Shown here: piece after piece, positions 1 through 64,000 of the stretch | How positions within the stretch are numbered: the first letter of the stretch is position 1 | Layout of the letters: every line of letters begins with the position of its first letter | From: Corynebacterium renale | GTDB taxonomy: Bacteria; Actinomycetota; Actinomycetes; Mycobacteriales; Mycobacteriaceae | Length of the DNA stretch: 64,000 bases | Assembly (NCBI RefSeq): GCF_002563965.1 | Contig: NZ_PDJF01000001.1 | Location: forward strand, 1,240,001 to 1,304,000 | Direction of reading: 5' to 3' | The notes under the pieces: model-generated | The model's database searches: none | Told to the model about the DNA's origin: nothing | The model's input: only the letters and a program-made list of their open reading frames with translations | Position numbers and translations under genes: made by a program

Positions 1-864
1 GGCCACGAGTTCTTCATCACGCCCATCGGCACCCAACTTGCCGCCACGTTTAGCCGCGAGCTTCAGGGACTGCGCGGTGATTTGCGCGGTAGAGACGGAG
101 GTGATGCGATCGTCGAGTTCATGGGCCTCGTCGATGATGACGACGTCATGCTCGGGAAGGATCGTTGCGTCACTGAGCGCGTCGATGGCAAGCAGAGCAT
201 GGTTGGTCACCACAACGTCGACCTCTCGCGTTGCGGCGCGAGCTTTCTCCGCGAAGCAGTCTTCGCCGTAGGCGCAGCGGGAGGCTCCCACGCACTCGCG
301 GGAGGACACGGACACGTGACGCCACACCGACTCCGGGACACCAGGCTCGAGGTCATCCCGATCGCCGGTTTCCGTCTCCTGTGCCCAGTCGTATACGCGC
401 TTAATCTGCGCGCCTAGCCAACTGAGTTGGGTCTCCGAGACGGCCTCATCCTCGCTATCTACGCCCAGTGCTTCCTGGGGTTCGTCTGCTGCGAGCTTGT
501 TGAGGCAGACGTAGTTGGAGCGCCCTTTCTGCAGCGCGAACGTAGGTTCGCGGCCCACGAGTGGGGCGATGGCTTCCGCCAGGCGTGGCAAGTCCCGGCC
601 AACGAGCTGGCGCTGGAGCGCGATTGTGGCGGTGGAGACCACCACGGTGGTATCCGTTTCAATCGCGTGCTTAATCGCCGGCACCAAATAGGCCAAGGAT
701 TTACCCGTGCCCGTGCCGGCCTGGACGGCAAGATGCCGCTGCGTGGCGATGGCCTTGTCCACCGCGTCAGCCATGCGAGATTGGCCGTCGCGGCGGGATC
801 CCCCGAGCGCCTCGACCGCTGCTGCTAAAAGGTCGGACGTTGTCAGTTCATCAGAAGAACTCAT
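1..864 (-). CDS. dinG: DinG-family ATP-dependent DNA helicase (N-terminal part, runs off the window)
   Basis: Reading leftward from ATG 864, the frame stays open to base 1, so only the first 288 residues are present. A Walker A motif (AGTGTGKS, about residues 49-56), a DEAH box (DEAHELD) and, between them, four cysteines (one in NYVC, three in a cluster with spacing typical of an XPD/DinG iron-sulfur domain) identify a superfamily 2 helicase. The family unwinds 5'-tailed DNA and resolves R-loops or G-quadruplexes. It lies back to front with pncB, as Rv1329c-Rv1330c do in M. tuberculosis. The C-terminal helicase domain cannot be checked here. Confidence 0.88.
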   Translation of the reverse strand, partial: MSSSDELTTSDLLAAAVEALGGSRRDGQSRMADAVDKAIATQRHLAVQAGTGTGKSLAYLVPAIKHAIETDTTVVVSTATIALQRQLVGRDLPRLAEAIAPLVGREPTFALQKGRSNYVCLNKLAADEPQEALGVDSEDEAVSETQLSWLGAQIKRVYDWAQETETGDRDDLEPGVPESVWRHVSVSSRECVGASRCAYGEDCFAEKARAATREVDVVVTNHALLAIDALSDATILPEHDVVIIDEAHELDDRITSVSTAQITAQSLKLAAKRGGKLGADGRDEELVA

Positions 865-869
865 ACACC

Positions 870-2219
870 CTAGTTTTGGCCACTCGGTGGGAAACCGACA
901 AATCGGGTGCCCAAGGCGGGCTCGTCCCGTGACAGTGCCAAACCCTCCCACGGTAGGGTGACCAGTTGGTCCGCGAGGAAAGACCGGGATTCCTCCAGAG
1001 TAGGCAGGCCCTCGACCAGCTTGCCATCCTCGATGAGCAGGTGCGTGCGCTCCTCCAGGTGCGCTGCACCGAGCTCCGGCGCGGGCGCGTCGAAAGGCAC
1101 CACAATCTCTTCGATCGCAGTCCCGGTGGCGCGGTAGGCGCGCAGGCCCCGCTTAGCGCCCGCTTGCATCTCCTTGTTGCGCGACCGCTTTGCGACGGGA
1201 TGGCCGTCAACTTCTACTAGCTTGTACACCATGCCAGGCGTGGGCGCTCCAGAGCCGGTCACGACAGAGGTACCAACGCCGAAGGAATCTACCGGCTCCC
1301 CGCGCAGTCCAGCGATTGTGAACTCGTCCAGGTCGGAGGAGACCACAATCTTGGTGTTGTATGCGCCCAGAGAATCTAGCTGGCGGCGTACGCGACGCGT
1401 CATCACGCCTAGATCTCCGGAGTCAATCCGGACGGCGGCGAGGTCAGTGCCGGCTACCTCAATGGCGGTGGTGACGCCTTGGGTGATGTCGTACGTATCT
1501 ACCAGCAGGGTGGTGTCTTTACCGAGTGTTGCAACCTGGGACTCGAACGCTGCGCGCTCATCCGGTTGTCCGGATTCATCAACGTGCAAGAGAGTCCAGG
1601 CGTGGGCTGCCGTGCCCGACACGGGGATGCCATACCGATAGCCGGCCTCGAGATTTGAGGTGCCCACAAAACCACCTAAGTAGGCAGCGCGTGACGCGGT
1701 CACAGCCGCATATTCGTGCGTGCGACGCGAACCCATCTCAACAATTGGTCGGCCGTCGGCGGCCACAACCATGCGCGCGGCAGCAGATGCGACCGCGGAG
1801 TCCGCATTCATGATGGAAAGGATGACGGTCTCTAGGACCACGCACTCGGCGAAAGTGCCACGCACAGACAAGATAGGGGAGTACGGGAAGTAGAGGTCCC
1901 CTTCCACGTACCCGTGCACATCGCCGCTAAAACGATAATCCCGCAGGAATTCGATCGTGGCTTCGTCCAAAAAATCCAGGGACTTCAGCTGGTCTTCGGT
2001 GAATCGGAAATCCGTGATAGCGCGCAGCACGCGCGCGGTGCCCCCGACGACTCCGAACCGACGCTCGTTAGGCAGCTTGCGGGCGAACACTTCAAAAGTG
2101 CAGGACCGGTGGGCGGTGCCGTCGCGAAGCGCTGCTTGGAGCATGGTGAGCTCGTACATGTCCGTCAGCAGGGCTGTCGAACGGTTCGCCGGCAGGGAGG
2201 ACGAAGTCGGTGCTGTCAT
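870..2219 (-). CDS. pncB: Nicotinate phosphoribosyltransferase
   Basis: A 449-residue protein that makes nicotinate mononucleotide from nicotinate and PRPP, the committed step of Preiss-Handler NAD salvage. The N-terminus has the family feature LLTDMYELTM, and the middle carries the phosphate-binding stretch VRIDSGDLG. An upstream in-frame TTG at 2240 is open, but ATG 2219 is preferred: a -10 hexamer TACACT (2233-2228) ends 8 nt before it, fitting a leaderless transcript. Its partner enzyme, nicotinamidase (pncA), lies about 20 kb away in this window. The stop is only 5 nt from the dinG start. Confidence 0.93.
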   Translation of the reverse strand: MTAPTSSSLPANRSTALLTDMYELTMLQAALRDGTAHRSCTFEVFARKLPNERRFGVVGGTARVLRAITDFRFTEDQLKSLDFLDEATIEFLRDYRFSGDVHGYVEGDLYFPYSPILSVRGTFAECVVLETVILSIMNADSAVASAAARMVVAADGRPIVEMGSRRTHEYAAVTASRAAYLGGFVGTSNLEAGYRYGIPVSGTAAHAWTLLHVDESGQPDERAAFESQVATLGKDTTLLVDTYDITQGVTTAIEVAGTDLAAVRIDSGDLGVMTRRVRRQLDSLGAYNTKIVVSSDLDEFTIAGLRGEPVDSFGVGTSVVTGSGAPTPGMVYKLVEVDGHPVAKRSRNKEMQAGAKRGLRAYRATGTAIEEIVVPFDAPAPELGAAHLEERTHLLIEDGKLVEGLPTLEESRSFLADQLVTLPWEGLALSRDEPALGTRFVGFPPSGQN

Positions 2220-2227
2220 ACCGAAAC

Positions 2228-2304
2228 AGTGTAGACCCACAACACAATTTTGGTCAGCAAGATATACGCCGACACCCCCACGTGCGTCCCGCCTTGACTA
2301 GGCT
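2228..2304. promoter_or_regulatory. Divergent leaderless promoters for pncB and clpS
   Basis: On the minus strand TACACT (2233-2228) lies 8 nt before the pncB ATG. On the plus strand TAGGCT (2299-2304) lies 8 nt before the clpS ATG at 2313. Neither gene has a purine-rich ribosome site between hexamer and start, so both are probably translated from leaderless mRNA. No convincing -35 boxes are seen. Confidence 0.55.
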
Positions 2305-2312
2305 TGGGCACC

Positions 2313-2660
2313 ATGAACGCAGGAATGAATGCAGCGATGAACTCAGGGGCAGCCCCGCGCATGGGTTCCCCCATGGCCAGCCCCGAACTTGAAGAAGACA
2401 TTGCCCTGGACGTCGCCCCGGCTGAAAACATTCCGTGGGTGTGCATCGTCTGGGATGACCCCGTCAACCTGATGAGTTACGTGACCTACGTCTTCGAGCG
2501 TGTTCTTGGCTACAGCCGCAAACGCGCGCAGGAACTCATGATGCAGGTCCACACCGAAGGCAAAGCAATCGTCAGTTCCGGTGAGCGGGACAAGGTCGAA
2601 GGCGACGTAAAGAAGCTCCAGGTTGCCGGCCTGTGGGCGACTATGCAACAGGCAGGGTAG
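2313..2660 (+). CDS. clpS: ATP-dependent Clp protease adaptor ClpS
   Basis: A 115-residue adaptor that hands N-degron substrates to ClpC/ClpAP. After a 40-residue low-complexity Met/Ala/Gly-rich extension comes the ClpS core with the signature [11 protein letters not shown] (residues 47-57) and a conserved histidine (about residue 80, QVHTEGKA), both in the N-degron pocket of known ClpS proteins. An in-frame TTG at 2304 overlaps the -10 hexamer, so ATG 2313 is chosen. It probably forms an operon with the DUF2017 gene, P1 peptidase and rhomboid genes downstream, the same order as Rv1331-Rv1333 and Rv1337. Confidence 0.92.
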
Positions 2661-2672
2661 GAGACTTATTTC

Positions 2673-3218
2673 ATGCAACCGTGGACGAAGAAAAAAGGCC
2701 TCATGCGGGCACCGAAGTACGTGACCACGCTCGAGCCCATCGAGCGGGAGGTCTTGGGCAACCTGGCGGCAACCGTGAGTGAGGCACTCATCCACCGCGT
2801 CCAATCCGCGCCGAAGGACGAACTAGCAGAGCTCACCGGGCTGACCTCGGGCCACAAAGAAGCCCCCGAGGACCCCGCACTGGCGCGCCTGCTCCCGAAT
2901 TTCGAACGCGCCCAAGATGAAGAATTCGAAGGCGACAATGCTCTGCTGCGCAGCATTCACGAACCCGATATCTGCAAAGAAAAAATCACTAATCTGCAGT
3001 CCATCATCATGGCGATGGGGCCCGACGGCGGCGTGCACGTCTCCATCACCGAGGAGGAAGCGCACAGCTGGTTGAGCGCCCTCAACGACCTTCGTCTCTA
3101 CGTCTCGGCAGGAACATCCATGGCCGACGACGTCCGACTCATGGGCGATGCCGAGCAACTCGTGGAATGGTTGGCCTACAACCAAGATTCGCTTCTCGAC
3201 GCCCTCCTGGACTCCTAG
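2673..3218 (+). CDS. DUF2017 family protein
   Basis: A 181-residue soluble protein of the DUF2017 family, which in actinobacteria almost always follows clpS. A GGAGA ribosome site right after the clpS stop (2661-2665) supports ATG 2673. The protein is acidic and helical with no membrane segment. The conserved pairing suggests a role connected with Clp proteolysis or N-degron handling, but no biochemical function is established. The stop codon TAG is immediately followed by the ATG of the next gene, so the two are probably translationally coupled. Confidence 0.85.
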   Translation: MQPWTKKKGLMRAPKYVTTLEPIEREVLGNLAATVSEALIHRVQSAPKDELAELTGLTSGHKEAPEDPALARLLPNFERAQDEEFEGDNALLRSIHEPDICKEKITNLQSIIMAMGPDGGVHVSITEEEAHSWLSALNDLRLYVSAGTSMADDVRLMGDAEQLVEWLAYNQDSLLDALLDS

Positions 3219-4175
3219 ATGCCGGGATTGCTCACTGATTGCCCCGGGATTGCAGTCGGGCATTGGTCAGGAACGTCAACGGGTGTTACAGTCGTACGTC
3301 CCACGAGCCCCGACGGTGCGTTAGCGGCAGTGGATGTGCGTGGCGGTGGCCCTGGCACCCGCGAGACCGACCTGCTGCGCCCAGAGAACACAGTCACGCA
3401 TGTTCATGCAGTGACCTTGTGTGGTGGCTCCGCCTTTGGTCTGGCAGCCGCCGATGGTGTGATGCGAGAGCTCGCAGACCGCGGGCACGGTTTTCCGGCG
3501 GCACCAGGAATTACAGTCCCCATCGTTCCAGCAGCCGTGATCTTCGACCTTCTCGTCGGGCAGGAGACGCCTAGTCAGGCGGACGGTGCCCGCGCTCTTA
3601 AAAACAGTTTCACAGCGGCCACGAATGCGCCCACGCACACCAGCGTTGGTGCCGGGGTAGGGGCGACAGCCGGGAAAATACGGGGAGGTTTCGGGCAAGC
3701 GTCCACCTGCGTTGGCACTGAAGCAGGAGAGTACGTTATCGCTGCAGGGATTGTGGCCAATCCGCAAGGTAGTGTCGTCGATAAGCAGGGGAGACTGTGG
3801 GCTGACCCCACTCAGTGCGTGGATCCAGAGTCCTATGCTGCGCTTCCTGAGCATCCAGGCCTCAACACGACAATCGGCGTGATTGCTACCAATGCCCCAC
3901 TGGACCCCGGCCAAGCCGGAAGAATTGCGATGGTCGGCCATGACGGACTTGCGCGAGCTATCCGGCCCGCGCACAGTCCCATGGACGGGGACACGCTTTT
4001 TAGCCTCTCTACTGCGGATACTCACGAAGGCCTCGACACCGTCTCCCTGACCGCCTTGTGCGCAGCTGCAGCAGACGTCGTCGAAGAAGCCATTGCAGCG
4101 GCCGTCCTCGGAGCCCAGCCTGGGCTAGGATTGACCACCTTCAACCAACTACGCCCCCAAAAAACTAAGGCCTGA
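3219..4175 (+). CDS. P1 (S58/DmpA-type) family peptidase
   Basis: A 318-residue Ntn-hydrolase relative of DmpA aminopeptidase and NylC 6-aminohexanoate-oligomer hydrolase. The autocleavage motif is visible as LNTTIGV, with cleavage expected between Asn216 and Thr217, leaving Thr217 as the catalytic nucleophile. A glycine-rich core (GAGVGATAGK, about residues 144-153) matches the family. Its start touches the stop of DUF2017. In M. tuberculosis the equivalent is Rv1333, followed by mec-cysO-cysM; those three genes are absent here and the rhomboid gene follows directly. The natural substrate is unknown. Confidence 0.88.
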   Translation: MPGLLTDCPGIAVGHWSGTSTGVTVVRPTSPDGALAAVDVRGGGPGTRETDLLRPENTVTHVHAVTLCGGSAFGLAAADGVMRELADRGHGFPAAPGITVPIVPAAVIFDLLVGQETPSQADGARALKNSFTAATNAPTHTSVGAGVGATAGKIRGGFGQASTCVGTEAGEYVIAAGIVANPQGSVVDKQGRLWADPTQCVDPESYAALPEHPGLNTTIGVIATNAPLDPGQAGRIAMVGHDGLARAIRPAHSPMDGDTLFSLSTADTHEGLDTVSLTALCAAAADVVEEAIAAAVLGAQPGLGLTTFNQLRPQKTKA

Positions 4176-4179
4176 GCTC

Positions 4180-4827
4180 ATGAACGCATATCCCCAGTAT
4201 CCCGCCTATAACTCGGAGCCCGCGCGCCGAACAACCGGTGGCACCTCAACAGGGCTAGCGTATGCGGGCGCTTTCGTAGCGATTATCTGGGCGCTCCACA
4301 TCCTCAACGTGCTCGTGGGCGGAATGCTGTATCAGTTCGGCATCCAACCGCTTGACGTCTCCTCGCTGTGGCACATCCTCACCGCCCCGTGGATTCACGC
4401 CGACTTCGCGCACCTGACCTCCAACACCGTGCCCGGGGCGATTTTCGCCTTCCTGATTGGGCGCTCCGGGGCACGCGTCTGGTGGGAAGTCACCGCGTTC
4501 GTCGTCGCAGTCGGTGGGCTGGGCATCTGGTTCTTCGGCGGTGCCGGCACCAACCACTTCGGCGCGTCCATCCTCGTGTACGGATGGCTGGCCTACCTGA
4601 TCGTCCGCGGGATTTTCAACCGCAGCGCAGGACAGCTTGCCGTGGGAATCACACTCGGTGTCATGTACTCCGGGCTGATTTGGGGCGTACTACCTGGCAT
4701 GGCAGGAGTTTCGTGGCAGGGCCACCTGTTTGGGGCCATCGGCGGGATCGCCGCCGGCGCCATCATCACGTCCGACGACCCGCCCGCCCTTCAAGAACGT
4801 AAACGCACCAAAGCCCTGCGACAATAA
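4180..4827 (+). CDS. Rhomboid family intramembrane serine protease
   Basis: A 215-residue polytopic membrane protein with about six hydrophobic helices. The rhomboid catalytic dyad is visible: the serine in GASILVYG after a conserved Asn-His, and the histidine in WQGHLFG. HxxxN (HLTSN) marks the second helix. The N-terminal 20 residues are polar and likely cytoplasmic. Only 4 nt separate it from the P1 peptidase stop, so it is the last gene of the clpS operon. It corresponds to Rv1337. Substrates are not predictable from sequence. Confidence 0.87.
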   Translation: MNAYPQYPAYNSEPARRTTGGTSTGLAYAGAFVAIIWALHILNVLVGGMLYQFGIQPLDVSSLWHILTAPWIHADFAHLTSNTVPGAIFAFLIGRSGARVWWEVTAFVVAVGGLGIWFFGGAGTNHFGASILVYGWLAYLIVRGIFNRSAGQLAVGITLGVMYSGLIWGVLPGMAGVSWQGHLFGAIGGIAAGAIITSDDPPALQERKRTKALRQ

Positions 4828-4863
4828 CAATGCCGCAGGGCAGGGGGTAAAGCGGGAAACGCT

Positions 4864-5553
4864 CTAATCTTCGCCGGGGCGCACGACCCACACCGCGTGC
4901 GCTATCGCTGCGGGGAGGGCCACCGAATGGTCGTCGATAAGCGCGGTCAACGGGTTCGTATTGGTCAGCTCAATTAATGTGCCCGGGAAAATGCCCATCT
5001 CATCAGCGGCACGTAAGTCTTCTGGCTCCACATCCGACACGCGCAGAACCACCACCGGGGTATCCACCGGCGCGTCCTCCAAGCGGCGTGCAGACGCCGT
5101 GTGAGCGGTATTGCCCTCGGCGTCAGGAATCGGATCACCATGAGGATCATGCGTAGGATGCCCGAGAAGTGCATCAATGCGCTCAACCATGCGCGGGGTC
5201 ACCGCGTGCTCGAGGCGCTCGGCCTCCTCGTGGACCTCATCCCAGCTGTAATCCAAGGTGGTCATCAAGAACGTTTCAATAAGGCGGTGGCGGCGCACCA
5301 TCTCAATAGCTAAGGCGCGACCTTTCTCCGTCAAGGTCACCGGCTGATACGCCTGATAATCCACCAACCCTTGCGTGGCCAGACGCTTGACGGTCTCCGT
5401 AGCGTTGGCTGTCGACGTCCCAAAACGGTCCGCCAACTTCTTGCTACCCAGCGGGGGTTCGCCCCACTCGGTGGCAGACCAAATGGTTTTCAGATAATCC
5501 TGAGCCGTCGGGCTAAGGCCATCGACATATTCTTCAGCCTTTGAGCGTTCCAT
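4864..5553 (-). CDS. DtxR/MntR-family metal-dependent transcriptional repressor
   Basis: A 229-residue repressor: N-terminal winged helix (about 15-75), dimerisation/metal domain (76-135), and a C-terminal SH3-like/FeoA domain (about 155-229). By hand alignment with DtxR, the metal-site Met10 and Cys102 are replaced by Asp19 and Glu112, while His89, Glu93, His108, Glu115 and His116 are kept. Asp and Glu at these places are the Mn-selective pattern of Bacillus MntR, so manganese sensing is more likely than iron sensing (inference). A -10 hexamer TACACT (5567-5562) lies 8 nt before the start, so it is probably leaderless. It is divergent from murI. Confidence 0.85.
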   Translation of the reverse strand: MERSKAEEYVDGLSPTAQDYLKTIWSATEWGEPPLGSKKLADRFGTSTANATETVKRLATQGLVDYQAYQPVTLTEKGRALAIEMVRRHRLIETFLMTTLDYSWDEVHEEAERLEHAVTPRMVERIDALLGHPTHDPHGDPIPDAEGNTAHTASARRLEDAPVDTPVVVLRVSDVEPEDLRAADEMGIFPGTLIELTNTNPLTALIDDHSVALPAAIAHAVWVVRPGED

Positions 5554-5653
5554 AATCAGTCAGTGTAGGACACCATAGGCAGGTCGTGCACAGGACGTCC
5601 GCTGAGGAACCGCCACGCACCAGGGTCAGGGCGCCGGGGTTAGGATAAGGGGC

Positions 5654-6457
5654 GTGACTATTCAGGCAGATGCACCCATTGGGATTTTTGATTCCGGACT
5701 CGGCGGGTTAACCGTAGCGCGCACCATTATGGACCAGCTCCCCGGCGAATCGATCCGCTACATCGGAGATACTGCCCACGGTCCATACGGGCCCCTGCCC
5801 ATCGCAGTCGTGCGCGAACACGCCACCCGCATCGCCGACGACCTCGTCGAAGGCGGGGCCAAAATGTTGGTCATTGCCTGCAACACGGCATCCGCCGCAT
5901 TCCTGCGCGACGCACGCGAACGCTACGACATCCCCGTCATTGAAGTCATCCATCCCGCCGTGCGGCGCGCCATGGCCACCACTCGAAACGGACGCATCGG
6001 TGTCATTGGCACGCAGGGAACCATCAACTCAGGCGCCTACCAGGACCTCTTCTCCGTTGCCCCAGGGATTGAAGTCAGCGCGGCCGCCTGCCCAGAATTT
6101 GTGCCGTACGTAGAACGCGGAATTACCTCTGGCCCGGACATCCTGAAATTGGCCAAAGAATATACAGCCCCGCTTGTCGACGCCGGCGTGGACACCCTTG
6201 TCCTCGGGTGCACCCACTACCCACTTCTCACCGGCGTCATCCAGCTGGCTGTCGGTGATCACGTCACCCTGGTTTCCTCCGCGGAAGAGGCGACGAAAGA
6301 CGTGATGCGCGCCCTCCAAGACTCCGACATGTTCGCACCAGCCGACAAACCCGCGCACCGGAGCGTCGAGACGACCGGCGATCCAGAAGTATTCCACCGC
6401 CTTGCCTCCCGCTTCCTCGGCCCAGGAATCGGCGAGGTACACCAACACCACAGCTAG
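5654..6457 (+). CDS. murI: Glutamate racemase
   Basis: A 267-residue racemase making D-glutamate for peptidoglycan. The two catalytic cysteines are visible: Cys76 in ACNTASA and Cys185 in GCTHYPLL. The N-terminus has the usual [12 protein letters not shown]. The start is GTG; TAGGAT (5641-5646) ends 7 nt before it, suggesting a leaderless mRNA. The gene is followed by the MBL phosphodiesterase-like gene, rph and rdgB, as in Rv1338-Rv1341. Confidence 0.95.
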
Positions 6458-6568
6458 ACGGCTCGCCCGAGCCAGGCCACGAGAGCTACCAGCATTGAGG
6501 GGCAAACATTAGTTGGTAACCAAAAGTTGAGTTTAGAAAAACTATGGGACTCGTGGCACTCTATACGT

Positions 6569-7342
6569 ATGAAGGTCACTATTCTAGGAAGCTCTGGGAG
6601 CTTGGCCGCCCCAGGCAACGCAGCATCCGGATACTTCATCCAGCCGGACGCCGACACCCCGGGAGTCATCATGGACCTGGGCCCCGGAACCTTAGCTGAG
6701 CTGCAAAATATAGGTGACCCCTCCCAAGCCCACGTGCTGTTTAGCCACCTGCACGCGGACCACTGCCTCGATTTTCCCTCACTGCTCGTGTGGCGGCGCT
6801 ACCACCCGGACGCTGCGGCGAAAGGCCGGAACTTATTGCACGGCCCGTCCACAACCCCGGTTCACCTCGGCCGCATCAGCTCCGATGAGCAGCCGGACGG
6901 GGTCGACGATTTCTCCGACACGTTCGCGTTCGCCGCGTGGGAGCACGGCCGGCAGGAAATCGTCGAAAAGCTCCTTGTCACCCCGTACGAAGCAGTTCAC
7001 CCAGTGGAGGCCTACGCGATTCGCGTTGAGGAGCCAAGTACCGGGGCTAGCCTGGCATACACCGGCGACTCCGCCTGGACGGACAACCTCGTGGACGCTG
7101 CGCGGGGAGTAGACCTTTTGCTCGCTGAAGCAACATGGGGCAACACCTGCGAAGGGAAAGTCCGCGGTATGCACCTCTGCGGGCACGAAGCCGGCGCCCT
7201 CGCCCGCAAGGCTGGAGCAAAACGACTCGTTGTCGTCCACGTCCCACCATGGATTGACCCGCAGGAAGCTGTCGACGCCGCCGCCGAAGAATTTGATGGC
7301 CCCATCGAGTTCGGCCACCCCAGGTCAGAGTACGTACTCTAG
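6569..7342 (+). CDS. MBL-fold hydrolase, Rv1339-like (probable cyclic-nucleotide phosphodiesterase)
   Basis: A 257-residue metallo-beta-lactamase-fold protein. The metal motif HLHADH (His60-x-His62-x-Asp64-His65) is intact, and further metal ligands are likely in the TGDSAW and LCGHEAG segments. By position (murI - this - rph) it is the counterpart of M. tuberculosis Rv1339, which has been reported to hydrolyse cAMP as an atypical class II phosphodiesterase. Corynebacteria use cAMP through GlxR, so such a role is plausible but inferred. ATG 6569 is chosen because [10 protein letters not shown] is the typical family N-terminus; upstream TTG 6527 would add 14 unrelated residues. Confidence 0.82.
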
Positions 7343-7398
7343 CCTCACGGGACGTGCACCACACCGGGTTGCACAGCCTGGGTTGTACAGTAGGGCGC

Positions 7399-8145
7399 AT
7401 GACTGAAAACACCCCAGCCCCACGTCCCGACGGTCGCGCTTTCGACGAAATGCGCCCCGTGCGCATCACCCGCGGCTTCACCACCAACCCGGCAGGATCC
7501 GTCCTCGTCGAATTCGGAAACACCCGCGTCATGTGCACCGCCTCTGTTGAAGAGGGCGTCCCACGTTTTAAGAAAGACTCCGGTGAAGGCTGGCTCACCG
7601 CCGAATACGCCATGCTGCCCGCAGCGACTGCGGAACGTAACCGCCGCGAATCCATGGCTGGCAAGGTAAAGGGCCGCACCCACGAAATTTCCCGCCTCGT
7701 CGGCCGGGCGCTGCGGGCCGCCGTCGACCTCAAGGAACTTGGCGAAAACACGATCCAGCTCGACTGCGACGTCCTCCAAGCCGACGGCGGGACCCGCACC
7801 GCCGCCATCACCGGCGCGTATGTTGCGCTCGCCGACGCGATTGCCGTCCTCCAAGAGCGCGGCGTGGTCCCCGGAAATCCGCTGAAGGAACCTGTAGCGG
7901 CAGTATCTGTTGGGCTTATCGACGGCCGCGTCTGCCTCGACCTGCCGTATGTCGAAGATGCCGGCGCAGAGGTTGACATGAACGTGGTCATGAACGAATC
8001 CGGCGAGTTCGTAGAAATCCAGGGCACCGGTGAGGAAGGAACCTTTGACCGCAAGACCCTGTCCACCTTCCTGGACTACGCGGAGAAGGGCTGCCGCGAA
8101 CTCATCGCAGCGCAGAAGGCGGCGCTCGCCGAGGACGTGAAGTAA
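7399..8145 (+). CDS. rph: Ribonuclease PH
   Basis: A 248-residue phosphorolytic 3'-5' exoribonuclease that trims tRNA 3' ends. The family N-terminus [12 protein letters not shown] and the body motifs [12 protein letters not shown] and [13 protein letters not shown] are clear. The start is ATG 7399, where TACAGT (7386-7391) ends 7 nt upstream (leaderless); the upstream in-frame ATG at 7354 precedes that promoter and is rejected. Its stop overlaps the rdgB start by one base (TAATG), so the two genes are coupled. Confidence 0.95.
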
Positions 8146-8747
8146 TGCAGCTCCTCGTAGCCTCCGGCAACGCAAAGAAACTAGCCGAACTACAACGCAT
8201 CCTCGACGCCCGAGGGCTGGACAGCGTGGAACTGGTATCCCTCAAGGACGTTCCCGCCTACCCGGAACCGCGAGAAACAGGCCGGACCTTCGCCGAGAAC
8301 GCCCTCATTAAGGCACGCGCCGGGGCAGCGGCATCCGGGTTGCCATGCGTGGCCGATGATTCCGGGCTCGTGGTCGACGAATTGCAGGGTATGCCCGGCG
8401 TGCTTTCCGCACGATGGGGCGGTTCGAACGCCTCTGACCAGTTCAATCTGGAACTTGTCCTGGACCAAGTCAAGGACGCTCCTGATGAGCGCCGCGGGGC
8501 AGCGTTCGTGTCCGTGTGCGCCCTGGTCACCCCGAATGGTCAGGAAACCCTGTCCGAGGGCCGCTGGGAAGGCACCCTGCTGCGCGCGCCTCAGGGGGAC
8601 GGCGGGTTTGGGTACGACCCCATCTTCAGCCCGGTCGAGCACCCCGGGAAGTCCTCCGCGGAGCTTACGCCTGAGCACAAGGATGAATTGTCTCACCGTG
8701 GCAAGGCCTTAGCGGGGCTGGTACCAACCATCGAGGCGCTGATCTAA
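8145..8747 (+). CDS. rdgB: XTP/dITP pyrophosphatase (RdgB/HAM1)
   Basis: A 200-residue house-cleaning enzyme that removes non-canonical purine nucleotides (XTP, dITP, ITP) from the nucleotide pool. The substrate loop SGNAKKLAEL (about 6-15), the ADDSGLVVDELQGMPGV core and GFGYDPIF motif near the C-terminus are all intact. The start overlaps the rph stop by one base. A strong terminator follows. Confidence 0.95.
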   Translation: MQLLVASGNAKKLAELQRILDARGLDSVELVSLKDVPAYPEPRETGRTFAENALIKARAGAAASGLPCVADDSGLVVDELQGMPGVLSARWGGSNASDQFNLELVLDQVKDAPDERRGAAFVSVCALVTPNGQETLSEGRWEGTLLRAPQGDGGFGYDPIFSPVEHPGKSSAELTPEHKDELSHRGKALAGLVPTIEALI

Positions 8748-8755
8748 AACGACAC

Positions 8756-8790
8756 AAGCCACACCGGGTGCTCCACCTAGTGTGGCTTTT
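8756..8790 (+). terminator. Terminator after rdgB
   Basis: A perfect 9-bp stem AAGCCACAC/GTGTGGCTT (8756-8764 and 8780-8788) is followed by a short T run. It lies between convergent rdgB and the DUF3817 gene. Confidence 0.75.
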
Positions 8791-8803
8791 CGTATATTTT
8801 CCA

Positions 8804-9190
8804 TTAGTCCAGCTGGAACTGGGCCTTGACCTCTTTACGGCGCTGGTTCTCTACGTAGAAGGAGAGGAATGGGACCACGCCTCCGAGGGCGGTAATGATG
8901 GACTTTCCGAAATCCCACCGAGCTCGCAAACCCAAGTTGATAGTGGACAGCAAGAAAGCCATGTAAATCCAGCCGTGGGCGATGGCTACCCACGTGCCCC
9001 ACGGGGACGTATCCATGCCGAGCACGTACTTCATAATCATCTGTGTGACCAGCAGCAACAGGAACACACCCGTCACCCAGGCAAGAACGGAGAAGATCTT
9101 CAGCGCATTTGCTACACGACGTTGCCGTTCCGGGTGAATTCGCGGCTTAGCATTAGCAGAGGAACCTGCAGGCTGTTGAGGGGTAGTCAC
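8804..9190 (-). CDS. DUF3817 family membrane protein
   Basis: A 128-residue protein with a polar N-terminal tail of about 28 residues and three hydrophobic helices (about 30-52, 68-86, 95-112), ending in a charged tail (QRRKEV). This is the DUF3817 family, a small inner-membrane protein conserved in actinobacteria (Rv1342c occupies the same place). The start is GTG 9190, supported by AAGGAG about 10 nt upstream. Function is unknown; it sits 39 nt after the next minus-strand gene and may be cotranscribed. Confidence 0.8.
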   Translation of the reverse strand: MTTPQQPAGSSANAKPRIHPERQRRVANALKIFSVLAWVTGVFLLLLVTQMIMKYVLGMDTSPWGTWVAIAHGWIYMAFLLSTINLGLRARWDFGKSIITALGGVVPFLSFYVENQRRKEVKAQFQLD

Positions 9191-9229
9191 TTCACCAAAC
9201 TCCTTGTTATCCGTTTTACTGGGTGAGCG

Positions 9230-9673
9230 TTAGCGCGGGTCCACATTGCCGCGGTGCTGGGCATTAAGCTGGTTAAACTCCTCGACGTCCAAGGTGGGCC
9301 GCTCCGGCAAGAAATTCGGGTCAATCTCGGTTGGGCCGGTCGCAAACTCCAGCTCGTCTAATTGGTAGAGGAAGTCTGGGTCATCAGCACTTTCCTGGGC
9401 GTCAATCATCTTGTTTTCGTACTCTAAGAATTTGCGGTATGCGAAAACAAAGAAAGCTCCAAATAGTGGCCATTGGAGGGCATAACCCAAGTTCTGGAAA
9501 CTGCCCGATCCCGATTGGAAGCGGGTCCACTGCCAGTACGCCAAGAGGATGGTGCATAGGACCGCAATACCCAAGAAAATAATGTGCGATGGGCGCACCT
9601 TGGGGCGTTTGCGACGAGAAGCCTCCCCACCAGGGAAGTCCTGGTCCGCGAAATCTTCAGTCACATCACTCAC
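9230..9673 (-). CDS. Conserved two-helix membrane protein (Rv1343c/LprD-like position)
   Basis: A 147-residue protein with a basic juxtamembrane patch (RRKRPKVRP), two hydrophobic helices (about 30-48 and 65-80) and an acidic soluble C-terminus of about 65 residues. I do not recognise a functional domain. Synteny with Rv1343c (annotated LprD) suggests orthology, but no lipobox is seen. Start: GTG 9673 is preferred over GTG 9679 because a -10 hexamer TAGGCT (9687-9682) ends 8 nt before it, fitting leaderless expression. Confidence 0.7.
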   Translation of the reverse strand: MSDVTEDFADQDFPGGEASRRKRPKVRPSHIIFLGIAVLCTILLAYWQWTRFQSGSGSFQNLGYALQWPLFGAFFVFAYRKFLEYENKMIDAQESADDPDFLYQLDELEFATGPTEIDPNFLPERPTLDVEEFNQLNAQHRGNVDPR

Positions 9674-9770
9674 AAGCACACAGCCTACCCGAACTTGGGA
9701 GACAAGAAAATATGCATCAGGGGGTGAAACGCTAAAAAGCCGGCAGGTGAGCGTCGTGAAGCGGGGAAGT

Positions 9771-9799
9771 TTCGCAATACGGGTTTACTGCTGTACTAT
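9771..9799 (+). promoter_or_regulatory. tRNA-Leu promoter
   Basis: TTCGCA (9771-9776) and TACTAT (9794-9799) are separated by 17 bp, a good -35/-10 pair. Transcription would start near 9805, a few bases before the tRNA. Confidence 0.6.
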
Positions 9800-9809
9800 G
9801 TGAATTCGC

Positions 9810-9891
<82 letters not shown>

Positions 9892-10043
9892 CGACGAAAG
9901 TGCACACCCCGTTGCTGAAGAAAATTCAGTGGCGGGGTGTTCGTGCGTTTGGCGGGCTTGTGTCGAAATGTGTTTTTGGAAAGCACCTGTGGCATAGTTT
10001 CACCCAGGAAACTTTGGAACCATCACGAGGAGCCTTGAAGCCT

Positions 10044-13000
10044 GTGACTGAAAGCACCGAATACACCATCGCACCACAGACGCTCGCCAACGCGCTCGGA
10101 GCGCCGGCAGAACCCGGGCGGCACACATACGCCGTCGCATTCGCAGGGCAGGGATTCCTGTGGTTGACAGGGTTGCAGCGGGTAGCCGTGGGCGCTTATC
10201 GACGTCACGTTGCAGACATGCTCGCCGGCGCTGAAGACCTCCTCGCGCCTGTCGCAGGCGAACTTCGGGCGGCGCGTCCCCGCGGTTTCTCCCCGCTGGA
10301 CTGGGCAGACCGCGAAGAAGGCCCGCAAGCGTGGCTCACTGAACCTGCGGTCAGTGTCCCCGGGATTACGCTGACGCAGCTGGCGACCGTCGTTAGCCTT
10401 GAACAGCAGGGCCTTGACCTCAGCACGGCGTCGGGAGTGTACGGACATTCCCAGGGCGTGCTCGCAGCGGATTGGGTGGGGCACCGCGACGCTGCGCGGA
10501 CGCTTGCTCTCGCACAGCTTATCGGGGCTGCGGTGTCGCGGTATTCGCGTATTCACGGGTTGCGCGCGTCTTCCGACGGCGCCCCCATGGTTTTGGTGCG
10601 CGGCGTTGCAGAAGAGGCGCTGCGTAGCGCTCTTGCACTGTCGGCTGGCGCCAGCGGCGAAGGAGCCGCCGTGGGCCTGCGGAACGGACGCCAGTCGTGG
10701 GTAGTTGTGGGCCGTCCTGCGGATACTACAGCGGTCGCCGAGGCACTCGCCTCCGCTGACGGGGAAGTGGAGGTAGAAGAGCTGCCGATCGCAGCGGCGT
10801 TCCACCACCCTCTTCTCTCTGATGGCGTGGACCAGGTCGTTGAGTGGGCGGCCACGTGTGGTCTTGACGAAAAATGGGCCCGAGGCTTGGCTGAGGCAGT
10901 TATGACGCGCCCCGTTGACTGGCCTGCCGAACTCGCAGGAAACACAGCGGACTGGATCCTCGACCTAGGACCCGACACCGGTATGGCCACCGCCACTGAG
11001 AAGGTTGTAGCAGGCCGCGGCGTCGGCGTAATCGCTGCCGGAACCGACGCCGGCCAAGACCTACTCTTCCGCCCTGGTGCTGCTCCAGCGCGACCCCGGC
11101 CATGGTCCGACTGGGCGCCAAGCATTGTTGACCACGCTGGCCAGCCGGCAGTGCGCACCCGTTTCACTGAGCTGACCGGCCGCAGCGTGACCATGCTGCC
11201 CGGTATGACTCCGTCTACGGTTGATCCCCACATCGTGGCGGCGGCCGCTAATGCTGGGCACTGGGCCGAACTTGCGGGAGGCGGCCAGGTTACCCCAGCG
11301 ATTTTGGAGGAGCACCTAGCTCAACTGGAGAAATTACTCGAGGACGGTGCCGCAGCCCAGTTCAACGCTATGTTCTTAAATCCAGAGCAGTGGCGCATGC
11401 ACATTGAAGGCTCCCGCCTCGTGCCCAAGGCCCGCGCCACGGGTGCACCAATCGACGGCATCACCATCTCCGCCGGCATGCCAGAAACAGAGGAGGCAGT
11501 CGCGCTAGTTAAAAGCCTCCGCGCGGACGGTTTCCCCTGGGTAGCCTTCAAGCCGGGTGCTGCAAACGACATCCGTGCGGTGCTCCGCGTTGCCGCCCGC
11601 ATCCCCGAGATTCCGATCATCTTGCAGGTTGAGGGCGGCATGGCTGGAGGGCACCATTCGTGGGAGGACCTCGATGGCTTGCTCCTGGATACGTATGCGG
11701 AGATCCGCGCCCACGAGAACGTGGTGCTCACCGTAGGCGGCGGCATCGGTACACCGGAGGTTGGCGCCGCTTACGTGACCGGTTCCTGGGCGCAGGCCTA
11801 CGGCATGCCCGCGATGCCGGTCGACGCCATCATGTTGGGCACCGTCGCCATGGCAGCCCAAGAATCCACCGCGTCGCCCTCGGTGAAGGAAGCCCTAGTC
11901 AACACCCGCGGTGGCGGCGACTGGATTCCCGCCGGCGGCGCGCTAGGCGACATGGCTTCTGGGTTATCCCAGCTCGGCGCTGATATTTACGAAATCAACA
12001 ATTCCTTCGCCCGCGCAGGACGCCTCCTCGACGAGGTCGCCGGCGACGCAGAAGCCGTGGAAGCCCGGCGCGCCGAAATAATCACCGCCATCAACAAGAC
12101 CTGCAAGCCGTATTTCGGTGATCCGGCCTCCATGACCTACCAGCAGTGGCTGGACCGCTACCTTGAACTTGCCGGCCCGGATGGCCAGCATTGGACGCAG
12201 TGGGTGGACGTGACGTGGCGTGATCGCTTCGTGGACATGCTCAAGCGCACCGAAGCCCGCCTCACGGATAGCGACCACGGGACATTTGAGCCGGTCCTGG
12301 ATTATTCCCAGGCGGAGGTCGCGCCCCGGGAGGTCGTCGCGAAGCTGCTCGAGGCCTACCCGGCCGCAACGACAGATCTTCTGACCTCCTCGGACGCTCA
12401 GTGGTTCATTGCGCGTGTGTCCGCGCCCGGCAAGCCTGCCAACTTCGTGCCCGTCATTGACGCGGATGTGCGGCGCCGGTGGCGTTCGGACTCCCTGTGG
12501 CAAGCCCACGACCCGAAATACGACGCCGACCAGGTGTGCATCATCCCGGGCCCGGTCGCCGTCGCGGGGATTACTCGGGCAGACGAGCCAGTAGCAGACA
12601 TTTTTGCCCGCTTTAACGACGCCATCGTCGCTACGGTGGGGCAGGAGCCTGTGGAAGATTCCCGCACCGCTGTCGACATGCTTCTCGACGCCCCTACGGT
12701 CTCCTGGGCCGGCCGCCACCGCCCAAACGCCGTGCGTGCGCTCGGTGGGCAATGGCAGCGTGCGGGAAACAACGCTACGCACCCAAGTGGCGCGGTCCTG
12801 CGTGGAGCCTCCGACAGTGACACCGTCACGGCGACGTGGTGCCTCGACTACGGGCGCACCCTCACGATTGATTTTGAGGTTTCTTCTGACCCCGCTTTCG
12901 TGCCTCGAGTCTCCGCTGAAGCTGCGACCTCCGCAATGAAGGACCTGACTCTGCTGGCAGCCGGAGGACTAAAGCCGGAAGAAGATGCTACTGGGTTCCG

Positions 13001-16000
13001 TCATGAGGCCGAGTTACAGGCGGCCGATATTGCTGATTACCAGGCATCTACTGCAGATGGTCAGCTAGCCCCCGACGTCCTCGTAGGGTTGGCGTGGCCT
13101 GCCATTTTCGCCGCTGTGAGCGCTGCACAATCCACCGCAGGTGAAGCGGTCGTAGAGGGCATGCTTTCCCTGGTGCACCTCGACCACACAGTAAGCGTGC
13201 ACGCAGACATTACGCCTGGGCGTTACACCGTGACCGCCGATTCTGCGTGCGTGACCGATACCGAAGCCGGCCGTATCGTGGCAGTCTGCGCGGAACTTAC
13301 ACGCGCGGGCGAACCGGTAGCCACATTGAGCGAGCGGTTCATGATCCGTGGGCGGGTCGGCACAGAACACCTCCCCACAGCAGAACCGGCGCGCGACATC
13401 CGCAGCACTCCATCGTCACAGCGTGGTGAACTCACGGTCATCGCGCCACAGACGATGGATGCTTTCGCGGCGGTCACCGGTGATCACAATCCCATCCACA
13501 CCTCTGTGGTGGCGGCACAACTCGCCGGACTGCCTGGGGTCATCGTGCACGGCATGTGGACGTCTGCGGTTGCCGAAGTAGCCGCCCAGCTCGGTGGTGG
13601 CCAGATTGCGGAATTCTCTGCGCAGATGGTGGCTCCAGTGTTCCCTGGCCAGGAGGTCCGCTTCACCGTTGACCGCACGGGCGTCGACACCCGTACGGGC
13701 AGGGGCGAAGTCCGCACGGTAACCGCAACCGTCGACGGTTCCGTGGTCCTCACGGGGACCGCCACCATGGCAGAGCCCACCACGTTCTACGGATTCCCCG
13801 GCCAAGGTATCCAGAGCCCCGGCATGGGGATGGAGGCGCGCGCCCGTTCCGCGGCAGCCCGCGAAGTATGGGATCGCGCTGATGCACACACCCGCAAGGC
13901 GCTGGGCTTTTCCATCGTTGACATTGTGGCCAACAACCCGGCCGAAGTCGTGGTCAATGGTGAGCGTTTCCACCACCCAGACGGTGTTCTCTACCTCACG
14001 CAATTTACCCAAGTAGCCATGGCCACCCTAGGCGTGGCGCAGGTCGCCGAGCTGGAAGAAGCCGGTGTCTTGGTCCAGGGTGCCTACTTCGCTGGCCACT
14101 CCGTCGGCGAATACAATGCGCTTGCCGCCTACGCCCAGGTCCTGTCTCTCGAGGCAGTCCTGGAAATCGTGTACCGGCGTGGCCTGACTATGGACAGGCT
14201 TGTCGAACGTGACGTCAACGGTAACTCCAACTATGGGCTCGCCGCCCTGCGCCCCAACAAAATGGGGCTCAGCGCCGACGACGTCTTCGAGCACGTCGCC
14301 ACTATTTCCCAGCGCACCGGCGAATTCTTGGAGATCGTTAATTACAACATCGACGGTGTCCAATACGCCGTCGCTGGAACGCGCGCCGGGCTGCACGCCC
14401 TGCGCGAGGATGCTGAACGCCGCGCGCCGGGTTTGCGTGCCTTCATCCCCATCCCGGGCATTGACGTTCCGTTCCACTCCTCTCAGCTTCGCGACGGCGT
14501 GCCCGCATTCCGCAAACACCTCGACTCACTGCTGCCCGACGATGTCAACGAGAGCGTGCTAGCCCACCGCTATATCCCAAACCTGGTGGCACGGCCCTTT
14601 GAACTCACCGACGACTTCTTGGGCGCCATGCTCGAGGTTGTGGACTCGCCACTAATCCGCGAGCTGCTCCAGGATCCCGAGCGCTTCGGCAAGCACCGCA
14701 CGGCGACGGCGCGGACGATGCTGGTAGAACTCCTGGCGTGGCAGTTCGCGTCGCCTGTGCGTTGGATTGAAACCCAAGCACTCGTCTTGAGCCACCTTCC
14801 GGTAGACCGCGTGGTGGAAATCGGAGTTGGTTCTTCGCCAACCTTGGCCAACATGTTCGGTCAAACGCTGCGCCTCCCGCAGTATGCGGGCGCGACGGCC
14901 GAAATTTTTAACGTGGAACGCGACCGTGCCCTCGTTTTCGCGGAGGATGAAGCGCTGCGTGAGGAACCCCTTGAGGACACCCCTGCAGAAGCTCCCGTAG
15001 AAACGCATACGGAGCCTGCACCAGTGGCGACCACACCCGAGCCGGCGCCTGCGCCCGCTTCAGGTGCAACCGGGGATACTCCCGATCTGACGTTTACCGC
15101 CGCTGACGCCGTCACCATGCTCATTGCACTGTGGACCAAGGTGCGCCCAGACCAGATGGGCGACACTGACAACGTCGAAAGCCTGGTGGAGGGAGTCTCT
15201 TCGCGGCGTAACCAACTCCTGTTGGACCTTGGTGTGGAATTCGGCGTCGGTGCTATCGACGGCGCCGCCGACGCACCACTGCCGCAGTTGCGTGAGCAGG
15301 TCACGAGTCTTGCCCGCGGCTACCAGGCATTCGGGCCGGTCCTGAAAGAGACGGTCGCTGACGCACTGCGCCGTCTCACCGGCCCGGCTGGCAAGAAACC
15401 AGGCTATGTTGCACAACGGATTGAATCCGCGTGGGGCCTTGGGCCAGGGTGGGTCACGCATGTGATCGCCGCTTTGGTGATGGGGACTCGCGAAGGGGCG
15501 TCCTTGCGCGGCGGGGAATTGGCGGTATTCGATGGTGACCTCGATTCGACTATCGACGCAGCCGTGAACGCTGTCGCCGCCGAACATGGAATGAGCGTGG
15601 CCAAAGCGCAGGCCAATAGCGGCGGTGGCCAGCAGGTTGACTCCGCAGCATTAGACGAATTCGCAGCGACCATCACCGGCGAGGACGGTGTTTTGGCCTC
15701 GACCGCCCGTCACCTTCTGCGAACCCTCGGAGTGGAAGCCCCTGCGCCAGTCGCGGAGATTCCGGATACAGAACTCGAAGATTTGGTCGCAGCAGAACTC
15801 GGGCCGCAGTGGGCGCACACCGTCACCCCGCGTTTTGACGCGCGTCGCGCGGTGCTTCTCGACGACCGCTGGGCCTCTGCCCGCGAGGACGTTGCACAGG
15901 TCGGCCTGGGACTGTGTGACGAAAGCGAAGTCGACGTCACGGGAACCGGCGATGCTGTCGCTGCGATGGCCGAATACTACGGCCTCACACATCTTGCAGA

Positions 16001-18884
16001 ACAAGCGCGCGATACCACGCCTGGCGAATTCGCAGGCGACATCGCTGTCGTGACGGGTGCGTCCCCGAACTCCATCGCGGCCTCCGTGACCGCACGCTTA
16101 CTCGCTGGCGGTGCGACGGTTATTGCTACGACGAATTCCCTCAACCACGATCGCCTCGAGTTCTACAAAGATCTGTACCGGAAACACGCCAGGGGTGGGG
16201 CAGTCTTGTGGATTGTGGCTGCCAACTTGGCGTCGTTTAGCGACGTCGACTCCCTGATTTCCTGGATTGGTTCCGAACAAACCACCACAGTCGGAGCCGA
16301 GTCCGTGGTGACTAAGCCGGCGATGGTGCCGACCTTGGTCTTCCCCTTTGCCGCGCCCCCGGTTTCCGGCACGGCTGCCGACGCCGGCCCAGTAGCGGAA
16401 AACCAGATGCGTCTCCTCGTGTGGTCGGTAGAACGCCTGGTTACGGGCCTGTCTTCCCTGGGGGCAGACACGCACATTGGGCACCGCATGCACGTGGTTC
16501 TTCCCGGTTCCCCGAACCGCGGTCGTTTCGGCGGGGATGGCGCCTACGGCGAGGCGAAGGCTGCCCTCGACGCCTTCGTCACACGCTGGCACGCCGAACC
16601 CGTGTGGGGGCAGCGCACCAGCTTGGTGCACGCACTGATCGGCTGGGTGCGCGGCACCGGTCTCATGGGCGGGAATGACCCGCTTGTGGAAGCCGTCGAG
16701 AAGCTCGGTGTCCGCACATACTCCACAGACGAGATCGCTGCCGAGCTCATTGCGGCCGCACTACCTGAGGTGCGCATGGAAGCAGCCACCGGGCCAGTCA
16801 CGGTGGATCTCACCGGCGGTTTGGGTGAAGCTGACATCGACCTGCCTGGCCTAGCACGTTCAGTGCACGTTACCGCCGGTGAAGAGGCTATTGAGCGGGA
16901 GCTTCTCGACGCCCTCCCGGCCCCCGCACGTCCACTTCCACAGACAACACCAGAGTTCGACGGCGTGACCCAAAAGTTGGAGGACATGGTTGTCATTGTC
17001 GGCGCCGGCGAACTGTCCCCACTCGGTTCGAGCCGCACCCGTTACGACGTAGAACTCGGTGGCCAGCTTTCGGCTGGTGGCGTTGCGGAACTGGCGTGGT
17101 CCATGGGGCTCATCACGTGGGACACTACAGGGCGCACCCCAGGCTGGATTGACGCCGACGGCAACGAGATCCCCGAAACGGAGATCTACGACCGCTTCCA
17201 CGACGAGGTCTGGCAACGCATTGGGGTGCGTCGCTACCATGACGATTTCGGAATGGTCGATAACCTGGCCCCAGAGTTGACCACAATCTACCTCGACCAC
17301 GATCTCACCTTCACAGTGGCTGACCGAGGCGTGGCGGAAACATTCCGCGATTCCGAGCCTGCAACCACGGTGATTGCCCCCGCTGATCCGGCAGAACTAT
17401 CAGGGGAGTGGCTGGTCACCAGGCAGCAAGGCTCCGCTGTGCGCGTACCGCGACGCATGGCCATGACCCGCTTCGTCGGAGGCCAAATCCCAGAAGGCTT
17501 CGACCCAGCACGCTACGGCATCCCTGCCGATATGTGTGAAAACCTGGACCGCGTGGCCTTGTGGAACCTGGTGTGCACCGTGGATGCGTTCATCAGCTCC
17601 GGATTCAGCCCCGCCGAACTGCTTGCCCATGTGCACCCGGCACGCGTCAGCTCAACACAGGGCACCGGCATGGGTGGCATGGAATCCCTGCGTGGGATCT
17701 ATGTGGACAGGCTTCTCGACGAACCCCGCGCCAACGACGTCCTCCAGGAAGCCCTCCCGAATGTCATCGCAGCCCACGTCATGCAGGATTACGTGGGTGG
17801 TTATGGGCAGATGGTGCACCCCGTCGCAGCGTGCGCGACCGCAGCGGTATCGATTGAAGAAGGCATGGACAAGATTCGCCTCGGTAAGGCAGACGTAGTT
17901 GTCACGGGTGGCTACGACGACCTCGGGGTCGAAGGAATCACCGGCTTCGGCAACATGGCCGCAACCGCGGACTCCGCCGCCCTCGAGGCGCGTGGCATCG
18001 ATCACCGGTACTTCTCACGAGCTAACGACAGGCGCCGCGCAGGCTTCGTGGAGTCCGAAGGCGGTGGCACCATAGTTCTTGCCAGGGCCACGGTTGCAGC
18101 AGACCTCGGTTTGCCGGTGTTAGCGGTCGTTGGTTTCGCGGAGTCCTTTGCCGACGGCGCACACACGTCCATCCCAGCCCCCGGTCTAGGTGCGCTGTCT
18201 GCTGCACGGGGCAGTACTGAATCGCGGCTGGCGCACGCCTTGGCAGAAGTCGGTGTCTCCGCGGACGACATTGCGGTGATTTCTAAGCACGACACCTCAA
18301 CGAACGCCAACGACCCGAACGAGTCTGACCTACACGAACGCATCGCTGCCGAACTCGGGCGAACCCCAGGTAAACCGTTATTTGTTGTCTCGCAGAAGAC
18401 GCTGACCGGTCACGCTAAGGGTGGCGCCGCAGCATTCCAACTCGTTGGATTAACCCAGGTGTTGCGTACCGGAATCATTCCGCCAAACCGCAGTCTTGAC
18501 TGCGTGGATCCAGCGCTTGCGCAGGACTCCCACATGGTGTGGCTTCGCAAACGTCTCGCGGCAGGAAACCTCAAGGCCGGTCTGGTGACGTCGCTGGGCT
18601 TCGGCCATGTCTCCGCCCTCGTCGCCCTCGTTCACCCCGCCGCCTTTATCACGGCCCTGCGCAGCCAGCGCGGGGCAGAAGCGGCGAACGCGTGGCAGGA
18701 AACAGCACGCGAACGTGAGCGCGACGGGCAGCGTCGCCTCGATGATGCCATGCATGGTGGTCACGATCTTTACCAGCGACCACTCGAACGCAATCTTGGG
18801 GCAGGACCAGGCCGGAAGGAACGCGAAGCCGCAGTGCTCCTCAGCGAGTCCTCCCGTCTGGTGGACGGAAAGTTGGTTCCGTAG
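10044..18884 (+). CDS. fas: Type I fatty acid synthase (fused multifunctional FAS)
   Basis: About 2946 residues, the usual size of actinobacterial FAS-I. Domains in order: acetyltransferase with GHSQG (Ser136); enoyl reductase (about 390-850); dehydratase hot-dog with DHNPIH (1147-1152); malonyl/palmitoyl transferase with GHSVGEY (Ser1353); acyl carrier domain with phosphopantetheine serine in GVSSRRNQ (Ser1719/1720); ketoreductase with VVTGAS (about 2000); ketosynthase with AACATAA (Cys2597) and SKHDTST/GHAKGG histidines. It makes acyl-CoAs for phospholipids and mycolates. No phosphopantetheine transferase domain is fused; acpS lies downstream. The open frame runs back through the tRNA-Leu gene, so the start is uncertain: GTG 10044 (GAGGAG 11 nt upstream) or TTG 10035. 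Confidence 0.95.
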   Translation: MTESTEYTIAPQTLANALGAPAEPGRHTYAVAFAGQGFLWLTGLQRVAVGAYRRHVADMLAGAEDLLAPVAGELRAARPRGFSPLDWADREEGPQAWLTEPAVSVPGITLTQLATVVSLEQQGLDLSTASGVYGHSQGVLAADWVGHRDAARTLALAQLIGAAVSRYSRIHGLRASSDGAPMVLVRGVAEEALRSALALSAGASGEGAAVGLRNGRQSWVVVGRPADTTAVAEALASADGEVEVEELPIAAAFHHPLLSDGVDQVVEWAATCGLDEKWARGLAEAVMTRPVDWPAELAGNTADWILDLGPDTGMATATEKVVAGRGVGVIAAGTDAGQDLLFRPGAAPARPRPWSDWAPSIVDHAGQPAVRTRFTELTGRSVTMLPGMTPSTVDPHIVAAAANAGHWAELAGGGQVTPAILEEHLAQLEKLLEDGAAAQFNAMFLNPEQWRMHIEGSRLVPKARATGAPIDGITISAGMPETEEAVALVKSLRADGFPWVAFKPGAANDIRAVLRVAARIPEIPIILQVEGGMAGGHHSWEDLDGLLLDTYAEIRAHENVVLTVGGGIGTPEVGAAYVTGSWAQAYGMPAMPVDAIMLGTVAMAAQESTASPSVKEALVNTRGGGDWIPAGGALGDMASGLSQLGADIYEINNSFARAGRLLDEVAGDAEAVEARRAEIITAINKTCKPYFGDPASMTYQQWLDRYLELAGPDGQHWTQWVDVTWRDRFVDMLKRTEARLTDSDHGTFEPVLDYSQAEVAPREVVAKLLEAYPAATTDLLTSSDAQWFIARVSAPGKPANFVPVIDADVRRRWRSDSLWQAHDPKYDADQVCIIPGPVAVAGITRADEPVADIFARFNDAIVATVGQEPVEDSRTAVDMLLDAPTVSWAGRHRPNAVRALGGQWQRAGNNATHPSGAVLRGASDSDTVTATWCLDYGRTLTIDFEVSSDPAFVPRVSAEAATSAMKDLTLLAAGGLKPEEDATGFRHEAELQAADIADYQASTADGQLAPDVLVGLAWPAIFAAVSAAQSTAGEAVVEGMLSLVHLDHTVSVHADITPGRYTVTADSACVTDTEAGRIVAVCAELTRAGEPVATLSERFMIRGRVGTEHLPTAEPARDIRSTPSSQRGELTVIAPQTMDAFAAVTGDHNPIHTSVVAAQLAGLPGVIVHGMWTSAVAEVAAQLGGGQIAEFSAQMVAPVFPGQEVRFTVDRTGVDTRTGRGEVRTVTATVDGSVVLTGTATMAEPTTFYGFPGQGIQSPGMGMEARARSAAAREVWDRADAHTRKALGFSIVDIVANNPAEVVVNGERFHHPDGVLYLTQFTQVAMATLGVAQVAELEEAGVLVQGAYFAGHSVGEYNALAAYAQVLSLEAVLEIVYRRGLTMDRLVERDVNGNSNYGLAALRPNKMGLSADDVFEHVATISQRTGEFLEIVNYNIDGVQYAVAGTRAGLHALREDAERRAPGLRAFIPIPGIDVPFHSSQLRDGVPAFRKHLDSLLPDDVNESVLAHRYIPNLVARPFELTDDFLGAMLEVVDSPLIRELLQDPERFGKHRTATARTMLVELLAWQFASPVRWIETQALVLSHLPVDRVVEIGVGSSPTLANMFGQTLRLPQYAGATAEIFNVERDRALVFAEDEALREEPLEDTPAEAPVETHTEPAPVATTPEPAPAPASGATGDTPDLTFTAADAVTMLIALWTKVRPDQMGDTDNVESLVEGVSSRRNQLLLDLGVEFGVGAIDGAADAPLPQLREQVTSLARGYQAFGPVLKETVADALRRLTGPAGKKPGYVAQRIESAWGLGPGWVTHVIAALVMGTREGASLRGGELAVFDGDLDSTIDAAVNAVAAEHGMSVAKAQANSGGGQQVDSAALDEFAATITGEDGVLASTARHLLRTLGVEAPAPVAEIPDTELEDLVAAELGPQWAHTVTPRFDARRAVLLDDRWASAREDVAQVGLGLCDESEVDVTGTGDAVAAMAEYYGLTHLAEQARDTTPGEFAGDIAVVTGASPNSIAASVTARLLAGGATVIATTNSLNHDRLEFYKDLYRKHARGGAVLWIVAANLASFSDVDSLISWIGSEQTTTVGAESVVTKPAMVPTLVFPFAAPPVSGTAADAGPVAENQMRLLVWSVERLVTGLSSLGADTHIGHRMHVVLPGSPNRGRFGGDGAYGEAKAALDAFVTRWHAEPVWGQRTSLVHALIGWVRGTGLMGGNDPLVEAVEKLGVRTYSTDEIAAELIAAALPEVRMEAATGPVTVDLTGGLGEADIDLPGLARSVHVTAGEEAIERELLDALPAPARPLPQTTPEFDGVTQKLEDMVVIVGAGELSPLGSSRTRYDVELGGQLSAGGVAELAWSMGLITWDTTGRTPGWIDADGNEIPETEIYDRFHDEVWQRIGVRRYHDDFGMVDNLAPELTTIYLDHDLTFTVADRGVAETFRDSEPATTVIAPADPAELSGEWLVTRQQGSAVRVPRRMAMTRFVGGQIPEGFDPARYGIPADMCENLDRVALWNLVCTVDAFISSGFSPAELLAHVHPARVSSTQGTGMGGMESLRGIYVDRLLDEPRANDVLQEALPNVIAAHVMQDYVGGYGQMVHPVAACATAAVSIEEGMDKIRLGKADVVVTGGYDDLGVEGITGFGNMAATADSAALEARGIDHRYFSRANDRRRAGFVESEGGGTIVLARATVAADLGLPVLAVVGFAESFADGAHTSIPAPGLGALSAARGSTESRLAHALAEVGVSADDIAVISKHDTSTNANDPNESDLHERIAAELGRTPGKPLFVVSQKTLTGHAKGGAAAFQLVGLTQVLRTGIIPPNRSLDCVDPALAQDSHMVWLRKRLAAGNLKAGLVTSLGFGHVSALVALVHPAAFITALRSQRGAEAANAWQETARERERDGQRRLDDAMHGGHDLYQRPLERNLGAGPGRKEREAAVLLSESSRLVDGKLVP

Positions 18885-18887
18885 GCA

Positions 18888-20252
18888 CTACTTTGTAGCC
18901 CACCCCCAGTCGGTGGCGCGGACTTTCGCGCCACCTGAGCGACTAGCCTTCGCCGAGTCATTGTGCTCGACGGGGGCTTCTTTGTGCGTGCGGTAGCCCG
19001 GCCGGCCTCTGGAATCTCGGTCGTGGAATCCCCTGTGAGGGGCCGACCGGGGATCATCATTTTCGCGATGGTGGGGCGGGCATACCAGGATGAGGTTTTC
19101 TATGTCGGTGCGCCCACCGCTGATCCAATCCACGATGTGGTGGGCATGGCACTCATACGCTGCGTGTGAACACCCTGGCGTTCCACACACGAGTTGTTCT
19201 GCAAAGAGTGCCATCCTCTGCTCAAGTGTGGCAGACCGTTCCATGCGTCCCGCTATCAGAGGATTTCCGGTGTTCGGGTCGTGCAGAACCCCAAACCCAT
19301 GCTGGCTTAACCCCAAGCCCAGAATGTCCCAGGCGGTCAGCTCCACTGGTGTGTTGGTAGGGAAGTACCCATTTTCTGGGCCTTCGACCAGATCTTTCGC
19401 GCTGACCGAAATGACCAGCGAAGCCAATCCGCCACGCGCCGTGTTCTCCTGGTGCGCCGCAGCTTTGAGAAGTTCGATGAACGCATCCGCGCGGCGCTGC
19501 GCCGGTGTCCGTTTGTCATCCTTATCAAGTGGATCGCAACCGTGCGGTCTCGGGTTCTTCGGATCTTCCGAGGCCGGCCTGCGATTCAAACCCAAAGCAA
19601 GGTACAACAAGGCCGCAGGACCAGGCGGCAGATATCCGCCAAAACGAACGCCGCCGTTAGGGTCTGGTTCAGAAATCCAGGCCGTACGCCTGCGCCACGG
19701 CTGGAGTGGATCCGGATTCCCTCTGTTCTGGGTACGAACCTGTTCACGGGCGTACATAGTCAGTTCGTCGGGTGTCATCGTATTTGCCACCCCAACTAAT
19801 TCGCGGAAGAGGACTTCAGCGGATTTTTCGGTGTCGGGATTAAGCTCGGCGAGTTCCCTTTCGATGCGGTCGAGTTTTTCCATGCTGAGGTTGCCTCGTT
19901 GCGCTGCCAGGCGGCGTGCTTGCGTCCTGGCCTCCTCCTCGGGATCAGAACCCTTCGTGGGGTCGCCGTGTAGTTCGACGGCGCGCCGTAACCGGGCGTT
20001 TGCTTCTGCACGGGAAATATCCAATGCTTTTACAAGCCACGTGGCAGTGTTTCCAGACTTGTAGAACCGCCCGGCATCTGCCATGTCGGCGCTGGCAGCG
20101 ATGTGGGCGTCGATAAGCGGTACTTTCTTCAGTATTTTCTCTAGGGCCACGAAATGGTCCTGATATTGTTCAAAGAGCAGCGCGGAGGGTTCAGACAGTC
20201 GCTGCTCAATGTGCGTGAGCGCGGCGTCGAGTTCGTCGAGAACGCTGTCCAT
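18888..20252 (-). CDS. DUF222 / HNH endonuclease domain protein (13E12-type)
   Basis: A 454-residue protein. The N-terminal two thirds are the helical DUF222 domain; near residues 380-405 is an HNH nuclease motif (ECHAHHIVDW followed by NLILVCPPHH), preceded by a Cys pair (CGTPGC) that may bind a metal. The C-terminal tail is low-complexity and charged. Such 13E12-type proteins occur in several copies in actinobacterial genomes and are often gained or lost; their role is unknown. It is convergent with fas (3 nt between stops) and interposed between fas and acpS. AAAGGGGGA before ATG 20252 is a good ribosome site. Confidence 0.88.
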   Translation of the reverse strand: MDSVLDELDAALTHIEQRLSEPSALLFEQYQDHFVALEKILKKVPLIDAHIAASADMADAGRFYKSGNTATWLVKALDISRAEANARLRRAVELHGDPTKGSDPEEEARTQARRLAAQRGNLSMEKLDRIERELAELNPDTEKSAEVLFRELVGVANTMTPDELTMYAREQVRTQNRGNPDPLQPWRRRTAWISEPDPNGGVRFGGYLPPGPAALLYLALGLNRRPASEDPKNPRPHGCDPLDKDDKRTPAQRRADAFIELLKAAAHQENTARGGLASLVISVSAKDLVEGPENGYFPTNTPVELTAWDILGLGLSQHGFGVLHDPNTGNPLIAGRMERSATLEQRMALFAEQLVCGTPGCSHAAYECHAHHIVDWISGGRTDIENLILVCPPHHRENDDPRSAPHRGFHDRDSRGRPGYRTHKEAPVEHNDSAKASRSGGAKVRATDWGWATK

Positions 20253-20384
20253 GCTTCCCCCTTTCAGTGATGTGCTTTCACACTAAGGAGGCTTCCTGGT
20301 GGTGGGCAAGAACTTTTTTGGCAGCCTGTGTATAACTAGCCCTTTTAAGCCCGCGATGATTTCAGCTTGTGGATAATGGGACTT

Positions 20385-20777
20385 ATGTTTTTTACCGGGA
20401 TCGATATTGTGCACATTTCTAGTTTCGCGGCCCAACTGGAAACCCCAGGGAGCACATTCGAGTCCGTGTTTTCCGCGCACGAACTGCGGCTCGCGGCACG
20501 TTACACAGGTGCTCGACGCCAAGAGCACTTGGCGGGGCGGTGGGCAGCGAAGGAAGCGTTTATCAAGGCGTGGTCCCAATCGCTGTACGGGCGGCCCCCG
20601 GTGATTGCGGCGGATCGAGTGGATTTTTCGGAGATTACGGTCGTGGCTGACCAGTGGGGTCGAGTAGCTTTCCGGCTCGCCGGTGAGGTGGCACAGTTGG
20701 TCGAACCGAAACACGTGAGTCTTTCCATCAGCCACGACCAGGACTATGCGGTCGCCCATGTTGTAGGTGAATTTTAA
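20385..20777 (+). CDS. acpS: Holo-[acyl carrier protein] synthase (phosphopantetheinyl transferase)
   Basis: A 130-residue enzyme transferring 4'-phosphopantetheine from CoA to the carrier domain of FAS-I. The motifs GIDIVHI (5-11) with its Mg-binding Asp and RWAAKEAFIKAW (about 52-63) are intact. Actinobacterial FAS-I lacks the built-in transferase of fungal FAS, so this nearby gene is its likely activator. ATG 20385 is chosen over ATG 20367: GATAAT (20372-20377) ends 7 nt before it, implying leaderless expression. Confidence 0.93.
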   Translation: MFFTGIDIVHISSFAAQLETPGSTFESVFSAHELRLAARYTGARRQEHLAGRWAAKEAFIKAWSQSLYGRPPVIAADRVDFSEITVVADQWGRVAFRLAGEVAQLVEPKHVSLSISHDQDYAVAHVVGEF

Positions 20778-20780
20778 AAA

Positions 20781-20805
20781 CCGCCCTCACAGGTGATGAG
20801 GGCGG
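20781..20805 (-). terminator. Terminator of bcp
   Basis: A 9-bp stem CCGCCCTCA/TGAGGGCGG with a 7-nt loop. The T run (TTTTTAAAA) follows it only when read on the minus strand, so it terminates bcp, although it also lies just past acpS. Confidence 0.75.
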
Positions 20806-20824
20806 CGCACTGTTTCACGGGGTG

Positions 20825-21295
20825 TTAGGCGAGGTCGCGAATGAAACGAGCAACGTGGCCGGTGGCCTTCACGTTGTACTTTGCTTCGCCGATGGTGCCA
20901 TCTGGCTCAATAAGGAAGGTGGAACGGATGACGCCTTCTACAATCTTCCCGTAATTGTTCTTCTCCCCAAAAGCACCATAAGCCTTGAGGACGTCCTTGT
21001 CGGGGTTAGACAGGAGGGCGAAATTAAGGTCGTGGTCGGCCTTGAATTTCTGCAGGGCTTCAACCTTATCGGGGGAGATTCCAAGGACGGTGATGCCAGC
21101 ATCGTTCAGTTCTGTCAAAGAGTCGCGGAAATCACACGCTTCGGTGGTGCAGCCCGGGGTGTTGGCCCGAGGGTAGAAGTACACGATAACGCGTTGGCCT
21201 GCGTAATCTGCGAGGGAAATGGTGGAGCCGTCGTCGGCGGTCAGGGTAAATTCTGGGGCCTTATCGCCCTTTTCCAAACGTACTGTTTCTGCCAT
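20825..21295 (-). CDS. bcp: Thioredoxin-dependent peroxiredoxin (BCP type)
   Basis: A 156-residue peroxidase that reduces H2O2 and organic hydroperoxides. The peroxidatic cysteine Cys49 lies in NTPGCTTEAC, with the resolving Cys54 five residues later, the arrangement of atypical two-Cys BCP enzymes. The -10 hexamer TATAGT (21308-21303) ends 7 nt before the ATG (leaderless). The position next to acpS matches Rv2521. Confidence 0.93.
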   Translation of the reverse strand: MAETVRLEKGDKAPEFTLTADDGSTISLADYAGQRVIVYFYPRANTPGCTTEACDFRDSLTELNDAGITVLGISPDKVEALQKFKADHDLNFALLSNPDKDVLKAYGAFGEKNNYGKIVEGVIRSTFLIEPDGTIGEAKYNVKATGHVARFIRDLA

Positions 21296-21354
21296 GGCAC
21301 CGACTATAGCCTTCTCCGGCCCAATGGCGGGGCGCGATGACGTAGGATGTGGGC

Positions 21355-22068
21355 ATGGTCAGCTTTGATATCAAACGTGCTCTTGCAGGTATAGTCGGTA
21401 TTGCCCTCGCAGGTAGCTTGGTTGCGTGTTCCGCCGACGAGTCTGGTTCGAGCGCAGATTCGACGGCGGTCACATCGAGTTCGGCAGCTACCTCGGAGAC
21501 CTCTGGGGCGAACTCCACCCCAGAGCTTGCGGCTCCAGAACTGACGGCTACCGCAAGCGTCGGTCAGGCAGATGCCCCAGTGCGTGTGGTGAAGTTTGCA
21601 GATCTGCGTTGCCCCTACTGCGCCGTGTTTTCCCACGACATGATGCCGGTTATCCAGGAGTACGTGGACGCCGGTGACGCCCGCGTTGACCTCTACGACG
21701 TTGCCATCCTGGGCAAGGATTCCGAACGCGCATCCACCGCCCTGCGCGCCGCCGGGGAGCAAGGTAAATACACCGAGTTTGAGAAGGAAGCATTCTCCAG
21801 GTTCGGGATGGGGGAGCACCCCGAGTGGACAGTGGAGGAGCTTGTCGACGTCGCTACCGTCGCCGGCGTGCCTGATATAGCGTTGTTCGAGTCCCGGATT
21901 GGTGCCAAGGATTTGCAGGAAGCTGTTGAAAAAGACACCAAGGCGGCTATCGCAGCTGGCTTGCAATCTGTTCCTACCGTTTTTGTGGGTTCAGCCGAAT
22001 TGGAGTCCATGGATCAGGCCCAGCTGCGTGACCTGATTGAGTCCGAGCTTGCTACACTGGCCAAATAG
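21355..22068 (+). CDS. Secreted DsbA/thioredoxin-fold lipoprotein
   Basis: A 237-residue exported protein. An N-terminal signal ends in the lipobox LVAC (about residues 22-25), followed by a Ser/Thr/Ala-rich linker to about residue 65 and a thioredoxin-fold domain with redox motif CPYC. A cis-proline loop (SVPTVFVG) near the C-terminus is typical of DsbA/DSBA-like oxidoreductases. It may form disulfides in exported proteins. TAGGAT (21343-21348) ends 6 nt before ATG 21355; GTG 21349 is an alternative start. It is divergent from bcp. Confidence 0.85.
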   Translation: MVSFDIKRALAGIVGIALAGSLVACSADESGSSADSTAVTSSSAATSETSGANSTPELAAPELTATASVGQADAPVRVVKFADLRCPYCAVFSHDMMPVIQEYVDAGDARVDLYDVAILGKDSERASTALRAAGEQGKYTEFEKEAFSRFGMGEHPEWTVEELVDVATVAGVPDIALFESRIGAKDLQEAVEKDTKAAIAAGLQSVPTVFVGSAELESMDQAQLRDLIESELATLAK

Positions 22069-22098
22069 TTTTCAAAATCTTAGTATAGGGAGATAATC

Positions 22099-22377
22099 GT
22101 GGCACGAGACATCAACGATATTGAGCGCGATATTGAACGCACCCGCCGTCAGCTGGCTGGGACCTTAGACCAGATTGCAGACCGTACCAAGCCTGCAAAC
22201 CTCGCAGAGGATGCAAAGAACCAGGTTACTTCGAAGCTGCAGGACCCGCAGGTGCAGAAGGTCTTGGCGGGTGTTGGCGCTGCGATTGCGGGCATCGTTG
22301 TCATTGCTATTGTGCGTGGCCGCCGCAAGAACAAGGATTTGAAGGAACTGCAGCGTCTTCTTTCCGCGCAGAAGTAA
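22099..22377 (+). CDS. DUF3618 domain small membrane protein
   Basis: A 92-residue protein of the DUF3618 family: an N-terminal amphipathic helix (IERDIERTRRQLAGTLDQI) and one membrane helix (about 54-72) followed by a basic tail (RGRRKNKDLK). It corresponds by position to Rv2520c next to bcp. Start GTG 22099 is preceded by AGGGAG at good distance. The gene follows the DsbA-like lipoprotein by 30 nt and ends at a strong terminator. Function unknown. Confidence 0.82.
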   Translation: MARDINDIERDIERTRRQLAGTLDQIADRTKPANLAEDAKNQVTSKLQDPQVQKVLAGVGAAIAGIVVIAIVRGRRKNKDLKELQRLLSAQK

Positions 22378-22395
22378 AATCACCGGCTAAACGTC

Positions 22396-22430
22396 AAGGT
22401 GCCTCACTAAAAGCGTGAGGCACCTTTTTT
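22396..22430 (+). terminator. Terminator after the DUF3618 gene
   Basis: A 12-bp stem AAGGTGCCTCAC/GTGAGGCACCTT with a 7-nt loop, followed by TTTT. It lies between convergent genes; on the minus strand it would be reached just after pncA but lacks a T run there. Confidence 0.85.
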
Positions 22431-22444
22431 ATTCGACCCAAAAG

Positions 22445-22996
22445 TTAGTGTTTGACCGCGATCTCGGCACCTAACTCTTCGAGTTCGGCGAGTACCTCGA
22501 GTGCCTTATTCCCGTCGACGGGTGAGCACAGGTGCGCGAGGACCCGGACGTTGAAACCTTCTTTGAGGGCATCTTTGACGGTGGCGCGCACGCAGTGGTC
22601 GGTGGCTATTCCTGCAACATCGACCTCTGTGATGTTGTTGTCGCGGAGGTATTCTGCGAGTGTGTGTCCGTCTTCGGTAGAACCTTCGAAACCGGAGTAG
22701 GCGGAATTGTATTGGCCCTTCCGGAAGGTGGCGTCGATAAGCGCTGTGGGGATTGCGGGGTGGAAGTCTGCGCCGTGTGATTCGGCGACGCAGTGCACTG
22801 GCCACGAGGTGACAAAGTTGGGGGTGGGAGAGAAGTGGTCGCCGGGGTCGATGTGCCAGTCCTGGGTGGCCAGCACGATGTCGTAGCTATCCATGATGGC
22901 CGCTATGCCCTCGGCGACGTTGTCGCCTGCGTCAGTGGCGAGACTGCCGCCGGGGCAGAAATCGTTTTGTACGTCAACAACAATGAGGGTTTTCAT
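22445..22996 (-). CDS. pncA: Nicotinamidase (pyrazinamidase)
   Basis: A 183-residue isochorismatase-fold amidase hydrolysing nicotinamide to nicotinate. The catalytic triad Asp8, Lys93 and Cys135 and the metal ligands Asp46, His48, His54 and His68 all match M. tuberculosis PncA. ATG 22996 follows TACAAT (23008-23003) by 6 nt, so it has its own leaderless promoter although gntK ends only 26 nt upstream. Together with pncB it completes nicotinamide salvage. Confidence 0.92.
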   Translation of the reverse strand: MKTLIVVDVQNDFCPGGSLATDAGDNVAEGIAAIMDSYDIVLATQDWHIDPGDHFSPTPNFVTSWPVHCVAESHGADFHPAIPTALIDATFRKGQYNSAYSGFEGSTEDGHTLAEYLRDNNITEVDVAGIATDHCVRATVKDALKEGFNVRVLAHLCSPVDGNKALEVLAELEELGAEIAVKH

Positions 22997-23022
22997 GGCC
23001 CCATTGTATCGGTGCAACGGAT

Positions 23023-23532
23023 TTAACCGTGTAGGCCTAGGACCCAGTTCGCGGCGTTGGTTGCGACTTCGTGCGCGGGCGCATCAATGTCGATGACCAC
23101 GCCATTTTCATCCTCTTCCAGGGGCTCCAGTGTTGCTAATTGGCTGTTGAGGAGTGATGTTGGCATGAAGTGGCCTTCCCGGTGCCCCATCCGGCTGGCT
23201 AGGAGTTCGGGGGTGCCGTGAACATGGACGAAGACGACGTCGGGAGCGTAGGACCGGATCAAGTCTCGGTAGGAGCGTTTCAGCGCTGAGCAACCGACAA
23301 CTGCCCCGCCGGGGAATTCGGCGAGGAGTGCTCCCACGTGGGCGAGCCAGGGCCAGCGGTCGTCGTCGGTTAGCGGGATGCCGGCGGACATCTTGTCGAT
23401 ATTGGCCTGCGGGTGCAGGGCGTCGCCGTCCATGTAGGTAAGCCCGAGGCGGGCGGCAAGGAGTTCACCCGTTGTGGTTTTTCCTGAGCCGGATACTCCC
23501 ATCACGACGACGCGTGCCATGGTTTTTTTCAT
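23023..23532 (-). CDS. gntK: Gluconokinase
   Basis: A 169-residue kinase phosphorylating gluconate to 6-phosphogluconate. The Walker A is GVSGSGKTT (12-20), followed by the family motifs MDGDALHP and CSALKRSYRD. Start ATG 23532 (MKKTMARV) is preferred because GGAG lies 7 nt upstream; ATG 23520 lacks one. It is the third gene of the uxaC-uxuB-gntK operon, 20 nt after uxuB. Confidence 0.92.
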   Translation of the reverse strand: MKKTMARVVVMGVSGSGKTTTGELLAARLGLTYMDGDALHPQANIDKMSAGIPLTDDDRWPWLAHVGALLAEFPGGAVVGCSALKRSYRDLIRSYAPDVVFVHVHGTPELLASRMGHREGHFMPTSLLNSQLATLEPLEEDENGVVIDIDAPAHEVATNAANWVLGLHG

Positions 23533-23552
23533 AGGTGAACTCCTTGTGCTAC

Positions 23553-24938
23553 TTAGCGGGTTTCGGCGACACGAGCGTGTGCGTCGCGGATTGTTTCAAG
23601 TGCTGCGTCGTTGGCAGCCAGGGTTTCGTCGAGGGCGGCCACGAGTGCCTTGACGGGGTCCTCGGCTTGGCGTGCTTCCTTGAGCTCGTCGGCGCGGGTG
23701 TCGGCGATGTCCTCGGTTTCCTGGACGTAGGTGATCCAGCCTGCGATGGATAGGGCTGCGCCGGCGCCGTCGCGTCCGGCTTCGAGTTCAGCCTTCATGA
23801 TGGGGACGGCCCGCATGCGCTGCTTGGTTCCGCCGTCGATGGCGATTTGTGCCAGGTTGTGGCGGATGCGGGGGTTCTCGAAGCGTTCGATGAGCTGCTG
23901 GCGGTACTCGGGTACAGCTAGTTCCTCGGCGGTTAGGTGGGCTGCGGCTTCATCCCACAGCTTCTCGACGGCCTCCCGGACCACGGGGTCGGCGATTGCT
24001 TCGGCGACAGTGTCGTGGCCACGCAGCTGGCCGTAGTAGGCCATCAGCGAGTGGGAACCGTTGAGGAGCCACAGTTTGCGGCGCTCGAATGGTTCGATGT
24101 CGCCGACGAATTCGACTCCGGCGTTTTCCCATTCGGGGCGCCCAGCCGGGAATTCTCCTTCGATGACCCACGACGTGAATGGTTCCGCGACGACCGGTGC
24201 CTTGTCGGCGAAGCCGGTTTCCTGAGCGACCTCGGTGATGAGTTCGTCCTCGGTAGCCGGGGTGATGCGGTCGATCGAGGTGGAGGGGAAGGTGACCTCC
24301 TGCTTGATCCAGTCGGCGAGATTCGCATCGACTTCTTGGGCCATGCCCAGGATAGACGCGCGGGTGGTTTGCCCATTCGCGGAGATGTTGTCGCAGCTCA
24401 TGATCGCAATGCCGCCACCTTCGGCGGCGCGTCGGGCGCGCAGCCCCGCAACAATCCGGCCTGCCGCGGTTGCCAATTCAGGTGCAGTATCGCCGCTGCG
24501 TAGGGCCTTGATGTCGGCGGCGACGTGCTCGTCGGCAGTGTCTAGGCTGAGGTCTTCGGTGAGGTGGTAGCCAGCTTCGGTGACGGTTAGCGTCACCACG
24601 GCCGTGGCCGGGTCAGCCAGCAGTTCTATGAGGCGGGCGGAATTGTCAGCCGGTTGGGTTTCAACGATGCCCTCGATAATTTCGGGGCTGTCGCCGTCCT
24701 CGGAGCGGGTGACCAGGGTGTATAACCCGTCCTGGCTGCCGAGCAGATCGCTCATGCGAGGGGAACGTCCAGTGAATGAGCAGTAGCCCCATTCCGGGTT
24801 CTTCGAATCTGCTTCCGCGCGAACTGTGTACCAGACTTGGTGGGCGCGGTGGAATGCGCCCAATCCGAGGTGGACGAGGCGTACCGGGGCCGCGGGCGCA
24901 ACGGGTGCGGTGCTGCGGTTGAGTGGTGTGGTGCTCAT
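23553..24938 (-). CDS. uxuB: Mannitol/fructuronate dehydrogenase family oxidoreductase (probable D-mannonate oxidoreductase)
   Basis: A 461-residue polyol-specific long-chain dehydrogenase with Rossmann motif GLGAFHRAH (about 25-33) and the lysine segment KLWLLNGSHS. Family members reduce fructuronate to mannonate (UxuB) or oxidise mannitol or arabinitol. ATGA overlap with uxaC (4 nt) implies coupled expression and favours the hexuronate role. Mannonate dehydratase uxuA is not in the window, so mannitol-type activity cannot be excluded. ATG 24938 has AAGGAGG upstream; the further open frame is inside uxaC and rejected. Confidence 0.82.
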   Translation of the reverse strand: MSTTPLNRSTAPVAPAAPVRLVHLGLGAFHRAHQVWYTVRAEADSKNPEWGYCSFTGRSPRMSDLLGSQDGLYTLVTRSEDGDSPEIIEGIVETQPADNSARLIELLADPATAVVTLTVTEAGYHLTEDLSLDTADEHVAADIKALRSGDTAPELATAAGRIVAGLRARRAAEGGGIAIMSCDNISANGQTTRASILGMAQEVDANLADWIKQEVTFPSTSIDRITPATEDELITEVAQETGFADKAPVVAEPFTSWVIEGEFPAGRPEWENAGVEFVGDIEPFERRKLWLLNGSHSLMAYYGQLRGHDTVAEAIADPVVREAVEKLWDEAAAHLTAEELAVPEYRQQLIERFENPRIRHNLAQIAIDGGTKQRMRAVPIMKAELEAGRDGAGAALSIAGWITYVQETEDIADTRADELKEARQAEDPVKALVAALDETLAANDAALETIRDAHARVAETR

Positions 24939-26350
24939 AGTTTGAAAACCCTCCTTGGGGACGCGTCGATGAGGTCTACGATAATTTCGCTGGCCCGGTC
25001 TTCGGTGAGTCGGTGCTCTGCGACCAGCCGTGCGAGGTAGCCGGCTTCGACGCGGCGTGACGTGTTGTGGCGAGCCGGAATCGAGCAGTAGGCGCGAGTA
25101 TCGTCGATGAATCCGGAGTACCGCGAGAATCCGGTGGTGCCGGTCGTGGCGGAACGGAAGCGGTTCATCGCGTCGATTTCGTCGATGAACCACCACGGTG
25201 CGCCGACGTATGCGGCTGGGTAGTAGCCGGCCAGTGGTGCCACTTCCCGCGAGTAGACGGTTTCGTCGATGGTGAACATGACGAAGTGGAAATCTTTATT
25301 CTCGCCGAAGTCGGACAGAAGTGGTTGGAGGCCCCGGGTGAATTCCATCTGGAATGGGATATCAGCGCCGACGTCCGCGCCGTAGCGTTCGAAGGCGCTG
25401 GCGGAGTGGTTGCGGTAGACGCCGGGGTGGATGGTCATGACGAGGCCGTCGTCTTGGGCCATTTCAGCGAAACGGTAGGTCATGTTCGCCTCGAAAGCCT
25501 CTGCTTCGGCGCGCGTGGCTTCGCCGCGTAGGCCCTTCTCCAGGAGGGCGGAAGCTTCCGCGTCGTCGAGCGGTTGCGAGTTCGTGGTGTGAGTGCCGTG
25601 GTCAGAGGAGGTGGCGCCGTGGTCAATGAAGTACTGACGACGGGTGCGCATTGCCTCTAAGTAACCTGCGTAGCCAGTTTTGCCGCCACCGGCGACGTCG
25701 ATAAGTTTGGTGACGTTGTCCGCGAAAGCGGGAAGGTACATCTTGGTGTACGCGTCGGGGCGGAAGGTCGGCAGGACGCGGGGGCTGAACGTGGGGTCCT
25801 CCGCGAGTGCCTTGTGGTGTGCGAGGTCGTCGAGGGGGTCGTCGGTGGTAGCCAGGACTTCAAGGCCGAATTCTTCGGCGAGTGCACGCGGGCGGAAGTC
25901 CGGGCGCTCCAAAATTGCCTGGAGTTCAGCGTAGAGGGCGTCCGACTCTGCGCGGTCACCAGCGCCGAGGCGGTCGGGGTTGATGCCGAAGACGTGCTCA
26001 AATTCCTGCTCGACCCAATAGCCGGTAGCTGTGCCGGCGTAGAGGTGCCAATGCTTGTAGAACAGCCACCAGGCCTCGAGGGGGTCGCACTCGTGGCCGC
26101 CGACGCCAAGCGCGTCGAGAGGCACACCGTGGCTGTGGAGGACTCGGGTCAGGTAGTGGTCCGGGCTGATGAGTAGCGCGGTGGGGTTAGGGAAGGCCTC
26201 GTTGGCGGTGAACATTGCCGGGTCGAGGTGCCCGTGTGGGGAAATGATGGGCAGGTCTTCAACGTGGTCGAGGAGGCGCCGTGCAATCTCGCGCGTCCCT
26301 GGTTCTGCGGGGAGCAGTCTGTCTGGGTGGGCAGCGTGTGATGAACTCAT
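24935..26350 (-). CDS. uxaC: Uronate isomerase (glucuronate/galacturonate isomerase)
   Basis: A 471-residue amidohydrolase-superfamily isomerase converting D-glucuronate to D-fructuronate or D-galacturonate to D-tagaturonate. The N-terminal metal motif SPHGHLDP (about 37-44) and the segment FTIDETVYSREVAPLAGYYP are characteristic. It heads the uxaC-uxuB-gntK operon and is divergent from gntP across a 230-bp region rich in repeats. The start ATG 26350 fits the family N-terminus; the ribosome site is weak. Confidence 0.92.
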   Translation of the reverse strand: MSSSHAAHPDRLLPAEPGTREIARRLLDHVEDLPIISPHGHLDPAMFTANEAFPNPTALLISPDHYLTRVLHSHGVPLDALGVGGHECDPLEAWWLFYKHWHLYAGTATGYWVEQEFEHVFGINPDRLGAGDRAESDALYAELQAILERPDFRPRALAEEFGLEVLATTDDPLDDLAHHKALAEDPTFSPRVLPTFRPDAYTKMYLPAFADNVTKLIDVAGGGKTGYAGYLEAMRTRRQYFIDHGATSSDHGTHTTNSQPLDDAEASALLEKGLRGEATRAEAEAFEANMTYRFAEMAQDDGLVMTIHPGVYRNHSASAFERYGADVGADIPFQMEFTRGLQPLLSDFGENKDFHFVMFTIDETVYSREVAPLAGYYPAAYVGAPWWFIDEIDAMNRFRSATTGTTGFSRYSGFIDDTRAYCSIPARHNTSRRVEAGYLARLVAEHRLTEDRASEIIVDLIDASPRRVFKL

Positions 26351-26386
26351 GATTCCATCTTGGTTCTAGGTCTGCGAAAAGGCCAG

Positions 26387-26467
26387 AAGTTGCCAAAAGT
26401 TGCCATCGTTTTAGACGTTTTCGCAGGTGTCGTTCTTCTAGGAGGGGCTGGTTGCACGAAGTTGCCA
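26387..26467. repeat. Three direct AAGTTGCCA repeats in the uxaC-gntP intergenic region
   Basis: AAGTTGCCA occurs at 26387-26395, 26397-26405 and 26459-26467. Start-to-start distances are 10 and 62 bp, close to one and six helical turns, so all copies would face the same side of the DNA. This fits binding of a regulator to both divergent promoters. The identity of the regulator is unknown; the LacI-family gene downstream of gntP is one candidate. Confidence 0.55.
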
Positions 26468-26482
26468 AACTATTGCGTGCGT

Positions 26483-26520
26483 CAAAAGGTGCCCTTAGGG
26501 TACCTAGGTATCACCTTTTG
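26483..26520. promoter_or_regulatory. Nested inverted repeat upstream of gntP (operator or attenuator)
   Basis: Outer arms CAAAAGGTG (26483-26491) and CACCTTTTG (26512-26520) are perfectly complementary. Between them lie two further palindromes, CCCTTAGGG (26492-26500) and TACCTAGGTA (26501-26510). As RNA the outer stem followed by TTTCC could act as a terminator-like leader hairpin; as DNA it could be an operator. It is 60 nt before the gntP start. Confidence 0.5.
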
Positions 26521-26580
26521 TTTCCTAGTGGGCTACCTCCTTCGAATAGTGGTGGGGTGGCAGACCTGAAGGAGGTTCCT

Positions 26581-27942
26581 GTGGAGGCCGTCAACGATCT
26601 TGGCTTCCTGCACATCGTGTGGGTAGCCATCGGCATTGGGCTCATGCTCTTGCTGAACATTAAGTGGAAAATTAACGCCATGATTGCGCTCCTGCTGGCG
26701 GCAGGTGTCATTGGTGTCCTCGAAGGCTTCCCGCTTTTGGACCTTTTGGACACCATCCAGAAGGGCTTCGGTTCCACATTGGGTTCGCTTGCGATCATCG
26801 TCGTGTTTGGCGCGGTGATCGGAAAGCTGATGGTGGACTCTGGGGCGGCCGCCCAGATCGCCGATACGTTGATTGCCAAGTTCGGTGTGGGCAAGGTCAA
26901 GCTGGCCATGGTGCTGGCCGGCACTATTTTCGGACTGGCCATGTTCTACGAAGTTGCCTTCATTATCATGGCGCCGCTGATTATTGCGGTGGCCAAGGAG
27001 GCGAAGGTGCCGTTCATGAAGATCGCCATCCCGGCGGTTGCCGCGACGACCACGGCGCACTCCCTCTTCCCGCCGCAGCCTGGCCCAGTTGCACTTGTCG
27101 ACGCCTACGGTGCCGACATCGGGATGGTCTACATTTACGGGATCATCGTTGCCATCCCGACCGTGGCGATCACCGGCTGGGTGCTGCCGCGTTTCATGGG
27201 CAACTTGGATTACGCGATTCCTGAACTGCTCAGCAATGATGAGGAAGTGCCCGTCGAGAAGCGTCCTTCTTTCGGCATTTCTATCTTTGTTCCACTTATC
27301 CCGGCAATGTTGATGATCGGCACGACGATCGCGAACGTGTGGCTGGTGGAGGGCTCCACGGCGCACGCAATTGTGAACTTCTTCGGTTCGTCGGTCATGT
27401 CCCTGTCGATTGCGCTGCTGGCCGCTTTGTACTTCTTCGCTATCCGCCCGGGCCGTGGCATCGGTTGGGGAATGAGCTCCTTCGAAGAAGGCGTCAAAGG
27501 TATCGCGATGGTGGTCCTAGTCATCGGCGCTGGTGGTGCGTTGAAAGAGGTCATCATCGATACCGGTATCGGTGATTACATCGGCAGCTTGATGGGGGCG
27601 ACGTCGATTAGCCCGTACATCATGGCGTGGCTCATCACGGTCCTCATCCGCTTAGCGACGGGCCAAGGCGTGGTCTCCGCAATGACAGCAGCCGGCATCA
27701 TCTCTGCTGCGCTCATGGGCCCTGGCGGCGAACTGATTGGTGTCAATCCGGCGCTTCTGGTCATGGCGACGGCCGCCGGTTCCAACACGTTCACCCACGT
27801 CAACGACGCTTCCTTCTGGCTGTTCAAGGGCTACTTCGGTATCTCCGTGAAGGACACGCTGAAGACCTGGGGCCTGCTGCAGCTGTGCAACTCGGTTGTG
27901 GGCCTAGCAGTCGTTATGATCCTGAGCATTTTCGTGGGTTAG
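26581..27942 (+). CDS. gntP: GntP-family gluconate/sugar-acid permease
   Basis: A 453-residue polytopic transporter with about 12-14 hydrophobic helices and family segments such as [18 protein letters not shown] and [14 protein letters not shown]. GntP permeases import gluconate and related acids by proton symport. The start is GTG 26581, with GGAGG (26571-26575) 5 nt upstream; the open frame back to 26452 runs through the palindrome region and is rejected. Divergence from uxaC-uxuB-gntK suggests that it carries the substrate of that operon (gluconate or a hexuronate). Confidence 0.9.
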
Positions 27943-27975
27943 TTTTCCGCTTATCGACGCCTCCGGTATTGATCT

Positions 27976-28019
27976 ACAACCTCCGCCTTTCGCTCGTGAT
28001 GTAGCGTGGCGGAGGTTGT
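27976..28019 (+). terminator. Probable gntP terminator
   Basis: A perfect 12-bp stem ACAACCTCCGCC/GGCGGAGGTTGT around a 20-nt loop, followed by GTTAATTCTT. The T run is weak, so confidence is moderate. Confidence 0.6.
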
Positions 28020-28035
28020 GTTAATTCTTCTGGGG

Positions 28036-28620
28036 TTATTCCTCGAAAGGGTTAATTACTAACTTCGAGCCATCATGCACGCTCGGGTCTTTGTATTGGC
28101 CTTTTTTAAGGAAGATGCAGATGGCATCGAGGAATGACCACACTATAAGGCCAAGGTAGAGAAGGTTGCCGGCGGCATTGTTCATAAAGAGGGCGGTGAA
28201 CAGCGCAAGGCCTACCTGGACGAGCGCTTTTCTTTTAAAACCGACGTAGAAATTGTGCACACCGAAGGCTCCGAAGACCAGTCCGAGAATACCGGCGAGA
28301 GTTCTGTTTTTTTCGTCTCCGGTGGTTGATCGGAATTGTTCGTCGTCAGCGCACTGGTGCTGTTGCTGGGATTGCTGGCCAGCAAGCGGCCGGCTTGATT
28401 GCTCTGGTTTTCTCGCTTGGCTCATGGGGTCCAAGGCGGAGTTGCCTCGATTTAGTTGATGAGCTGAGGTACTTTCCTCAGGAGAAAATGGATTGGCCAG
28501 ACGGGGGTCTGAATCTGGCTCTGGATGGAATGGCTTGTCAAAAGGATTTGACAGTGCGTCAGTCTCGTCGAACGGGTTTACGCTGGAATCGTCACCGTCG
28601 GGGCGTGAAGTATGTGGCAT
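28036..28620 (-). CDS. TM2-domain membrane protein (first of two)
   Basis: A 194-residue protein: a long polar N-terminus (about 100 residues, repeated NPF motifs, Gln-rich end), then a TM2 domain of two helices with the typical GxFGVHNFYVG turn, and an NPFEE C-terminus. TM2 proteins are widespread with unknown function. ATG 28620 follows TACTAT (28632-28627) by 6 nt, so it is likely leaderless and transcribed separately from the second TM2 gene, whose terminator lies between them. Confidence 0.8.
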   Translation of the reverse strand: MPHTSRPDGDDSSVNPFDETDALSNPFDKPFHPEPDSDPRLANPFSPEESTSAHQLNRGNSALDPMSQARKPEQSSRPLAGQQSQQQHQCADDEQFRSTTGDEKNRTLAGILGLVFGAFGVHNFYVGFKRKALVQVGLALFTALFMNNAAGNLLYLGLIVWSFLDAICIFLKKGQYKDPSVHDGSKLVINPFEE

Positions 28621-28633
28621 AGCGTTATAGTAA

Positions 28634-28669
28634 AACAAAAAACGTACAAAGCTTTAAGGCTTTGTACGT
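28634..28669 (-). terminator. Terminator between the two TM2 genes
   Basis: An 11-bp perfect stem ACGTACAAAGC/GCTTTGTACGT (28642-28652, 28659-28669). Read on the minus strand it is followed by TTTTTTG, so it ends transcription of the upstream TM2 gene. Confidence 0.85.
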
Positions 28670-28678
28670 TGGAGTCAG

Positions 28679-29080
28679 TTAGTTCAGAGGGAGACCTTGA
28701 CGGTCGGTTTTGTAGCCTCCGACGCCGCAGAGGATTTGGATGATGTCGGCAAAGATCCAGAGGTAGAGAATCGCAAGCCCAACCCAACCGATGATGAAGA
28801 AGACCGTGAGCCAAGAGATGATGAGCAGACCCAACTGGGCGAGGCCACGCCAGTTGTATCCGAGGTAGTAGTTGTGAACGCCGAGCGTGCCCAAGAAGAA
28901 CGCGAGGACAGCAGCGATAATCTTGGACTTAGGAGCTTGTACGACAATCTGCGCCGGCTGCTGAGCATAAGCAGGTGCGTTGTAGGGCTGGGTAGCAGGT
29001 GTCTGAGCAGCAGCTGGCTGCGGTGCTTCCGCGAAGGGGTTGTTCTGGTGCTGGTTACCAGTTTCATTGTTAAAACTCAT
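28679..29080 (-). CDS. TM2-domain membrane protein (second of two)
   Basis: A 133-residue protein with an Ala/Gln/Pro-rich N-terminus (about 50 residues, containing NPF) and a TM2 domain (helices about 53-72 and 80-110) with the turn GTLGVHNYYLGY. It is a shorter paralog of the neighbouring TM2 gene; the shared NPF and TM2 layout suggests duplication followed by divergence. ATG 29080 follows TATAGT (29093-29088) by 7 nt; GTG 29089 overlaps the hexamer and is rejected. Confidence 0.8.
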   Translation of the reverse strand: MSFNNETGNQHQNNPFAEAPQPAAAQTPATQPYNAPAYAQQPAQIVVQAPKSKIIAAVLAFFLGTLGVHNYYLGYNWRGLAQLGLLIISWLTVFFIIGWVGLAILYLWIFADIIQILCGVGGYKTDRQGLPLN

Positions 29081-29114
29081 GGACGACACTATAACGGTAA
29101 AGACTGTATTTTAC

Positions 29115-30167
29115 CTATGTGCGCGTGGATTCCCTGGCAATCAGGCGCGTCGGCAGGATGCGTGGCCGCGTCAGAATTTTCTGCGTACCCAAGGTCATTG
29201 CCATAAGATTTGCTGCCGCGACTCGTCCGACGGAGCGCAGCGGACCAGCCACAGTAGTGATACTGGGGGTAACCAGGGTGGTTAATTCGGTGTTATCGAA
29301 ACCCACGACCATGACGTCCGCGGGCACCCGGTATCCTGCCTCACGTGCTTGTTGCATAAAACCGATTGCGACGAGATCGTTGAAGCACACGACCGCGTCC
29401 GTCGGGTGCTCCAACCAGCTGGAGAATCCGATGCGCCCGCCCAGGATTGTGGGGGATTCCACCTGAATTTTCCGGGTAGTGACGTCACGGACTAAACGTG
29501 GCGGCGCGGCCAAGGTCAACGGATGGTCGGTGCCTGCTGCGGTGTTGGGGTGTCCCGTGGTGTCCAGGAGGGCTCGCCAGCGCATAGAGTCTGCCCACGA
29601 GTTTTGGGGCCCAGAGAAGTACGTGATTGAATGCGCTCCGTTCGCCATGAGGTGTTCGGCGGCTTTGACGGTGCCCCCGTAGTTGTCCACGAGCACGCTC
29701 GCCACCCCGGGTACGGGCCGGTTGATAACCACGGTAGGGATTGCACGCGAGGTCTGCTCGATTGTGGAATTATCCAGGCGTGACGACGCCAGCAGCAGCC
29801 CGTCAACGTGCCCGTGCAAGGAGGTCAGGGCTTGTTTGGATCTTTCGACGCCTTCATCAACGTTGACGGCGAGCACATTCATACCCTGTTGGCGAGCAGC
29901 GTGTTCGGCACCGCGTAAGACTTCTTGGAAGAACGGATTAGTAATGTCGGCCAGCACCATCCCGATATTGAGGGTGCGGTGCATGGGCGGCCGGTGTTGG
30001 GTGCCTTCGGCTTTGTACCCCAGCTTGTCGGCGGCGGCGCGCACCTTTTCGGCGGTGGCGATGGAGACGCGCTCGGGGCGTCGCAAAGCACGAGACACCG
30101 TTGAGGCTGAGACCCCTGCCTCTGCGGCGATGTCGTAGATGGTCACCGAAGTGTGCTGTTCATTCAT
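29115..30167 (-). CDS. LacI-family transcriptional regulator
   Basis: A 350-residue repressor. The N-terminal helix-turn-helix with hinge (TIYDIAAEAGVSASTVSRAL, about 8-27) is followed by a periplasmic-binding-protein-like effector domain (NIGMVLADITNPFF, VVGFDNTELTTLVTP). Position close to gntP and the uronate operon suggests a sugar or sugar-acid ligand, but this is inferred. TATACT (30181-30176) ends 8 nt before ATG 30167. Its promoter lies back to back with that of the glutaminase gene. Confidence 0.9.
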   Translation of the reverse strand: MNEQHTSVTIYDIAAEAGVSASTVSRALRRPERVSIATAEKVRAAADKLGYKAEGTQHRPPMHRTLNIGMVLADITNPFFQEVLRGAEHAARQQGMNVLAVNVDEGVERSKQALTSLHGHVDGLLLASSRLDNSTIEQTSRAIPTVVINRPVPGVASVLVDNYGGTVKAAEHLMANGAHSITYFSGPQNSWADSMRWRALLDTTGHPNTAAGTDHPLTLAAPPRLVRDVTTRKIQVESPTILGGRIGFSSWLEHPTDAVVCFNDLVAIGFMQQAREAGYRVPADVMVVGFDNTELTTLVTPSITTVAGPLRSVGRVAAANLMAMTLGTQKILTRPRILPTRLIARESTRT

Positions 30168-30175
30168 CGCGTTTC

Positions 30176-30189
30176 AGTATAGGTAGTCT
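30176..30189. promoter_or_regulatory. Back-to-back -10 elements of lacI-type gene and glsA
   Basis: TATACT on the minus strand (30181-30176) and TAGTCT on the plus strand (30184-30189) are only 2 bp apart. Each ends 6-8 nt before its own start codon. RNA polymerase could hardly occupy both at once, so the two genes may compete for transcription. Confidence 0.5.
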
Positions 30190-30195
30190 GAACGT

Positions 30196-31472
30196 ATGAC
30201 GGAACACATTGCGAACCCAATCCCTGCCTATTTGCGTCGCCTTCTCGAGGAGGTCCGCGACCAGGACGGCGGGGAAGTGGCAGACTATATCGACGAACTC
30301 GCTGCGGCTGATCCGTCGAAGTTGGGTATCGCTTTGACTACCGTCTCGGGTCACACGTACTCGGCTGGAGATTGTGACGACGAGTTCTCGATCCAATCAA
30401 TTTCCAAGCCCTTCGTCTACGCCCTTGCGCTCCAAGAGCATGGGCTTGACGCAGTGCACGAAATCGTGGGCTGGAGCCGTCGGGGGAGAAGTTCAACGAA
30501 CTTTCGCTAGACCAGGATAAACGCCCGATGAACCCGATGATTAACGCAGGGGCGATCGTGGTTAACCAGCTAATCAATGGTCCCGATTCCACGGTGGAAG
30601 ACCGAGTGGACATTATCGTCGACCTGTTCTCGCGCCTGGCCGGCCGGCAGCTACGCATGGACGCCGACCTTTCCTATTCCGAACTGAAAGGCGCTGACCG
30701 CAACCTGTCACTGGCGCACATGCTGCGTAGCTACGGCATGATTTCAGACCAAGCGCACGACGCAGTCCTGTCGTATACGATGCAGTGTTCCATCATGGTC
30801 ACCGCCCGTGACCTGGCTGCTATGACCGCCACGCTGGGAAACGGCGGGGTGAATCCCCTGACCGGCGAGGTCGTTCTCGACGCCGAGGCGTGCCGCCTAG
30901 CCATGTCGGTGATGAGTTCTTCGGGTATGTACGACGGCGCCGGCCGGTGGATGGCCCGCGTGGGAATCCCGGCGAAATCGGGTGTTGCCGGCGGTCTTAT
31001 CGGAACCCTGCCTGGCCAGCTCGGAATCGCCACATTTTCCCCGCGCTTGGACCCGCAAGGGAATTCCGTCCGCGGCCTGAAGATTTTTGAAAAATTCTCC
31101 GAGGAAATGGGCCTGCACCTGATGAACCCGCACCGGATGGGAGTCCATGCGGTGCGTAGCATGCAGCAGTACGACGACACCATGATCATCACCCTGCAGG
31201 GAACCATCAACTTCTCTGCAGCGGAGCAAATCTTGTACCGGATCTCCCAGCACGACTTCACCGCAAGCAAGCTGGTTTTGGACGTCACCCGCGTTATCAC
31301 CGTCGACGACATCTCCCGCCACTTCCTGGCCAGCACCCTGTTAAAAATGCGCAAAGCTGGCCTCGAGATCAGTTTGTACGATCCCGAAGACCAGCTCCAT
31401 GACCTAGTGCTCAGCGACGAATACCACGTTCCGGTGATCAGCGCCGAGCAGCGCAAAGCGGCCGAAGATTAA
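30196..31472 (+). pseudogene. glsA: Glutaminase with C-terminal STAS domain, broken by a one-base frameshift
   Basis: Residues 1-95 of the first frame (from ATG 30196) match serine-type glutaminases, with the catalytic SxxK in SIQSISKPF. After EIVG (about 30470) the frame shifts: the expected EPSGEKFNEL continues in another frame from 30474, then NPMINAGAI and the rest of the enzyme, ending in a STAS domain (about the last 110 residues). Adding one base near 30471-30476 restores 425 codons, the normal length. As written, a 104-residue fragment (stop 30508-30510) and an ORF from ATG 30528 remain. It may be a recent mutation or a sequencing error. Confidence 0.85.
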
Positions 31473-32068
31473 GCCTTCACATGGCTTAACCACCCGTCGG
31501 TGAGGTCAGCCAGAGCGCGGTATGTGCTGCTTGTCGCGTGCTCGCGCATCGCGTCGGTGACTAGGTGGGCGAAGCGCCCTAAGTGCTTCTCGACGAAGTT
31601 CTGAACCACTGCAGGCGCGCCGGGTTTATTCTGTCCCGCGAGTTCAGTGATGAACGCGATTTCATACCCGATGTGATCGTCGGGAATGTTGTCGTGGGGT
31701 ACTGCGAACCCGTGCTTGCGGTACGTGTCCCGGACGGCGAAAGTGTCTTCATCCATGACGAGGTGGTCATAGGAAAAGTATGGGGACTCATACGGCACGG
31801 CTAGGGGGCGACCAATTCCGGTGAAGAGGTAGAGGTGATCGTGGGCTTCGTCCGCGGCGGAAGCGGGTGCTTCTTTGAGAAGGGCTAGGCCGCGGTCGGT
31901 GAGGTCGTCGTGAAGCGGCCACACCTCCAGCATCTCTGGGTCCTGGAGTGCTGCCCGCAGCTGTTCATCGGGTGCTCCGAGGTACAGGGCGGAGAGGACC
32001 CGCCCAGCTGCGGCGATGCGCTGGGCGGTGTCCTCGTCGAATCGATCGGGTAGGTCAGATGCCGACAC
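31469..32068 (-). CDS. TorD/DmsD-family assembly chaperone
   Basis: A 199-residue all-helical chaperone of the TorD/DmsD/NarJ family, which binds the Tat leader of molybdoenzymes and guides cofactor insertion. The segment AVPYESPYFS is the family's PYESVY-type motif. The start is placed at GTG 32068 because GGAGG lies 8 nt upstream; TTG 32101 would overlap dmsC by 47 nt and has no ribosome site. It is the last gene of the dms operon and its stop codon overlaps that of glsA by 4 nt on the opposite strand. Confidence 0.85.
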   Translation of the reverse strand: MSASDLPDRFDEDTAQRIAAAGRVLSALYLGAPDEQLRAALQDPEMLEVWPLHDDLTDRGLALLKEAPASAADEAHDHLYLFTGIGRPLAVPYESPYFSYDHLVMDEDTFAVRDTYRKHGFAVPHDNIPDDHIGYEIAFITELAGQNKPGAPAVVQNFVEKHLGRFAHLVTDAMREHATSSTYRALADLTDGWLSHVKA

Positions 32069-32984
32069 GGTCGATGCCTCCGTAGAAGATGAAACGGCCA
32101 AGCAGTCCAGAGATAGTGATCAGGATGTACGCCGTGGTCACCATAATCAGGGTCTTCTTCTGATCAGACTGCGCCTGGAATACCAGGTAGAACGCCATGA
32201 TCAGGGCGCCGATGATAAGCAATGCCAGCCGGATGACAAACGCTGTCAGGTTGAACTCGAACTGCGGTGGGTTCGAACCCTCGGGGCGCATGTAGTAGAA
32301 GAGGATGACCAAGAGTTCCAGCGGAAGCAGGGTCACGACGATGATGCCGATCCACTTCAGCGCCTGCGGGATAATGCGGGCGACGTCACGCTCTTCCTCC
32401 ACAGAGTGGACCGCGTTGCGAGGCATGAGCTTGTTGACCAGCTTGCTGTCCTTGAGGAACGGGTAGGAGCTAAGCGCCACGCCCATCGCCAAGGCACCGG
32501 TGGTGAAAGCGGTGATGTAGAACTGGGCCGGGGTGGTCCAGTGGTTCCAGGCGGGGATTGTCGGCAGCATGTACAGGCTAGCCATGACGTAGACGAAGAA
32601 GAGTCCCCACACGGCGGTCACGACCGCCAGCGCGGAACGCCACTTCGGGGTCAACCACCCAAAGTACTGGCAGGCGGCGAAGGCAAAGCCCAGGCCGGCG
32701 AAGCCAATGCCCATGATGATTTCCTGGCTCAGTACTGAGTGATCCCACCCGCGTAGCACGTTTGGTGCATGCAACGGATTGCCCAAGTGGAACATCGATG
32801 CCAGGAAGGCGCAGATCATGATTGGGCCGATGGCGTACAGTGCGGGGTCGGCGATGCGGTCGATTGCGGAGGTATTAAATTTGGTGCGTCCGATGACCTG
32901 GATTAAGCCCAGGACGATGAAGGCACCCACTGCCATTTGGGCCAGCAGTGTAAACAGTGTTAGCGGCCATTCGTGTAAGTTCAC
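32055..32984 (-). CDS. dmsC: DMSO reductase membrane anchor subunit DmsC
   Basis: A 309-residue polytopic protein with about eight hydrophobic helices, starting MNLHEWPLTLFTLLAQMAVG, the typical DmsC N-terminus. DmsC anchors the catalytic DmsAB pair and oxidises menaquinol. It follows dmsB after a 62-nt gap holding a hairpin, and its end overlaps torD. The last 30 residues include one more helix. Predicted location: cytoplasmic membrane. Confidence 0.9.
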   Translation of the reverse strand: MNLHEWPLTLFTLLAQMAVGAFIVLGLIQVIGRTKFNTSAIDRIADPALYAIGPIMICAFLASMFHLGNPLHAPNVLRGWDHSVLSQEIIMGIGFAGLGFAFAACQYFGWLTPKWRSALAVVTAVWGLFFVYVMASLYMLPTIPAWNHWTTPAQFYITAFTTGALAMGVALSSYPFLKDSKLVNKLMPRNAVHSVEEERDVARIIPQALKWIGIIVVTLLPLELLVILFYYMRPEGSNPPQFEFNLTAFVIRLALLIIGALIMAFYLVFQAQSDQKKTLIMVTTAYILITISGLLGRFIFYGGIDRVGI

Positions 32985-33014
32985 GGTACCGGTCGCTCCT
33001 TTCGTGCTTGAGGC

Positions 33015-33040
33015 CGTGCGTTTCTTGACGGAAACGCACG
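33015..33040 (-). promoter_or_regulatory. Hairpin in the dmsB-dmsC gap
   Basis: A perfect 10-bp stem CGTGCGTTTC/GAAACGCACG with a 6-nt loop lies between dmsB and dmsC. No T run follows it on the minus strand, so it looks more like an RNA-stability or processing element than a terminator. Confidence 0.45.
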
Positions 33041-33046
33041 AGGCGA

Positions 33047-33682
33047 TTAATGGCCGTTTACTTCCATTTTGTTGATGACTTCACCGGATCCTTGGTCCCA
33101 GCGTTGCGCATCGCGGTGCGGGGTGACTACCAGGTTCGGATGCGTAATCGTGGGGTCAGGCAGTGGGGCAACATCGTCTACCCGGCCATATTTTGCACGT
33201 AATTCCTCAATGGGGCCCCAATCCAAGGCACGCGACGGGCAGGCGTCCACGCATGCGGGATTTTTGCCCTCGGAGCGGTAGTCGGCGCACATGTCGCACT
33301 TGGTCATCATGCCGATTTCTTCATTGAACTGAGGTGCGCCATAAGGGCAGGCCCATTCGCAGTAGCGGCAACCGACGCACTTGTCATGGTCGACTGCAAC
33401 GATACCGTCGGGACCTTGGTGCATAGCGGTGGTTGGGCAGGCCTTGACACACTGGGGGTCTACGCAGTGGTTGCAGGCCATCGACGTGTAGTAGGTGAAG
33501 GCGTTCTGCTCGAATACGCCGTTGGCTACGTGCCAGTTACCGCCAGCGTATTCCACCACGCGACGCCAATTGACGCCAATGGGGGTGTCGTGCTTGTCTT
33601 TGCACGCAATCTGGCAGGCCTTGCATCCGTTGCACAGGTCTTGGTTGAAGTAAAAACCTAGGTAGCTATCTGGTTTGCTCAT
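33047..33682 (-). CDS. dmsB: DMSO reductase iron-sulfur subunit DmsB
   Basis: A 211-residue electron-transfer subunit with four ferredoxin-type cysteine groups: CNGCKACQIAC, CNHCVDPQCVKACP, CVGCRYCEWACP and CDMC with a later CVDACP. These ligate four 4Fe-4S clusters that pass electrons from DmsC to DmsA. It is 16 nt downstream of dmsA in one operon. No signal peptide is present; the protein would be exported together with DmsA, as known for the family. Confidence 0.93.
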   Translation of the reverse strand: MSKPDSYLGFYFNQDLCNGCKACQIACKDKHDTPIGVNWRRVVEYAGGNWHVANGVFEQNAFTYYTSMACNHCVDPQCVKACPTTAMHQGPDGIVAVDHDKCVGCRYCEWACPYGAPQFNEEIGMMTKCDMCADYRSEGKNPACVDACPSRALDWGPIEELRAKYGRVDDVAPLPDPTITHPNLVVTPHRDAQRWDQGSGEVINKMEVNGH

Positions 33683-33698
33683 CGTTTATAACTTCCTC

Positions 33699-36173
33699 TT
33701 ATGCCTTCTCTACCTGCACGAGCACGGTGTGCTGCGCGTTGCCTTTGCCCAATGGGGATGGGTTCCAGCTGGTAAGAGTGTTCACGGATGCGCCTTCGTC
33801 GACGCCTTGCTTGTTCGGATCGAACCAGGAGCCCTGCGGCACTGAAATCACACCGGGTGCGATACGCGGAGTGACGCGTGCGATGGAGCGGATGCGACCA
33901 CGGTCGTTGAACGCGTAGACCAGGTCATCGTTTTCGATGCCGCGGTCCTTCGCGTCGAGGACGTTGATCCACAGGACCTGTGGGTGCGCGTCGTCGCGGA
34001 GCCAGTCCACGTTGCCGTAACTGGAGTGGGTACGGCCTTTAGTGTGGTGGCCGATGCACTGCAGCGGGTAGTCCGAGTTCTTGGCTGCTTCTTCGGCGCC
34101 TTCCCAGGTGGCCACGTATTCGGGCAGGGCGGTGATGCGGTTGCCGGGCAGAGATTCGTCGAATTCCCACTTTTCGTTGAGATCGTGGAGTTGCTGCGAA
34201 TAGATTTCGATTTTGCCGGACGGAGTCTCGAGCGGGTTGGCTTCGGGATCCTCACGGAATTCCTTCAGTGGGATAACCGATTCGCCGGTGCGCTTGAAAA
34301 TTCCTTTTTCCTTGAAGTCTTCGTAGGACGGCAACTCCGGAATATCCTTGCGGGACTGGTCGAGGGTTTCTTTAATCCACTCCTGCTGTGTTTTCCCGCC
34401 GGTAAACTTGTCGCGAATACCAAATCGTTCTGCCAGGTCAGAGACCACGTCGTAGATGGGGCGGCAGTTGTACAGTGGGGTGACCGCTTGGGAAGCGAAG
34501 ATACCGTATTCCAGGTTGCCTGCCGAACCCTGCATGATGTAGTCATCCTGTTCGGCTGTCGACGCATCCGGAAGGACGTAGTCGGCGTACCGTGCCGAGG
34601 TGGTCATTTGAATGTCATTGACCACGATGAGTTCCGCCTTGGAGTCGTCGCGAAGCAGCTTCACGGTGCGGTTTAAGTCGCCATGCTGATTCGTCAACGA
34701 GTTACCGCCGTGGCACCACAGCATCTTAATCGGCACGTCGAGCTTGTCTTTGCCCTTGACACCATCGTGGATAGCGGTCATTTCTTCGCCACGTTCCACA
34801 GCGTCAGTCCAACCAAAGACAGGGATGGAGGTCTCGATGGGGTTGGTGTATTCGGTATTGAACGGGTAGGTCATAGGCAAGCTTGCCGACGCCTCCCGGG
34901 CACCTGTGCCACCGCCGGGAATACCAATCTGGCCGATGACCGCAGCCAACATGAAGATCGCGCGCGCCTGATTCTCGCCATTGGCATGACGCTGCGGGCC
35001 CCAGCCCTGGGTGATCGCGCATGGTTTTGCGGTTGCGATTTCTCGGGCTAGCTGGCGAATCTTCTGTGCGGAAACACCGGTGATTCGTGCAGCCCACTCC
35101 GGTGTCTTTTCGATGCCATCGGGGCCTTTACCTTCGATGTAGGACCGGTACGAGGAATTCTTCGCTGCTTCCTTGGGGAGAGTATGCTCGTCGAACCCGA
35201 CGGTGTACTTGTCCAAGAATTCCTGGTCGTGCAGGTTTTCTTCGAGCATGACGTGAATCATGCCCGCAATCAGCGCAGCATCGGTGCCGGGGCGCAGTGC
35301 AACCCATTCGTCGCCAAGGCCTACCGCCGTTTCGGAGAATCGTGGGTCGATGATGATGGTCTTGACGCCATAATCTTGTTTGATCTTCTGGGTGACAAAC
35401 GTCTCGCCACCGCCGGACATACGGGTCTCCAGCGGGTTGTTACCAAACATGACCTGCAGCTTGGAATTCTTCACGTCATCGAACGAGTTACTGGACACCC
35501 ATTCGCCATAGTGGAACGGGTAGGAGGACGTAATCTGCGCTGTGGAGTAATCCGCGTAGAAATTCAAGTAGCCGCCGAGCAGGCTCATGAGGCGAGTAAA
35601 CGCTGTGCCATTAGGGGAGTATCCCTGAGCAACGGTGCCGCCGATGGCGCCGGTGCTGTAGGCGATGTAGATAGCCTCGTTGCCGTAAGCGTCCAAGATA
35701 TGCTTCATCTTGTCGGCGATCTCGTCAAGAGCTTGGTCCCACGAGATTTCTTCCCATTCACCGTCACCACGTTTGGTGCCTGGCTTACGCTTCAGGGGAG
35801 TCTTCAACCGGTCCGGGTTGTAGATGCGGTGGCGGATGGAACGCCCACGGACACAAGCGCGAATCTGCTGGCTGCCGATTTCATTATCACCAGTCTGCTC
35901 AGGCAAGACGCGAATGATTTGTCCGTCGCGGACCTGCAGGAGAACTGGGCAGCGTGAGCCACAATTGACGTTGCAGGCGGACATGACAAATTTGTCGTCC
36001 TTGGGGTCTGGTGTTTCTCCTTCGGCACGTGCGCTAGGCATTCCGAGGAACTGGGTTCCGGCTCCCACGAGGGCTGTCGTCGCACCGGCGGCGGCGCTCC
36101 ATTGCAGGAATGTGCGTCGCTTCAGGCCAGCGCTAGCAGCGTTTTGGGGTGCGGAGGAAGTTGTCGTGTTCAT
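33699..36173 (-). CDS. dmsA: DMSO/S-N-oxide reductase catalytic subunit DmsA (Tat-exported molybdoenzyme)
   Basis: An 824-residue molybdopterin oxidoreductase. A Tat signal with KRRTFLQW (Arg19-Arg20) is followed by a hydrophobic stretch and a likely cleavage after SARA (Ala50). Cys67, Cys71, Cys75 and Cys107 form a 4Fe-4S site. Ser210 in YADYS sits where DmsA-type enzymes place the molybdenum ligand, so DMSO, TMAO or a related S/N-oxide is the expected acceptor. It heads dmsABC-torD; GGAG 5 nt before ATG 36173 is the ribosome site. An inverted repeat lies 30 bp upstream. Confidence 0.92.
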   Translation of the reverse strand: MNTTTSSAPQNAASAGLKRRTFLQWSAAAGATTALVGAGTQFLGMPSARAEGETPDPKDDKFVMSACNVNCGSRCPVLLQVRDGQIIRVLPEQTGDNEIGSQQIRACVRGRSIRHRIYNPDRLKTPLKRKPGTKRGDGEWEEISWDQALDEIADKMKHILDAYGNEAIYIAYSTGAIGGTVAQGYSPNGTAFTRLMSLLGGYLNFYADYSTAQITSSYPFHYGEWVSSNSFDDVKNSKLQVMFGNNPLETRMSGGGETFVTQKIKQDYGVKTIIIDPRFSETAVGLGDEWVALRPGTDAALIAGMIHVMLEENLHDQEFLDKYTVGFDEHTLPKEAAKNSSYRSYIEGKGPDGIEKTPEWAARITGVSAQKIRQLAREIATAKPCAITQGWGPQRHANGENQARAIFMLAAVIGQIGIPGGGTGAREASASLPMTYPFNTEYTNPIETSIPVFGWTDAVERGEEMTAIHDGVKGKDKLDVPIKMLWCHGGNSLTNQHGDLNRTVKLLRDDSKAELIVVNDIQMTTSARYADYVLPDASTAEQDDYIMQGSAGNLEYGIFASQAVTPLYNCRPIYDVVSDLAERFGIRDKFTGGKTQQEWIKETLDQSRKDIPELPSYEDFKEKGIFKRTGESVIPLKEFREDPEANPLETPSGKIEIYSQQLHDLNEKWEFDESLPGNRITALPEYVATWEGAEEAAKNSDYPLQCIGHHTKGRTHSSYGNVDWLRDDAHPQVLWINVLDAKDRGIENDDLVYAFNDRGRIRSIARVTPRIAPGVISVPQGSWFDPNKQGVDEGASVNTLTSWNPSPLGKGNAQHTVLVQVEKA

Positions 36174-36201
36174 CTATACTCCGACCTCTCGGTCCATCTG
36201 G

Positions 36202-36221
36202 GGGTGAAACGGGCATCACCC
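36202..36221. promoter_or_regulatory. Candidate operator upstream of dmsA
   Basis: GGGTGA and TCACCC form a 6-bp inverted repeat with an 8-bp spacer, 29 bp before the dmsA start. The half sites resemble CRP/GlxR half sites (GTGA/TCAC), but the spacer is 2 bp longer than the GlxR consensus, so the regulator is uncertain. Confidence 0.4.
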
Positions 36222-36411
36222 ACTGATAACACTTAAGGCTATCGGAGTTATAGGAAGTAAGACAAGCGTACTGACCTGCGGAAATAGGTAAGGTATGCCT
36301 TTCTTATTATATTTCGTTAGGGGTGGGGCGGGGGCTGGGTGGTGCTGAGTTTGAATGGTGTGCGGGTTGAGGGGCCACAGCCTCGCCGCACCCCGCCGAG
36401 TGGGGAAACGC

Positions 36412-36441
36412 AAAACCCCCGCCGAGAAAACCCGGCGGGGG
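36412..36441 (-). terminator. Terminator of tRNA-Lys
   Basis: A 9-bp GC stem CCCCCGCCG/CGGCGGGGG followed by TTTT when read on the minus strand, directly after the tRNA. Confidence 0.85.
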
Positions 36442-36446
36442 TGATA

Positions 36447-36522
36447 TGGTGCGCCATCAGGGGATCGAACCCCGGACCCACTGATTAAGAGTCAGTTGCT
36501 CTACCATCTGAGCTAATGGCGC
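36447..36522 (-). tRNA. tRNA-Lys (anticodon CTT)
   Basis: On the minus strand acceptor arms GCGCCAT (from 36522) and ATGGCGC pair, the anticodon stem ACTGA/TCAGT encloses CTCTTAA (anticodon CTT), and the T-arm GGTTCGATCCC is standard. CCA is encoded at the 3' end (36449-36447). Confidence 0.95.
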
Positions 36523-36855
36523 TTGCTGCTTTCTGAAGCGCTAGGCGCTCGCTGCAACGATGAATACTTTACAACTAAGCCTTGTTGTTGCAAAATCGGC
36601 AGGTCATTGCACTATTTTGCAGTGTGAGAACGTAGGTTGGTTGGCCGCCTGAGGCGTGCGCGTCGTGACGGTTGAGATTTAGCTGGGGTTGTCGCTGAAT
36701 CATCTGGGGTGCTGTGGCGGGAATGGGGATGAGGTCAATCGTGTTGTGAAGGTATAACGAATTGGTTACGAAGTTGTGGACACGCTAACAAGGCCGGCAC
36801 AGCCTGCGATTGACTAACTAGTGTGGACAAAAGTTGTTCGTAGATGAGGTGAAGG
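36523..36855. other. 333-bp intergenic region between tRNA-Lys and the L,D-transpeptidase gene
   Basis: The left end holds the tRNA-Lys promoter (see next entry). The rest has no ORF with coding character. Possible -10 hexamers for the transpeptidase gene are TATAAC near 36753 and TAGTGT near 36821, neither with a clear -35. GAGGTGAAGG directly before ATG 36856 is its ribosome site, so this gene is leadered. Confidence 0.5.
36566..36593 (-). promoter_or_regulatory. tRNA-Lys promoter
   Basis: On the minus strand TTGCAA (36593-36588) and TAAAGT (36571-36566) are separated by 16 bp, a good -35/-10 pair 40-odd bases before the mature tRNA. Confidence 0.6.
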
Positions 36856-38067
36856 ATGCGGAATAAGGCTCGCCACAACTCAACGGGGCGCACGTTTGTG
36901 CGTGGCTGGCGCTCGGCGGTGGCTGCTCTTGCGGTGGTCATCGTTGCTGGTTTAGGCGCGACGGCGTGCACTATTGACATGTCGACTGCCCGGGAAACGG
37001 AAGCTGCCCAGGAGACTCCTGAACCTAAGCCGGCACCTGAGGTGTCGGTGCGTAATAATGCCACCGGTGTTAATCCAAAGGATCCCGTGACTGTGCGCAC
37101 TCAAGACGTGGCCTTACGCGATGTCACCATGGTGAATGAAGAAGGCTACAAGGTGGAGTCGGAGTTGTCCTCCGACAAGAAATCGTGGACGTCCGCTGAA
37201 ACCCTGGGGTATAACCGCACCTACACCGTGACCGCGACGGATGAGAACGGCACGACGACGAAGGCCACTTTTAACACTATTGCCCCTACTGCGCAGATGG
37301 GTGTTGCGCTAAGCCCGCTGGAGGGCATCACGGTGGGGGTGGCCCAGACGATTGGTTTCCGTTTCGGCGACATTGTGCAGGATCGCAAAGCTGCTGAAGC
37401 TGCGCTGACGGTTAAGACTGAACCTGCCGTGGAGGGCGCCTTCTACTGGCTGAGCCCTTACGAGGTGCGGTGGCGTCCAGCCGAATTTTGGCAGCCCGGA
37501 ACTAAGGTGAGCGTTAAGGCTGATATTTACGGTAAGGACTTGGGCAATGGTGTCTACGGTTCCTCTGATAACGCGACATCGTTCACCATCGGTGACGATG
37601 TGCGCACGATCATTGATGACGCCACCAAAACCATGACCGTCAAGCGTGGCGACGAAGTTTTGCGCACCATCCCGGTGTCATTGGGCCGCGATGTGGAACG
37701 CTGGGCCACTCCGAATGGCTACTACATCATCGGCGATAAGTACGATTCCCTTATCATGGACTCTTCCACGTTTGGGTATTCCATTGCGGAGGGTGGTTAC
37801 CGCACTGAGGTTGATTACGCCACCCAAATGTCTTATTCGGGAATCTATGTCCATGCTGCGCCTTGGTCAGTGGCACAGCAGGGGAATACTAATACTTCCC
37901 ATGGTTGCGTGAACGTGACGACGGAAGCCGCCCAGTGGTTCCAGAATACCGTCAAGCGGGGCGATCCGGTGCTGGTGCAGAACACTGTCGGCGGGGTCTT
38001 GAACGGGGCGGATGGTCTCGGCGACTGGAACATCGACTGGGAGACCTGGAAGGCTGGCAACGCTTAA
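36856..38067 (+). CDS. L,D-transpeptidase (YkuD domain) lipoprotein with Ig-like domains
   Basis: A 403-residue exported cell-wall enzyme. A basic N-terminus and hydrophobic stretch end in a lipobox-like ATAC (about residues 35-38). Two beta-rich Ig-like regions follow (about 60-245), then a YkuD domain whose catalytic motif is HAAPWS...TSHGCVNV with the nucleophile cysteine in SHGC. It makes 3-3 peptidoglycan cross-links, as mycobacterial LdtMt2-type proteins do. A C-terminal [10 protein letters not shown] segment matches that group. It stands alone, with its own promoter region. Confidence 0.92.
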
Positions 38068-38304
38068 GCGCTTCTCGACGTCCTTCCGGTCCCTTTCCTT
38101 AAACGAGGTAAGGGGCCGTTTCCTATGCTTAGCTCAACTTTTCCTCGCGTGAAAAGTCTAGGCAACAGGTGTAAGTTCTGCTACGGTAAGCAGTACATGT
38201 GCGCGTTGGTTGCACGAGGGGCGTTGGGGGAACCGAATTAGGGGGATTCCACGTCGAATAACTATGGGGAAAGTCCCCGTTCTTTGATCGCGTGGGAGGG
38301 AAGC

Positions 38305-38958
38305 GTGAAAACACTACGTGTATGCGTGGCCGCAATCGTGGCTGCGTTGTCTGTGGGCTTAACTGGGTGTTCTCCTGGTGGTTCGGAAGGTGGAACCGAT
38401 GAGGCGCAGGCAGCGGTCAGTGTGTCTCCGGTAGCCGGTGCCGGGAAAGGCGAGAAGAAATCGCCAGATTTCTTGAAAGAACCACTCGTTGTGGGGGAAT
38501 ATCCTGCCCTGGACTTTTCGTTAGATGTCCCAGTGGTATGCAAGGAAATTCCCGTGCAGTTCTTGGAAGAGGTGTTGGATTCTCGTTTGAGCCTTGATAT
38601 GTCTGACAAAGGCGGCTTTGCCAATGCCTCTGTCTGCAGTTTTAGGGATAAGGGCCCGAAAGAGAATTTGCCAGCCTATAGGTATTACGTGGCGATGGAT
38701 ATGGCACCCAAAGAGTCGGTGACAAAAGAGGGCGAAGTCCTACACGATAGCGTTTCCGCAAAGTATCCGGCTATGTACGCTCATTATTTCGAAGAATCAA
38801 GTCAAGCCTGTACAGCGTCTATACCAACTACGCGCGGCGCTTTACGCCTAAGTTACGAGCCGAGCTTGGGTGAAATGCAGTGGCCTCCGCAGCCGAAAAA
38901 ATACTGTCCGCGCGCGGTTAGCACCCTTGAAAAATTGATTTCCGAATTGGGGGGATAA
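38305..38958 (+). CDS. DUF3558-like lipoprotein
   Basis: A 217-residue lipoprotein: signal peptide ending in LTGC (about residue 22), a Gly/Ser/Glu linker, and a mature domain with paired cysteines (VVCKEIP, SVCSFRD, SQACTAS, KYCPRA) resembling DUF3558. Start GTG 38305 has GGAGG 5 nt upstream; TTG 38284 is rejected. Its TAA stop overlaps the ATG of the next gene by one base, so the two proteins are probably made together. DUF3558 lipoproteins have no known function; assignment to the family is by eye. Confidence 0.7.
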   Translation: MKTLRVCVAAIVAALSVGLTGCSPGGSEGGTDEAQAAVSVSPVAGAGKGEKKSPDFLKEPLVVGEYPALDFSLDVPVVCKEIPVQFLEEVLDSRLSLDMSDKGGFANASVCSFRDKGPKENLPAYRYYVAMDMAPKESVTKEGEVLHDSVSAKYPAMYAHYFEESSQACTASIPTTRGALRLSYEPSLGEMQWPPQPKKYCPRAVSTLEKLISELGG

Positions 38959-40691
38959 TGAATTTTGAAGTAGATCAGCAATTTGTGGCTGATACGGTCC
39001 AGAGGCTCAATGCCACGAGCGAAGATCTGGACGGCAATGTTTATTCGACGCGAGGAAATGGTCTTGCTCGATTTTCACGGGTGTCTGGTCTTGACCACTA
39101 TGGGCGAGTCCATAGTGACGTATTGGAGAAGCACCAATCATCTGCTCGAGGTCTCTTGGAGAAGTTCAGTGCCTACGTTAACTGGGTTTCGCAAACGCTC
39201 GGACGGAATACCCAGGTTGCGTTCCTGCAGGAAAACCTGTTTAAAGCTGTCCTTGGACACGCGGACGTTGGCTTTGACGCTAATGCTGAAGCCATCTCCT
39301 TTGAGAAGGCGCCACCTATTACCGCGCATCCTTTCGGGATAACACCAGCGGTGATTATTCCGCCGTTATCTTTCGGTGAGCTCGAGCAACAATTCTTAAC
39401 CACGGATACGGCAGCAATGACCTCTGGCCAACAATCCTGGGAAGAAATCAACGCCGGTATGGCTGATCTTGCAGCTAGGTTCACCCAGCTTGCTGGAGAT
39501 GTCAACACTGTCAACACCGGCCCACAATTTGACCGTGCGTCAGAAACCCTGGCTGATGTGGCAAAACTTGCTCATAACTTCAGTCTCAATGGTGCGGGTG
39601 TGCGCAGTGGGCTTGTCGGTATGCAGGCAGCACACGGGTGGGGTAGCCAATACGTTCGGGCAGCACATGCAGCGTTAGCACTTATCCCGGTTCCTGCTGA
39701 GCGTATTGCTGCTGAACAAGCATTGCTCCAGGCGTGGCCGCCGTTGTGGTCGGTATTTGCTGAGTTTTCCCGCCCACCGGTTGAGACTCTTATTGGTGCC
39801 CCAACGCAGAACAACGGAAACGGTGGAGTTGCTGAGGCGAAGACTGATGCTGTGGCTGTGAATTCTTTCCGTGAGGCTTTAGCTGCGATGACTCCGACGA
39901 GTCAGGCAGAAATTGAGCATGTTATGCGTGCTGCACCGGAATCGGCACAGTTCTTGCGCGCGGCTGCGGAGCCGCCTCGTATCACTGGTGGTGGGGCCTT
40001 AACGGAGATCGCGTCGCTTGCACCAGCAGCGCAGTCCGCGGCGGTGCCGTCATTAGGTGGAATGACACCGGGTATTCCGGGGAGCTTGGGTCCTGTGTCC
40101 GGGACGTCGCCAAGTACGGCTGCGAATGTGGGTTCTTTACCTGGTTCTGGTGTCCTGGGAAACGGTGGCATGGGAGCGGCCGGAATCGGAGGAATCGGTC
40201 AGGGCGGGACGCTGCGTGGCAACGTTGGCCCGGGAACCAGCAGGATCGGTAGTTTGGGCCACGCCGGCGCTCTTCGAGGTAATGCGACGTCGGGGGCTGC
40301 TGGAGTAAGTGGGTTGCACGGCGCAACAGGCGCCGGTGGTGTTGGTTCCCCGCGTTCAGGGTTTGGTGGCACCGGTTTTGGTGGGGCTGCTGCCGGTAGT
40401 CATGCCGGTGCTCTTGGTCGTGGATTAGGTGTAAGCATGACAGGCCCCGGCACACCCGGCGGAGGCGCCGGTACATCTGGTTTCGGTTCCGCTTCAGCAT
40501 CCCAGGGTTCCGCCTCTCAGGGGGTGCGTGGTGGCCACCCGATGATGGCTGGTGGTGCACCGATGGGAGCTGGTGGTTCTCGGGAGAAGAAGCAGATGAA
40601 AGCGGTGACAAGTGTCGTCGAGAGGCAAGGCAATCTGAAGGCTTTGTTGGGTGATGGTGATCCCGTGGTCCCGCGTCTTATTGGACGCTAA
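38958..40691 (+). CDS. PPE/WXG-like helical protein with Gly-rich repeat region
   Basis: A 577-residue protein without signal peptide. Residues 1-100 and about 135-290 are helical and alanine-rich, like WXG100/PPE-type proteins. Residues about 340-540 are Gly/Ser/Ala-rich and repetitive (GGMG, GIGG, GFGGTGFGG). The last 30 residues become ordered again, with ERQGNLKALLGDGDPVVPRL close to the end, a tail I associate with actinobacterial PPE-like proteins (memory only). It may be a type VII substrate or surface protein, but no secretion genes are near. It is coupled to the DUF3558-like lipoprotein gene. Confidence 0.65.
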   Translation: MNFEVDQQFVADTVQRLNATSEDLDGNVYSTRGNGLARFSRVSGLDHYGRVHSDVLEKHQSSARGLLEKFSAYVNWVSQTLGRNTQVAFLQENLFKAVLGHADVGFDANAEAISFEKAPPITAHPFGITPAVIIPPLSFGELEQQFLTTDTAAMTSGQQSWEEINAGMADLAARFTQLAGDVNTVNTGPQFDRASETLADVAKLAHNFSLNGAGVRSGLVGMQAAHGWGSQYVRAAHAALALIPVPAERIAAEQALLQAWPPLWSVFAEFSRPPVETLIGAPTQNNGNGGVAEAKTDAVAVNSFREALAAMTPTSQAEIEHVMRAAPESAQFLRAAAEPPRITGGGALTEIASLAPAAQSAAVPSLGGMTPGIPGSLGPVSGTSPSTAANVGSLPGSGVLGNGGMGAAGIGGIGQGGTLRGNVGPGTSRIGSLGHAGALRGNATSGAAGVSGLHGATGAGGVGSPRSGFGGTGFGGAAAGSHAGALGRGLGVSMTGPGTPGGGAGTSGFGSASASQGSASQGVRGGHPMMAGGAPMGAGGSREKKQMKAVTSVVERQGNLKALLGDGDPVVPRLIGR

Positions 40692-40701
40692 CGGGAAACA
40701 C

Positions 40702-40739
40702 TGAAGGCCGGTACAACGTGAACGTTGTACCGGCCTTCA
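40702..40739 (+). terminator. Strong hairpin after the PPE-like gene
   Basis: A perfect 17-bp stem (40702-40718 with 40723-40739) and a TGAA tetraloop start 10 nt after the stop codon. The following sequence TCTTTGG is only weakly T-rich. It also overlaps the distal end of the SorC relic on the other strand. Confidence 0.7.
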
Positions 40740-41018
40740 TCTTTGGAGTGACTGATCACACGTTTGGTCTGTCGGGTGTACGATGCGTACGCCGTGCAGA
40801 TTGTAGCGTTGTGTCAGCTGCTAAACGATATGTTCATCAGCCTCTTGCGGTTCATGCACCTCGATGGAGACATACCGGCGAACCTTTGCATGTTGCAAAA
40901 GCTTTGCAATAGTTGGCCTCGCAAAACCTATTTTTGCGTCAACCTTTGTCTGGCTCATCCCAGAACGGTGATAGAGCTTGGTGATAGTCAAGGAATCCCG
41001 ATCACGTGTGTCCGTGTA
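40737..41018 (-). pseudogene. Remnant of a SorC-family transcriptional regulator
   Basis: On the minus strand an open frame without ATG near its start encodes ITKLYHRSGMSQ..., ARPTIAKLLQHAKV and YVSIEVHEP, which matches the N-terminal helix-turn-helix of SorC-type regulators (LYYxxGxSQxxIAxxLxxSRPTVSRLL). After an in-frame TAG (40823-40821) the homology-like sequence goes on (QLTQRYNLHGVRIVHP), resembling the start of the sugar-binding domain, and stops at TGA 40739-40737. A full SorC protein has over 300 residues, so at most the first quarter remains. A start at TTG 40991 or ATG 40958 would give 56 or 45 residues. Confidence 0.6.
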
Positions 41019-41080
41019 CTATACGTTAATACCGAGTGGGAGAGTTCGCGTACCGAAATATTATCAAGTTTGGTCTCGTC

Positions 41081-41539
41081 TTAATTCTCATCAAGCCACG
41101 AAGCCAGTTGGTGGCTGGCCTCGCGTGTCTCGTGGATCACCACGCCTAATTGTGTATCTCGCGCGGAGACAGCCAGCACCAGGTGGTCCAACGGGGGATA
41201 CACAATCGATGAGAGCACGAGTACACCGTCAGGAAGCGCCACTGAGACCACCGCATCCGCCGTACTGTTGGCATCTGCATCGGGGTCTAAAAGCCGCACC
41301 TGCGAGTCCGCGACTCCCAGCATTGACGAATTCAACGCCGCCATCGCCGCCGCATCCTCCGGAGTTGCCAGCCCTAGCGAACAGATGTGTAACCCATCGC
41401 CCGTACCCAGCAGAATCGAATACACTCCGGCATTGTCGGCTCGGATCCGTGATAGGTACGGCATCGTCGCCCGCGCAATCTCATTGGTATCAAAATTCTG
41501 GCCTCGGATCTTCCGATGCCTGGCAGCACGATCACTCAC
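41081..41539 (-). CDS. Roadblock/LC7-domain protein (partner of the GTPase)
   Basis: A 152-residue protein with an alpha/beta Roadblock/LC7 fold: after a basic 25-residue N-terminus, segments such as AGVYSILLGTGDGLHICSLG and DGVLVLSSIVYPPLDHLVLAVSA are typical. In Streptomyces conservons and the myxobacterial MglAB pair, Roadblock proteins regulate a small GTPase. The start is GTG 41539 with GAGGA inside the upstream gene at proper distance; the two genes are 2 nt apart. No membrane segment is seen. Confidence 0.75.
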   Translation of the reverse strand: MSDRAARHRKIRGQNFDTNEIARATMPYLSRIRADNAGVYSILLGTGDGLHICSLGLATPEDAAAMAALNSSMLGVADSQVRLLDPDADANSTADAVVSVALPDGVLVLSSIVYPPLDHLVLAVSARDTQLGVVIHETREASHQLASWLDEN

Positions 41540-41541
41540 GT

Positions 41542-42147
41542 CTATTCCTCGTCTTCCTGCGCGCTCATTGAACGCTCAATCGCCGCACTCGCCACCGTCA
41601 CCACATCCGCGTTGAAACGTGGATCGGCAGTCATCACCGGGACTTGCTCTAAGCCCAACTCAGCCATCGCGGACCGCGCCCGATCGAGCGCGCCTTCTGT
41701 AGCAAAATTGATCGCCACAACCCCCCGCGAGGCTAGCGATTCCACCGCCTGCGCCCAGTAACGCACCTGATTGACCAGCCCCTCATCGCTGTCATCTCCG
41801 TACACCCACAGCACTACACCGGCACTCGGATTAGCCAACATCGACCTGCTCCGCGAAAACCGCTCATGTCCCGGTGAGCCAAACAAACCTACTACCCCGA
41901 ATGGGCTGTCTTCCCACAGCCCAAAGTCGATGCCCACGGTCACCGTCGTCTTCTCCCCATCAGGTACCGACATAGCCGCCTCTGTGTTGATCGGCTCATG
42001 CGTCGCTAGAGTTCGCACCGCCGTCGTCTTACCTATTCCTGGGTCGCCGACGAATAACACCTCATGTGCTGACGGTGACCCAATGAAAGCCGTATCCAAG
42101 CGTTCCCGCAGTCCAGTGTTCCCATCCACGTGACGATGCCGAGTCAC
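41542..42147 (-). CDS. Small Ras-like GTPase of the CvnD/MglA type
   Basis: A 201-residue P-loop protein. G1 motif GDPGIGKTTAV (about 34-44), a G3-like GSPGHERF (about 90-97, where Ras has DxxG) and a hydrophobic VVLWVYGDD strand fit the prokaryotic small-GTPase family in Streptomyces conservons (CvnD). The usual NKxD G4 motif is not clear; NFATEG occupies that place. Start GTG 42147 has GAGGAGG 5 nt upstream. It forms a two-gene operon with the Roadblock gene. Function is inferred as a switch protein. Confidence 0.75.
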   Translation of the reverse strand: MTRHRHVDGNTGLRERLDTAFIGSPSAHEVLFVGDPGIGKTTAVRTLATHEPINTEAAMSVPDGEKTTVTVGIDFGLWEDSPFGVVGLFGSPGHERFSRSRSMLANPSAGVVLWVYGDDSDEGLVNQVRYWAQAVESLASRGVVAINFATEGALDRARSAMAELGLEQVPVMTADPRFNADVVTVASAAIERSMSAQEDEE

Positions 42148-42296
42148 CAGTACCTCCTCACACCAACCAACTTGAACGTTTATACAAAACCTACCTTAGG
42201 AAGTGTAGGAGGAGTATATAAGGGTATTATTGCAATATCCGAGCTATCGCTTGGCTTATTCATAATCGTACGTAAGAAAAGGATAAGGAAGAAGAC

Positions 42297-42665
42297 ATGT
42301 CGCTCCAAGACGACCTTAACAACCTCCTCAATAGTATCGCCGACGACGTTGACGGCTTCATCGGCGGCTCCATCGTAGACCTCGACACGGGTATGTCCAT
42401 GGCGTCTATCTCACGGCGCCCCGACTTCGACCTCGACGTCGCCTCTGCCTACAACTCCGAAATGGTCAAAGCTAAGCTCAAGACCATCTCTGCCCTGAAT
42501 ATTTCCTCCAACCTCGAGGACATGCTGCTGACCCTGACTGACCAGCTTCACCTCATCAGGATGCTCGACAACAATCGGTTCGTTTACATCGCCGTCGCCC
42601 GTGAATCCACCAACCTCGCACTCCTGCGCTCCGTGGTGAACTCGCACGCCCGCGTTTTGGGATGA
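42297..42665 (+). CDS. Second Roadblock/LC7-domain protein, divergent
   Basis: A 122-residue Roadblock-like protein: an N-terminal helix (LQDDLNNLLNSIADDV), a beta segment (GFIGGSIVDLDTGMSMASI) and a long helix, ending in a beta-helix unit (RFVYIAVARESTNLALLRSVV). AAGGAAG before ATG 42297 is the ribosome site, and TATATAAG near 42215 may be its -10. It is transcribed away from the GTPase-Roadblock operon across a 149-bp AT-rich region, suggesting shared control. The frame stays open for 43 further codons after the TGA stop. Confidence 0.75.
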   Translation: MSLQDDLNNLLNSIADDVDGFIGGSIVDLDTGMSMASISRRPDFDLDVASAYNSEMVKAKLKTISALNISSNLEDMLLTLTDQLHLIRMLDNNRFVYIAVARESTNLALLRSVVNSHARVLG

Positions 42666-43107
42666 AGAGTACGCGCCGCCGTACAACCTCCCCTTGATGG
42701 TGAAACGGACGTTGTAGTTGCCCCTGAGTACGAGCAGCCTGTCTGGAAGACAATGCTGCCGTGGCGATTGGGCAGGCGTACACAATCGAGGCGGTAGAAG
42801 TAGGCGCCGAGCCCGACCCAGCGTCGCCCAGCAGGCCGAAAAGCCACGCGTATCGCGCAGGTAGCCCCAGGACAACAATCTCAGGCCAGGCAGCCTTCAA
42901 GCTGTCCAGTCTGCTTCCTCGTTAGCATACAGCGTATAGGCCTGCCTCACAGGGCTGTACGCGCCGAGGCGCTGCCCGCGCGGCACTTCGAGGGGAGTTA
43001 ACCTGTGCGCAGGTGATGGTAATGTACGGAATTTTTGCCGGGCAATATGGCCACGATGCCGTCGGAAAAACTTGAAACAGCCGACGCAACGCCAGGCTAG
43101 AGGGCGA
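42666..43107. other. Gene-poor stretch with decayed open frames
   Basis: No complete gene is supported. The frame of the Roadblock gene continues 43 codons after its TGA (to TAG near 42797). A second plus-strand frame could start at GTG 42761 and ends at 42925 (54 codons). On the minus strand a frame without start codon runs from beyond 43150 to TGA 42897, ending in EEADWTA and containing CVGC. These fragments overlap and probably are remnants of lost genes; I recognise none. Confidence 0.35.
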
Positions 43108-43365
43108 GTTAGAAAGTGCCCCGGACAGGGTTGTGTGTCAGGACATAGTTGACACTTTCTAACAACCGGCGGAAACCAGTGGCAGTTGACACATCAGGCG
43201 GGACATTACTGACACCAATCGTCGGTATCAACCCAACATGTTAAAGAACACGCAACGATGAAAAACAAGAGCACCGTGGATCAAGAACAATGTTCTTAAT
43301 TCACGGTGCTCACTGTCAACCATGTCGCGACGGATACTGTCAAGTATGTCCCGACTGATCACATA
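43108..43365. repeat. Relic repeats resembling IS481-type element ends
   Basis: GTTAGAAAGTG (43108-43118) and CACTTTCTAAC (43153-43163) form a perfect 11-bp inverted repeat. Between and after them come variants of TGTCAACTATGTCCTGACA: rightward forms at about 43138-43155 and 43184-43215, opposite forms at about 43313-43352. Such repeats are familiar from ends of IS481-family elements in actinobacteria (from memory). No transposase is present, so it would be a scar beside tRNA-His. Confidence 0.45.
43261..43311 (-). terminator. Terminator of tRNA-His
   Basis: Outer 10-bp stem GAGCACCGTG/CACGGTGCTC (43269-43278, 43302-43311) with an inner 7-bp stem AAGAACA/TGTTCTT. On the minus strand it is followed by TTGTTTTTC, downstream of tRNA-His. 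Confidence 0.75.
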
Positions 43366-43367
43366 GG

Positions 43368-43441
43368 GGTGACTGACGGGGCTCGAACCCGCGACACCCA
43401 GGATCACAACCTGGTGCTCTACCAACTGAACTACAGTCACC
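43368..43441 (-). tRNA. tRNA-His (anticodon GTG)
   Basis: On the minus strand the acceptor GTGACTG pairs with CAGTCAC; the anticodon stem CCAGG/CCTGG encloses TTGTGAT, anticodon GTG. The extra G at position -1 (43441) and the discriminator C (43368), both hallmarks of tRNA-His, are encoded. No CCA. Confidence 0.95.
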
Positions 43442-43494
43442 ATCGCAGCACTCTTCAACGAATGCAGCGAGAACTACCTTAGCCTATAAGCCAG

Positions 43495-44130
43495 TTAATG
43501 CAAAAACTGCTGGTAGGAAGCCGTTGCTTGGCGTGCAGCTTCCTTGGATTCGCTGCTGCTCGGGCCGGGTTCGTCGACGAAGACGGCGCGTCGGTAGTAA
43601 TCCAGCTCCTGAATTGACTCCACAATGTCTGCTAGGGCGCGGTGCGCCATCCCTTTTTCCGGCTGGTTGAAATAAGCCTTGGAGTACCAGCGCTTGGTCA
43701 ATTCTTTAATGGTGGAGACGTCGATCATCCGGTAGTGGAGCGCCTCGTCGAGGCGTGGCATGTACTTGCGGATGAACGTGCGGTCGGTGGCGATGGAGTT
43801 GCCGGCCAGTGGTGCGGGGTGTTCCGGGTCGCAGTGCTCCGCGATGAGGTCCAGTACCTTTTGTTCTGCTTCCTCGATGGATGTGGGGGAGGACTTGATG
43901 TCGTCGAGTAGGCCGTTGCTTTGGTGCATGGAGGTGACAAAGTCGTCCATTTCGGCAAGTTGTTCGTCGGTGGCGTGGACGACGACGTCGACCCCGTCTC
44001 CGAGAATGTTGAGGTTTGCGTCGGTGATAAGGGCTGCGACTTCGACGATAACGTGGCGCTCGGTGTCGAGCCCTGTCATTTCGAGGTCAATCCAGACAAT
44101 GCGGTCATTTTTTGGTTTCGTCTCAGACAT
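43495..44130 (-). CDS. orn: Oligoribonuclease
   Basis: A 211-residue DEDDh 3'-5' exonuclease degrading 2-5 nt RNAs and pGpG/pApA-type dinucleotides. The catalytic motifs [10 protein letters not shown] (ExoI), [10 protein letters not shown] (ExoII) and [11 protein letters not shown] (ExoIII) are intact. TATGCT (44142-44137) ends 6 nt before ATG 44130, so it is probably leaderless. Next to cmrA it matches the Rv2511-Rv2509 region; here nrdDG lies between them. Confidence 0.95.
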
Positions 44131-44423
44131 GGTTCCAGCATAGGCGCAGGGGATATATTCGGTATATCAGCCTGGAGGGCCGTCTTGCAGGGTGTCGCCG
44201 AGAGACGGCAAACCACCAATAATCGGGTATCACCCCGAAAGGGGGTACTACATGTTGTGTCCATAGGTTTATTGTCCCCGCTCGATAGGAGACTCAGTCC
44301 ACCTATAGCCTTTAGGTTAAATCATATCTTTCCTGCGCCAATGACAAGTATGTAATTACCACCTAAAGTTGCACCTCAGGACAGCACGAAAAGTACTCAT
44401 CGGAGAGCAGGGAGGATGCCAGC
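44131..44423. promoter_or_regulatory. Divergent orn-nrdD regulatory region
   Basis: Contains the orn -10 (TATGCT), a palindrome GATATA-N5-TATATC (44151-44167), a GNRA-type hairpin CCCCGAAAGGGG (about 44232-44243), and GTACTACATGTTGTGT (44245-44260), which matches the 16-base NrdR box consensus (ACACWATATATWGTGT) at 12 positions. NrdR boxes normally come in pairs; no good second copy is seen at 31 bp, so the assignment is weak. GGGAGG before ATG 44424 is the nrdD ribosome site. Confidence 0.35.
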
Positions 44424-46550
44424 ATGACCACTGAGCTGAAAATTGTGAAGAAGGATGGCCGCACTGTAGATTTCCGCCCGGCTAAAATTCTCAACGATCT
44501 CAGCTCGGCCGAAAGGGTCTTTGGCGTTCATTTTCACGCTCCGAAAAATGAAATTGTGGCGGCCGTCGTAAAGCAAGTGGAAGCCGCGCCGCAGCCACTG
44601 CCTTCCGCTGACCTCTTCCACATAGTGGAGAATGCCCTCGCGGAATCGCCGACGGTGCTCGCGGCGTTTAGAGAGTACAAGTCTCGGCAGTCGCAGGTCA
44701 TCGCGGATTCTACCGATGTTACGCATGCCATTGAGCGCGTCGTGAATAAAGATGAAGCCGTCATGAGCGAAAACGGAAACAAGGATTCGCGCACTTTTAC
44801 CACCCAGCGTGAAATCCTGGCAGGGGCTGTGACCAAGGCCAAGGGCTTAGAGATGTACCCGGAGGACATCCGCCGCGCGCACATCAAGGGCCTGATTCAC
44901 CTGCATGACCTGGACCGTTCCCCATTTGGGGCGTTGCCCAACTGCTCGCTTCCGGACTTTGAGTACATGTTGGAGAACGGGTTTGTGTTGGGGAATGCGC
45001 GGATCGAGAAGCCGCGGTCCATCGGCGTGGCCGCGACCCTCCTGGTGCAGCTGCTCGGCGCAATCTCCGGCGAGCAATATGGCGGCATCTCCATCCACGA
45101 GATCGATCGCCTACTCGAGCCGTACGCCGAAATGACCTTGGAGAAAAACCGTGCGCTCTACGCCGAGGTGCTCGACAGCGCCGCTGAGGTCGAAGCCTTC
45201 GCCAAGAAGAAAACGCACAAGGACATTTATGACGCAATGCAGGCCTTCGAATACCAGGTCAACACACTGACCACGGCCGCGGCGCAGACCCCGTTTACGT
45301 CGGTGTCCTTCGGTATGAGTACTTCATGGTGCGGCCGTGAAATCCAAGAGGCGATGCTGCGCGTGCGTGAGAAGGGGATGAGCGGGGAGACCGCTATCTT
45401 CCCGAAGCTGCTCTACTTCGTTGATGAAGGCGTCAACCACGCCCCCGAGGATCCAAACTACGACCTCAAGCAGCTGGCCATGGAGACCTCCCGTAAGCGT
45501 ATCTATCCGGATCTGATTTCCGTGCCGCGCATCCGCGAGCTAAAGAACGGTGAATTGATTACCCCGATGGGCTGCCGTTCCTTCCTGCACTATTGGGAGG
45601 ATAAGGACGGCACATCGCAGGTCGTTGGGCGCAACAACCTGGGCGTGGTCAGCATCAACCTGCCCCGCCTTGGCATCCAGGCAGAAGGGGATTGGGCCAC
45701 CTTCTGGGCGACTCTCGACGAAGCCTTGGACATCACCTTGCGCGCGTTAAAAATCCGCGAAGACGTAGTCTTAAGCGCTGATATGGAAAACGCTCCTGTG
45801 ATGTACACCCAGGGCGGAATGGGTAATCCTGAAGGCAAGACCAGCGTGCGCGATTGGTATACCGGCGACAATGAGAAGCGTTCCTCGATCAGTGTCGGCT
45901 ACATCGGTATTCACAACGCCATGGTCGCGATGACGGGTCAGGTGCGCTGGCAGGAAATGCCTGAGCTGCGCGAACGTGCGCTCGAAATTATGGCGCGCAT
46001 CAACGCGGCCGTCGACCAGGCGCAGGCTGACTTCCATGCGTACGTGTCGGTGTACTCGACGCCGTCGGAAAGCCTGTGCGACCGTTTCGATGCCATTGAC
46101 CGTGCCCGCTTCGGCACGATTCCTGGCGTCAACGACCGCGGCTACTACGAAAATTCTTTCCACTTCCCTTCGTATGTGGACACCGACCCGTTTTCGAAGA
46201 TTCACTTCGAGTCCTCCTACATGGCGTTGGCGCCCGGCGGGTTCATGTACTACGTGGAAGCACCGAACCTGCAAGTCAACCCGTCCGCGTTTGAGGCGTT
46301 GTGGGATGAGGCCTTCGATAATGCGGGTTATTTCGGGGTGAACTCGCCAGTGGATGCGTGCTTCGTGTGCGATTTTGAAGGCGAATTCGGCTGCGATAAG
46401 GACGGCTACTTCTGCCCGCGCTGCGGCAATCGGGATGAGGAAAAGGCCTCCGTGGTGCGCCGTCTCTGCGGGTACTTGGGCGCGCCGATGAAACGCCCGG
46501 TCGTGGCGGGTAAGCAGGAGGAGATTGCTTCTCGTGTCAAGCACATGTGA
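44424..46550 (+). CDS. nrdD: Anaerobic (class III) ribonucleoside-triphosphate reductase
   Basis: A 708-residue glycyl-radical enzyme reducing NTPs to dNTPs without oxygen. An N-terminal ATP-cone (about 5-95) is followed by the catalytic barrel. Near the C-terminus a zinc site is formed by Cys646, Cys649, Cys664 and Cys667, and RRLCGYLG carries the radical glycine Gly683. Full length for the family. It overlaps its activase nrdG. The enzyme works only anaerobically, in line with the dms operon in the same window. Confidence 0.95.
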   Translation: MTTELKIVKKDGRTVDFRPAKILNDLSSAERVFGVHFHAPKNEIVAAVVKQVEAAPQPLPSADLFHIVENALAESPTVLAAFREYKSRQSQVIADSTDVTHAIERVVNKDEAVMSENGNKDSRTFTTQREILAGAVTKAKGLEMYPEDIRRAHIKGLIHLHDLDRSPFGALPNCSLPDFEYMLENGFVLGNARIEKPRSIGVAATLLVQLLGAISGEQYGGISIHEIDRLLEPYAEMTLEKNRALYAEVLDSAAEVEAFAKKKTHKDIYDAMQAFEYQVNTLTTAAAQTPFTSVSFGMSTSWCGREIQEAMLRVREKGMSGETAIFPKLLYFVDEGVNHAPEDPNYDLKQLAMETSRKRIYPDLISVPRIRELKNGELITPMGCRSFLHYWEDKDGTSQVVGRNNLGVVSINLPRLGIQAEGDWATFWATLDEALDITLRALKIREDVVLSADMENAPVMYTQGGMGNPEGKTSVRDWYTGDNEKRSSISVGYIGIHNAMVAMTGQVRWQEMPELRERALEIMARINAAVDQAQADFHAYVSVYSTPSESLCDRFDAIDRARFGTIPGVNDRGYYENSFHFPSYVDTDPFSKIHFESSYMALAPGGFMYYVEAPNLQVNPSAFEALWDEAFDNAGYFGVNSPVDACFVCDFEGEFGCDKDGYFCPRCGNRDEEKASVVRRLCGYLGAPMKRPVVAGKQEEIASRVKHM

Positions 46551-47163
46551 CCTGGACGTGCACCGTCGTTTCCGGGCGCCACACACACCGCCGGAGCGGC
46601 TGGCCACGATCGCGCGTACCGACGACCGCTCCCGCACCTGGGCACAAACCCCCGAATTTATGGTCGCCGACTATAAGCCGTTCCAAGTTCTCGACGGCGA
46701 GGGCGTGCGCTGCTCCCTGTACGTGTCTTACTGCCCGTTCAACTGCCTGGACTGCTACAACAAAGCTGCGCAAAAACGCAGCTATGGGACCCCGTACACG
46801 CCCGGTTTAGAGGAGCGCATCATGGCGGACCTGGGGCGCAATCACGTAGCGGGGCTGACCTTGGTGGGCGGGGAGCCGATGCTTTCCGCACGCCATCTGC
46901 TGCCTTTGGTTCGCCGGATTCGGCGCGAACTACCAGGTAAAACGGTGTGGGCGTACACAGGATACCTGTGGGAAACCCTGCAGCTGTTCACCGACGAGCG
47001 CCGGGAATTACTCGGCGAACTTGATGTGCTTATCGACGGCCCCTACATCGCCGAGGAGCGCGACCCCGGGAACCCACGCCCGTTTGTGGGAAGCGCGAAC
47101 CAGCGGGTCCTAGACGTGCAGGAATCCCTGGCCGCGGGTGAAGCCGTGGAGTACGGCGTTTAA
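46534..47163 (+). CDS. nrdG: Anaerobic ribonucleotide reductase activating protein (radical SAM)
   Basis: A 209-residue radical-SAM activase that forms the glycyl radical on NrdD. The cluster motif CPFNCLDC (CxxxCxxC) and the GGEPM SAM-binding motif are present, as is DGPYIAEERDP near the end. The start is uncertain: GTG 46534 overlaps nrdD by 17 nt with AGGAGGAG 11 nt upstream; TTG 46525 is too close to that site. Its stop overlaps the cmrA stop on the other strand by 4 nt. Confidence 0.92.
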   Translation: MSSTCDLDVHRRFRAPHTPPERLATIARTDDRSRTWAQTPEFMVADYKPFQVLDGEGVRCSLYVSYCPFNCLDCYNKAAQKRSYGTPYTPGLEERIMADLGRNHVAGLTLVGGEPMLSARHLLPLVRRIRRELPGKTVWAYTGYLWETLQLFTDERRELLGELDVLIDGPYIAEERDPGNPRPFVGSANQRVLDVQESLAAGEAVEYGV

Positions 47164-47960
47164 GACATCTTCGAGTACACCCACCCCATGAGTGGGGAGA
47201 GTGCTGCTGTGGGCAGGATTTGTGAGGTCACGTTCATAAACTTGCCGATTGGCCCAGGTACGATGCGGCGCTTGCCTTCTGCCATGGCCTCCAAAGTTTC
47301 CTTGGAGCAGGATTCGTAGGTGGTCCATAGGGCATCGGGGACTACTTTGTCCACGATGGATTTGTCTTCTTCGGCGACCACGGCGTCGCGCACGGGGCCG
47401 GGAGCGAGCAATGTGCAGGTCACGCCGGTTCCTTTGAGCTCGTAGTGGAGGGCCTCGGTGAAAGCGTTGACCCCGGCTTTAGTGAATACGTATGTGGCGT
47501 TGTTTGGGATGGGGACGTTGCCGGCGGCAGATCCCACGTTGCATATTGCTCCGACGCCGCGCTCGATCATGGGGTTGACCACTGCCTTGGTGAGCCGGAA
47601 GACGGCGGTGGCATTCAGGTTGAACTGGTCTTTTTCGTAATTCCAGTCCGCATCAGCGAACTTCCCGAAGCTGGCAATGCCCGCTGAATTAATCAGGATG
47701 TGGATGGTGCGGTCCGCGATGGCGCTAATAAGTGCTGTGACCTCCTCGGGGTTGGAGAGGTCGTGGGCCATGACGAGGACCTCAACGCCATGCGCCTCAT
47801 GGAGCTCGTGGGCCAGCGCTTCGAGGACTTCGCGGCGGCGAGCCACCAGGATGAGATTGTGTCCGGCGAGTGCGAGGTCGCGAGCCATGGCCTCTCCGAT
47901 GCCTTGGCTCGCTCCGGTGATGAGGGCGTAGCGGTCGGTGGCAGGTGCGGGCAGGCTCAT
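47160..47960 (-). CDS. cmrA: Short-chain dehydrogenase, probable mycolate reductase CmrA
   Basis: A 266-residue SDR with cofactor motif GASQGIG (16-22) and catalytic Ser144, Tyr157 and Lys161. Length and position next to orn match Rv2509/CmrA, which reduces the beta-keto group of newly condensed mycolic acids to the hydroxyl. This would be the last step of corynomycolate synthesis from acyl chains made by FAS-I. AGAGGA 7 nt before ATG 47960 is the ribosome site. Identification rests on synteny and family membership. Confidence 0.78.
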   Translation of the reverse strand: MSLPAPATDRYALITGASQGIGEAMARDLALAGHNLILVARRREVLEALAHELHEAHGVEVLVMAHDLSNPEEVTALISAIADRTIHILINSAGIASFGKFADADWNYEKDQFNLNATAVFRLTKAVVNPMIERGVGAICNVGSAAGNVPIPNNATYVFTKAGVNAFTEALHYELKGTGVTCTLLAPGPVRDAVVAEEDKSIVDKVVPDALWTTYESCSKETLEAMAEGKRRIVPGPIGKFMNVTSQILPTAALSPLMGWVYSKMS

Positions 47961-48086
47961 GAGTGGTCCTCTCGGCAGATGTACGGGAAGTTGTGGTTCA
48001 TGCTAGCAGCGTGGTCCGATACGGTTCGGTGGCGGTGTGCGGGGGTAGGAAAGGGGTAATTAAAAATCTTAAGCCAGTTTAAATCA

Positions 48087-48105
48087 TAAGGTTAGGCTGG
48101 CCTTG
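48087..48105. promoter_or_regulatory. DtxR-type iron box 1 upstream of efeUOB
   Basis: TAAGGTTAGGCTGGCCTTG matches the corynebacterial DtxR consensus TWAGGTTAGSCTAACCTWA at 16 of 19 positions. It lies 98 bp before efeU and is expected to bind Fe-DtxR and repress when iron is plentiful. Confidence 0.75.
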
Positions 48106-48122
48106 CAAAGGTAATATTTGGG

Positions 48123-48141
48123 AAAGGTGAGCCTAAGCGTA
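48123..48141. promoter_or_regulatory. DtxR-type iron box 2 upstream of efeUOB
   Basis: AAAGGTGAGCCTAAGCGTA matches the same consensus at 15 of 19 positions. Its centre is 36 bp from box 1, and it lies 62 bp before the efeU start. Confidence 0.65.
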
Positions 48142-48203
48142 GTCTTAGAGGTGCCGGTCAACGGACCGGATGTATGAATCTTTATCGTTGAAAGGCCGGA
48201 ACC

Positions 48204-49100
48204 GTGTTCTTGGCAAACTTTCTCATCGCCTTACGTGAAGGCGTCGAAGCAGCCCTCATCGTGGGCGTGCTCGTCGCATTCCTCACGAAGGCTGGGCGCC
48301 GGGATGTCCTGCCCAAGCTCTGGCTCGGCGTTGTCGTCGCCGCCATTCTGCCGCTGGCCGCGGGCGCGTTTATGACATGGGGCCCATACACCTTGACCTT
48401 CCAGGCCCAAGAGATCCTTGGCGGGGTCCTTTCCCTCGTGGCTGTAGGCATGGTCACTTGGATGATCGTGTGGATGGGCAAAAGCTCATCTGCCCTCGTA
48501 GCAGGTCTGAAAGATCAGGCCGGTGCTGCCATCGCGGACGGTTCGAGCGGCTGGGCTTTGGTCTGGATCGCCATCATCTCTGTAGGGCGCGAAGGCCTGG
48601 AAACCGCCGTCTTCGTGTGGGCCACAGTCAAGGCCACCGCGCAAGGTGGTTTCGTTGCGCCGACCTTGGGTGTTATCACCGGTCTGGTCGTTGCCATCGT
48701 CATCGGCTGGCTGATCTACCGGGGCGCGGTAGCCATCAATCTGCGCCTCTTCTTCCAAGTCACCGCCTTCTTCCTCATCTTCGTTGCCGCCGGCATCTTG
48801 AGCTACGGCATTGGCGACCTCCAGGAGGCGAGCGTGCTTCCGGGTTGGGGGAATTGGGTTTACGACCTTTCGCCGTATTTCGACGGCCACATTCCGGGAT
48901 TGCACCCGGATGCCTGGTGGTTCGTCTTGCTGGAAGCAATCTTCCAGTTCAATCTTTCGCCAACTCACCTCCAATTGGCGGGCTGGGCAGTGTACCTGTG
49001 CATCATGCTGGTGCTCTTCTTCTGGAACGTGAAGAAGGGTCCCCGGAAACGTCGTGAAGCAACTGCCGCCCCCACTGCTCCTGCCCAACAACCGGCCTAA
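48204..49100 (+). CDS. efeU: Iron permease EfeU (FTR1 family)
   Basis: A 298-residue polytopic permease with about seven helices. Two REGxE motifs, LREGVEAAL (Arg11-Glu12) and GREGLETAVF (about 130), are the iron-coordinating signatures of the FTR1/OFeT family. It moves iron across the membrane in the EfeUOB system. Start GTG 48204 with AAAGG upstream. First gene of efeUOB, preceded by two DtxR boxes. Confidence 0.93.
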   Translation: MFLANFLIALREGVEAALIVGVLVAFLTKAGRRDVLPKLWLGVVVAAILPLAAGAFMTWGPYTLTFQAQEILGGVLSLVAVGMVTWMIVWMGKSSSALVAGLKDQAGAAIADGSSGWALVWIAIISVGREGLETAVFVWATVKATAQGGFVAPTLGVITGLVVAIVIGWLIYRGAVAINLRLFFQVTAFFLIFVAAGILSYGIGDLQEASVLPGWGNWVYDLSPYFDGHIPGLHPDAWWFVLLEAIFQFNLSPTHLQLAGWAVYLCIMLVLFFWNVKKGPRKRREATAAPTAPAQQPA

Positions 49101-49132
49101 GGTCGGCCACATTTTTGAAAGGAACGCTCACC

Positions 49133-50317
49133 ATGCGCAAGCGTCATCTCTCCCTAGTTTTGCTCCCTGTAGTTGCACCGCTGGTCCTGTCTGGCTGCGT
49201 GGCTAACGAGCCCGCCAGCACCGAGGCCGCATCCGGCGAGGCTATCCCGGTGGAAATTACCGACACCACCTGTGGCATCGATGTGAATGAGGTCGAATCA
49301 GGGCGTGTGGCCTTCACATTGAAGAATGCCGGCACCGTGCGCAACGAGTTCGAAATCTTGGCCGAGGATAAGCTGCGTATCGTCGGCGAACGTGAGAACC
49401 TGGGCCCAGGTACCACCACCGATTACACTCTGCTCCTGCAGCCTGGCAACTACTACACTGCGTGCAAGAAGAACATGGTGGGATCGCTTGTCGACGTTCG
49501 CCCGTTCACCGTGACCCAGGGCTCCGGCGAGGCCGTCAGCGCTGATGAACAGGAACTCATCGACCAGGCGGTTGTCAACTACACCGCCTACGTGCGCGAC
49601 CAGGCTGGTCAGCTGCTTGAAGCAACCCAGGCCTTCGCTAAGGATTACGCAGCCGGCAACGACGACGCCGCACGCGCAGCCTACGCGCCGGCGCGTATGT
49701 ACTACGAGCGCATCGAGCCCACTGCTGAGGCTTTCGGCGACATCGACCCAGCTCTGGACGAACGTGAAGCCGATTACCAAGAGGCTGACGACACCGCTAA
49801 CCGCGAGTGGACCGGCTGGCACCCAATCGAAAAGGATCTGTGGCGCCCAGAAGGTTTCACCGGTTGGGACGAGGCTAAGCGCCAGAAGCTTGCCGACAAG
49901 CTTGTCGAGGACACCCAGCAACTCTATGACCTGGTGTACGCCGATGACTTCGAGATCACGCTTTCCGACATTTCTAACGGTGCAATTGGCCTTCTCGAAG
50001 AGGTAGCCACCACCAAGATCACCGGAGAAGAAGAGGCCTTCAGCCACACTGACCTGTACGACTTCCAGGCGAACGTCGAGGGCGCACGCGTGGCGTACGG
50101 CAACGTCCAGGAGATTGCGAAGCAGAAGGATCCAGAGCTGGCTGATACCATCGAGGCCCGCTTCACCGCCCTGGAGAAGGAACTCGACCAGTACAAGGAA
50201 GGCGAGGGCTACGTCTCCTACGAGAAGCTGGACGAAGCGCAGCGTCGCCAGCTCTCCGACTACGTCGATGCCCTGCGCGTCCCACTGGCTAAGCTCACCG
50301 AGGCTGTCTTGTCATGA
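49133..50317 (+). CDS. efeO: Iron-uptake lipoprotein EfeO (cupredoxin + M75/imelysin domain)
   Basis: A 394-residue lipoprotein with lipobox LSGC (about residue 22). An N-terminal cupredoxin-like domain (about 35-125) is followed by an M75 peptidase-like domain with the metal motif GWHPIEKDLW (HxxE). It supplies iron to EfeU at the outer face of the membrane. ATG 49133 with AAAGGAA upstream is preferred over TTG 49115. The stop overlaps efeB (ATGA). Confidence 0.92.
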   Translation: MRKRHLSLVLLPVVAPLVLSGCVANEPASTEAASGEAIPVEITDTTCGIDVNEVESGRVAFTLKNAGTVRNEFEILAEDKLRIVGERENLGPGTTTDYTLLLQPGNYYTACKKNMVGSLVDVRPFTVTQGSGEAVSADEQELIDQAVVNYTAYVRDQAGQLLEATQAFAKDYAAGNDDAARAAYAPARMYYERIEPTAEAFGDIDPALDEREADYQEADDTANREWTGWHPIEKDLWRPEGFTGWDEAKRQKLADKLVEDTQQLYDLVYADDFEITLSDISNGAIGLLEEVATTKITGEEEAFSHTDLYDFQANVEGARVAYGNVQEIAKQKDPELADTIEARFTALEKELDQYKEGEGYVSYEKLDEAQRRQLSDYVDALRVPLAKLTEAVLS

Positions 50318-51555
50318 GCCCCCAGGTAAATCGCCGTCAACTCCTGTTAGGTGGCGCAGGTCTGGGCGCCCTTGCCGGTGTAGCGGCGGGCGGTTTCGGC
50401 CTGGGCCGTTCCCAGGCACAGGCGGAGGATGTCTTCATGGGCGCCGTGGATTTCCGGGGCGAACACCAGTCGGGCATCGTCACGCCGGCACAGCAGCAGA
50501 TGATTATGGTCGCCTTCGACATGGTGGCCGACCGCCGCGCAGACCTCATCGACCTGCTGGAGAAGTGGACCCTCGCCGCTGAGCGCATGCAGGCCGGTGA
50601 GCTGGTCAACGATCCAAAAGCGCGCGACGACGTCCCTCCGGACGACACCGGCGAAGCCATGGACCTTGCACCGGCCGCGCTGACCATCACGTTCGGTTTC
50701 GGCGCAACCCTGTTCAACCACCCCGAGAAGGGTGACCGGTACGGGATCGCGGACAAGTGCCCGGAGATTTTGGCCGCTGGCATTCCACGGATGGCTGCGG
50801 AGAAAATCGATCCGGCGAAGTCCCACGGCGACCTCGTCGTTCAGATTTGCGCCGAGGACCCGATGGTGGTTTTGCACGCGATGCACCAGTTCAAGCGCAT
50901 CGCGTTCGGCACCGCGTCGGTGCGCTGGATGCAGTTGGGTTATGGGCGCACCTCGTCGACGTCGAAAGACCAGCAAACGCCACGCAACCTCTTCGGTTTC
51001 AAGGATGGCACCGGCAGTCTGAAAGGGGAGGATCCCGCTGAGCTTCTCGACGGCCACGTGTGGATCCAGCCCGGCGACGACCAAGGCGATTGGGCCGCCG
51101 GTGGCTCCTACCTGTGCTTCCGCAAGATTCACATGATGATGGAAGTATGGGACGAGCTGGTGCTCAACGAACAGGAAACCATCATCGGGCGCAACAAAAT
51201 TGAGGGCGCACCGCTATCCGGCGGAGAAGAGTTCACGCACCCGGACTTTTCCACCGAGGACATTGCCGAAGACTCGCACCTGGCAGTGGTCCACCCGGAC
51301 AATAACGGCGGGGCGCACATGCTGCGCCGCGGGTACAACTACACCGAGGGCCTCACGGACCTGGGGCGCCTCGATGCTGGTTTGTTCTTCATCGCGTTCG
51401 TGCGTGACCCGCAGGTGAACTTCATCAACATCTTGTCCAAGATGGCTGGTGACCAGCTCACCGAGTATCTCCAGCACACCGCGACGGGCATGTTCATCTG
51501 CCCGCCGGGTATCCGCGAGGGGGATACCTTCGTCGGGCAGACGCTACTGGGCTAG
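50314..51555 (+). CDS. efeB: EfeB, Tat-exported DyP-type heme peroxidase
   Basis: A 413-residue deferrochelatase/peroxidase. A Tat signal with NRRQLLLGG (Arg7-Arg8) and a cleavage region near AQA (about 36) precede a dye-decolorising peroxidase domain with GFKDGTG (the GxxDG motif) and a proximal-histidine region around VVHPDNNGG. In the family it oxidises ferrous iron or acts on heme. Start overlaps efeO by 4 nt, third gene of the operon. Confidence 0.93.
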   Translation: MSPQVNRRQLLLGGAGLGALAGVAAGGFGLGRSQAQAEDVFMGAVDFRGEHQSGIVTPAQQQMIMVAFDMVADRRADLIDLLEKWTLAAERMQAGELVNDPKARDDVPPDDTGEAMDLAPAALTITFGFGATLFNHPEKGDRYGIADKCPEILAAGIPRMAAEKIDPAKSHGDLVVQICAEDPMVVLHAMHQFKRIAFGTASVRWMQLGYGRTSSTSKDQQTPRNLFGFKDGTGSLKGEDPAELLDGHVWIQPGDDQGDWAAGGSYLCFRKIHMMMEVWDELVLNEQETIIGRNKIEGAPLSGGEEFTHPDFSTEDIAEDSHLAVVHPDNNGGAHMLRRGYNYTEGLTDLGRLDAGLFFIAFVRDPQVNFINILSKMAGDQLTEYLQHTATGMFICPPGIREGDTFVGQTLLG

Positions 51556-51575
51556 TTGTTGGGCTAGTTACTGAA

Positions 51576-52505
51576 CTAGTTTCCGGGGAAATAGGTGCCG
51601 CTTACCGTGACAATCGGGGCGGCACCTTTTGTCGCTTCGGAGTCATCGTAGCGGTCGCGCACAACCGTGACAATATCCTGCGGAAGGTCGTACCAGGTGG
51701 CCTGGAATGGTTCTTCGAAGGATAATTTTTCCAGGAAGAGGTACTTGCCCTGGTAGGGGATAGCTAGGCCGGTGTGTCCGATGAAGAGGAAGGCTTCGAG
51801 GTCCAGGGTGTCGTGCAGGTAGACGTCGATAGGCAGGATTTTGTCTTCGGCAAACGTGATGCCGTGCTCGGCCTGGTATTCGGTGATGGTGCTAGCCAGT
51901 TCTGCTTCGTTGGGTTCGTGGCTGGCGGCGATGCGCCCGTAGATGGCGTTGTACCTGTCCCGGTCGGCGCCGGTGAACAGGGCGGGTTCGCGGTCCATCT
52001 GCTCGTGGTCCATGAACAGGCCGGAGGTGTCGGCGCCTTCCGGCTGTGCGACGTCTATCGTGTGCCCGGCCAGCAGGTAGGTCAGCATGCGGCAGTTGAC
52101 CAAGCGGGGGTTTTCCTGTTGGAGGGCTTCGACGGCCACGCCCGTCTGGTAATTCTGCGGATCGTCAATGGCGTCGTAGGGGATGGCCTCCGCGTAGCTT
52201 TCTGCCCAGGAGCGGAAGCCTGCGATCGCGTCTTCTGGCACACCAGCTTCCTGGAGTGCTGTTGCCACGAAGTCCACGGTTTCAGGACTGTGCACGGCAA
52301 AGGTGGTGCCGGGTTCCTGTGCTTCGATGATGTCGGCGTTGGTGCGGGCTTCGGTGGCTTGCGTGGTGGTGCTCGTTGTCGCTGCGGTGGTGGTTTCTGA
52401 CGGGGTGGAATCTGTGCCGGCGCATCCGCTCAGCAGAAGAGCCCCTGCGCAGGTTACTGCGGTTGCTGCCCAGGTAATGCGTGACAATGCTGTGTGACGT
52501 TTCAT
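51576..52505 (-). CDS. Lipoprotein of unknown function (possibly DUF4300)
   Basis: A 309-residue exported protein with lipobox LLSGC (about residue 28), a Thr-rich linker (about 30-55) and a globular domain. The pattern NCRMLTYLLAG and FIGHTGLAIP is reminiscent of DUF4300 lipoproteins, but this is from memory and unverified. It is convergent with efeB (20 nt apart), so not part of that operon. TAGCGT (52517-52512) 6 nt before the ATG may be a leaderless -10. Confidence 0.7.
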   Translation of the reverse strand: MKRHTALSRITWAATAVTCAGALLLSGCAGTDSTPSETTTAATTSTTTQATEARTNADIIEAQEPGTTFAVHSPETVDFVATALQEAGVPEDAIAGFRSWAESYAEAIPYDAIDDPQNYQTGVAVEALQQENPRLVNCRMLTYLLAGHTIDVAQPEGADTSGLFMDHEQMDREPALFTGADRDRYNAIYGRIAASHEPNEAELASTITEYQAEHGITFAEDKILPIDVYLHDTLDLEAFLFIGHTGLAIPYQGKYLFLEKLSFEEPFQATWYDLPQDIVTVVRDRYDDSEATKGAAPIVTVSGTYFPGN

Positions 52506-52549
52506 GGTCTCACGCTAGCACGCGGACCAGGCCAGTATTCTTGATTTTT

Positions 52550-52849
52550 ATGGAACTTCCCGAAAGAGTGCAGGCCAACAATGCGCGCCTAGAACGCATC
52601 ACGGATACAAACGCACGGCTAGCCCTAGTGGCCGACCAGCTGCGTGACGGGTGGCAGACTTTAGCGCCGTTAATTGAGTATTACGAAACCCAGTGGCAAG
52701 ACGATTTTCACACGTTTAGCGACGAACCGGTGGGCCTTTTCTCCGAGGATGGGGTGTGGAACGAGATGGGTTCCTTCTACCACGCGGTCAAGGAAATTGC
52801 CGAGGTCGCCGGCGAGATCGTCAAAGAATATGAGGGCGCGGGGGATTAA
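52550..52849 (+). CDS. DUF4298 domain protein
   Basis: A 99-residue acidic, helical protein, beginning ELPERVQANNARLERI with features of the DUF4298 family (WQDDFHTFSDEPVG). No export signal. ATG 52550 is preferred over the longer frame because TATTCT (52536-52541) ends 8 nt before it. It is divergent from the lipoprotein gene and convergent with dadA. Function unknown. Confidence 0.72.
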   Translation: MELPERVQANNARLERITDTNARLALVADQLRDGWQTLAPLIEYYETQWQDDFHTFSDEPVGLFSEDGVWNEMGSFYHAVKEIAEVAGEIVKEYEGAGD

Positions 52850-52864
52850 ACCGCTCCGCGCCCT
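52833..52864. terminator. Possible convergent terminator between DUF4298 gene and dadA
   Basis: AGGGCGCGG (52833-52841) and CCGCGCCCT (52856-52864) form a 9-bp stem spanning the DUF4298 stop codon. No T run on either side, so moderate confidence. Confidence 0.45.
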
Positions 52865-52869
52865 ACCGT

Positions 52870-54105
52870 TTAGCGCAGCGGGTCGAACGGCTTGATGATG
52901 TCGTCGACTTCGCCGGTGGCGATCTGTTTGGCCAGCATCTTGCCGGAAATGGGGCCGAGGATGATGCCCCACATGCCGTGGCCACCGCAGGTGTATACGT
53001 TGGGAACCTTCGTCTGGCCGACTAGTGGCAGGCCGTCCGGGGTGACTGGACGGGAGCCTACCCACTCGTCTTCGATATCGGTCCAGTCGATGCCCTTAAA
53101 CATCGGTTTGGTGGCCTTGATGATGGATTCCACGCGACGCGGCTGGAAGGGCTCGTCGGGGCCACGGAATTCCATGGTGCCGGCGATCTGGAAGCGGCCT
53201 CGCGACGGCGCCGGGGTACACGCCACGCGCGTTGCTGGCAAGTAGACGGAGTATTTGGCTTCCTTCTCCGTGGCGACGGTGAAGGAGTAACCGCGGCCGG
53301 CTTGGACGCGGGTGCGCACACCGAGGTCTTTGGCCAAACTTGGCATCCACGCACCGGTAGCGATCACGACGACGTCGGCAGGCAGCCATTCGCCGGTAGC
53401 TAGCTTGACTGCAGGTTTGCGGGTCGAGCGGACTTCGGTGACTTCGGCGCCGGTGGTGATGGTGCCGCCACGCTGGCGGATCGAGTCTGCGATGGCTTCG
53501 CAGAAGATCATGGGTTCGATGTAGCGCTGACCGCCCATCTTGTAGATGGATTGGATGCGGTCGCTGAGCATGGGCGCGTATTCGAGGGCGTCGGCGTTGG
53601 AGATTTCCTCAAACGGGATGTCTTGGCCGTGGCGGATGGCACCTTCGACTTCGTCGAGGAATCCCTTGGCTTCTTTTGGCTTCTCGAAGCCGACGATGAA
53701 GGGACCTTCGTGGGTGACTGCGTCGACGCCGCCGTCGATAAGCTCATCGAAGGCTCCCAGTGCGGCCTTGTCCGCCGGGGTCAGCGCGGCCATGGTTTTG
53801 TCCCATGAACGCTGGTTTGCGCGTGCCATGAACTGGGCGACGAACACCCACAGGTTGGGGTCGATGCGGGTAGGGACGTTGAGGGCGGCGTCACGGTCGA
53901 GGAGCGCGGTCGGCCCGTATGCCCACAGTCCGGCGTTCGACAGTGGGATGGTCTTGCCGGGCGCGAGCCAGCCGGCGTTGCCCCACGAGGATCCGGCGGC
54001 CACGCCGATGCGGTCGAGCACCTCTACCTCGTATCCGTATTCCTGCAGGTACCACGCGGTAGATAGGCCGGTCATGCCAGCGCCTACGACGAGTGCTTTT
54101 GCCAT
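52870..54105 (-). CDS. dadA: D-amino acid dehydrogenase family FAD oxidoreductase (DadA-like)
   Basis: A 411-residue flavoprotein of the DAO/DadA group. The FAD motif VVGAGMTGLS (about 5-14) and the C-terminal GGHGMWGIILGP segment are typical. DadA deaminates D-amino acids, feeding electrons to the respiratory chain. ATG 54105 has GGAGGG 5 nt upstream; the frame back to 54141 is rejected. A divergent Lrp-type regulator gene lies next to it, an arrangement common for amino-acid catabolic genes. Confidence 0.85.
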   Translation of the reverse strand: MAKALVVGAGMTGLSTAWYLQEYGYEVEVLDRIGVAAGSSWGNAGWLAPGKTIPLSNAGLWAYGPTALLDRDAALNVPTRIDPNLWVFVAQFMARANQRSWDKTMAALTPADKAALGAFDELIDGGVDAVTHEGPFIVGFEKPKEAKGFLDEVEGAIRHGQDIPFEEISNADALEYAPMLSDRIQSIYKMGGQRYIEPMIFCEAIADSIRQRGGTITTGAEVTEVRSTRKPAVKLATGEWLPADVVVIATGAWMPSLAKDLGVRTRVQAGRGYSFTVATEKEAKYSVYLPATRVACTPAPSRGRFQIAGTMEFRGPDEPFQPRRVESIIKATKPMFKGIDWTDIEDEWVGSRPVTPDGLPLVGQTKVPNVYTCGGHGMWGIILGPISGKMLAKQIATGEVDDIIKPFDPLR

Positions 54106-54242
54106 GTGTCCCTCCTTTAAAAAAGTGTGATTGTGATTCACCTACTATCGCCTAAAAAATGTGTCCTGGCTAGCAAAGTGCTGGAATCCGCCGCGTATCG
54201 GGTTAGATTGCAAGAAACCGTTATGAAGCGCTGGGAGGGTGC

Positions 54243-54698
54243 ATGAATCGTCCGCTCGATGAGGTAGATCGCTCCATACTTCGCGAACTCAAAAACAATG
54301 CACGCCTTCCCATCGCAGAGCTGGCCACCAGGGTTCGGGTCAGCGAATCCACAGCTCACCGCCGCTTAAAGGCGCTTATCGACGCTAAAGTGATTACCCG
54401 GTTCACCACAGAAACCGCCCCTGCGGTAACAGCTGACGGGGTGGAAGCCCTGGTGAAAATCCGCCTCCAATCCTCTGCGCGTGCTGGTCTCACCTCGTTC
54501 TATACCTTCCTGCGCACCCTGCCGGGCGTGGAGCACGTGTACTTTCTCGCCGGCGACGTGGACTTTGTCGTGCACATGAAAGGCACCGGGGCCCAGGCGG
54601 TGCGGCACTTTGTCTCCGAAGTGATTAGCTCGCGCCCCGAGGTTTCAGAAACCAATACATCCCTGATCTTCGAGCACGGAGATGGAACCCATATATAA
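54243..54698 (+). CDS. Lrp/AsnC-family transcriptional regulator
   Basis: A 151-residue regulator: N-terminal helix-turn-helix (LPIAELATRVRVSESTAHRRL, about 22-42) and a C-terminal RAM ligand domain. GGGAGG before ATG 54243 is the ribosome site. Divergent from dadA across 137 bp, which includes GTGTGATTGTGATTCAC near 54126-54142. It probably controls dadA in response to an amino acid (inference). Confidence 0.9.
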   Translation: MNRPLDEVDRSILRELKNNARLPIAELATRVRVSESTAHRRLKALIDAKVITRFTTETAPAVTADGVEALVKIRLQSSARAGLTSFYTFLRTLPGVEHVYFLAGDVDFVVHMKGTGAQAVRHFVSEVISSRPEVSETNTSLIFEHGDGTHI

Positions 54699-54701
54699 GG
54701 A

Positions 54702-54735
54702 AAGGAGGGCAGCGGTAAAAACCGCTGCCCTCCTT
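54702..54735. terminator. Bidirectional terminator between lrp and metE
   Basis: A perfect 15-bp stem (54702-54716 with 54721-54735) and AAAA loop lie between the convergent genes. T runs are short on both sides, but the stem is very stable. Confidence 0.75.
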
Positions 54736-54748
54736 AATCCCGTGAGGT

Positions 54749-56992
54749 TTAGAGTTGTTCTGCTACCTGGTTACGTGCAGCAACCAGGTTCTCCAACGAC
54801 GCCGTGGTTTCTGCGTACCCGCGGGTCTTCAAACCACAGTCTGGGTTGACCCACAGCCGCTCTGCGGGAACGTGGCGCAGCGCCGCCTTAATCAAGGTGA
54901 CGAGTTCTTCCACGGACGGGATACGTGGGGAGTGGATGTCCCACACGCCAGGTCCGATGTCGGAGTGGAAGTTGTCGTTAAGGTCGGTGAGCAGTTCCAT
55001 GTTGGAGCGCGCAGCCTCGATGGAGGTCACATCCGCATCGAGGCCAGCGATGGCGTCGATGATCTCGCCGAACTCCGAGTAACACAGGTGGGTGTGAATC
55101 TGCGTGGTCGGCTTGGCTTCCACTGCGACGAGGCGGAAGGACTGCACGGACCAGTCCAGGTATTCCTTCTGCTTGTCTGCGCGCAGCGGCAACAGTTCGC
55201 GCAGGGCAGGCTCGTCGATCTGGATGATGTCAATGTTCGCGGCCTCCAGGTCACGGACCTCATCAGCGAGAGCGACGGCGATCTGGTTAGCGGATTCTGC
55301 CCATGAGATGTCGTCACGCTTGAAGGACCATGCCAGGATGGTCACTGGGCCGGTGAGCATGCCCTTGACCGGCTTGTTGGTCAGCGACTGCGCGTAACCG
55401 GACCACTCAGTAGTCATGGCTGCGGGACGGGAAACGTCGCCGTAGATGATCGGCGGACGCACGCACCGGGAGCCGTACGACTGGACCCAGGCGTTCTCCG
55501 TGGAGATGAAACCGTCGAGAAGCTCTGCGAAGTACTGGACCATGTCGTTACGCTCAGGCTCGCCGTGTACCAGAACGTCGATGCCCAGTTTTTCCTGCAG
55601 TGCGATGACGTCGGCAACTTCCTGCTTCAGGCGCTCGGTGTACTGCTCTTCGGTGATCTCGCCGGCACGGAATTCCTTACGCGCCTGGCGGATCTCCTGG
55701 GTCTGTGGGAAGGAACCAATGGTGGTGGTTGGCAGAGTCGGAAGGTGCAGCTTCTCCTGCTGGGCCTTCTTGCGCTCATCGAAAGCCGGTTGGCGTTGCA
55801 CGCCCTGGGAAGTCAGGCCGGCCACGCGAGCCTGTACCTCACGGTTGGTGGTGAGGGTAGATTCTGCGCGATCGCGAACTACCTGGTCAGCGCGGGCGAA
55901 AGCATCCTTGTCGCGGGTATGTAGCGCAACGAGTTCACCAATCTTCTCATCAGCGAAAGCCAGCCATGGCTTCACCTCAGCCGGGAGATTAGATTCCAGT
56001 TCCAAGGTGTGCGGGACGTGCAGCAGGGACGTGGTGGTAGAGATTGCAACGTTGTCGTGCTTCTCGCGGAGGCCGTCCAGAATGCTGGCGCGTTCGGTGA
56101 GGTTGGCGCGCCAGATGTTGCGGCCGTCGATAAGCCCAGCAACGAGCACCGTCTCAGGGCGAACTGCCGCGGCGACGCGCGCAGGGTAATCAGGCTCTGT
56201 GCGCAGAGTGGCAGGGGAGAGGTCGACGTGCAGTGCCTCCGGGGCAGCTGCAGCGAGCGCATCCAGGCCTGCGTGGAGTGCACCGAATGGGCTGGTAACC
56301 AGCACCTGTGGGCGCTTTTCTGCGCTGAGCAGGGTGCCGTAGACCTGGGAAGCCAGCTCTGCGAGCTCGGCGTCGGGAAGGTCGTGGTCTGCAACGAGTG
56401 CAGGCTCAGCCAGCTGAACCCACTGCGCGCCGGCAGCGTCGAGGGCTTCAAGAACCGTTGCATAAGCGGCAGCCAGGTCAGCGGCGCGGGAGAAACGGTC
56501 GTCCCCCTTTGCCAGGGCCAGGACAGTGATCGGGCCGACGAGGTAGGGGCGGACGGTGTGGCCGGCAGCGCGCGCTTCCTCGAAGAGGGCGACAATGCGC
56601 TCAGGATTCGGGGTAAATTCCTGGTCGGCGATCTCTGGCACCAGGTAGTGGTAGTTGGAGTCGAACCACTTGGTCATTTCCAGCGGTGCGGTCTGCGCGT
56701 TGCCGCGGGCGAGGGTGAACTCTTCGGTCAGGTCCTTCGCCTGGAGAACGCCCGTGGTCAGGGCGGTTTCCAGAACTTGGTCGTAGTACGCTACGTCGGC
56801 TGGGATGGCGTAGTCCTCGGTCAGGCCCAGGTTCTTCAACTTGTCGTAGTTGGCTAGGCGAAGTTCATGCGCCTGCTTGGTGAACTCGGCTTCGTCGATA
56901 CGGCCCGCCCAGTATGCTTCGAGGGCTTTCTTGAGTTCGCGGTGGGCTCCGACGCGGGGGTAGCCCTCAATGGTGACCTGTGGGAAAGTCAT
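54749..56992 (-). CDS. metE: Cobalamin-independent methionine synthase
   Basis: A 747-residue enzyme transferring methyl from methyl-tetrahydrofolate-triglutamate to homocysteine. It consists of two barrels; the zinc ligands are visible in [17 protein letters not shown] and [16 protein letters not shown] before ATG 56992 supports that start, while the longer frame to 57085 lacks the family N-terminus. metF, which makes its methyl donor, is immediately upstream on the same strand (115-nt gap). Confidence 0.95.
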
Positions 56993-57107
56993 GGGAAATC
57001 TCCTTGAATAGGTGCTGCTCAGACGCGTGCGCGCCACTGGATATGCAGCAGTTGAGGTAGCTTTTCGCGGGGGCTCCCGGTGCAAGCGGTGAAAGTATGG
57101 GAAAGGT

Positions 57108-58049
57108 TTAGGTGGTGATGCGGTCGAGCAGATCGACGGTCACATCCACATGGTTGTGCGTGTAGATGTGCAGCCCGCCGGCTCCGGCAGCCAGGGATTG
57201 CGCCGCAAGCTGAGCCGTGAGCTCCATACCGACCTCGTACTCGTTCTCCGGGCCGGCAGCTTCGAGGGCTGCGCGGATGTGGGAGGGGAGTTCGAACCCG
57301 GAGAGCTGGGCCATCTTCTCAGCCCGGGCCAGCGAAGTCACTGGCATGATCCCCGGGATGAGCGGGATGGTCACCCCTGCTGCGCGGGCGTCGGTGAGCA
57401 TCCGGGCGAATTGCTCGACGTCGAAGTACATCTGGGTAATGGCGAAGTCTGCGCCCGTATCCTGCTTCAATTTCAGGATGCGGATGTCTTCTTCCCAGTT
57501 CTCTGATTCAGCGTGTCCGGCCGGGTAGCACGCCACCCCGACGGCCAGGTTGCCGCCGGCGAAGCGGCAGGCCTGCTCGCTTTCTAGCTCGCGTATCGAC
57601 GCCACCAGGTCCGTTGCGTGTTGCAGGTAACCCTCCGGCAGTCGGTCCAAGCCCTCGGGGAGATCCCCGCGGAGGGCGAGGAAGCCGCGCACGCCGGCGT
57701 CGATAAGCTCCTGAACCCCGTCGCGGATTTCCGCTTCGGTGCCCGCGGTGCAGGCCAAGTGGGCCAGTGGGCGGACGCGCGAGTGTTCAGTGAGGTGCTT
57801 GACCAGGGCGCTTGTGCCTTCCAGCCAACGGGAGCGCAGGGAGGAAGTGACGGCGATGTAGTCGGGATTGTAAGCGGTCAGGGTTTCCACGACGTGGTCC
57901 ATTTTGGAACGGTCGTCGGGGTTGCGGGGCGGGATGACCTCGAATGAGAGCGCGAGGCGTGCCCATTTCTGTGTGTTCATGGCCTGCCGCGAAAAGATTG
58001 CAGAGTCACCCGCAATCTTGTCCGAGGCGGCCAGTGCTGTTGCGCACAT
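57108..58049 (-). CDS. metF: 5,10-Methylenetetrahydrofolate reductase
   Basis: A 313-residue FAD-dependent barrel enzyme producing 5-methyl-THF. Typical segments are SFEVIPPRN, LRGDLP, and FAITQMYFD. ATG 58049 with AAAGGA 8 nt upstream is the chosen start; an internal ATG (57980, MNTQKW) would remove a 23-residue extension. With metE it forms a methionine-synthesis pair, probably cotranscribed. Confidence 0.92.
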   Translation of the reverse strand: MCATALAASDKIAGDSAIFSRQAMNTQKWARLALSFEVIPPRNPDDRSKMDHVVETLTAYNPDYIAVTSSLRSRWLEGTSALVKHLTEHSRVRPLAHLACTAGTEAEIRDGVQELIDAGVRGFLALRGDLPEGLDRLPEGYLQHATDLVASIRELESEQACRFAGGNLAVGVACYPAGHAESENWEEDIRILKLKQDTGADFAITQMYFDVEQFARMLTDARAAGVTIPLIPGIMPVTSLARAEKMAQLSGFELPSHIRAALEAAGPENEYEVGMELTAQLAAQSLAAGAGGLHIYTHNHVDVTVDLLDRITT

Positions 58050-58315
58050 GGCGGTGTCCTTTTCTTCAAGATGTACGTTGCAGGGCTCTGCGTTACGTTG
58101 GTTTTGAAAGGTAGCACAGCGCGTAGAAATCTGAACAGAGCTGTCTATAGGTGCGATTTTTCCATAGCGGCTTTGACCAGGGCTTTTGGCGCATAAAAGG
58201 TCTGAATTAAATTGTCCGCGCGAGGTGGGTGAAGGGGTCTTGCGGGGCCGGAATAGGTGAACCTTCAGAAGCGTTGTAGGGTGTAAGTACTTGAAACTTC
58301 AAATGAAGGAATGCA

Positions 58316-59218
58316 ATGCCGATTTTCCCGCAGAACCCACACCCAAGCTCCCTCAAGCCACGGCCTGCCGAGGATCTCCTCGCCCCAGAAACCGCCATGG
58401 GGGCCGTCGAACTCCTCGTGCGCGACCTCGACACCGTGTTGAATTTTTATCACGAAGGAATGCTTCTCGACGTCATTTCGCACGACGGTGCCACCGCCGT
58501 TCTAGGCAATGGCGGGGAGCCTTCTGTAATCCTTAAACAGGTTGCTGACCTGCCGCCTTTTGATCCGCGCGGCGCCGGACTTTTTCATACAGCAATCGTC
58601 TACCACGACCACGCCAGCCTCGCGGCAGCGGTGTACAACGTGGCCCGCCGCTACCCGCGCTCCTTCCAGGGAACCGGCGACCACATCTATTCGCAGGCTT
58701 TTTACTTTGGAGACCCCGAAGGAAATGGCGTGGAACTCTACATTGATCGCCCCAAGGAGCAGTGGCGCAAGGAGGATAACGGCCTGTACACCCAAGCCAC
58801 CCTCGCGATGGATCCGAACCAGTACCTGCACGATCACCTCGACGAAGCAGCTTTGGGCACAGCACGCTCGACGCTCGGGCACGTGCACCTACAGGTGGGA
58901 AACGTAGCCCAGGCTCGAGATTTCTACGCCGGCATCATGGGCTTCGAAGTGACCGGTGAACTGGACACTGTCGTCTTCGTTTCCGCAGGCGGATACCACC
59001 ACCATATCGGGCTCAACGTGTTTAACTCCGCAGGTGCCGGGCCGCGCGCAGCTACGTACGGCTTGGGTCGGGTAGACATTGACGTCCCTACTGAGGACAC
59101 ACGCGGCGCCCTAGCGGAGCGGCTTAAAGACCACGGTATTGCCACGCGTGACGACGGCCGCACCCTCGAATTCAACGACCCGTGGGATTCGGTAATCCGG
59201 GTAAAAGTGGCTGCTTAA
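58316..59218 (+). CDS. VOC-family dioxygenase/glyoxalase-like protein (CatE-type)
   Basis: A 300-residue protein of two vicinal-oxygen-chelate modules (about 25-150 and 180-300). Putative metal ligands are His in GLFHTAI, GHVHLQVG and Glu in GVELYIDRP, the layout of extradiol catechol 2,3-dioxygenase-like (CatE) proteins. The substrate is unknown. AAGGA 5 nt before ATG 58316 supports the start. The 266 bp upstream (shared with metF) hold possible -10 hexamers such as TAGGGT but no clear operator. Confidence 0.82.
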   Translation: MPIFPQNPHPSSLKPRPAEDLLAPETAMGAVELLVRDLDTVLNFYHEGMLLDVISHDGATAVLGNGGEPSVILKQVADLPPFDPRGAGLFHTAIVYHDHASLAAAVYNVARRYPRSFQGTGDHIYSQAFYFGDPEGNGVELYIDRPKEQWRKEDNGLYTQATLAMDPNQYLHDHLDEAALGTARSTLGHVHLQVGNVAQARDFYAGIMGFEVTGELDTVVFVSAGGYHHHIGLNVFNSAGAGPRAATYGLGRVDIDVPTEDTRGALAERLKDHGIATRDDGRTLEFNDPWDSVIRVKVAA

Positions 59219-59285
59219 ATCCTTGGGCTACGCCGTTTTGTTACCGTGACAAGAGTTGGTTAATGGTGCGAAGGGCGTGGTGACG

Positions 59286-59906
59286 ATGGGAACGGCTAAG
59301 TGGGTGGTGGGAGGGCTTGCAGCCGGGATGTTCGCGCTCTCCGGTTGTGGGGGCGCGCCAGATAATCAGCCGGCTCCCGCCCCACGCGTTACCGGCACGA
59401 ATCTAAGTGCCGCGGAATCTGAATCGTCCGCGCAGGGCGACGCCCCTGTCGAATCGGATGAACCGCAGTGCGATGCATCCCTGTCGAACCCCCTGTATGC
59501 TGCATCGCAACTTCCTATTGTCGATGGGGGTGAGCAGCAGCTTACCTTCGACATTATCGACGACCACTTCGATGCATGCGCCGAACTGAGTTGGTCTGTC
59601 ATCGCCGGCGGGGTAGGGCCAGGTAATTCGCAGCGCCAGGGCGTCGTCTTTTTTACACACGGAACTCCGGTTACGGCGCCGGCGCCGTTGCTGCAGGAAG
59701 AAATTGTCGCAGTAGAGCGGCTAACCAGCACTACGGTCAAGGTTTCCTACGAAATACTCGTTGGCCCGCGCGCTGCGGCCACCACGATTCCAGGAACAGC
59801 GACTTTCCAGGTTGCTGGCGAAGGCCAGCTAGCGGTGGTGGAGAATCTACTACCTAATGAAGCTAACGAGGCTGGAATCCAGGTGGATGTGAGTGGCCTG
59901 AAGTAG
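59286..59906 (+). CDS. LppP/LprE-like lipoprotein
   Basis: A 206-residue lipoprotein with lipobox ALSGC (about residue 21) and a Pro/Ala/Ser linker. The mature part, with CDASLSNPLY and a later FDACAELSW and GTPVTAPAPL, is like the LppP/LprE family of mycolata. Function unknown. The start is ambiguous among GTG 59280 (AAGGG 4 nt upstream), ATG 59286 and TTG 59256. Confidence 0.72.
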   Translation: MGTAKWVVGGLAAGMFALSGCGGAPDNQPAPAPRVTGTNLSAAESESSAQGDAPVESDEPQCDASLSNPLYAASQLPIVDGGEQQLTFDIIDDHFDACAELSWSVIAGGVGPGNSQRQGVVFFTHGTPVTAPAPLLQEEIVAVERLTSTTVKVSYEILVGPRAAATTIPGTATFQVAGEGQLAVVENLLPNEANEAGIQVDVSGLK

Positions 59907-59940
59907 TTACGGCCGCTTACTTTTGGTGTAAAAATAAAAG

Positions 59941-60014
59941 CGCCCCCAGCAGGATTCGAACCCGCGACACACCGGGTAGAAGCCGGTTGCTCTAATCCAC
60001 TGAGCTATGGGGGC
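59941..60014 (-). tRNA. tRNA-Arg (anticodon TCT)
   Basis: On the minus strand GCCCCCA (from 60014) pairs with TGGGGGC; the anticodon stem ACCGG/CCGGT encloses CTTCTAC, anticodon TCT. T-arm GGTTCGAATCC is standard. CCA is not encoded. Confidence 0.95.
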
Positions 60015-60144
60015 AATGCTAGTGCATGATTGCATTAGCGCTCATATCTTAACCCATCGCTTTGTGGGCTTGGATATGACCTGCTCTCCGGTGTTCGAAC
60101 AACACTGTTTTCTGGTGTCCGGGGTGGCAAGTAGGCTGTCCCAT

Positions 60145-62205
60145 ATGGTTGAACAGGTAGCGGATAAGGGCGTGCAGGGGTCGAAGGTAACCTCGGACGT
60201 CGAGAAGCCTTCTGTGAAGTCTTCATGGCCTTTGTATATTTTGTACGCGCTCATCGCAGGTGTGGTGGGCGCGGGTATTTCGTGGGGTTTCCTTTCTGAT
60301 TCGCTCGCTGCCTTGGGCATCCCTGATCCGGGTAGGTTTACTACAGCTGGCCTGCCATTTTTCCGCGCCGCCAGCTGGATGGTTGTGTCGCTTGCCGTCG
60401 GTTCATTCTTGGCGTCTGCGTTCTTGATTTCACCACGGCTGCCTGGCGAGGACAATGGGAAGATCCTGCAGGCCAGGTTAACTGTCGACGGCCACCTTGC
60501 CGCCCGCACAGGCTCCGTAGCGCTTATCGCGTATGCGTTGATTGCGCTGCTCATGATTCCGCTGACACTGTCGGATGTGTCGGGAACTCCGTTCGCGCGT
60601 ACCCTGCAACCGGATATGTGGTCCGTGGCGATCTCGCAGGTTTCTACTGCTTTGGCATGGTTGTGGGTGGCGCTCATTGCCGGGGTAGTGGGCATCGCTG
60701 GCTTGTTTAGCCACAAGTGGTCGAGCCAGCCATTGCTTTTCGTGGGCGCGATACTGTCCGTCATCCCATTGGGTATGGAAGGCCACTCCGCGTCCGGTGG
60801 CGACCATGACTACGGCACCAATTCCTACTTGTGGCACCTGGTATTCCTGGTCATCTGGGTTGGCGGCCTCATGGCGCTCATCGCGCACTGCCGCCGGCTT
60901 GGGCCCGGTATGGCTACGGCGGTGCGTCGCTACTCCACGCTGGCACTCATTTCCATCATCGTGATGGCTGCGTCCGGCATCGTCAACGCACTCATCCGCG
61001 TCGAGCCGCAAGACTGGTTGACCAGTACGTATGGCCTGATCATTGTGGCGAAGATGGTGGGCGTCGTGGTTCTCGGCGTATTCGGCTACGTGCACCGCTC
61101 GCTTGCGATCCCACAACTCAAGCGTGGGGACGCGGGCACGTTCCGTCGAGTAGCAATCGTCGAAGTGGCCATCATGGCAGCGGTGACGGGCATCGCAATC
61201 ACAATGGGGCGCACCCCGCCGCCACCGCCACGCGACCCCAACTTGAGCCCCATGGCCATCAAGGTCGGGTTTGACCTCTACGAGGCACCTACGTTCTGGA
61301 ACGTGTGGACGATGTGGCGCTTCGACATCATGTTTTCCGCCATCGCAATCGTGTTGGCCGCGCTGTACATCTATGGCGTGGTGAAGTTGCGTCGCCGCGG
61401 CGAAGAATGGCCGGCCATGCGGACCTTCTGGTTCCTGCTTGGCTGCTTCACCCTTGCGGTCATGATGAGCTCCGGTATGGGCATGAACATGATGGCCCTG
61501 TTCTCCATGCACATGGTCGTCCACATGGGTCTGACCATGGTGGTTCCCGTATTCCTGGTACTCGGCGCGCCGTTGACGCTGATTATGAAAGTCGTCCCCC
61601 CAGGACCTCCGGGGACTCCGGGTATGCACGAATGGGTGCAGGCCCTGTGCTCCAATCGGTTGATCGCGTTCATCACGCACCCCGCTGTGAACACCATCCA
61701 GTTCGTCGCCTTCTTCTACTTCCTGTACATCACGCCGCTGTACCCAATCTTGGTTCAGGACCACGGCGGACACGTGGGCATGAACTTCCTGTTCCTGATC
61801 TCCGGCTACATCTACTTCTGGGACATGATCGGCGTGGACCCCGTCCCGAATCGGCGCAGCCCCATGGTGCGGCTCATGTGGCTGGTCTTCTCCATGCCAT
61901 TCCACCTCTTCTTCGGTGTCTACCTCATGCAATTGACGGACATCATCGCCTACGACTTCTACTCGCAGCTCGGGCACCCGTGGAACCCAGACCTACTGCA
62001 AGACCAGAAAGTCGGAGGCGGAATCGCCTGGGCTTCCGGGTCCTTCCCGCTAGTCGTTGTATTCGGCGTCCTCTTCTACCAATGGCGTAAAGACGACAAG
62101 CGTCAGGAAAAGGAATACGACGCCCACGCGGACGCCGAAGGCGATGATGAGATGGACGCATACAATCAGTGGCTCGCCCAAATGAATCAAGGGCGCGGCG
62201 AATAA
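60145..62205 (+). CDS. CopD-CtaG fusion: copper-related/cytochrome oxidase assembly membrane protein
   Basis: A 686-residue protein with about 15 helices. The N-terminal half (to about 350) resembles CopD, with His-rich turns GMEGHSASGGDHDYG; the C-terminal half is the caa3-type CtaG domain with GMGMNMMALFSMHMVVHM and DHGGHVGMNF, Met/His motifs suited to copper. Such fusions are common in actinobacteria and are thought to deliver copper to cytochrome oxidase. TAGGCT (60132-60137) ends 7 nt before ATG 60145; the frame back to 60007 runs into tRNA-Arg and is rejected. Confidence 0.87.
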   Translation: MVEQVADKGVQGSKVTSDVEKPSVKSSWPLYILYALIAGVVGAGISWGFLSDSLAALGIPDPGRFTTAGLPFFRAASWMVVSLAVGSFLASAFLISPRLPGEDNGKILQARLTVDGHLAARTGSVALIAYALIALLMIPLTLSDVSGTPFARTLQPDMWSVAISQVSTALAWLWVALIAGVVGIAGLFSHKWSSQPLLFVGAILSVIPLGMEGHSASGGDHDYGTNSYLWHLVFLVIWVGGLMALIAHCRRLGPGMATAVRRYSTLALISIIVMAASGIVNALIRVEPQDWLTSTYGLIIVAKMVGVVVLGVFGYVHRSLAIPQLKRGDAGTFRRVAIVEVAIMAAVTGIAITMGRTPPPPPRDPNLSPMAIKVGFDLYEAPTFWNVWTMWRFDIMFSAIAIVLAALYIYGVVKLRRRGEEWPAMRTFWFLLGCFTLAVMMSSGMGMNMMALFSMHMVVHMGLTMVVPVFLVLGAPLTLIMKVVPPGPPGTPGMHEWVQALCSNRLIAFITHPAVNTIQFVAFFYFLYITPLYPILVQDHGGHVGMNFLFLISGYIYFWDMIGVDPVPNRRSPMVRLMWLVFSMPFHLFFGVYLMQLTDIIAYDFYSQLGHPWNPDLLQDQKVGGGIAWASGSFPLVVVFGVLFYQWRKDDKRQEKEYDAHADAEGDDEMDAYNQWLAQMNQGRGE

Positions 62206-62236
62206 CAGGGATGCGCCCTGAGAATAAGGCCACTAC

Positions 62237-62277
62237 GACCACCCGCACACACGCGCGCAGTGTTAATGCGGGTGGTC
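62237..62277 (+). terminator. Probable terminator of the CopD-CtaG gene
   Basis: An 11-bp stem GACCACCCGCA/TGCGGGTGGTC (62237-62247, 62267-62277) with a 19-nt loop, followed by TTGCTT. Its right arm overlaps the end of the convergent tetR-type gene. Confidence 0.6.
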
Positions 62278-62841
62278 TTGCTTAATGAGGGGGATGGTGA
62301 CGTCGTCGATAATGTCCTCGAGCACATTCTCCGGCACAGGGCCGCGGTGGGTAATCATGGCGTCGCGAAGTACCGAAATTCCTGCACGCGCCCTGTACCG
62401 GGAATCCTCCCCCGGCGGTATTTCGCCTCGGTCAATCGCGCGTTCAATGCACCGACGATAAATAGTGAAAGCGGTGGTGGGCAGAATTGCGGCGATGGCG
62501 CTGTCCTCTGGCTCCATATCGACTCCGGAGAGGTGGAGTCGAAGAAGCGTGAAGGAATCATCAGCGAAGGAGTTGGCTAGCTTGTAAAAGTCCAGTAAGT
62601 CCCCGCGCAGCGAACCTGTGTCCTGGGGGTTGAGAGTGTTGGACTGCAGGAAATAATCGATGGTGGCACGCACCAGCTCATCTTTGTCTGACCAACGGCG
62701 ATAGAGCACAGCACGCGAGGTGTGTGCCCGAGTAGCTACCGCATCCATGGTCATGTTGGAATAACCACTTTCGATGAGTTCTTTCCATGCTGCCTGCATG
62801 AGGGCTTGCTCGAGTTCAGCCCCGCGACGACGTTGTTTCAT
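62263..62841 (-). CDS. TetR-family transcriptional regulator
   Basis: A 192-residue repressor with an N-terminal helix-turn-helix (TMDAVATRAHTSRAVLYRRW, about 31-50) and a helical ligand domain of the TetR_C_11 kind. GGGAGG before ATG 62841 is the ribosome site. There is no obvious partner gene; the divergent side is a 261-bp region and ssb. Ligand unknown. Confidence 0.88.
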   Translation of the reverse strand: MKQRRRGAELEQALMQAAWKELIESGYSNMTMDAVATRAHTSRAVLYRRWSDKDELVRATIDYFLQSNTLNPQDTGSLRGDLLDFYKLANSFADDSFTLLRLHLSGVDMEPEDSAIAAILPTTAFTIYRRCIERAIDRGEIPPGEDSRYRARAGISVLRDAMITHRGPVPENVLEDIIDDVTIPLIKQDHPH

Positions 62842-63102
62842 CAGCGCCTCCCACGTTTTTGGACATCATACACTGTAGCGCCACCTCCATAAAGGACACA
62901 CAATGCGGCTCCAGGTTGGGATGAACGCAAAGTTATCCACAGGTGTGATGCAGGTCCAGCCAAAAATAGGGGGTTATACACAGGCACAAAAACTTTCCCA
63001 CCACTTTGGTCGGGGCTTGGGCCACGATGGAATTACTTCCTCACAGCACAGTCACGTGCACGAGGAAGATGACATGACACGACACTTTTCAGGAGGGGGA
63101 CT

Positions 63103-63720
63103 ATGTCTAACCATCCCATCACTATTTCGGGGAATCTCACCGCGGACCCGTACCTCACGCGGACAGGAAACGGGGCATTCGTTGCTCGCATGCGGGTAGC
63201 CACCAATCGGCCGTATAAAGCGCAGGGCAGCGACACCCAATGGAGCTACACCGACCAGCTCTACATCGATGTAGACGCCTGGGGCGATCTCGCGTACAAC
63301 TGCCGTGGCAGTTTGAAACGCGGCATGCCGGTTATCGTGCAGGGCGTGCTGGTCACGGATTCGTGGAAGGATCCGGAATCCAATCAAAACCGCAGTACCA
63401 TCCGCATCCGTGCGCGTTCCGTGGGCATGGACCTTAGCCGCCACATGATCAATAGCGCCCAATCCATTGTGACGCAGTCTGTGGGAGATAACGGTGTTGA
63501 AATGCCAGTCATCAACATCAATAAGGAGTTGATTGACAAGGATCTCACGGCACCACCTGAACAACAGGAACCAGATTCCCAGTTTGGGGGCTACGACTCC
63601 GCATCGCAGAGTGGCACCGTGCAGGAAGACCAAGCGCGTGAACTCGTTGGTGTGGGAGCCGGTGCAACCAGTTCATCGGGGGCAGCCGTGGCCGAGGATG
63701 GTGAAGAAGCTCCGTTCTAA
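63103..63720 (+). CDS. ssb: Single-stranded DNA-binding protein paralog
   Basis: A 205-residue protein with an OB fold (about 1-110; NHPITISGNLTADPYL, then DQLYIDVDAWGDLA) and a flexible acidic tail ending in EEAPF, close to the SSB tip DDxPF that docks partner proteins. Position before ettA matches Rv2478c-Rv2477c, so this is more likely the second SSB (SsbB-like) than the replicative SSB. GGAGGGGG before ATG 63103 is a strong ribosome site. Confidence 0.85.
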   Translation: MSNHPITISGNLTADPYLTRTGNGAFVARMRVATNRPYKAQGSDTQWSYTDQLYIDVDAWGDLAYNCRGSLKRGMPVIVQGVLVTDSWKDPESNQNRSTIRIRARSVGMDLSRHMINSAQSIVTQSVGDNGVEMPVININKELIDKDLTAPPEQQEPDSQFGGYDSASQSGTVQEDQARELVGVGAGATSSSGAAVAEDGEEAPF

Positions 63721-63770
63721 AAGTGTTGTCTTTCGGGGGAGGCAACAGAGATCGCAACAGGCTCTGCAGC

Positions 63771-63800
63771 GGAGTGCGCATTCGGGGGAAGGCGCACTCC
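63771..63800 (+). terminator. Hairpin after ssb
   Basis: A perfect 9-bp stem GGAGTGCGC/GCGCACTCC with a 12-nt loop, 50 nt after the ssb stop. There is no T run, so it may be a weak terminator or 3'-end stabiliser before the ettA promoter region. Confidence 0.45.
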
Positions 63801-63975
63801 GTCGCATCTGCGCACCGTGCCGCGCCGCGCTTCGCGGTGTCGCGCTGCGACGTGCCGTGTGCCGTGGCGAACTGCGCGTGGCTACCACGAATGTTCTGCT
63901 TACGGTAACCTCTCTACATGAATTGAAAAGTCCACGTGGTGTGGGCTTATCTCCGAGTTAAACAAGAGGGGAAAC

Positions 63976-64000
63976 ATGGCAGAATTCATCTACACGATGA
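63976..64000 (+). CDS. ettA: ABC-F ATPase EttA (first codons only)
   Basis: Only 25 bases remain. ATG 63976 is preceded by GAGGGGAA, and the start of the protein, MAEFIYTM, is the usual N-terminus of EttA, the ribosome-associated translational throttle. Position after the SSB paralog matches Rv2477c. The rest lies beyond the window. Confidence 0.75.

Follow-up and report, generated by a model that had tools for sequence, protein, structure and literature searches.

The systems closest to the locus described here combine a GTPase of the MglA family with proteins of the Roadblock type. According to Wuichet and Sogaard-Andersen 2014 (PMC4316618), Group 3 MglA systems of beta- and gamma-proteobacteria consist of one GTPase, one or two MglB and a receiver/winged-helix protein, and there are a few Group 1 cases with two MglB. 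The same paper describes an arginine beside the G2 threonine and TVPGQ in G3 for Group 1 MglA and notes an Asp-Gly pair for MglB of Groups 2–5. In Myxococcus xanthus a second Roadblock protein, MglC, joins RomR to MglB and is reported to have no measurable GAP activity (PMC10329633). MglB is reported to be both GAP and exchange factor (PMC11016934), and the Q82L variant of MglA is reported to have lost GTP hydrolysis and to be stably bound by MglB (PMC6876712). In the mycobacterial mfp systems the Asp-Gly loop of MfpD and the switch lysine of MfpB were proposed to serve hydrolysis (PMC13015309). As systems with one GTPase and two Roadblocks have already been described, the present module introduces no new principle. 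Nevertheless, nothing was found in the open-licence literature on such a trio in Corynebacterium or Microbacterium, as the original prediction had suspected for corynebacteria.

The window, i.e. the whole stretch of 64,000 nucleotides that was analysed, corresponds to positions 1240001–1304000 of the 2.35 Mb single-contig genome of Corynebacterium renale. It contains the following features (positions of the window):

41081–41539, minus strand: gene B, second Roadblock protein, 152 aa (open reading frame; predicted fold)
41542–42147, minus strand: gene G, small GTPase of the MglA family, 201 aa (open reading frame; motifs and profiles)
42148–42296, no strand: divergent gap of 149 bp between A and G, presumed site of both promoters (from coordinates)
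42297–42665, plus strand: gene A, Roadblock protein, 122 aa, divergent from G (open reading frame; predicted fold)

B lies downstream of G at a spacing of 2 bp and A starts divergently from G across the 149-bp gap. This layout confirms what had been noticed in the letters, namely a CvnD/MglA-like GTPase in one operon with a Roadblock protein and a second, different Roadblock protein divergent from the GTPase. RBS-like sequences can be seen by eye 5' of G (GAGGAGG) and 5' of A (AAGGAAG). A promoter consensus scan of positions 40600–43500 gave no excess of sites over shuffled sequences (1 versus 1.5), the terminator scan gave 3 sites versus 2.3 in shuffles, and there is no contrast in G+C content across the module.

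None of the three proteins reaches the cut-off of a Pfam or NCBIfam model. For A, Pfam yields nothing up to an E-value of 1, B scores 18.2 bits on Robl_LC7 (cut-off 23), and G has only P-loop matches in Pfam, all of them sub-threshold, while its top NCBIfam match is the selB model, far below the cut-off (20.4 versus 242 bits). The AlphaFold2 models, computed with relatives, have the element order a-b-b-a-b-b-b-a for both A (pLDDT 94.1) and B (pLDDT 85.0), the latter with a predicted extra N-terminal helix. The best 50 Foldseek rows of A against PDB belong without exception to Roadblock, MglB, MglC or Ragulator (E-values 7e-8 to 4e-6), with MglC as the first match and 3kye, Asgard Roadblock3 and MglB among the neighbours. 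The match to MglC has a TM-score of 0.62 and an rmsd of 5.3, both poorer than those of many MglB rows below it; the designation of A as MglC-like, which comes from this model comparison, is weak. Of the 50 best rows of B, 48 fall into the same four classes, with Asgard Roadblock3, 3kye and subunits of Ragulator among the neighbours; the remaining two are an axoneme entry that contains dynein and an entry for RagA/RagC. Thus, both A and B are predicted to adopt the Roadblock/LC7 fold, though both stay below the Pfam cut-off.

Among PDB sequences, the profile of 13 B proteins finds Robl_LC7 chains as its top four matches, including Rv3364c (best E-value 0.0024), the A profile finds none up to an E-value of 1, and the profile of 13 G proteins finds Rab GTPases at the top (E-value 1e-6). 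A single-sequence protein search with G returned G itself alone. The homologues of G bear the marks of the MglA family, i.e. GxxGxGKT, Thr70 and GT[PA]GQ, with Gln in 119 of the 120 homologues listed, and the coupling to a Roadblock (MglB) gene typical of this family is present, B adjoining G in all 13 Corynebacterium genomes that carry them. The homologue lists comprise the best 120 of 1423 and the best 120 of 691. G is assigned to the MglA family by motifs and profiles, B is remotely CvnB-like, and A is a different Roadblock. The proposed family placement thus failed at the level of the curated models and stood at the level of the custom profiles for B and G and of the fold models for A and B.

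Profile searches found B in 13 of 151 Corynebacterium genomes and G in the same 13. The earlier single-sequence search for G had given 17 of 151, from which G008, G093, G095 and G120 were set aside as other frames of 592–701 aa. A was found by single-sequence search in 17 of 151 genomes, namely the 13 with G and B and, in addition, G026, G085, G088 and G141. In all 12 other G-carrying genomes the trio has the same order as in the window, which is more than would be expected by chance. Between the window and these 12 modules A is the best conserved protein (61–70% identity), followed by B (43–53%) and G (38–45%). Clustered at 90%, G falls into a group of 8 sequences from 5 contigs.

When GTDB contigs were scanned with the alignment of A, 57 loci emerged. 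As these loci were identified via A, by means of two peptide patterns, the count of 42 loci carrying A, G and B together is conditional on A; all three genes had to lie within 4 kb, and frames longer than 600 aa were ignored. The gene order in the 42 loci is divergent B-G/A in 23, A-G-B in 12 and G-B-A in 7, three of the latter belonging to Steroidobacteraceae. The module occurs in Corynebacterium, Microbacterium, Micrococcus, Brachybacterium, Phycicoccus, Kineosphaera and other genera and spans at least six actinobacterial families (those in the tree are Corynebacteriaceae, Dermabacteraceae, Micrococcaceae, Microbacteriaceae, Dermatophilaceae and Intrasporangiaceae) as well as Steroidobacteraceae. 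The constancy of composition along with the variation of order argues for a functional set.

C. pilosum, C. lubricantis, C. cystitidis and C. breve have A but neither a module GTPase nor B. In all four species A is divergent from a YceI-domain gene, at the following positions:

L073, 7183–8369: A and YceI-domain gene
L109, 7305–8501: A and YceI-domain gene
L051, 7878–9080: A and YceI-domain gene
L053, 8278–9634: A and YceI-domain gene

C. breve has two more tandem A-like Roadblocks behind a ThiF-family gene (L054, 6969–9498), 42 and 37% identical to A of the window. In Acidobacteriota A is fused to a receiver and DUF4388 or stands in tandem behind a DUF4388 protein (L107, 7056–8369; L110, 698–2463). 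Behind A, Steroidobacteraceae and one Acidobacteria contig encode a larger P-loop protein of 500–548 aa (L111, 8423–10069; L113, 8350–9960; L107, 8458–9963). This protein contains VPGQ or TPGQ, its GTPase matches all stay sub-threshold, and it may be read as a second type of GTPase beside A.

The surroundings of the module differ from lineage to lineage. In the window neither of the two genes upstream matches a Pfam family, and the gene downstream encodes an exonuclease; the latter recurs together with one further gene close to the module of C. gottingense. The upstream pair (38284–40691, overlapping by 1 base) comprises a possible lipoprotein, with a weak NCBIfam match only, and a Gly/Ser-rich protein of 577 aa. 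The window (36447–44130) and the C. gottingense locus (L048, 9343–15659) have in common a locale near the module that comprises tRNA-Lys, a gene for a protein of about 400 aa, tRNA-His and the gene of the exonuclease, but the module does not lie on the same side of tRNA-His and this last gene in the two. Between A and tRNA-His (43095–43165) inverted-repeat-like stretches (ttagaaagtg ... cactttctaa) can be seen by eye, possibly a mobile-element remnant. Insertion linked to tRNA genes found no support (a tRNA gene is present in 7 of 25 loci, and the types differ).

Apart from the two genes common to the window and L048, surroundings are shared by L041–L044 and by L045 and L046, and little recurs around the other Corynebacterium modules. 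Of the 88 flanking frames listed, 77 (24 loci) were scanned for Pfam families, the most frequent being DEAD/Helicase_C (5 of 77), DUF3516 and PNP_UDP_1 (3 each), and then UvrB, CoaE and others (2 each). No kinase was found in the three window neighbours, and none is among the 25 of 68 Pfam families listed for the 77 flanking frames, the other 43 having at most one member each. As neighbours vary between lineages, a fixed neighbour as the output was rejected, and no pointer to an output was seen among the neighbours in the window, in the Corynebacterium loci or in the 77 frames. Nor was a common fourth gene seen across lineages by neighbour comparison.

Comparison with the proteobacterial systems was based on 25 loci from the class of Peristeroidobacter, which, judging by their class and layout, would be Group 3. 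Within flanks of about 1.5 kb at most, the GTPase is flanked by a B-like and an A-like Roadblock in 6 of them (4 of these 6 A-like matches being weak, 28–37 bits), by two B-like Roadblocks in 6 and by one in 8; one locus has an A-like Roadblock upstream only, and 4 have none. The extended profiles include Steroidobacteraceae and Ghiorsea proteins, so that their matches to L152, L153, L156 and L162 arise partly by construction; the A profile built from Corynebacterium only still gives 80–130 bits on L152, L153 and L156. The module is similar to Group 3 in having one GTPase with two unlike Roadblocks. It differs in its occurrence in Actinomycetota and in its own GTPase clade beside the 25 proteobacterial ones; by neighbour comparison, no conserved receiver/winged-helix partner was seen. 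The MglA/MglB/MglC system of M. xanthus likewise has one GTPase with two unlike Roadblocks, and MglC is the first Foldseek match of A; however, MglC acts with RomR and no RomR-like neighbour was seen at the module. In contrast to Group 1 MglA, the module GTPases have Thr at position 69 in 119 of the 120 homologues listed (Val in the window) and G[TVSIM][PAT]G[QH] as G3.

Conservons (CvnA-D; mfp of mycobacteria) share with the module an MglA-family GTPase without NKxD, with GT[PA]GQ and with DxR near its end, and a CvnB-like Roadblock with an Asp-Gly pair adjoining the GTPase. The extended B profile matched a Roadblock frame in all 32 conservon-type loci, though weakly (16.6–38.5 bits); with the narrower profile from Corynebacterium only, 12 of these loci pass an E-value of 0.01, and the A profile matches none of the 32. 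The module differs from conservons in its extra unlike Roadblock, in the absence of DUF742 at the cut-off and of a kinase in the neighbours scanned, and in a separate GTPase clade. None of the 151 Corynebacterium genomes has a DUF742 match at the cut-off (weak matches below it occur in 15), as against 37 of 98 control genomes of the class. With a DUF742 profile derived from 25 conservon loci, 31 loci of the set L126–L161 were matched and none of the 57 named loci or of the 18 from Corynebacterium. The original prediction that the DUF742 and kinase parts are missing therefore holds, for DUF742 after a full search of close relatives and for the kinase as far as the three window neighbours and the 77 flanking frames of 24 loci are concerned.

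In the tree of 81 GTPases the 30 module proteins form one clade (100/100) and the 25 CvnD proteins another (100/98); the program warned of long branches, including that of G of the window, and of their meeting between the clade of CvnD and that of the module. The 25 proteobacterial GTPases group with Ghiorsea at weaker support (94/72). Since the tree was rooted on CvnD by choice, it does not settle which group is nearest to the module. Eight module and seven conservon loci were left out by choice as near-copies, and L085, L115, L179 and L186 because they failed the motif or length filter; an MglA outgroup sought in three genomes gave 3 weak matches, all from one genome, and was not used.

The active site of G in the window is unusual. 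Its P-loop is GDPGIGKTT, Lys66 and Thr70 are present, G3 is GSPGHERF with His in place of Gln, there is no NKxD, and DPR stands in place of the G5 motif. Among the 120 homologues listed, itself included, it alone has His94 (Gln in the 119 others), Asp35 (Pro in 119) and Val69 (Thr in 119), the last adjoining the invariant Thr70, and it is also the only one with Ser91 (Thr in 115). In quick relative-rate trees of 20 rows its tip branch is the longest (1.64; the next is Brachybacterium with 1.31, and the next Corynebacterium has 0.71), whereas its mean distance to outgroups is barely the largest of 14 Corynebacterium (4.68 versus 4.67 for the next). On this measure A of the window ranks as the least diverged of the 14, and B comes next. 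The hydrolysis step is probably altered in G of C. renale. The sequence PGH is the motif of EF-Tu-type GTPases, and this, together with selB as the top NCBIfam match of G, speaks against a simple loss of function.

The model that we favor, and to which we would give an even chance, is an autonomous small-GTPase switch with G as the switch, B as its GAP-type partner and A as an adaptor. B has the Asp-Gly pair in 28 of 28 aligned proteins (Asp48-Gly49 in the window). A has Asp28 and Gly32 in 54 of 54, but Thr, Ser or Pro before Gly32 and hence no such pair. Lys66 of G is present in 116 of the 120 homologues listed, with Arg in the other 4. Since the pair is present in B and absent from A, and G has Lys66, these motifs lean towards B as the GAP-type partner and A as the adaptor. 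G would cycle between GTP and GDP forms, a B dimer would bind the switch regions of G-GTP, and the Asp-Gly loop of B together with Lys66 of G would promote hydrolysis, as proposed for MfpD on MfpB. An MglC-like A would dock as a dimer on B (or G) and couple the switch to partners encoded elsewhere. As no kinase gene was found among the neighbours scanned, the input would have to reach the switch in trans, probably via A, and the output would be whatever G-GTP binds. The joint occurrence of G and B in the same 13 genomes and of all three genes in 42 loci speaks for this model. The occurrence of A without module G in four Corynebacterium species, and its association or fusion with other signalling domains in Acidobacteriota, fit a separable adaptor; that A is more conserved than B and G would agree equally well with a central role. 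No neighbour points to an output, which counts against the model.

It is also conceivable, though somewhat unlikely, that A and B act oppositely on G, as the original prediction allowed, one as GAP and the other as exchange factor or blocker, or that they form a Ragulator-like A/B heterodimer. Two unlike Roadblocks accompany G in 13 of 13 Corynebacterium genomes, Ragulator heterodimer chains are among the fold matches of both A and B, and the double activity reported for MglB would agree with such roles; the lack of measurable GAP activity reported for MglC, a known second Roadblock, speaks against opposing roles, and the four Corynebacterium species with A alone speak against an obligate heterodimer. 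Highly improbable is the descent of the module from a CvnA-B-C-D operon by loss of the kinase and DUF742 and gain of a second Roadblock. The B profile matches in each of the 32 conservon-type loci and the K-x-T-T-T-V and G-T-P-G-Q type motifs common to G and CvnD are what such an origin would leave, but the absence of DUF742 from Corynebacterium and from the module loci, against its frequency in the class, and the separate GTPase clades (with the long-branch warning) led us to reject it, and the same trio in at least six families is further evidence against it. The original interpretation is thus supported in part; the terms "stripped-down" and "orphan", used originally for the locus, are not supported, as it is a conserved three-gene set with its own GTPase clade.

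The autonomous switch can be extended, tentatively, to a further kinase-free Ras-like group with one GTPase, a GAP-type Roadblock that is fixed and an adaptor Roadblock that is separable, in which C. renale may have abandoned glutamine catalysis; G would then be either a GTP-bound scaffold held by B, comparable to MglA Q82L held by MglB, or an enzyme using the histidine of PGH. The same substitutions could instead reflect decay of the C. renale GTPase or loss of its switching, with the module on its way out as in the species that have A only. Asp35, Val69 and His94, unique among the 120 homologues listed, the longest tip branch of 20 and the four species that keep A without G and B point in this direction. 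Nevertheless, the frame of G is open over 201 aa with Lys40, Thr41, Thr42, Lys66 and Thr70 kept, its 90% cluster holds 8 member sequences from 5 contigs, A and B of the window are the least and second least diverged of 14 Corynebacterium, and the distance of G hardly exceeds the next (4.68 versus 4.67), all of which makes decay unlikely.

Each part of the module is ordinary; what makes it unusual is the conservation of the trio in actinobacteria, apparently without a kinase, and a change of the active site specific to C. renale. Ras-like signalling in Actinomycetota has been discussed mostly in terms of kinase-bearing conservons, and the module represents a variant with three proteins in which no kinase gene was seen. 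Its small size would allow reconstitution in vitro, so that the reason why a single bacterial GTPase requires two dissimilar Roadblocks could be examined in a simple way. G of C. renale, in which the catalytic Gln has been replaced naturally, provides a ready variant for probing Roadblock-assisted hydrolysis.
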